22,190 nt of DNA, taken from a virus. This document shows, piece after piece, positions 1-22,190 of this stretch; the first letter of the stretch is position 1; every line of letters begins with the position of its first letter. The stretch is taken from IMG/VR virus record IMGVR_UViG_3300042691_030010, positions 1 through 22,190 of that record; one strand, 5' to 3'. A model generated the notes under the pieces. The model ran no database searches. It had not been told where the DNA came from and worked only from the letters and a program-made list of their open reading frames with translations. Both the position numbers and the translations under genes were made by a program.

Positions 1-670
1 CACGCAGTTCTTTCAGCGGATTCACTTGCTTCACTTCGCGCAAGGGTGTTGCTTCCGGCTCGGTTTGCGCCATTTCTTCTTGCGTATAGAGACCCGACAT
101 TTCATCGGGGAATGCTTTTCGTAAAGCTAACGCCTCGGCGCATTTCGCCAGCATCAAATCGCCCATTTTTTTCCACATCGAATTTGGTGCACCTTCGCGA
201 GTGGTTTGCACGTAGGCATCAAAGCGAGCCACAGACCAAAGAGCTTCTTTGAAATCTGAACGAAGCACTCCGACTTTCGCGGCAGCGGGTGGAGCTTTAT
301 CAAGCCAAACTTCCTTCCATGCCCCGTCATTTCCACACCAAAACGGGCCGACTTGTCCGGCATACTTTCCCGTGCGTTCAGCGATTAAACGAAAACCATC
401 AATCGAAGTTTGTGACTGCAAAACTTCGCGCTTTTGACTTGAGTCCCAGCGTTTTACAGCAAAAATTTGGCGCTTGAATGGATCAAGGCCAGAGTTTGAG
501 CTTGTGAGTAAAAACATCTCGAATTCATCATCTGTCGCGCCCTTACAAAATGTTCGTTTGCACAACTCTCGCTTGGTCGGATCTTGTAGCCAGCCGATAA
601 TTGCCGGGCGGGCGTTAGTTTGCAGAGTGTTGCTGCCTGGGGTGGCGTTGACTGTTGTTAGATTTGACAT
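1..670 (-). CDS. bet: Phage recombination protein Bet (RecT/Redβ-family single-strand annealing protein), 3' end cut by window edge
   Basis: Anneals complementary single-stranded DNA during phage recombination, normally with a partner exonuclease, which is not visible here. The 223 residues in the window hold the family core: [16 protein letters not shown] (about 61-76), [19 protein letters not shown] (88-106), an FWCGNDG segment (110-116), and the [17 protein letters not shown] block (172-188) followed by SGLYTQEEM. Lambda Bet is about 261 aa, so only a short C-terminal tail is missing. The ATG start follows AAAGGAG at good spacing. It is the third gene of a leftward early operon behind a Gp157-family gene and a 72-aa gene. 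The family call comes from remembered conserved motifs, not a search. Confidence 0.93.
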
Positions 671-690
671 TAGATTCTCCTTTGAGTTTC

Positions 691-712
691 GCGAAGGGCG
701 GCAACCCCTCGC
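691..712 (-). promoter_or_regulatory. Hairpin in the leader of bet
   Basis: An 8-bp inverted repeat, GCGAGGGG / CCCTTCGC with one G·U pair and a 6-nt loop, sits about 10 nt upstream of the bet ribosome binding site. No T-run follows on the minus strand, so it is not a clear leftward terminator. It could stabilise the 5' end of bet mRNA or modulate its translation. A second hairpin lies about 20 nt further upstream. Confidence 0.4.
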
Positions 713-732
713 GCAATTTTGTTGTTGTTGGG

Positions 733-766
733 GCCTCAGGCGTTTTGCTTGAGGCTTTTTATTTTG
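733..766 (+). terminator. Intrinsic terminator facing right, against the early operon
   Basis: On the plus strand a 9-bp stem GCCTCAGGC / GCTTGAGGC (one G·U) with loop GTTTT is followed by TTTTTATTTT. On the minus strand the same hairpin is followed by CCCAACAACAAC, so the orientation is rightward. No rightward gene is visible upstream. It also overlaps the stop codon of the 72-aa leftward gene. Confidence 0.65.
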
Positions 767-954
767 TTAACGGCATCTTTCCAGACCAGCGACGGAACAA
801 GGCAGCGATGCCAAAGAATTGCGCCTCCGTTGATACGAACGCCGAATGCTTCTTTTCTTTTCGTTGGAAAAGATACGCCGCGAATGTCGTTATCAGTGCC
901 GTGGTAGAGTTCAATTTTTCGGTTAAAAATCACATCGCTATGCATGAGCTTCAT
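736..954 (-). CDS. 72-aa early protein, function unknown
   Basis: Small basic protein between the Gp157-family gene and bet. The start chosen is the ATG that overlaps the upstream stop as ATGA, with GGTGA just upstream; a longer version beginning about 21 codons earlier would lie inside the Gp157 gene and is less likely. The sequence begins [19 protein letters not shown], has a central [13 protein letters not shown] segment and a Lys-rich end. No domain was recognised and there is no signal peptide or membrane segment. Its place in a recombination operon suggests an accessory or regulatory role, which is inference only. The 3' end lies inside a hairpin that forms a terminator on the opposite strand. 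Confidence 0.7.
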
Positions 955-1505
955 GGAGTCACCGCTTTTTTCTTTTTTGCCGAAGCTGAAATGGCTGGGT
1001 AAGCTCTGAGAGCGCATGACTCTTCGTAGGTTGCGCCTGGAACGGTGAGACCCATGTCGAGATCCGCACGAATCTTGTCTTTCTCGATCACTGTCGAGAC
1101 CACTTGCACTTTATAAAGCTCAGAAATCATCGCTTCATCTATCACTAGGCGCGGCTTCGTAGCTGACAGCACAAAGCGCGATTCATTTCCGACTAGCTCC
1201 GTTGTCTCCATTGTTTTCATGGCAAACTTGAGGCCGTCTTTGAGGCGATCAGCGCAAGCGTCGAGCGAGTGTTTGAGCTTTGACCACTGTGCTACTTTTT
1301 CAGCACACCAAGCTGATTCCATTTTCAGGCGATCAAGTGCGAAGGCATAGCCATCGATTTTCATCGGCAATGTTGCTTCAGTAATCGAGAGCATTTGCTC
1401 TAGTTCGGGGGTCATTTCGCCCCCTGAACTGATCAAGGCGTTATGAATTTCTGAAGATAGGACAGAAAGACTCATTAGAGTGTTGGGTTGCGTTGTATTT
1501 TCCAC
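951..1505 (-). CDS. Siphovirus Gp157-family protein
   Basis: 184 aa. The long central helical region (about 45-100) and the C-terminal block SRFVLSATKPRLVID...STVIEKDKIRADLDMGLTVPGA match the Gp157 family pattern, in which a substrate-like strand segment is followed by a VPGA motif. Family members usually sit next to phage annealing or recombination genes, as here with bet. The biochemical role is not settled; the founding member was linked to phage resistance. The start is GTG with AGGA about 9 nt upstream; an ATG 10 codons later lacks a ribosome binding site. It is the first gene of the leftward early operon, so its promoter should lie among the AAGTNNACTT repeats upstream. The Lys-rich tail (AKKKKAV) is not conserved as far as I know. 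Confidence 0.8.
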   Translation of the reverse strand: MENTTQPNTLMSLSVLSSEIHNALISSGGEMTPELEQMLSITEATLPMKIDGYAFALDRLKMESAWCAEKVAQWSKLKHSLDACADRLKDGLKFAMKTMETTELVGNESRFVLSATKPRLVIDEAMISELYKVQVVSTVIEKDKIRADLDMGLTVPGATYEESCALRAYPAISASAKKKKAVTP

Positions 1506-1532
1506 AATTAAATTCCTGTTGTTTGTTGGTTT

Positions 1533-1726
1533 AAGTTTTCTTTAATCCAAGTTTGCTTCTGGCAAAAACTCCTTTCTTAGCAAGGTTTTTGGTTAGTTAT
1601 GAGCACAGCAAAAGCGCAAAACTAAAGTAAACTTGGAATAAGCTAGTTATACTTGTGTTGAGTCGTCAAGGGTTTCTTTGGTCTATTTTGGTGCATATGA
1701 GCAAAGTGAACTTTCAAAGTGTACTT
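1533..1726. promoter_or_regulatory. Array of five AAGTNNACTT-like operator half-palindromes
   Basis: Five related 10-mers: AAGTTTTCTT (1533), AAGTTTGCTT (1549), AAGTAAACTT (1625), AAGTGAACTT (1704) and AAGTGTACTT (1717). Three fit AAGTNNACTT exactly and two differ by one base. Two lie in the Gp157 leader, one in the middle of the divergent intergenic region, and two inside the first ten codons of the repressor gene. Clusters of symmetric sites across divergent phage promoters are the usual layout of repressor operators. Binding by the neighbouring HTH protein is inferred. Confidence 0.6.
1648..1653 (+). promoter_or_regulatory. Possible -10 box of the repressor promoter
   Basis: TATACT differs from TATAAT at one position and would start transcription near 1660, about 37 nt ahead of the preferred repressor start. 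No good -35 hexamer is seen at 16-18 nt spacing; that position is taken by the AAGTAAACTT site, which would let a bound regulator block or replace -35 contacts. Confidence 0.3.
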
Positions 1727-2164
1727 GCTGAGAATTTAATGTCGCTGCTAGCGGCTAGGGGCATACGCAAGTTTAATCTCGCGCAAGCGACCGGCATTGG
1801 CGGCCCGACACTCGACGCTATTTTAAGCGGCGAGGGGAACCCGCGACTGGATACGCTGATTAAAATTTCTGAGTTTTTTGGCGTGAGTGTAAACGAGTTG
1901 TTGAATCCCGAAATGCCAGCGCGAGAAGTGCAGAAAAAATCAAACCTTGAGTTGATTCAATCGCAATCTGCTTCGGAACTCATAAACGCATTAACGAATC
2001 GATTAGGCGACCTTGAGAAAAGGCTCGACGGAATTCCCATGGTGTTTTTGGACGCCGTTGTGGGATTACCAACAGAGGTTTATTCGCGCTTGTTGGTAGT
2101 TGTGCAGGCGTTTCGCTCTGATACTCAAAAAACCGATGCAAAGAAAAAGAAGTCGGCGAGGTAA
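1697..2164 (+). CDS. XRE-family HTH transcriptional regulator, likely phage repressor
   Basis: 155 aa from the preferred ATG. A Cro/CI-type helix-turn-helix spans about 10-65: NLAQATGIGGPTLDAILSG contains the two helices, followed by NPRLDTLIKISEFFGVSVNELL. The rest is helical with a Lys-rich end; there is no S24 autoprotease domain, so RecA-driven self-cleavage as in lambda CI is not expected. A GTG 14 codons upstream would give a longer form but has no ribosome binding site and would precede the likely transcription start. The ATG also lacks a clear Shine-Dalgarno sequence. It is the only rightward gene, divergent from the early operon and convergent with the late block, the usual place of a lysogeny regulator. 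Two operator-like repeats lie inside its first ten codons. Confidence 0.85.
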   Translation: MSKVNFQSVLAENLMSLLAARGIRKFNLAQATGIGGPTLDAILSGEGNPRLDTLIKISEFFGVSVNELLNPEMPAREVQKKSNLELIQSQSASELINALTNRLGDLEKRLDGIPMVFLDAVVGLPTEVYSRLLVVVQAFRSDTQKTDAKKKKSAR

Positions 2165-2189
2165 AAAGCCGCAAAAGTGGTTTTTTACC
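2160..2189. terminator. Shared bidirectional hairpin terminator
   Basis: An 11-bp stem GGTAAAAAGCC / GGTTTTTTACC with an 8-nt loop holds the stop codons of both convergent genes. Each strand has a run of five or six T in the 3' arm, so either transcript could end here. The U-run is within the stem rather than after it, so efficiency is uncertain. Confidence 0.6.
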
Positions 2190-2454
2190 TCACTAACTGC
2201 ATTTTCACGGCTTTTAAATCAATCGCTTTTCGTAAATGCTGCTCGGCCATCACTGCGGCTAAGCTCAGCGCAAAATCGTTTGCTGCGGCCTCAAGCTCGT
2301 CGTCGGAAGCTCGCTTAAGCGATTGTCCTAGTAATTCTTTTGAAAGCTTAAAAAATGACTCTTGGCAGGGAAGGCTCGTTATTAACTCGAAAAGTTGATC
2401 AAGTGGAGCATAAGCAACTAGGGGTTTTTTTTGTAAACTCGATGCTAGTAGCAT
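2185..2454 (-). CDS. 89-aa helical protein, function unknown
   Basis: Last gene of the leftward late block, convergent with the repressor gene. The ATG start has a strong GAGGAG site 7 nt upstream, which makes the gene credible despite its size. The protein looks wholly alpha-helical (LLGQSLKRASDDELEAAAND, then ALSLAAVMAEQHLRKAI) and soluble, with no signal peptide. No family was recognised. A weak promoter and a hairpin that covers its ribosome binding site lie just upstream, so it may be expressed apart from the lysis genes, for example in the lysogen. That reading is inference. Confidence 0.7.
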   Translation of the reverse strand: MLLASSLQKKPLVAYAPLDQLFELITSLPCQESFFKLSKELLGQSLKRASDDELEAAANDFALSLAAVMAEQHLRKAIDLKAVKMQLVR

Positions 2455-2461
2455 TTATAAT

Positions 2462-2482
2462 CTCCTCGATTGCGGCGAGGAG
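2462..2482 (-). promoter_or_regulatory. Hairpin sequestering the ribosome binding site of the 89-aa gene
   Basis: In the leftward transcript CTCCTCG pairs with CGAGGAG around a 7-nt loop. The downstream arm contains the entire Shine-Dalgarno GAGGAG, 7 nt before the ATG. No U-run follows, so it is not a terminator. It could keep the gene silent until the leader is unfolded by translation, a protein or another RNA. Confidence 0.55.
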
Positions 2483-2486
2483 GTTT

Positions 2487-2513
2487 ATTAAATAAGTTTA
2501 TGGATGAACTCAA
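2487..2513 (-). promoter_or_regulatory. Weak candidate promoter for the 89-aa gene
   Basis: TTGAGT, a 15-nt spacer and TTTAAT (5 of 6 to TATAAT) read leftward in the 78-bp gap upstream of the gene. The spacer is short. If used, the transcript would begin close to or inside the hairpin that covers the ribosome binding site. Confidence 0.25.
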
Positions 2514-2532
2514 TCGATTTGTGTATTTCGTG

Positions 2533-3186
2533 TTAATTTATGTTCACATCTGTTATCCACTGCGGCACATCCACAAAACCTAGAAACATCTTTTCATGTG
2601 TTCCGTCTGTGCTGCGCGTTTGCTCCCAAAATCCGTCGCCATCACGAGATCCAGCCTTATTGGTGTTAGCTTCAAGGGTGAAAAACTTGGTTTCTCCAGG
2701 GACTTTATCCACAGCCACCATCATTGCATGGCCGCGCGAGTGATCATTTCTTAAGCGTTGATAGGCGAAGTCACCTTTTTTGCCTGTCAGGTTTTTTCTG
2801 TACTTCGCGGGAGCTTGTCGCCATGCGCTTTGCGAGCTTGCAGTGCGTGGTAAAGGATTCTTAAACCCGCGAGCACGACATAAGTCGTCGGCCACGCACC
2901 AAATCGCGGTTTGACAGTAGGGATCACCTAGCCTTGCGCCTGTGCGATTATTTAAAGCATCGATTAAGGGTGAGCGATTTTTGCCGTGGGTCTCGCGCTG
3001 ACCAATCCATAGCGACATTCTGTCAACCAGGTCGTCAGCAATCGATTGCCGAAGATCGATTTGAGGAAACGGCTTTTCAACCGGCGGCGTCTCATTTGTA
3101 GGCAATTCTTGTTTAATTGGCGCGGGCGCTTCAGGCGGTGGCGTCTTCTTCACAAAAAAAGCAATCAATCTTAAAAGCCAGCTCAT
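2533..3186 (-). CDS. CHAP/NlpC-P60-like peptidoglycan hydrolase, likely endolysin
   Basis: 217 aa. A hydrophobic N-terminus (SWLLRLIAFFV, 2-12) looks like a membrane or signal-arrest anchor, then a Pro-rich linker (15-42), then a papain-like amidohydrolase domain. Candidate catalytic residues are Cys91 in GDPYCQTAIWC, His153 in RGHAMMVAVD, and Glu172 or Asn174 in LEANTN. GDFAYQ and GSRDGDGFW fit the loops usual in CHAP folds. It would cut peptidoglycan peptide bonds in the periplasm. The ribosome binding site GGAG overlaps the end of the upstream lipoprotein gene, so the two are probably co-translated. The family assignment is from motif pattern; substrate specificity cannot be read from the sequence. 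Confidence 0.75.
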   Translation of the reverse strand: MSWLLRLIAFFVKKTPPPEAPAPIKQELPTNETPPVEKPFPQIDLRQSIADDLVDRMSLWIGQRETHGKNRSPLIDALNNRTGARLGDPYCQTAIWCVADDLCRARGFKNPLPRTASSQSAWRQAPAKYRKNLTGKKGDFAYQRLRNDHSRGHAMMVAVDKVPGETKFFTLEANTNKAGSRDGDGFWEQTRSTDGTHEKMFLGFVDVPQWITDVNIN

Positions 3187-3192
3187 TCTTTA

Positions 3193-3480
3193 TTACTCCG
3201 AGCAAACGCAGTGAGTGATTGCTTGATCGATCCACTTTTTTAGGTCGTTGTTGGTAATCGCTTTAAATTTCTTGGCCGATGGATCGGTGCAGAGAATATA
3301 TTCTTCACGCGGCTTGTCGCTGGGGTCGGTCACGCGTCGATAAATTGAGCCGTCTTTTGGTTCAATGTTCCAAATGTCGGCCTGAATTTTCTGGCGGTAC
3401 TTCTTTTCACTCGACGGCGACATGCACGCGCTAAGTGTGATCACCAACGGGACGAGTTTTAAGATCATCAATTTTTTCAT
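3193..3480 (-). CDS. Lipoprotein of the lysis block, possible outer-membrane spanin
   Basis: 95 aa from the preferred ATG. It has a type II signal peptide with a perfect lipobox LSAC (Cys19), giving a 77-residue mature lipoprotein. The mature part is mixed, with IWNIEPKDGSIYRR and a C-terminal HCVCSE. It is not Pro-rich like lambda Rz1, so the spanin idea rests on context: the first 50 nt overlap, in another frame, the end of an 81-aa gene, as in overlapping Rz/Rz1 pairs. A start 14 codons upstream would put extra residues before the signal peptide. It could instead be a superinfection-exclusion lipoprotein. Confidence 0.7.
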   Translation of the reverse strand: MKKLMILKLVPLVITLSACMSPSSEKKYRQKIQADIWNIEPKDGSIYRRVTDPSDKPREEYILCTDPSAKKFKAITNNDLKKWIDQAITHCVCSE

Positions 3481-3676
3481 TCGATGGTTTCCCTGCGTTT
3501 TCGCTGCCAATAGCTTTTTCAATTGGCGTTTGATCTCCGGTTTTCACCGATTCATCAATGGCGTCTTTTGCTTTCTTGGCTGCGCTCTCGTTTGCGAGCT
3601 TGGTGAGCCAATCGACAAATTTAGTCAAAAGGTCGAGGATTTTCACCACGACCGAAATCCATTTAAAGACTGGCAT
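3431..3676 (-). CDS. 81-aa amphipathic-helix protein in the lysis block
   Basis: The N-terminus (FKWISVVVKILDLLTKFVDWLTKL, in two halves) is a strongly amphipathic or membrane-seeking helix, followed by an Ala/Lys/Asp-rich hydrophilic region likely to be helical. The ATG follows AGGTGA at good spacing. The 3' end overlaps the next lipoprotein gene by 50 nt in a different frame. By position it could be an inner-membrane spanin partner or a holin-type protein. It shares the segment DLLTKF with the 55-aa membrane protein immediately upstream, which may reflect similar amphipathic surfaces. No family was recognised. Confidence 0.65.
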   Translation of the reverse strand: MPVFKWISVVVKILDLLTKFVDWLTKLANESAAKKAKDAIDESVKTGDQTPIEKAIGSENAGKPSNEKIDDLKTRPVGDHT

Positions 3677-3687
3677 GTGTCACCTGC

Positions 3688-3855
3688 TTATTTGCGCGAG
3701 AACTTCGTCAAAAGGTCCACAACAGACTGCAAAAACTTCTCGGGCTGCTCGCCAGGAATCATCATGCAAAGCACGACAAGCGAAGTTAAAACGGCAATCA
3801 CTGCCGAAAGCATGTTCATCCCGTTGAGCAAGATCCAGTTTAGAATTTCCATCAT
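3688..3855 (-). CDS. 55-aa single-pass membrane protein, holin candidate
   Basis: Short gene: start ATGATG after GGGGGT, stop TAA ten bases before the next gene. The protein has one hydrophobic segment of about 24 residues (NMLSAVIAVLTSLVVLCMMI, 14-33), a PGEQPEK turn, and an amphipathic basic tail ending DLLTKFSRK. A single membrane span with a short basic C-terminal tail, placed between a transglycosylase gene and other lysis genes, suits a small holin or pinholin. It could also be a structural membrane factor; the call rests on context. Spacing and coding fit make it very likely a real gene. Confidence 0.7.
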   Translation of the reverse strand: MMEILNWILLNGMNMLSAVIAVLTSLVVLCMMIPGEQPEKFLQSVVDLLTKFSRK

Positions 3856-3897
3856 AGTAATTACCCCCTGTTTATAGTGTTCGTCTCGAATCGAAAT

Positions 3898-4545
3898 TTA
3901 GTTACAGAATGGAAGTTTTTGAACAATGGCCTTGATTTGCCCCTGGCGCTTGTCCGGCCAAAGAACCGACCAGTAGCGGCCACCGGCCACTTTCCTTGCC
4001 GTTGGGCTTGAAATCGTGCCGTCTCTTGCGATCAGGCGGGCGAGGATTTGAATTCCACAAGTTAGGTTTAGCTCAACGTCGTTTATGTTTTTCTTGGCAA
4101 AGTTTAGGGCTGAACATGCTGGCGCTTTCGTCTTCCAGTTGGGTCCGTCCTGATACGACAATTGCAAAAGGCCCGATGAGACAACCTGAGCGCCCGTTAC
4201 CGGATCTGTTCCCATAGCTGTCTCAACCATTCCGGCTTTTGGATTCCAACTAGATTCAAACTTTGAAATAGCGACAATGAGCTGAGAGAAAACGGCTACC
4301 TGCTGTTGGTGATTAAGTGCCGCAAACTTCGTGCAATAGAGTCCAGCGTCCTTCGCCTTGGCGTAATCGGCAAAATTGGCCTCTATATTTTTGGTTACAA
4401 TTTTTGACCAGGCCGCTCTTTCTGGCTTTGATTCTTCCCATACAAGCTTAATGGGTGGAGCGGGCGGAATGGGCTCGGGCTTTTTTAGAGTCGAGCAGGC
4501 GGCGGCAATTAGTAGCGTAAAAAAGACTAAAATCGTGGACTTCAT
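3898..4545 (-). CDS. Lipoprotein lytic transglycosylase (SLT-like)
   Basis: 215 aa. The N-terminal signal (STILVFFTLLIAAAC) ends in a lipobox-like AAAC with Cys17, then a Pro-rich linker. The catalytic domain has the SLT pattern: Glu97 in SKFESSWNP is the expected acid/base, followed by SSGLLQLSYQD (123-133) and a C-terminal NLTCGIQILARLI helix. It would cleave the glycan strand with anhydro-sugar formation in the periplasm. A lipid-anchored transglycosylase inside a phage lysis block is unusual; cytosolic or signal-arrest endolysins are the norm. It may help lysis together with the CHAP-like enzyme. A hairpin covers the ribosome binding site. Confidence 0.85.
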   Translation of the reverse strand: MKSTILVFFTLLIAAACSTLKKPEPIPPAPPIKLVWEESKPERAAWSKIVTKNIEANFADYAKAKDAGLYCTKFAALNHQQQVAVFSQLIVAISKFESSWNPKAGMVETAMGTDPVTGAQVVSSGLLQLSYQDGPNWKTKAPACSALNFAKKNINDVELNLTCGIQILARLIARDGTISSPTARKVAGGRYWSVLWPDKRQGQIKAIVQKLPFCN

Positions 4546-4550
4546 TTTTT

Positions 4551-4568
4551 GACCTCATTGGTGAGGCC
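4551..4568 (-). promoter_or_regulatory. Hairpin sequestering the transglycosylase ribosome binding site
   Basis: In the leftward transcript GGCCTCA pairs with TGAGGTC (7 bp, one G·U) around the 4-nt loop CCAA. The downstream arm contains the Shine-Dalgarno TGAGG, 6 nt before the ATG. AAAAAATG follows rather than a U-run, so it is not a terminator. It would reduce translation of a lytic enzyme until the structure is opened. Confidence 0.5.
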
Positions 4569-4600
4569 AATATTATCGCTGCGGTGATTGAATCTTAAAA

Positions 4601-4831
4601 TCAGACCGATTTTTCTAGGTGCATTATGCGTTCGGAGTGCGAATCTAAAAGTTTGTCATGATTTGAAGTCTTCTCGATCACCGTTGCCACTTTGATGTTG
4701 AGTTCTTCGAGCGACTTTTGCGTGCGATCAATCGACACTTTAATGTCTTTTAGGGTCATCACCGCAAAAAAACCCACAAGTGCCACCATCGCATTGAGAA
4801 CGTAGCCTATTATTGGGATGTCGATTGTCAT
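4601..4831 (-). CDS. TM plus coiled-coil protein, inner-membrane spanin or XhlA-like candidate
   Basis: 76 aa. One transmembrane span near the N-terminus (IIGYVLNAMVALVGFFAVM, 7-25) is followed by a charged heptad-like coiled coil (about 30-72, VSIDRTQKSLEELNIKVATV and on). This is the topology of inner-membrane spanins and of XhlA-type lysis proteins. The ATG follows directly on the stop of a small lipoprotein gene (TAAATG), so the two are translationally coupled. A TM/coiled-coil protein next to a short lipoprotein is the classic spanin pair, here with the lipoprotein gene first. Function is inferred from topology and context. Confidence 0.7.
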   Translation of the reverse strand: MTIDIPIIGYVLNAMVALVGFFAVMTLKDIKVSIDRTQKSLEELNIKVATVIEKTSNHDKLLDSHSERIMHLEKSV

Positions 4832-4984
4832 TTAGTGGAACCTCGAACACTGTTGATAGAATGGGCAAGGATCACACTTATAAACCGGTCCACCCACGTT
4901 TTCGCAATTAAGCTGAATGTTGGGCCGAGAAGCGCAGCCGGAAAGACCGACTGCGATTAAGAGAGCAAAGAAAACTTTTGTCAT
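4832..4984 (-). CDS. 50-aa lipoprotein, outer-membrane spanin candidate
   Basis: The signal peptide MTKVFFALLIAVGLSGC ends in a perfect lipobox (Cys17), leaving a 34-residue mature lipoprotein with four more cysteines (QLNCEN, YKCDPCPF, QQCSRF) that could form disulfides in the periplasm. The size matches small Rz1-type lipoproteins, though it is not Pro-rich. AGAGG lies 6 nt upstream of the ATG. Together with the TM/coiled-coil protein directly downstream it could bridge inner and outer membranes at lysis. Confidence 0.65.
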   Translation of the reverse strand: MTKVFFALLIAVGLSGCASRPNIQLNCENVGGPVYKCDPCPFYQQCSRFH

Positions 4985-4997
4985 TTGTGCCTCTGTC

Positions 4998-6224
4998 TTA
5001 GTAATAAACGCTTTCTACTATCAGAATGCCGTTTCCGCCTTGGCCGCCGTTCGTTATCGAACCCGTACCACCGCCGCCGCCGGAACCAATCGAATATGAA
5101 TATGAATTTGACGGGTCTGGGACTATCGCTTGGGCAAATCCGCCACTGCCGCCACCACAACCTGTATAATGATTCGCATTTCCGTTTGATCCACCGCCAC
5201 CGCCGCCCGAACCTCTTGCGCCTCCCTGTCCAGAGCTGCCCCAGCCGCCATTAGCCCCACCATCAGCCAACGGATTGGCGCCGCCGCGTCCACCTGGAAA
5301 ATAGCCATCAGAGCTGTTTGAAAAACTTCCGCCGCCGCCTTGGCCGCCGCCATAGCTAATTATGGCAATAGCCGGTGAGCTAATGCTAGCAGATCCACCT
5401 CCGCCCCCCGTGCCGCTTGCGCCGCTTCCGCCCGCGCCTCCATACGAAGTTATAAGAGACGATCCAAAAGTCGAATCCGTTCCGGCTGATCCAGTAGCGC
5501 CGCCGCCACCAGTTCCAGCGCCGCCGCCACCGCCGCCGCCTCCTGTGAGTCTAACCATTAGGTGATTAGGCGAGACAAATTTTGAAAATGTTAAAGTTGA
5601 ATCGCCTGTACCTGCTGACTTCGTGAGTGTTCCGCTTGAGGCTGGATCACCCGAGCCAGACATATAAATTAAAGTGCCACTTGCTACGGTTGACCCTACG
5701 GTAAATGTTACAGCGTTATTTGTGTAGGTTGCTCCAGCCGTTGCAGATCCTGCGCTTATAACAAAAGCATAAAACTTATAATAAGTTCCGGCCCCCGTAG
5801 CGGTTACAGTAGTTACATACGGGCGTATTTTCAAAGGCGCTTGCCAACTTGGGTTTGAGCTTGATCCTGTGCTTGTTAGCACATGGCCAGGCGTAGAACC
5901 CGCCGCCAGAGTTGCAGGAGCCGCCCCAGCACCACCACCAAGAACAACGCCATATTGCGCAAGTGCCGCGCTCGAAGTCATCGCCGTTGAGCTTGAGAAA
6001 TAAGGCACACCGCCCGAAGTCCCAGAAGATAAACCCGTGCCGCCTTTTGTTGCTGGCAATTCGTTCGTGACTGCCGCCGCAGCACTTAGGTCAACCGCAC
6101 CAAATTTTGGCCGACCGCCGCCCGAAGGAACTCGCATAACCTGATTTGCTGCTCCGGTTTCTTGTCCGGCCAAAGCTGGCACTGCTAAAAGCAGCGTAAT
6201 AAAGAACGTGAAAATCTTATTCAT
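4998..6224 (-). CDS. Gly-rich tail-fibre/adhesin-like protein with a Sec signal peptide
   Basis: 408 aa. Residues 1-20 form a classical signal peptide with an ALA cleavage motif. Residues 21-130 have the GGTGLSSGTSGGVPYF type of repeat seen in phage fibre shafts; about 135-225 is a beta-rich domain; 227-397 is very Gly-rich, with stretches such as LTGGGGGGGGAGTGGGG and GYFPGGRGGANPLADGGANG, ending GGNGILIVESVYY. Gly-rich tips of this kind resemble receptor-binding distal fibre modules such as the polyglycine-helix adhesin of phage S16. The ATG follows GGGGGA; a TTG one codon earlier is less likely. It is the last tail gene before lysis. Tail fibres are normally assembled in the cytoplasm, so the signal peptide is odd. 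Confidence 0.75.
   Translation of the reverse strand: MNKIFTFFITLLLAVPALAGQETGAANQVMRVPSGGGRPKFGAVDLSAAAAVTNELPATKGGTGLSSGTSGGVPYFSSSTAMTSSAALAQYGVVLGGGAGAAPATLAAGSTPGHVLTSTGSSSNPSWQAPLKIRPYVTTVTATGAGTYYKFYAFVISAGSATAGATYTNNAVTFTVGSTVASGTLIYMSGSGDPASSGTLTKSAGTGDSTLTFSKFVSPNHLMVRLTGGGGGGGGAGTGGGGATGSAGTDSTFGSSLITSYGGAGGSGASGTGGGGGSASISSPAIAIISYGGGQGGGGSFSNSSDGYFPGGRGGANPLADGGANGGWGSSGQGGARGSGGGGGGSNGNANHYTGCGGGSGGFAQAIVPDPSNSYSYSIGSGGGGGTGSITNGGQGGNGILIVESVYY
5031..5543 (-). repeat. Gly-codon low-complexity tract encoding the adhesin tip
   Basis: A roughly 510-bp tract rich in GGC/GGT/GGA codons, seen on the plus strand as CCGCCGCC and CCACCG runs. It encodes about 170 residues that are roughly half glycine. 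Such tracts are prone to slippage and recombination, which can vary receptor binding. Long open frames on the opposite strand here are by-products of this composition. Confidence 0.75.
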
Positions 6225-6238
6225 CAAATCCCCCGTGT

Positions 6239-7117
6239 TTAGATCAGGTACCAGGCGGTTCCGTTGGTTGTGAGTCGTAAAGTCGTGTAGCGATTATCAA
6301 TTGATTGCGAAGATTCGCCCGAGATCGTTTCAGCGCCACTTGCTGCAATAGTGGAAGCTGATCCAGCGTCGATTTTAATGAACGTGTAGATTTTCGCGAC
6401 CCCAGTCGTCGAATCATAGCAACTCGCAGCAGTCGGCAGGGTCATCGTGTAAGCGCCGTTAATAAGTATTGTCTCATCGTCCACGTCAACCGTGTAGGCC
6501 GCCGATTTGGTCACAACATTGGCCCAGCCAGAGGGCTTTTTGTAGCGTGTGCGAACGTCGGTATAAGCGCCAGCACCTGAAATGCCAGAGACCGCAGTCA
6601 CGAGCACTTGCGCAATTGCCATTTTACCAGCCGGAGTGGCTGGCACAGCCGGAGATCCCGAGGGCGTTCCAGCAACCACGCTAAACTCGCTCACCCAATC
6701 CGTTTGAACATCCATCGATATAGGAGTGACGACGCCAGTCGAGGCATTTTTAAAGTTACGCGATTCCGTCACAGTCGTAGCGCGAACTGCTTCGACACAA
6801 ATCACATCGATTCGATTGTATGTGGCATGGGCTGCCGTGTGATTCAGTTGTTCAGCCGCTTCGAGATAGAGAAGCCTTGTCATTGGCTCAGGTGAGACTT
6901 GCGTGTTGTCGAAGTAAACGCCGTTTCCTAAAGCAACCTCAGAGACCAATGCGCTAACGTATGACGCTTTGAAGCTGTCGCCGAAGCAAAGGTCTTGCTG
7001 CCGATTCATCAGCTCATAAACTAATCGGTCGTAAAGTTCCATTTCGAGAACGGAAGAGGCCGAAGAAAAATCGTCCTGCACAAGTTCCATTCCATCATTC
7101 CACTGTTTTCTTGGCAT
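6239..7117 (-). CDS. Tail fibre protein, baseplate-proximal
   Basis: 292 aa. The N-terminus (MPRKQWNDGMELVQDD) is typical of proteins attaching to the baseplate rim. The middle contains AGKMAIAQVLVTAVSGISGAG and TDVRTRYKKP, a pattern found in phage fibre attachment domains. The C-terminal about 90 residues have a fibre-tip beta pattern: AYTMTLPTAA, then ASTIAASGAETISG and LRLTTNGTAWYLI. It follows gpI, the usual fibre position in P2-like order, and a GGGAG site 6 nt ahead supports the start. It probably links the baseplate to the Gly-rich protein encoded next; that link is inferred. Confidence 0.75.
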   Translation of the reverse strand: MPRKQWNDGMELVQDDFSSASSVLEMELYDRLVYELMNRQQDLCFGDSFKASYVSALVSEVALGNGVYFDNTQVSPEPMTRLLYLEAAEQLNHTAAHATYNRIDVICVEAVRATTVTESRNFKNASTGVVTPISMDVQTDWVSEFSVVAGTPSGSPAVPATPAGKMAIAQVLVTAVSGISGAGAYTDVRTRYKKPSGWANVVTKSAAYTVDVDDETILINGAYTMTLPTAASCYDSTTGVAKIYTFIKIDAGSASTIAASGAETISGESSQSIDNRYTTLRLTTNGTAWYLI

Positions 7118-7129
7118 TATAAACTCCCT

Positions 7130-7741
7130 TTAGTTGTCTTCAATCATGCCCCACATAACGCCGAAGGCTTTGGCCGCGTTAACCGCAGCGACAACAGTGT
7201 TAAAGATACTTGTCGTCACATTCAAGGAACCCGCAAAATTCTCGCGATCACTATAAACTTCTCTTGTTGCAAACGAGTAAGGCGCGTGAACCTGCCGAGG
7301 TGCCACGACGAGAAAATAGTTTCTCGCCATTTCCATGAAAATATCATTGCGAGAAGCATAAGAGGCTCGCGAGCAATAAGGTGAATCCATCGGCGCTTCG
7401 TGAATTTCACAACCTGGAATCAGCAAAAGAGAATCGATTAACTCGGTCAAATCTGCTTTATTTGAGTGATTCGTGATCAGTTGCACACGTGGCGAATATT
7501 GCGAGTCTGTTTCATCTTCATCATATCGAAGAGTGCTTCGCTCAGATCCGTGCGCGTCGAGCATAATGCCATCGGCACGGGTGAGGTAAGTCGCATCAAT
7601 AGTTTCTTGGTTTTCCGTATCCGCATCGGCAAGGCCAGCGGCAATGCCCATGAAAACGGCTTTTTGATAGTCTTCCGTTTCAAAAAACCACTGCGGTAGA
7701 AAAGTTTTAAGTCTGTCGTACCATTGTTGCTTCGTCATCAT
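7130..7741 (-). CDS. Baseplate protein gpI-like (tail protein I / YmfQ-like)
   Basis: 203 aa. Opening motifs LKTFLPQWFF, a GIAAGLADADTEN helix, then ADGIMLDAHGSERSTLRYDEDETD with YSPRVQLI fit the gpI family of baseplate wedge tips. In P2-like phages gpI sits between gpJ and the fibre and forms part of the baseplate periphery. Order here is the same. The start overlaps the gpJ stop (ATGATG across TGA), so translation is coupled; either ATG is possible and they differ by one residue. C-terminal residues are more variable and may contact the fibre protein. Confidence 0.8.
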   Translation of the reverse strand: MMTKQQWYDRLKTFLPQWFFETEDYQKAVFMGIAAGLADADTENQETIDATYLTRADGIMLDAHGSERSTLRYDEDETDSQYSPRVQLITNHSNKADLTELIDSLLLIPGCEIHEAPMDSPYCSRASYASRNDIFMEMARNYFLVVAPRQVHAPYSFATREVYSDRENFAGSLNVTTSIFNTVVAAVNAAKAFGVMWGMIEDN

Positions 7742-8916
7742 TCTAACTCAATCGTTCCGGGTATGAGCTTCACACCAACAGCGCCAGCAATCGAGGCGGC
7801 AGGTATAGAAGTCGAAAATGCCGTGATGTCGTCACTTCCGTCAGGCCCCCACATGGCGAGCATGGCCGCGTTGGCAGTGGTTTTATTAAATCCTGAGCCA
7901 ATCGCAATCGAGTTGATGTAAGTTTCCATGGCGTCTGTGATCATTGAAAGATCAGTGCCAAGAGTCGCGTAGTGTGGTCCACCTGGATTCAGTGTAACAG
8001 TGGCAGTCCAATCAACTTCGCTTGCAGTTGCTCCGACAACAGTAATTTGCACACCACAAGCTCGAACCAGTTCAATTGCAGTTTGTACGAGCGCCACTAG
8101 GGCCGCATTGGCTTCGCCGTTTGCGTCGGCCACGTAGAGTTTAGAGCGTGGAATGTTGAAGTAAGTGCCCACCGTTGCGTCGTTTGCGGTGTCGTACTCG
8201 ATAACAGAAACCTTTTCTTCAATCGCGTCAGCAAACACAATGCCGCTCACCGTGAGGGCTTTAGATTCAATCGCCGCGGCGGTCGCACCTTTGAGTTGGT
8301 TGATCAGGTTTTTAATTGTTTGCCGATAAGTCGCGTCGTCTTCTTCAGCAGCCCCGCCCGCCATTGCATCGTCATTAGTGACGATAATCGAAGGGTCGGT
8401 CAAAGTAGAATCAATCACAATGATCGAGTCAGCAACCACATTGCCAGCAATGCCAGCCGTCGAAGCCTCCACCGAGGCATTGATGGAAGTCGCAGTCATT
8501 ACCACCTCGGAGTCCGTCACAAAACTTTGTGAGTTTCCAGCCGAGTCGGTAGCAGTCGAGACCACAGTTCCCGCAGGAATCGTGCAATCACCTGCATCGT
8601 CATTAGCGCGAGAAAAAGTCACTTCCCCAACTGCTTTAGTCGCAGCAGGACGAGCAAACGCACTGCCAAAGTGATCGACGGCGAGGGTCTGAAGGTCGTC
8701 AGCCGCGCCCGTGACCTCGGGGCCGTTCGCTAGGTCAAAAAATGTTTTATTGAAATTCGTGATGACCAAATCCATCACTTCCGACAGCCCCGTAGAGAGA
8801 GCGCCGGTTAAACCGTCGAGAATCGATCCCTCGACGAAATCGGTTAATGCCGAGTTTGAGGCTTGTAGCTCTTGCTTGATAATGTCGTAAAGCTCTTGGC
8901 GTGATCTGTAAGCCAT
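7738..8916 (-). CDS. Baseplate assembly protein J-like
   Basis: 392 aa, the normal size for gpJ. The pattern is typical: an N-terminal helical part (SRQELYDIIKQELQ, FVEGSILDGL), TLAVDHFGSAFARPAATKAV, TFSRANDDAGDCTIPAGTVV, then a middle with EEDDATYRQTIKNLINQLKG and a C-terminal AGAVGVKLIPGTIELE. Baseplate J proteins dimerise to form the wedge ring that changes shape when the tail contracts. The start overlaps the gp25-like stop (TAATG). Flanking gpW/gp25 and gpI genes match the canonical order. Confidence 0.93.
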   Translation of the reverse strand: MAYRSRQELYDIIKQELQASNSALTDFVEGSILDGLTGALSTGLSEVMDLVITNFNKTFFDLANGPEVTGAADDLQTLAVDHFGSAFARPAATKAVGEVTFSRANDDAGDCTIPAGTVVSTATDSAGNSQSFVTDSEVVMTATSINASVEASTAGIAGNVVADSIIVIDSTLTDPSIIVTNDDAMAGGAAEEDDATYRQTIKNLINQLKGATAAAIESKALTVSGIVFADAIEEKVSVIEYDTANDATVGTYFNIPRSKLYVADANGEANAALVALVQTAIELVRACGVQITVVGATASEVDWTATVTLNPGGPHYATLGTDLSMITDAMETYINSIAIGSGFNKTTANAAMLAMWGPDGSDDITAFSTSIPAASIAGAVGVKLIPGTIELE

Positions 8917-9320
8917 TAGGGAAGTTCTCCAAACGGGGTGAAGGTCATGGCCCGCTCGCCGTAACCAATGATTTTTACGCGCACAATGATGGTAAACTTC
9001 TCAGGCGTGTAGTCGTCGTTGATCACCGTGACACCGAGAACGCTTTCGACTCTTGGGTCACTTTCAAAGTTTTTCGTGATCCGCGTCGCAAGCTCTCTTT
9101 TTGTCGCAAGTGTTCCAGGAGCATTTTGAAATCGCTTAATGCCGACCCCGTACTCTGGGCGATGAATAAAGGCCCCTGGCTCAGTCACCAAACGACGCAA
9201 AAGCGCATCGGTCACATTATCAAGACCACTCACCAAACTAATGTCACCCGAGCCACTGGCCTGCATAAAGTCGCTTGAGTGCTTAATGTCTGTGAGTAGC
9301 AGCTCATCAAGTGACGACAT
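8916..9320 (-). CDS. Baseplate wedge protein gp25/gpW-like
   Basis: 134 aa. SGSGDISLVSGLDNVTDALL, then LVTEPGAFIHRPEYGVGI and DPRVESVLGVTVIND are the hallmarks of the gp25/gpW lysozyme-like baseplate wedge family; the EPG and YG residues are conserved. It polymerises at the top of the wedge and starts sheath assembly. The stop overlaps the gpJ start. The gene precedes gpJ, as in P2 and Mu-type clusters. Confidence 0.9.
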   Translation of the reverse strand: MSSLDELLLTDIKHSSDFMQASGSGDISLVSGLDNVTDALLRRLVTEPGAFIHRPEYGVGIKRFQNAPGTLATKRELATRITKNFESDPRVESVLGVTVINDDYTPEKFTIIVRVKIIGYGERAMTFTPFGELP

Positions 9321-9541
9321 CAGCCCACCGTTCCCGTGGCTGTGACTGAGCCGCCTAAGCCTGCGCCGCTCGTCACTGTGCCCGTAGAAGTCACCACGGC
9401 GTTGGCTTGGACGTAATCAACAACGGCTTTTCCTACGGCGTTACAAAACGTCGTGAGCTGCGTAGAGTCGGCAGGTGTGCCAAGAGCCGCTATGATCTCA
9501 TCTTTGATTTTTGTCCCAAGACCAGCCGCCGAAAGAGGCAT
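9320..9541 (-). CDS. 73-aa baseplate-cluster protein, function unknown
   Basis: Helical first half (KIKDEIIAALG, FCNAVGKAVVDYVQANAVV) and a C-terminal tail of Thr/Gly/Val (TSTGTVTSGAGLGGSVTATG) resembling a beta strand repeat or trimeric tip. The next gene starts at its last base, and it starts directly after the spike gene, so it is certainly part of the operon. I recall similar small proteins with a Gly/Thr tail beside gp25 genes in other phages, but I cannot name a family. It might be a spike-tip or hub accessory; this is inference. Confidence 0.7.
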   Translation of the reverse strand: MPLSAAGLGTKIKDEIIAALGTPADSTQLTTFCNAVGKAVVDYVQANAVVTSTGTVTSGAGLGGSVTATGTVG

Positions 9542-10153
9542 TTACTTCTCCGTCATTGATATGTCTGAAAGCATCTCTTCATCATCGACCGGACTGGCCT
9601 TTAGAGAAACAAACGTCGATGCGTTGTCGGGAACTGTGGTGTAGTAACCAAGATTTCCGATGTGCTTATGCTGTGCCGTTGCCTGTAAATCTGATGAATA
9701 CGCTTCCGCGAAAACATTGCCCAAAACTAGAGGCTCGTCTGGATCGGTTTCGCCACCGCGGCCAAGCAAAATCGCCTCATCGGAAATCACATGCGTTTTT
9801 TTGCCGGCCAAAGCTCGGATTACCGTAGAACCGTCAACCGCTTGCAGCGGAATCTTGTCCTCTTTCGATGTCATGCGCTTAATCACGAAAATTTGATTGA
9901 TGTCTGCCTCAGCAATGGCGAGCAGTACCAAGTCACCAACGACAGGAAAGCCAAAGATGCCGCTTTCTGGCCCCACTTGCTCCCAGGTCATGCGGGCCAC
10001 GACTTCGCGGTTTTCCGGCAACATGGCAACCTTCACGCGAAGAACTGAGCGGTCAGAGGCCAGCTCTAGACCCGTGATTTTGCCGATGGCAATGTGAATT
10101 GCATTGTCACTTAGTAGCTCGCGCAACATTTCAAGCTCGTTACCGACTGGCAT
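9542..10153 (-). CDS. Baseplate spike protein gpV-like
   Basis: 203 aa. An N-terminal OB-fold-like part (about 20-95) contains VGDLVLLAIAEADINQIFVI, typical of gpV and Mu gp45-type central spikes. The later part has GSTVIRALAGKKTHVISDEA and PLVLGNVFAEAY, a beta-helix stretch, with an HKH motif at 162-164. In characterised spikes an HxH motif in the trimer binds iron at the tip, so HKH may do the same, although here about 39 residues follow it. It forms the membrane-piercing trimer below the hub. It lies between the gpD-like hub and gp25, the expected place. Confidence 0.82.
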   Translation of the reverse strand: MPVGNELEMLRELLSDNAIHIAIGKITGLELASDRSVLRVKVAMLPENREVVARMTWEQVGPESGIFGFPVVGDLVLLAIAEADINQIFVIKRMTSKEDKIPLQAVDGSTVIRALAGKKTHVISDEAILLGRGGETDPDEPLVLGNVFAEAYSSDLQATAQHKHIGNLGYYTTVPDNASTFVSLKASPVDDEEMLSDISMTEK

Positions 10154-11541
10154 TATTTCCCCAGACTTTTCTCAGTCATCCGAATAAAGTTTAAGAACGA
10201 CAGCTTCATTGAAAACCCGTCGTTGTGATCCACGGAAAAAGTGACTTCCTTGGTGTAGAACACCGGAGAAAACTTCCCCATGCTCCCAGCTAACGACTCG
10301 GCCACTTTTCTGTCATAACCTCTTGCGGTTAAATACTGCACACGGGTCGCCGTGCTTTTTTGCCGAGAAATTTCTTTCATGTCATCTTGATCGATTTCAA
10401 TTCTGACAGGCGTGCCGTTTCTGATCTTGGTGATGTCAAAAGTAACCGGATTGTCGGCGTTACCTTGAAGAGAAATCATTTCCTTTGTTTCAAGCGATCC
10501 TTCGAGTTGCTGACGCCCGATCTCCTCAAAGATGCCTTCACCGATTTTAATGAGTTGTTCTTTGCTATTAACATCGGCCACGCGAAAGGCCGAGTAATCG
10601 GCAACCTTCTCCTCAATCTTCCCTTTGCCGTCGAGCTTTTGAACTTTCACTTCAGCTTTAGGAATGCCCATGTGCAAAATCCAAGAGTCGGTCGCTTCAA
10701 GTGGAATTTTTGCCTCGATGACTTCTTTGGTTCTTAGGTTCATCGAACGCACCAAAATATTGATGCCTTTTTTTCTGCCGATGTTTCTCTTGAAATCAAG
10801 ACTCTTTAGGTTTTTGCCATAAATAAATTCATAATTAGCAACATCGCGGTACACGTTTCGAGGCTTTGAAATCACAAGTTTGTCGATCTCAACAAATGCA
10901 ATAAGCCCAGCGCGTGACACTAAGTTTTCAATGACTGACCAATACGATGAGCCCTGTTTAACATTGGTTTTTTTCCCTAGTGGCTGAAAATCTGGCGCAA
11001 AACTGGCAAGCGTTGGCAGACTTTCGCCTGTGCGATTATCGACTGACAGGTCTTCGGTGGCCTTGAGGCTTTTCAATATATTTTGCACGATTTGATCAAG
11101 AGGTTTTCCAGTGTCAACGGTGGCCTCTGGAAATTGCGCATCGATAAGCAAGGCTGTGAAGTCTCTTCCCTCAAACCGCACGGTGCGGGCCGAGTCGTTT
11201 AGACTTATAGACTCCTCATCAGCGAAGCCAATGAAAACCGTATTACTTCTAGCTGGAGCGATTTTCTTCTGGCTGCCATCGTCTTCAAAAAGCTTTTTTA
11301 CATCTTGAATGTAAATGGTGACACCCAAGGCACGAATGCAGCGCGGGTCAAAAGGAAAATCTTTGTAATCCACTTCGCAATTAAAAGTGTCGGCTGTGTG
11401 ATAATCGTTGATCGTTACCGAAACACTTTTCGGCGTAACCGAGAATGTCGAAACCTTCGCAGTTTTAGCCGATGACTTTGGGTCGAAATCTTCCCAAATG
11501 ACCCTTAGTTCAATTGCGGCCTGTGGGTAGAAAAATGACAT
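10153..11541 (-). CDS. Baseplate hub protein gpD-like (late control D family)
   Basis: 462 aa. Beta-rich N-terminus (SVSVTINDYHTADTFNCEVD, then CIRALGVTIYIQ), a TVRFEGRDFTALLIDAQF segment, and a second tube-like domain (GSSYWSVIENLVSRAGLIAF) are the pattern of gpD/gp27-type hubs, which form the pseudo-hexameric adaptor between tail tube and trimeric spike. KIRNGTPVRIEI and ARGYDRKVAESLAG are in the C-terminal part. The start directly follows the 61-aa gene; the stop touches the spike start. Size is larger than P2 gpD (about 390 aa). Confidence 0.85.
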   Translation of the reverse strand: MSFFYPQAAIELRVIWEDFDPKSSAKTAKVSTFSVTPKSVSVTINDYHTADTFNCEVDYKDFPFDPRCIRALGVTIYIQDVKKLFEDDGSQKKIAPARSNTVFIGFADEESISLNDSARTVRFEGRDFTALLIDAQFPEATVDTGKPLDQIVQNILKSLKATEDLSVDNRTGESLPTLASFAPDFQPLGKKTNVKQGSSYWSVIENLVSRAGLIAFVEIDKLVISKPRNVYRDVANYEFIYGKNLKSLDFKRNIGRKKGINILVRSMNLRTKEVIEAKIPLEATDSWILHMGIPKAEVKVQKLDGKGKIEEKVADYSAFRVADVNSKEQLIKIGEGIFEEIGRQQLEGSLETKEMISLQGNADNPVTFDITKIRNGTPVRIEIDQDDMKEISRQKSTATRVQYLTARGYDRKVAESLAGSMGKFSPVFYTKEVTFSVDHNDGFSMKLSFLNFIRMTEKSLGK

Positions 11542-11556
11542 CAGTTGCTCCGGTTA

Positions 11557-11742
11557 TCACTGAATGACTTCGCGAATGATTCGGTGAACCCAAACTTCGT
11601 TTTCATTGTTTGGGTCTTTCACTTCGCGCACGGGCTCGCAAATGCAGCTCGGGCTTTCATAGTGTTCGACCAAATCGTAATACGGGATAATATGAATGAT
11701 TTCACGACCAGGAAGAGGGGAGTCCTCTGCCTCGTCGCTCAT
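11557..11742 (-). CDS. 61-aa small acidic protein of the baseplate cluster
   Basis: Contains HIIPYYDLVEHYESPSCICEP and a later EVWVHRI segment. I recall similar short proteins with a P..D...H..S..C.C.P pattern in other tailed-phage structural operons, but no function is known to me. The His and Cys residues could bind a metal. It begins inside the stop of the LysM gene (ATGA), so translation is coupled, which supports it as a real gene in spite of its size. Confidence 0.7.
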   Translation of the reverse strand: MSDEAEDSPLPGREIIHIIPYYDLVEHYESPSCICEPVREVKDPNNENEVWVHRIIREVIQ

Positions 11743-12902
11743 ATTTTTGGAATCTCTAAAACTGAGCCACTGACTAAAACTGTGCTCGTGAGTTTATTGT
11801 GGTCATAAATCTTTTTCCAATGATCCGCGTTTGAATAGAAGCGCCCAGAAATTTTTTGGAGTGAGTCTCCATCAACCACGCGGTAGCGAGTGAGTGGGGT
11901 AGTCTCCTGCATAGCGCGAAAGCGTTGTTGCATTTCAGCCAGGATCTTTGCAAGGTCACTCATTGATGAAATGGAGTTCGATAGAAACGCCTGTGCGCGT
12001 TGTTGCGCAATAATTGGATTAACTGCCGTCGTTGCGGCTGTGCTTCCTGCGCCAGATCCTGCGGAAAAAGTCGCCGATTGATTCAGATTGAAAGCAATTT
12101 TTCCCATTTCAATCTTATACCGTTGCACTAAGTTAATCGCATGTCGGATCAAGCCCAAAACTTTGCTGATTGTGGCGGCGAGTTCTTTCACAACTGATAA
12201 AACAGTATCAACAAAAGAAGTCAGTGCGGTAATCGCTCCGGCTACTTCACTAATTAGCTCACTGATAGCATTAAATAAAGATTGTGGTATATCGGAAGGA
12301 ATAGAGCTTTGTGCGAGAAGTAAAGCCGCAGCCCCATCTGTTAGTTGCTTGTTGATTTCAAATGGAATTGAGTTTTGTGTCTCAAGTGTGCGGTAGTTTT
12401 TCGGTAAATTAAAGCCAATGATTGAGAAGGTGAGCTTGTACTCAACGTCACTCAGCTTTTTCATGTCAAACTGTGCGTTGGTCAGAAACCCGTAGCGTTG
12501 CCACTCGCCCAAGCGAATGCGCAAGACGTTCCCACGCAAGCGAATCGATTCGATAAGCTGTTGCATTTCTGTTGAAGCGCCATAGTACGCATCGGACTGG
12601 AATTTTTTGTCATGGAAGCGGCCATTGATGGTCACGTCAGTTTCTTCAGAGCCCACAACATGCATAGTAGGTTCTGAATTGCCTGGGTAAAATTGCTTGA
12701 TGACCTTTTGCTCGCCACCAAACGTAAAGGGAACCTTTGGCATCCACGAGCCAGCAAGCGTCACTTCCTCCATTGGGCCAGTGACTTCTTCAAAGCGAAA
12801 TCCTTCGGGGAAATCTTGCCCCCGCACTGATGGCTTGAGCTTTTTTTTCAAAGGGTTTTGCACGGCGTTTTGAAATGACTTCGAGGCGCTATCAAGTCCC
12901 AT
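11739..12902 (-). CDS. Tail hub/tube-initiator protein with C-terminal LysM domain
   Basis: 387 aa. The N-terminal about 190 residues are beta-rich (EEVTLAGSWMPKVPFTFGGE, TDVTINGRFHD, GNVLRIRLGEWQRYGFLTN), a pattern I associate with hub proteins encoded just after the tape measure. A helical middle (200-330) follows. The last about 50 residues are a LysM module: YRVVDGDSLQKISGRFYSNA, then HWKKIYDHNKL and SGSVLEIPKI. In related tails, including gp53-like proteins, LysM-type modules clamp baseplate components rather than binding peptidoglycan only. The start shares a base with the tape-measure stop. Confidence 0.8.
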   Translation of the reverse strand: MGLDSASKSFQNAVQNPLKKKLKPSVRGQDFPEGFRFEEVTGPMEEVTLAGSWMPKVPFTFGGEQKVIKQFYPGNSEPTMHVVGSEETDVTINGRFHDKKFQSDAYYGASTEMQQLIESIRLRGNVLRIRLGEWQRYGFLTNAQFDMKKLSDVEYKLTFSIIGFNLPKNYRTLETQNSIPFEINKQLTDGAAALLLAQSSIPSDIPQSLFNAISELISEVAGAITALTSFVDTVLSVVKELAATISKVLGLIRHAINLVQRYKIEMGKIAFNLNQSATFSAGSGAGSTAATTAVNPIIAQQRAQAFLSNSISSMSDLAKILAEMQQRFRAMQETTPLTRYRVVDGDSLQKISGRFYSNADHWKKIYDHNKLTSTVLVSGSVLEIPKI

Positions 12903-14857
12903 TAGTTAATCCCTGCTTTGCGGAAAGTTTGTCCTTGCGCTTGCGTTGGGTTGGCCGCGGCTTTCATCAGTTGCTCTTTTAAGCTAAATGCGATGCGGTC
13001 GGGCTCCATGTTTTCTTTGAACTGGTTTTCTATGCGAATGCCACCGTTGATTGTAGTTTGCATTTGCACGGCTGCCTTGCCGTCCTCAAGACCTTTAAAA
13101 TACTTCTCAAGGATGTCATCTATTCCAGCGTTGAATGCTTCATTTACTGGCATCGATTTGCCGAATTTGTCATTGCCCATGCCTGGAATGAAGGAGGCCA
13201 TATCATTTGCGACATTGATAAATGTTTGCATGATAGCGAACATCAAGCCTTGAAAGCCCGCAATTGCTTGAATGATTTTATCAGCAAGCCAGTTGAGCAC
13301 GTCACCGAGCATTTGCAGTAAATCGATTGAGCCCATAAACAAAGTGGGATCAAGGAACGTGCCGAGTATTCTTGCCACGGCATCAAATGGCTTGTCGAGC
13401 ATTCCGAAGATGATGCCAAACTTCGCAAACGCTTCGCTGATCTTCGGTAGAGAGTTGGCAAAGCGTTCGGCTGCGGAAAACTTCGCATACGCAAATGCCC
13501 GACTAAAGAGTTGGAAAACGGCCACTAATACGCCAAGCGGGACAAGGATGCGAGAAATAAACACAGTCGCGGCATTTGCAAATTTAAACGCAATACTGGC
13601 GCCGCTCCACAATTTGGTCCAAAAACCACCCGACAGAAGTGTGGTAAATCCCGCGCTGATCCAGCCGCCGATTTTTCCGAACATCGCACCACTTGGTATC
13701 AATTTAGCCACATCAAATGTCAGAAGACTCTTGACGGCACTCCATGCGCTACCTTCGAGCACGTGGATTACTCCAGAAAGAGCGGCCAATGCTGCAGATA
13801 CAAACGGAATGCGAATTCCAAGTGTGGTGAGTATCCAGTTCAGCGCGTGAAGACCGCTAACCCACGACATTATCGTGGCCGCAAGTTTTATGTCGCTCGA
13901 CAATGATCTAACTTGCATAAAAACAGCGATCAATTGCGGAAGATCCCCAACAAATCCCTGAATCATTTGACCCAAGCGCAAGGCAATCGTGCGGCCTTCG
14001 TTATCCAAGAAGTTATTTAGCTTGTGAAAAGCTGGCAGCACAAAGCCCAAGATTGCGTCACCAATCGGCCTCAAAACCGAGAAGGGGCCTTTTATGGCTT
14101 CCGCTAAGCGGCGCATTTCGGCGGTGAGCGTGCGAGCATTGGCCTCAACGACTTTCGTGTTGCTTGAGAATTGCGCGAGAGCGGCAGTCAAAGTCTGAAG
14201 ACGTTTTTCAGGCGTCAGCGCATTGAATTTTTGCGTATTGCCAGCAAATGGCTTCATCGCGCTAGTTTCATTTGTAAGGCGTTGGTAGAGAGTGTCTCCG
14301 CCGTTCACTCGGCCCCCAATGGTGTCCATCAATTGCCCTGTGGCTAGACCCGCATCAACTCCCAAAATCGGAGCTGACTTTAAAAACTGGCGCGATAGAT
14401 CTATGGACTTTTTGAAAGAAGTGTCATCCATCCCGTGATTGAGAAGATTAGCGCCCACTAGCTTGGTCATGTTGACCATTTCGCCAGCAGGTAGAGAAAA
14501 CTCAGAGGCTTTTTTTCTGATGTCTTCCATCACCGACGCCGAGCTCATCATTGCATCTTCAAAGGAAAGAGCTTTTCCAATGTTCGCCATCATGATGTTA
14601 GAAAGCGCGAGCTGTGACTTGGTAAACTCATCCGAAGACTTGACCGCGGCGCCTAGGGCTCCGAGGATTCCCCCAGCGCCCAGGCCCATTTGTGCAACGA
14701 TTCCCATCGATAGGCGTTGAAACGAAGTCAGAGCATCATCGGCAGCGGTCGAGAGCCGTTCAACATGAGTCTGCAATGTTCTTGAATCAGCAACAGCGTG
14801 GCCAATATCAAAACGAAACTCTGTCAGAACATTGAAAACCTGCTGCTGAACCGACAT
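12902..14857 (-). CDS. Tail tape measure protein
   Basis: 651 aa, the longest gene here, directly after the tail assembly chaperone genes. It is helical at the start (coiled coil about 20-50), has GQLMDTIGGRVNGGDTLYQR in a conserved N-terminal region, and several hydrophobic segments in the middle (about 310-370 and 425-465, for example ILVPLGVLVAVFQLF) that are typical of tape measures that insert into the membrane on ejection. At about 0.15 nm per residue it predicts a tail near 100 nm. No lysozyme or peptidase domain was seen. Confidence 0.9.
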   Translation of the reverse strand: MSVQQQVFNVLTEFRFDIGHAVADSRTLQTHVERLSTAADDALTSFQRLSMGIVAQMGLGAGGILGALGAAVKSSDEFTKSQLALSNIMMANIGKALSFEDAMMSSASVMEDIRKKASEFSLPAGEMVNMTKLVGANLLNHGMDDTSFKKSIDLSRQFLKSAPILGVDAGLATGQLMDTIGGRVNGGDTLYQRLTNETSAMKPFAGNTQKFNALTPEKRLQTLTAALAQFSSNTKVVEANARTLTAEMRRLAEAIKGPFSVLRPIGDAILGFVLPAFHKLNNFLDNEGRTIALRLGQMIQGFVGDLPQLIAVFMQVRSLSSDIKLAATIMSWVSGLHALNWILTTLGIRIPFVSAALAALSGVIHVLEGSAWSAVKSLLTFDVAKLIPSGAMFGKIGGWISAGFTTLLSGGFWTKLWSGASIAFKFANAATVFISRILVPLGVLVAVFQLFSRAFAYAKFSAAERFANSLPKISEAFAKFGIIFGMLDKPFDAVARILGTFLDPTLFMGSIDLLQMLGDVLNWLADKIIQAIAGFQGLMFAIMQTFINVANDMASFIPGMGNDKFGKSMPVNEAFNAGIDDILEKYFKGLEDGKAAVQMQTTINGGIRIENQFKENMEPDRIAFSLKEQLMKAAANPTQAQGQTFRKAGIN

Positions 14858-14859
14858 GC

Positions 14860-14988
14860 TCAGACCTCTTTTCCCGACTCCGCTTGAATAATCTCAAGCA
14901 AGTGCTCGGTCACAACTTGGAATTGCCAAGGTGACATATTTAAAACGTCATCGGGTCGCATCGACGTATATCGACAGATCCAAGTCAT
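14860..14988 (-). CDS. 42-aa second tail-chaperone ORF
   Basis: Begins as an ATGA overlap with the chaperone stop and ends 2 nt before the tape measure. The protein has Trp, Met and Arg near its start, then RPDDVLNMSPWQFQVVTEHL and a helical end. This is where most tailed phages encode the second half of the chaperone (gpT, gpE') by -1 frameshift. Here no good slippery heptamer was found in frame; the last chaperone codons are GGA AAC AAA. Reinitiation at the overlapping ATG is the simpler reading. Confidence 0.7.
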   Translation of the reverse strand: MTWICRYTSMRPDDVLNMSPWQFQVVTEHLLEIIQAESGKEV

Positions 14989-15335
14989 TTGTTTCCAAAG
15001 GGCACGACTTCGATCTGGCACTTTTGCAAAAAATCTTCACCGTCATCAACGCCCATGACTTTCGCCAATGCCTTACAAAGCTGCGAATATTCTTGATAAG
15101 AAAAAATGTTGTCCAGATTCTCAAGCTCCATCGGGCGCATGTCCTTGCCGTCTACTTGCACGACAAGAATCTTAATCAACTCGCCTTGCATGAGTGCGCC
15201 AAGAACCAGCTGATTGTCGCCTGCACGTTTTGCGACGGCTTGAATCGCCATTTCCTGATGCTTGATTTTGAAATCTCGAAGCAAAACTTCTTTTCCAGAA
15301 CCTAGAACAACTTTATGAACGAATTCCTGTGACAT
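14985..15335 (-). CDS. Tail assembly chaperone
   Basis: 116 aa. Position between tube and tape measure plus the pattern KVVLGSGKEVLLRDFKIKHQ, AGDNQLVLGALMQGELIKIL and YSQLCKALAKVMG fit tail assembly chaperones of myophages (gpE/gp41-like). They bind the tape measure and keep it ready for tube polymerisation. They are absent from the virion. AAGGAG precedes the ATG. The terminator upstream, after the tube gene, should lower its expression relative to sheath and tube. Confidence 0.75.
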   Translation of the reverse strand: MSQEFVHKVVLGSGKEVLLRDFKIKHQEMAIQAVAKRAGDNQLVLGALMQGELIKILVVQVDGKDMRPMELENLDNIFSYQEYSQLCKALAKVMGVDDGEDFLQKCQIEVVPFGNK

Positions 15336-15368
15336 GGGGTTGTGTCTCCTTATGCTTTGATTATCGTC

Positions 15369-15401
15369 TAAAATAAAAAGGCGCGAAGTTTCCCCCGCGC
15401 C
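15369..15401 (-). terminator. Intrinsic terminator/attenuator after the tail tube gene
   Basis: Leftward: stem GGCGCGGGG / CTTCGCGCC (9 bp, two G·U pairs) closed by a GAAA loop and followed by TTTTTATTTTA. It fills most of the only roughly 100-bp gap in the tail operon. It would set sheath and tube, needed in many copies, above the tape-measure and baseplate genes, which then depend on read-through or another promoter. Confidence 0.85.
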
Positions 15402-15436
15402 AGTCCGACGAATGATGCCTTGTCGGTTTTTTTAAA

Positions 15437-15859
15437 TTACAGAGGAAGGCGGCCAGCAGCTTGGAATTCCAAACGCTTGGTCATTTTCTCTTTCAGGCCA
15501 CCGGCCTTTTTGCTCATTTTGAACTGACAATCAAAATAAACGTAGGACTTGGTTTGTCCGTTCGGGTAGTTCTCAGTGAGAAGAACTGTGATTTCTTCTA
15601 CACCAATCCCGTTTAGGTTATTGGTTACAAGCGCGTCGATGAATTCATCAACCGATGCGTCTTTTACTTCCAATTCCATCGAGCCCGACCAGCCTTCGAT
15701 TGCCTGATCGCCTTCGCCGTACTGAGCGCCGACGTAGAAACTGCGTGAAAACGAAGATTCTTGGTTAACATCAACCGAAGAGATATGAACCAGGCCAGTT
15801 TGCGCACCGGCTTTGAAAATCTTGATAACACCCTGATGACCGCGAATTGATGCTGACAT
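15437..15859 (-). CDS. Tail tube protein
   Basis: 140 aa directly after the sheath gene. The beta-rich pattern IRGHQGVIKIF, then SGSMELEVKDASVDEFIDAL and KRLEFQAAGRLPL fits the myophage tube family (gpFII/XkdM-like fold). It stacks as hexamer rings inside the sheath and is the DNA channel. The ATG overlaps the sheath stop (TAATG). The terminator follows the gene. Confidence 0.85.
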   Translation of the reverse strand: MSASIRGHQGVIKIFKAGAQTGLVHISSVDVNQESSFSRSFYVGAQYGEGDQAIEGWSGSMELEVKDASVDEFIDALVTNNLNGIGVEEITVLLTENYPNGQTKSYVYFDCQFKMSKKAGGLKEKMTKRLEFQAAGRLPL

Positions 15860-17307
15860 TATGCTTCTCCTTCAGTGACAACGACCGACTCGCCAATTTC
15901 CGCCTGCAATACGATGAAACGCATCGAGCTGTAAATGCGGCGTTTGTAAAGAACCTTAAAGAAACCCGCAGCAATCGACGCGTCTGTGTTCAACGACTCG
16001 GTGTCGATGAGCTTCGCAAGACCGCTTGCAACTTCGGAATTCTTCGGCAAAATGCCAGAGTTTTCTTGCTCGTTATCCCAGCGAACAATCGCGGCTTTCA
16101 CTTCTGAACGATTTTGCAAAGTGTTCGGCGCGTTCTGATAGTTTTTCAGATACTTCGCAATCGACACGGCAAGATAGTCAGCCATGCGTCGGCGCATAAC
16201 CATGATTTTCGAGCTGTTAGAAATCTGAGTCACAACGCCGGATTTCACTTTAAAGCCGATGTCGGAATCATATTCAAAAGCAGAGATTCCAGCATCTTTA
16301 AGCGCAATGTAGTTAGCGCGTGACAGGTTCAGTTTTAGACCTGTGATGCCGCCAAGATACTGCGAGTTAGAAACATATGCCGGATCGATATGCGGCGCAC
16401 TTTGCGACAATATCGAAGCGTACCAGCTCGCGGGCGATTGATACACGTTAGCGCCACCGATGACAGTTTGCACCCATGGGTAAGCGTATATAATGCGGCC
16501 TTCAGTGTCGCGGTAGTCAGCAACATCAGTGATTGCATTGGCGACAGTGTCGCTCTCTGCGCCAGCAATGATCACCATTTTGTCGGCGGTCGCTGCGGCG
16601 TGGGCTTCGAGGTAGCCGTTTCGTGTGTCGTTGTAAACGTCTAGGAAAAGGAAGTTTCCAGCGCCTTCGACTTCGCATTCTGCAATTGCATCTTCATAGT
16701 CACCATTTACAATTGTACCGTCTGAACCAGTAGCTAGGGCAGTGGCCGCGGCGTTTGTTGGTTCGGCAGCAGTAGAGTTAACAACGGCTGTGATAAGTTT
16801 TGAAGCGGCAAACGTGCTCGATGTGATGTCAGCAATTTCAACATCGTCGTAAACTTCAACCGGCAAAACTGCGGTCGAATTGGTGTCTGCAATTGTATAT
16901 TTTTTTCCAACATTGGTGCCCGTTGCAATGGTAACAGTAATGCCGTTGCCGTATGCGCCTTTGCCTTGTTTCGCAGAAAAAGTAATGCGATCAGTTGTAC
17001 TTGATTGAAAGGCTTTAGTTGCAACTACACCGTCAGCAGCAATTACGCGAGCAATTCGCAGGCGACCGAACTTTTTGTTCTTCAACGCCTTGTTGCCCTC
17101 AAAATCAGGGTCAGCGCCGTAAACTTCATGCAACTCACCGATTGAACCAACTTCAGCCAGCGGAGCAAGTCCGCGCTCAAATTGACCAACCAGAATTGCG
17201 ACGTTTGCCTCGACGCCTGAAATGTTAGGCGCGGGTGCGGTTTCGTTTATGATAATGCCATCGACATCATCAAACTCAGTCGGATTCGTGCTTCGATAAA
17301 TTGCCAT
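15859..17307 (-). CDS. Contractile tail sheath protein
   Basis: 482 aa. N-terminal IIINETAPAPNISGVEANVA and ILVGQFERGLAPL, and the C-terminal ALKDAGISAFEYDSDIGFKV, then VTQISNSSKIMVMRRRMADY, are conserved sheath features; the YLAVSIAKYLKNYQ region forms the inner contact. The middle insertion (about 100-190, Thr/Ala-rich) is the surface-exposed variable domain. Sheath and tube together show the tail is contractile. The start overlaps the upstream tail-terminator stop. Confidence 0.95.
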   Translation of the reverse strand: MAIYRSTNPTEFDDVDGIIINETAPAPNISGVEANVAILVGQFERGLAPLAEVGSIGELHEVYGADPDFEGNKALKNKKFGRLRIARVIAADGVVATKAFQSSTTDRITFSAKQGKGAYGNGITVTIATGTNVGKKYTIADTNSTAVLPVEVYDDVEIADITSSTFAASKLITAVVNSTAAEPTNAAATALATGSDGTIVNGDYEDAIAECEVEGAGNFLFLDVYNDTRNGYLEAHAAATADKMVIIAGAESDTVANAITDVADYRDTEGRIIYAYPWVQTVIGGANVYQSPASWYASILSQSAPHIDPAYVSNSQYLGGITGLKLNLSRANYIALKDAGISAFEYDSDIGFKVKSGVVTQISNSSKIMVMRRRMADYLAVSIAKYLKNYQNAPNTLQNRSEVKAAIVRWDNEQENSGILPKNSEVASGLAKLIDTESLNTDASIAAGFFKVLYKRRIYSSMRFIVLQAEIGESVVVTEGEA

Positions 17308-17891
17308 TAGCTCTCCTCAATATTTGTGGACTGAGCAACGATCTCGACCGTTGTCTCAACAGTTTCAATAATGTTCTCGACCGATTCGCGAATTGCGTGA
17401 CAATGCGAAGTTAGCGACACAATCAAGCGCCACTCTTTACGTTGTGAGCTGATCTCACTGTCCTCGTAGTTCACGCTAACTAAATCAAATCTTGCAATCG
17501 CATCAAAGTAATCGGCCAAAGTTAGCGAAAGACCATGCACGGGAAATCCACCGCTCATCACATTCATGACGTTTGTAAACATCACGTGCCTTTCTTCTTT
17601 CGTCCGGCACCAAAAATCTAGTTGTAACTCACAATCAAATTGCCCGATGACCCATTGCAAACTTGCGAAAATATCCTCTGGGTCACTATCGTCAGTTGCA
17701 CCCTGAACAAAAATATATGGGGTGCATGGGGTGAAGTTTGGCGCACCTTTAAAATCGATGGAAAGTGAAGGGTATTTCAGTTGCACGTTAGCCGCTGGGA
17801 ACCCTTCGACCACTTGCTCAAGTGAGGCGATTTCGCTGTCAAAGTGAGCGCCCAGGCTTTTGATTAAGGCTTTGGTAAAATCATTCGCCAC
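17307..17891 (-). CDS. Tail terminator / tail completion protein
   Basis: 194 aa located just before the sheath gene, where Mu and related phages encode the tail terminator. It has a mixed alpha/beta composition; FDCELQLDFWCRTKEERHV and EWRLIVSLTSHCH are beta strands around the core. The extended acidic C-terminal tail (ENIIETVETTVEIVAQ) is not typical. It probably caps the tube and joins it to the neck. The call rests on position and rough pattern, not on firm family motifs. Confidence 0.6.
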   Translation of the reverse strand: MANDFTKALIKSLGAHFDSEIASLEQVVEGFPAANVQLKYPSLSIDFKGAPNFTPCTPYIFVQGATDDSDPEDIFASLQWVIGQFDCELQLDFWCRTKEERHVMFTNVMNVMSGGFPVHGLSLTLADYFDAIARFDLVSVNYEDSEISSQRKEWRLIVSLTSHCHAIRESVENIIETVETTVEIVAQSTNIEES

Positions 17892-18348
17892 GTTTGAGGT
17901 ACTCCGCTTTGATGTAGTCGATTATTCTTGGAATCATGTTGAGCATAATGTGTTTAGGCATTTGCCCTTGGTCGTGGATCTTTTGTTGCGTGTACTTAGC
18001 CAGCCCCCAAACCGCCGAAGAGTAGTCGGGCGGCTGTGAAGGATCTTGCAGCACGCGCTTGGCCCACTGAAGCAAGGGGCGGATCGGTACCCAAGTCCCA
18101 GCTCTAGTGCCGTATTCGATAAATGCAGCATGTGGGGCCGTGTTGCCTAAGACTGCACCGAATTCCGTTTCGCTAAAATCCCAGCTCGCAGCATAGAGAC
18201 CAGTGTCAACAGGCGAGGCCGCCACAAGATCCGGCACAGAGCGAGCAATGCCCAAAAGCGTCGCTTGCTTCAGCTCCGCAATGTGCTTCTCGCTATATGC
18301 GCCGAGCTCTTTTGCCAGGTCTTGCATGTTGACGACTTTTGACGGCAT
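17881..18348 (-). CDS. HK97 gp10-like neck protein
   Basis: 155 aa. SPVDTGLYAASWDF and APHAAFIEYGTRAGTWVPIR are the family signature of HK97 gp10-like proteins (PVDTG..., A.fiEYGT...). These help join head and tail. It has a 5' helix (LAKELGAYSEKHIAELKQ) and a C-terminal helix. It overlaps the tail-terminator gene by 11 nt and starts after the preceding TAG with no gap. Confidence 0.88.
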   Translation of the reverse strand: MPSKVVNMQDLAKELGAYSEKHIAELKQATLLGIARSVPDLVAASPVDTGLYAASWDFSETEFGAVLGNTAPHAAFIEYGTRAGTWVPIRPLLQWAKRVLQDPSQPPDYSSAVWGLAKYTQQKIHDQGQMPKHIMLNMIPRIIDYIKAEYLKRGE

Positions 18349-18705
18349 CTATACGCCAGTCTTTTGGAGCTTAGACTTGACTTTTTCTCCTGTTATTCTC
18401 TTTGCCACTTGTTTATTTGATTCGCCCTTGCCTTTTTTCATGACCTTGATTGAACCAAGAGCGGCCCCACCAAGAGCGCCAAGTAAAGTCGCTTTTAATG
18501 CCATTTTTGGATTTGGGTTTTTCCATGTCGCCGCAATCCCAGCCAACGCGCCAGCCGCAGCCCCTTTTCCTACGCCAATTTGCTTCGTTTTTGTGATTTC
18601 ACGTTTAGCCCCATAACGCTTTGATGTCCCTTGTGGAGCACTTCCTTTACCTTTCAATGGCACCACGCGCCCATTGACTCTTACGAAACGTACACCTTCA
18701 GCCAT
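18349..18705 (-). CDS. 118-aa GRVVP-tagged Gly/Ala-zipper protein (third of trio)
   Basis: Starts MAEGVRFVRVNGRVVPL, nearly identical to the start of the preceding gene, then a very basic linker, then a Gly/Ala-rich hydrophobic stretch (GKGAAAGALAGIAATW and LLGALGGAALGSI, about 47-90) resembling Gly-zipper membrane segments, then a basic tail (KQVAKRITGEKVKSK). The predicted charge is strongly positive. Start is TAAATG-coupled. The mix of basic ends and Gly-zipper could suit a virion protein that enters membrane or contacts DNA during ejection; this is inference. No family was recognised. Confidence 0.75.
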   Translation of the reverse strand: MAEGVRFVRVNGRVVPLKGKGSAPQGTSKRYGAKREITKTKQIGVGKGAAAGALAGIAATWKNPNPKMALKATLLGALGGAALGSIKVMKKGKGESNKQVAKRITGEKVKSKLQKTGV

Positions 18706-19577
18706 TTATTTATTTCCTTTTTTTGACATTGCGAAGCCAACAATTGCGCCAGAGGCCGCAGCACTTGCCACAGAAAGAGCGGCGATTTTCAATCCGCCCG
18801 CGTACCTGCTCAATTTAATTAGTCGGGAGCTCTTGGCGAGTTTCTGCGTATAGGTGGACCTTAACGGCGGTGGCGGCAGAGTGTGATTTAAATAGGCGTC
18901 TTTCATCGCCTTAATAAACTTTTTATGCCCAGCTCTCTCTATGTCGTTCATAACCAGCATCGACACACCACGAGACTCTAGTTTCTTTTGAGCAACATGA
19001 GCCGCCCCGCCGAGGAGTGTTGCACCAACTGCAACTTTCGCTAGGTTTTTTGCTTTTTCTCGCACTGGCACGACTCGGCCACGGACGCGAATGAAGCGAA
19101 CGCCTTCAGCCATTAGAATGGTACCTCATCATGCTTGTTGCGCAGGGGAACAACGCGCCCGTTGATGTTTCTAAAGGTCACACCGCGATTATCGAAAGTT
19201 TGCTTGGTGAGAACGCGGAAATCGCGATTCGGCGGCACACGTCCGTCTTGCGTTTGGTAGCCACCTTTTAAATCATCAATCGCTTGCTCGGCCAGGTTAT
19301 CGAACTTTTTTGATTGCCGCTGCATGACGGTCTTATAAAAATCATTTTTGTTTCTGAATCCCAATGCGCCGTAAAAGCCTGGGAAAGTGGATTGTGTGCC
19401 GAAGTTTTTTACGACGTTTCCATTTTCATCTTTGCCGACGTTTCTTTTTCCGGCTTCGGCGCTTTGCACCTGTGAGGTCATTTCATCAATACGAGACTCC
19501 ACAAGTGGGGCGGCCTTCATTACCTTTTGCTTATTCACAATTGGGATGACGCGGCCATTGATTCGCACAAAGCGAAT
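18655..19577 (-). repeat. Four copies of a 13-residue RFxRxxGRVVP motif across three genes
   Basis: Copies encoded at 18655-18693, 19063-19101, 19143-19181 and 19539-19577. Consensus [VI]-[RT]-F-x-[RN]-[VI]-x-G-R-V-[VI]-P-[ILV]. Three are N-terminal and one is near the C-terminus of the largest protein. The DNA copies differ at many third positions, so the repeat is seen at the protein level and is not a recent DNA duplication. Confidence 0.8.
18706..19113 (-). CDS. 135-aa GRVVP-tagged protein with two hydrophobic segments (second of trio)
   Basis: Starts MAEGVRFIRVRGRVVPV, then a Lys-rich linker and a first Gly/Ala segment (LAKVAVGATLLGGAAHVAQ, about 24-42). A hydrophilic middle (50-100) contains AGHKKFIKAMKDAYLNHTLP. 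A second hydrophobic segment (GGLKIAALSVASAAASGAIV) precedes the basic end SKKGNK. Bases in the shared start differ from those of the neighbouring gene mostly at synonymous positions, so the protein motif is kept by selection. The start overlaps the previous stop (TAATG). Function unknown. Confidence 0.75.
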   Translation of the reverse strand: MAEGVRFIRVRGRVVPVREKAKNLAKVAVGATLLGGAAHVAQKKLESRGVSMLVMNDIERAGHKKFIKAMKDAYLNHTLPPPPLRSTYTQKLAKSSRLIKLSRYAGGLKIAALSVASAAASGAIVGFAMSKKGNK

Positions 19578-19619
19578 TTGCGGAGCATTGGCGTTGTCTT
19601 TAAAATCACGCGCTGCCAC
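19113..19619 (-). CDS. 168-aa protein with GRVVP tag at both ends (first of trio)
   Basis: GTG start overlapping the upstream stop (TAGTG). It holds the motif twice: IRFVRINGRVIPI at 15-27 and VTFRNINGRVVPL at 147-159, with DNRG before the second copy. The middle is hydrophilic (GYQTQDGRVPPNRDFRVL and NFGTQSTFPGFYGALGF), unlike the two downstream genes, with no Gly-zipper. A protein with the tag at both ends could bridge two binding sites on the virion or chaperone the others. I cannot name a family. It is soluble by inspection. Confidence 0.75.
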   Translation of the reverse strand: MAARDFKDNANAPQIRFVRINGRVIPIVNKQKVMKAAPLVESRIDEMTSQVQSAEAGKRNVGKDENGNVVKNFGTQSTFPGFYGALGFRNKNDFYKTVMQRQSKKFDNLAEQAIDDLKGGYQTQDGRVPPNRDFRVLTKQTFDNRGVTFRNINGRVVPLRNKHDEVPF

Positions 19620-21397
19620 TAATACCTCGTCTGATCTGAAGTCCTACGCAAGTGAATGTTCCAAGTGACGTACCCCTCGGTTACATGAATCACTTGATAT
19701 AGAAACCCGCCGACTTCATAAAACTTTTCGACCAAAAGGTCGTTTGATGAACAATCGACCATCGCTTGAGTTGTGTATCCTTGTTTAGATACCATCTTCA
19801 GCATGATGTCGCCCTGCTGAACGGAGCCGCCTGACTTCAAAACAAAGTCGTGCTCAAATTCGACGATTTGCGGGCTCGGCAGCATTTGCACCAAAGTCTC
19901 GACGGCATTTCCTTCGCCAAGCGAGTCGCCATCCCAAGTGCGCGTCATGATTTTCACGGTTTTCTTGGCCGCGCCAATGTCGTCGCGAACACTCAGCAAA
20001 TTATCAAGATTCGCAATGAGCTGGCCCACGATGCCGTTACCTGTGCCATTGCCCCACGTGCCGGTCTTGTTTACGCTTTCAATCGTGTACTGAATGCCGT
20101 TTCTGACGTTGGTGATTCCTGGATCTGTGGAGACCAAGGTTCCTTCTTTAGCAACGCCAAGAATCTCATACTCAACGCCGTCTTTGACGTTAGCAATTCC
20201 TGGGTCAGTGGAATCAACTTCGAGAGTCCCAACTTTTGTCACGCTCTCGATTTTGTACGAAGTGCCATCGAGCACGTTTGCAATTCCTGGGTCGGTAGAC
20301 TCAAGTGTTCCGGTTTTCGTAGCGTTATCAAAATTTATAGCCAGCTTCACGTTAGCAACCGAGGGGAGATCAAGAGTTCCTGTTTTGGCAATGTTGTTGG
20401 CGGTGTAACCTGTCGCGAGGCGCACGTTTGCCACACCTGGGTCGGTCCATCGATCCGCACCCGTATAAGTGCCAGTTTTAGAAACGCCATCGAAAGTCAC
20501 GCCGGTTTTAACATTGGCTTCGCTAGGAAGATCCAAGGTTCCTGTGCCAGCATCGACGGATGTTCCTAAACGCACGTTTCCTGCTGTCGGAACTGCCAAG
20601 GTTCCGGTCTGTGTGGCTCCTGCGTAAGTGTAGCCAGTAGCCGAGCGCACGTTAGCAATGCCTGGGTCGGTGTAGCTTGTGCCATCAAATGAAGCCACTG
20701 ACCAAAAACCCGTGCGAGCTGCATAGACGTGATTTTCGACGGAATCCCAAAGCAAAAGCTCGTTTAACTGGCAGTTTTGAAAGGCCGTTACGTTGAGCGA
20801 TCCTGAGATGATTTCTCTCATGTAAATTTGTTTGCGATAAGGTGATGCTAGAGCTAACGGGGCTGTCATGGTGTCAATCTCGACGCCATCTTTTGAGACT
20901 TTAACAGCGCCCGCGGTCGTAGTGCCATCCCAAGTAAGCATTAAATCGAAAGGCACATTGGCAGTGGTGCTTAGAGTAGTCGTTCCAACTACAATGCTAA
21001 AGTTTCCAGCGGCATCAGAAACTTGCATGAAGACTTTGCCGCCGTTTGTAGTGCCCACGCGAAAGCCGTAGCCATAACCGCCACGCATGTTGCCAACTTC
21101 GATAATGCCATAGGTGGATGTCCAAGGTGACTCGGTGGCGTTTGGTACGATTCGCGCCAGAACTGAAAATGAAGTAGCGCCATCAACGCACACATTTGCG
21201 CGACCAGGCCAAATCAAGCCTTTGATGACCGAAATTGGGGTCATGTCGAGGCAGTAGCCACCGAAAACGCCAGGGTTTGCGTTTGCAACAACATCGACTG
21301 TTTCATAGCCAAGGTTGGAAAATGGTGAAGAAGTAACGCCGCCAGGGCCATACCATGCATTTAGTTGTGTACCGCGAACGGCAAAGCGCAAGGCCAT
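19619..21397 (-). CDS. 592-aa neck protein: lectin-like domain, repeat arm, head-closure-like C-terminus
   Basis: Residues 1-235 look like a concanavalin/LamG-type beta sandwich (SFSVLARIVPN, FDLMLTWDGTTTAGAVKVSK, QLNELLLWDS). Residues 243-448 hold eight repeats of about 25 residues of the form TDPGIANV..G..Y.......TGTL. Residues about 455-592 (LLSVRDDIGAAKKTVKIMTR, then MLPSPQIVEFE, GDIMLKMVSKQGYT, FYEVGGFLYQVIHV and TWNIHLRR) resemble neck or head-closure proteins of myophages, which are usually single-domain. The gene lies between a connector and neck genes, fitting that role. The lectin and repeats would project from the neck or head and may bind sugars. The C-terminal assignment is moderately sure; the fusion is the odd part. 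Confidence 0.65.
   Translation of the reverse strand: MALRFAVRGTQLNAWYGPGGVTSSPFSNLGYETVDVVANANPGVFGGYCLDMTPISVIKGLIWPGRANVCVDGATSFSVLARIVPNATESPWTSTYGIIEVGNMRGGYGYGFRVGTTNGGKVFMQVSDAAGNFSIVVGTTTLSTTANVPFDLMLTWDGTTTAGAVKVSKDGVEIDTMTAPLALASPYRKQIYMREIISGSLNVTAFQNCQLNELLLWDSVENHVYAARTGFWSVASFDGTSYTDPGIANVRSATGYTYAGATQTGTLAVPTAGNVRLGTSVDAGTGTLDLPSEANVKTGVTFDGVSKTGTYTGADRWTDPGVANVRLATGYTANNIAKTGTLDLPSVANVKLAINFDNATKTGTLESTDPGIANVLDGTSYKIESVTKVGTLEVDSTDPGIANVKDGVEYEILGVAKEGTLVSTDPGITNVRNGIQYTIESVNKTGTWGNGTGNGIVGQLIANLDNLLSVRDDIGAAKKTVKIMTRTWDGDSLGEGNAVETLVQMLPSPQIVEFEHDFVLKSGGSVQQGDIMLKMVSKQGYTTQAMVDCSSNDLLVEKFYEVGGFLYQVIHVTEGYVTWNIHLRRTSDQTRY
20054..20671 (-). repeat. Eight-unit protein repeat array in the neck protein
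   Basis: Encodes residues 243-448. Units begin TDPGIANV, VPTAGNV, LPSEANV, TDPGVANV, LPSVANV, TDPGIANV, TDPGIANV, TDPGITNV and end in GTL, GTY or GTW. The DNA keeps the repeat partly (CCTGGATC, CCTGGGTC), so unit loss or gain by recombination is possible. A long open frame on the plus strand here is due to the repeats. Confidence 0.8.
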
Positions 21398-21754
21398 TTA
21401 AACCACCACGCCGACGTTGATTCCACCCTTTGAAGCGATTGGAATGTCGAGAAGCTCTGAGAGTTCCACGAGCACGCGTTTTCTTTCGCGGCGAAGAATG
21501 TTCATTTCTTCGGGATTCAGTTCGATGTCGCCGACTTTCGTGCTCATCACGCGGCCAAGTGCCTCGTCGAGCTTTACGTCGAGACCAACAACGCGAGTGA
21601 GCAGCGTAATGACATCAGCTTCGATTTCCGCGTTGAGGTTATCCAAGCGTGAAGCAACAACAGAGTTGTAATGCGTCGAAGTCGTTATCAGCAGCTTACC
21701 AGGCCAGCCGAGCAGGCGAACCACATCGTTTTTTTGTGCGGAAGTAAGTGCCAT
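21398..21754 (-). CDS. Head-tail connector protein
   Basis: 118 aa, helical. LTSAQKNDVVRLLGWPGKLL opens the protein, then IEADVITLLTRVVGLDVKLD and LNPEEMNILRRERKRVLVEL, typical of gp6/gp15-type head-tail connectors, which form a ring under the portal. It precedes the neck protein with a TAA-ATG junction and follows a Lys-rich small gene. The call rests on size, helical pattern and order. Confidence 0.65.
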   Translation of the reverse strand: MALTSAQKNDVVRLLGWPGKLLITTSTHYNSVVASRLDNLNAEIEADVITLLTRVVGLDVKLDEALGRVMSTKVGDIELNPEEMNILRRERKRVLVELSELLDIPIASKGGINVGVVV

Positions 21755-21760
21755 AAGTGC

Positions 21761-21904
21761 TTAATCCTTTTTCTTCTTTAACGCCTTCGGGACGGGCTTT
21801 ACTGGCTTCACGTCTTCTTGCTCAGGCTTTTCGTTTAACGCTGTGCCCTTGGCCTGCTGTTTCTTTTTTAGCGCCACTCGGCGCGAGCTAGTAACCATTC
21901 CCAT
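21761..21904 (-). CDS. 47-aa Lys-rich protein
   Basis: A short gene between terminator and connector: ATG after AGGG, TAA 6 nt before the connector start. The protein is very basic (MGMVTSSRRVALKKKQQ, ending ALKKKKD) with a Pro/Val/Glu middle (EDVKPVKPVPK), probably disordered. A second in-frame ATG is two codons on. It could bind DNA or a capsid partner. The position is well supported; the function is unknown. Confidence 0.55.
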   Translation of the reverse strand: MGMVTSSRRVALKKKQQAKGTALNEKPEQEDVKPVKPVPKALKKKKD

Positions 21905-21929
21905 TTTTTAACCCTTGGTTGTTGGTTGT

Positions 21930-21969
21930 AAAAAAGGGGAGTCGCCGCCAACCCCAACGAACGACCCCC
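21930..21969 (-). terminator. Intrinsic terminator after the right-edge gene
   Basis: Leftward: GGGGGTCG pairs with CGACTCCCC (8 bp with one bulged T) around a 17-nt loop, followed by TTTTTT. It sits 22 nt after the stop of the right-edge gene. It would separate a highly expressed upstream head gene from the neck genes. Confidence 0.75.
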
Positions 21970-21990
21970 TAAACCATCCGAAGATGATTT

Positions 21991-22190
21991 TTAAACGGTT
22001 TCGACCCAGTAGCCGGAAATTTGAATCATGGCGTTGGTCATGGCCACTGTTCCGGTCTCCTGATAATTCACAGTAAGAGTAGATCCCGCCGCAACTTCTT
22101 CGTAAGTCGAAGAAATGTTCATAGCTTTCGCAACATCGACAACGAGCGCATTTTCATGTGCTGCGCGTGAATCCAATTCGGCAACCACGT
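21991..22190 (-). CDS. 3' end of an unidentified head gene, cut by window edge
   Basis: The last 65 codons are open to the edge; the first GTG inside the window is probably not the start. The visible part has SRAAHENALVVDVAKAMN, STYEEVAAGSTLTVNY and ends MIQISGYWVETV. Followed by a strong terminator, as is common after major capsid or decoration genes. Which protein it is cannot be told from this piece. Confidence 0.6.
   Translation of the reverse strand, partial: VVAELDSRAAHENALVVDVAKAMNISSTYEEVAAGSTLTVNYQETGTVAMTNAMIQISGYWVETV

Follow-up and report, generated by a model that had tools for sequence, protein, structure and literature searches.

A 13-residue peptide, approximately [VI]xF-R-R-[IK]-x-G-R-[IV]-[IV]-P-I-[RK], is carried by 228 non-redundant proteins of an uncultured myovirus lineage. 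It probably serves as a modular address tag for the phage head, loading polymorphic effectors that would be delivered by the virion along with membrane or ejection proteins.

Tagged genes of the window

The window, i.e., the whole stretch of DNA analysed, comprises all 22,190 bases of an IMG/VR record. It includes a contractile-tail module with a Neck1-like protein, sheath, tube-position and baseplate genes. Three tagged genes are located between the head-closure gene and the neck gene, which agrees with the neck-region location proposed in the initial sequence-only reading. The relevant features are as follows.

15859..17307, minus strand: tail sheath (phrog_23, E=1.7e-15), indicating a contractile tail
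17881..18348, minus strand: neck gene (HK97-gp10/Neck1-like; PHROG phrog_5, E=4.1e-11; lineage cluster c8), flanking the tag site
18349..18705, minus strand: tagged gene 1, 118 aa; N-terminal tag, Gly-zipper-like segment, basic tail
18652..18690, minus strand: tag copy 1, RFVRVNGRVVPLK (in gene 1 as MAEGVRFVRVNGRVVPLKGK)
18706..19113, minus strand: tagged gene 2, 135 aa; N-terminal tag, hydrophobic Ala/Gly C-terminus, basic end
19060..19098, minus strand: tag copy 2, RFIRVRGRVVPVR (in gene 2 as MAEGVRFIRVRGRVVPVREK)
19113..19619, minus strand: tagged gene 3, 168 aa; tags at both ends
19536..19574, minus strand: tag copy 3, RFVRINGRVIPIV (N-terminal in gene 3, QIRFVRINGRVIPIVNK)
19140..19178, minus strand: tag copy 4, TFRNINGRVVPLR (C-terminal in gene 3, near its end, VTFRNINGRVVPLRNK)
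19619..21397, minus strand: head-closure-position gene, the other flank of the tag site; its C-terminal part of about 140 aa belongs to cluster c6; label derived from gene order, without family match
21398..21754, minus strand: head-tail adaptor-position gene (cluster c10); label from gene order, without family match

The four copies in three adjacent genes, three of them N-terminal and one near a C-terminus, were thus correctly described in the sequence-only reading, as were the Gly/Ala hydrophobic segments and basic tails of two of the three proteins. With regard to the synonymous variation noted there, 43-100% of the residues common to two copies (3/7 to 6/6) are encoded by a different codon, and amino acid changes are present as well. 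As DNA identity among the copies is just 53-69% and the codons differ, their likeness is held at the peptide level.

Neither the three proteins nor the tag itself matched any family above cut-off in Pfam, PHROGs or NCBIfam; gene 1 gave a weak match to the Pfam Gly-zipper (12.7 bits vs. the curated cut-off of 25). phrog_6093 overlaps the tag weakly but was rejected as a tag family, since unrelated control genomes match it too.

Tag consensus and statistics

The consensus built from ungapped copies (124 N-terminal and 22 C-terminal) is [VI]-x-F-[RI]-R-[IVK]-[NRG]-G-R-[IV]-[IV]-P-I-[RK], and C-terminal copies frequently finish three residues further, as P-I-R-x-K. Over all loci, the 228 proteins carry 234 tags: 196 N-terminal, 37 C-terminal and one internal. 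About twenty more degenerate copies, with H for R and Y or W for F, are located in the same arrays. Chance is excluded by two controls: the forward motif has 239 matches and the reversed one none, while 243 matches in 0.88 M residues compare with a mean of 0.04 and a maximum of 3 for 100 column-permuted motifs. The DNA encodings are highly diverse (222 distinct ones among 231 copies), and even the identical peptide FRRIRGRIVPI is encoded in 11 ways in 13 copies.

Tagged loci belong to one myovirus lineage

Since a search for close relatives with gene 3 alone retrieved nothing, sequence patterns were required. With a degenerate DNA pattern of the motif, eight more viral contigs were identified. 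In viral contigs, the pattern F-R-R-I-x-G-R-[IV]-[IV]-P-I matched 46 stretches, as compared with only six in prokaryote genomes totalling 257 Gb. Two of these six are internal in unrelated proteins, two lack a tagged ORF, and one is the counterpart of a 7.2-kb viral hit with the same genes and the same length. The remaining one is a three-tag array in the 45-kb Chitinivibrionales MAG contig JANQEN010000293.1, the sole prokaryote-genome contig (L054) with a real tag array besides the one matching the short viral contig. This contig is a possible lead to the host, or it could be a binning error; no further tag array was found in 168 genomes of its phylum.

Tagged genes are arrayed, with as many as eight per contig. 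The window and all 46 tag-bearing contigs examined carry genes of one syntenic structural module: TerL, portal, tag site A, MuF-like, scaffold, MCP, adaptor, head closure, tag site B, neck, sheath, tube and tape measure. This common module makes the tag a property of a single myovirus lineage which includes the window. The window displays only one of the two tag sites, as the record stops before the major capsid gene. All members of the lineage are metagenomic and their gene calls are ORF-based. Portals are about 50% identical within the lineage, while the nearest cultured portal, that of Komagataeibacter phages phiKX1/2, has 22% identity; the inspected region of these phages contains no tag.

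To avoid circularity, a tag-blind sample of 80 contigs was gathered by an MCP profile. Tags were present in 66 of them. Of the 46 portal-MuF intervals that are complete, 43 contain tagged genes, as do 32 of the 66 complete ones between closure and neck. By place, 122 tagged ORFs are located between portal and MuF (site A), 53 between closure and neck (site B), 10 just before the portal and 2 elsewhere. The MuF-like gene of the lineage is separate and untagged. The motif, therefore, is not confined to the paralogues of the window, a possibility that had been raised against its proposed role: it is found on unrelated proteins throughout the lineage.

Outside the lineage, the tag was unmatched in PDB sequences. 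In INPHARED, no matches were obtained with gene 1, a tagged peptidase, the tag peptides or one of the tagged Gly/Ala-rich family members; jumbo-phage matches of gene 3 were discarded (E of 5 or more, tag absent). The inspected region of Klebsiella phage Miami has no tag either. Neither this tag nor the second peptide described below was found as a string in phage context in open-licence literature, which is weak evidence as subscription papers are mostly outside such a search.

Proposed cargo proteins

After removal of the tags, 142 proteins gave 82 blastp clusters. As blastp may over-split Gly-rich cores, and a sensitive profile search would merge some of the Gly/Ala-rich clusters, it is safe to speak of dozens of families. 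A Gly/Ala-rich family with 23 core members is the most frequent. Tagged proteins range in length from 41 to 347 aa and are strongly basic, with a net charge per residue of +0.153 vs. +0.006 for other ORFs; the tag contributes only a small part of this charge.

Enzyme classes were assigned to a minority of the cargo. ART-PolyVal (PF18760) was found in two N-tagged proteins with 54.6 and 65.0 bits at a cut-off of 31.2, a GNAT domain scored above the Pfam cut-off in two C-tagged proteins, and six tagged proteins have the HExxH zinc-peptidase signature. In L014, ATP-grasp matches (D-Ala ligase and RimK families) are weak but concordant. One pair of proteins, tagged at both ends and at the N-terminus only, respectively, can be called kinase-like by the catalytic-loop motif HxDxxxxN...D alone, as the structure model is poor (pLDDT 40). 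The GNAT cores with a C-terminal tag map to L134:250-726 and L050:4863-5348, and GNAT-like cores with an N-terminal tag to L036:2866-3582 and L047:2145-2882.

A constant tagged N-terminus, MSVKLSRYVFRRIRGRIVPIR, precedes wholly different middles (ART, kinase-like and unknown). Judging from the sequences, this combination of a constant start with a variable middle is the layout of polymorphic effectors. Another observation concerns the constant tagged start MSVKLSRYVFRRI, which is followed by differing middles in L065:8578-9321, L050:3536-4282, L017:3834-4826, L042:6673-7575, L159:94-930 and L028:3168-3821. The C-terminal piece SPTERIEAAKK..RFVKKNGRVVPVRPKK is common to L017 and L028 and is partly present in L087.

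Gly-zipper-like proteins, including the product of window gene 1, are common among the cargo, and 49 of the 228 tagged proteins contain a strongly hydrophobic stretch of 19 residues. The membrane or ejection role suggested for such proteins in the sequence-only reading is putative and based on their composition. The presence of enzymatic cargo (ART, GNAT, peptidase) moves the likely role from an ejection scaffold to delivered effectors together with membrane proteins.

Exchange of the tag

Three portal-MuF intervals lack the tag: those of L130, L137 and L110. The latter has no clear cargo gene, while L130 and L137 have homologous cargo at the same locus that bears a different peptide at the N-terminus, GSRGG[KH]II...G-x-P-[IV]-Y. 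The HExxH peptidase of L130 is homologous to the tagged peptidase of L003 (E=7.6e-18), and further proteins of L130 and L137 have homologues among the tagged Gly/Ala-rich ones (E about 1e-4 to 1e-6). If the tag is an address whose receptor can change, such a swap of labels with cargo and locus retained is to be expected. The receptor should then differ between the two kinds of phages, which is a directly testable idea. Among eight conserved proteins of head and neck, a comparison of divergence in second-peptide and tag-less relatives pointed to none as the receptor.

The second peptide is less basic than the first and was not found in contigs with the first tag. It does occur in other, mostly larger phage contigs at the N-terminus, internally in big proteins or in multiple copies. 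Its carriers include MuF-like proteins, a NUDIX protein and a protein with a weak match to an effector-type M91 peptidase. The sequence GEGSRGGKIIGHTKSGKPIY represents this peptide, which was located in L130:1767-2555, L130:4111-4689 and L137:4270-4974 as well as in L169-L218.

The doubly tagged protein and the predicted tag structure

The gene 3 family has 14 aligned members in the lineage. Both tags are intact in some of them, while others keep one and have the second decayed, so that N- plus C-terminal, N-terminal only and C-terminal only placements occur within one family. The AlphaFold model of the 168-aa protein, based on the 14-sequence alignment, has a pLDDT of 81 and a pTM of 0.72. 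Both tag copies are modelled as two-stranded β-hairpins with the turn at x-G: copy 3 with strands 15-20 and 23-28 (pLDDT of about 90 or more), and copy 4, at lower confidence, with strands 148-152 and 155-159. The conserved tag positions are the turn residue and the strand hydrophobics (F, I/V, P, I).

A chain with two tag sites could well act as a cross-linker. However, the bridge or scaffold role earlier assigned to the doubly tagged protein received no support from the searches performed: no match to a known function was obtained, and its fold has no clear match (best E of 1.1 in PDB, best Z of 3.2 in VIA). In BFVD, the best match of the model (m567905a16072) was A0A5K7NKK3 (E 0.037, probability 0.98, TM 0.38), and covers a part of this 1000-residue viral protein.

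Proposed mechanism and alternatives

We propose that the tag is a small β-hairpin, with F-R-R-I and R-I-V-P-I as strands and the turn at x-G, which a variable repertoire of accessory proteins carries at the N-terminus, the C-terminus or occasionally both. During head assembly, it would be bound by a conserved component of the head or neck; by position, the MuF-like protein, portal, scaffold and head closure are candidate receptors. Tagged proteins would thus be built into the virion, most likely in the head beside the DNA in view of the strong positive charge of the cargo. At infection, the cargo would exit together with the genome. Modifying enzymes, among them ADP-ribosyltransferases, acetyltransferases and peptidases, would then target host proteins, and the Gly-zipper proteins would function at the membrane. 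The original proposal of a docking or packaging tag for diverse cargo fits all the data, namely unrelated basic proteins, fixed loci and the swap. The sequence data establish that the tag is modular and prefers protein ends, and they establish its loci, its exchange, its presence throughout the lineage and the classes of tagged proteins; binding, packaging, injection and the activities are inferred.

The hairpin may instead have a purely structural role, anchoring decoration or ejection-channel proteins to the portal, neck or MuF-like protein, with no effectors acting on the host. The fixed location at portal and neck, the many Gly-zipper-like proteins and the Gly/Ala-rich commonest family are in line with this, yet we regard it as unlikely: ADP-ribosyltransferase, GNAT, HExxH and ATP-grasp-like cargo would not be expected of channel parts, and polymorphic middles follow one constant N-terminus. 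Even less probable is a sorting function within the infected cell, with the tag taking proteins to a membrane or protein complex where assembly occurs, without incorporation into the virion. Gene position as such implies only late co-expression with head genes, and a peptide shared beside these genes could serve assembly without delivery. However, the positive charge is as expected for proteins packed with DNA, and the portal/MuF position is where known delivered proteins are encoded (PMC5512222).

An AT-hook-like element that binds nucleic acid rather than protein could be imagined for an Arg-rich peptide with an x-G-R core, but we consider it very improbable. The AT-hook core R-G-R-P is absent from the tag, which has x-G-R-[IV]-[IV]-P; conservation of the turn and strand hydrophobics goes with the predicted hairpin, the replacement tag on homologous cargo is less basic, and the restriction to two loci would be left unexplained. 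Finally, recent functionless duplication of one N-terminus among paralogues is hardly credible: genes 1 and 2 do have MAEGVRF in common and 72% identity over 65 bases, but C-terminal copies, unrelated cores, the 222 distinct encodings and lineage-wide persistence contradict it.

Comparison with known systems

Head delivery by an address tag would not be without parallel. To our knowledge, known head-targeting signals are few, and the textbook one is the CTS of T4.

T4 internal proteins are packed in the head and injected, counter host defences and have a short conserved leader (CTS) as their sole common feature, which packs foreign proteins too (PMC3012670; PMC12373910); one packaged T4 protein, Alt, is an ART (PMC5512222). 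The likeness lies in a short targeting peptide common to otherwise unrelated proteins. The sequence of the tag is unlike that of the CTS, its predicted fold is a β-hairpin, and the phages belong to another lineage with enzymes and Gly-zipper proteins as cargo. Moreover, the CTS is an N-terminal leader only, while here 37 tags are C-terminal and some proteins have both. Differences in sequence, predicted fold and C-terminal use place the tag outside the CTS family, and the best explanation by analogy is that it would work like the CTS though unrelated to it. No head maturation protease was found among the ten representative head and tail genes scanned, and these thus give no support for tag cleavage as in T4.

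MuF polymorphic toxins and polyvalent proteins carry variable enzymatic domains, ART among others, are linked to phage head genes and are thought to be injected (PMC5512222). The ART-PolyVal domains of two tagged proteins resemble this system. The carrier there, however, is a whole MuF or portal domain or one giant protein, while here the proteins are small and separate, each with a 13-residue tag. The Dar proteins of P1 form a set of internal proteins that are incorporated in order and co-injected with DNA; anchoring is attributed to DarA and Hdf domains, and these proteins are not known to share a short tag (PMC12810830).

If the address-tag reading is correct, the lineage provides a second, unrelated and end-independent head tag, present in almost all members of a large lineage of uncultured phages. 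It would account for many orphan genes near portal and neck, allow injected effectors to be found by sequence, and serve as a short tag with which chosen proteins could be loaded into phage heads. More tentatively, and with slightly more doubt than conviction, we suggest that tailed phages have at least two general interchangeable hairpin labels, FRRIxGRIVPI and GSRGGKIIGxTKSGKPIY, which could make any protein a virion cargo. Whole arsenals of injected host-modifying enzymes would then be recognisable from sequence alone.

Other features of the window

The head-closure-position gene (19619-21397) has an N-terminal fusion of about 450 aa with repeats of DPGxANVxxGxxY...GTL, while the homologous protein in relatives is about 140 aa long. 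The fusion is perhaps a neck appendage or fibre. The gene at 1655-2164 is on the plus strand, opposite to the rest, and by eye looks like a Cro/cI-type helix-turn-helix gene; that at 2-670, also judged by eye, is Bet/RecT-like. Together, these two putative assignments hint at a temperate phage.
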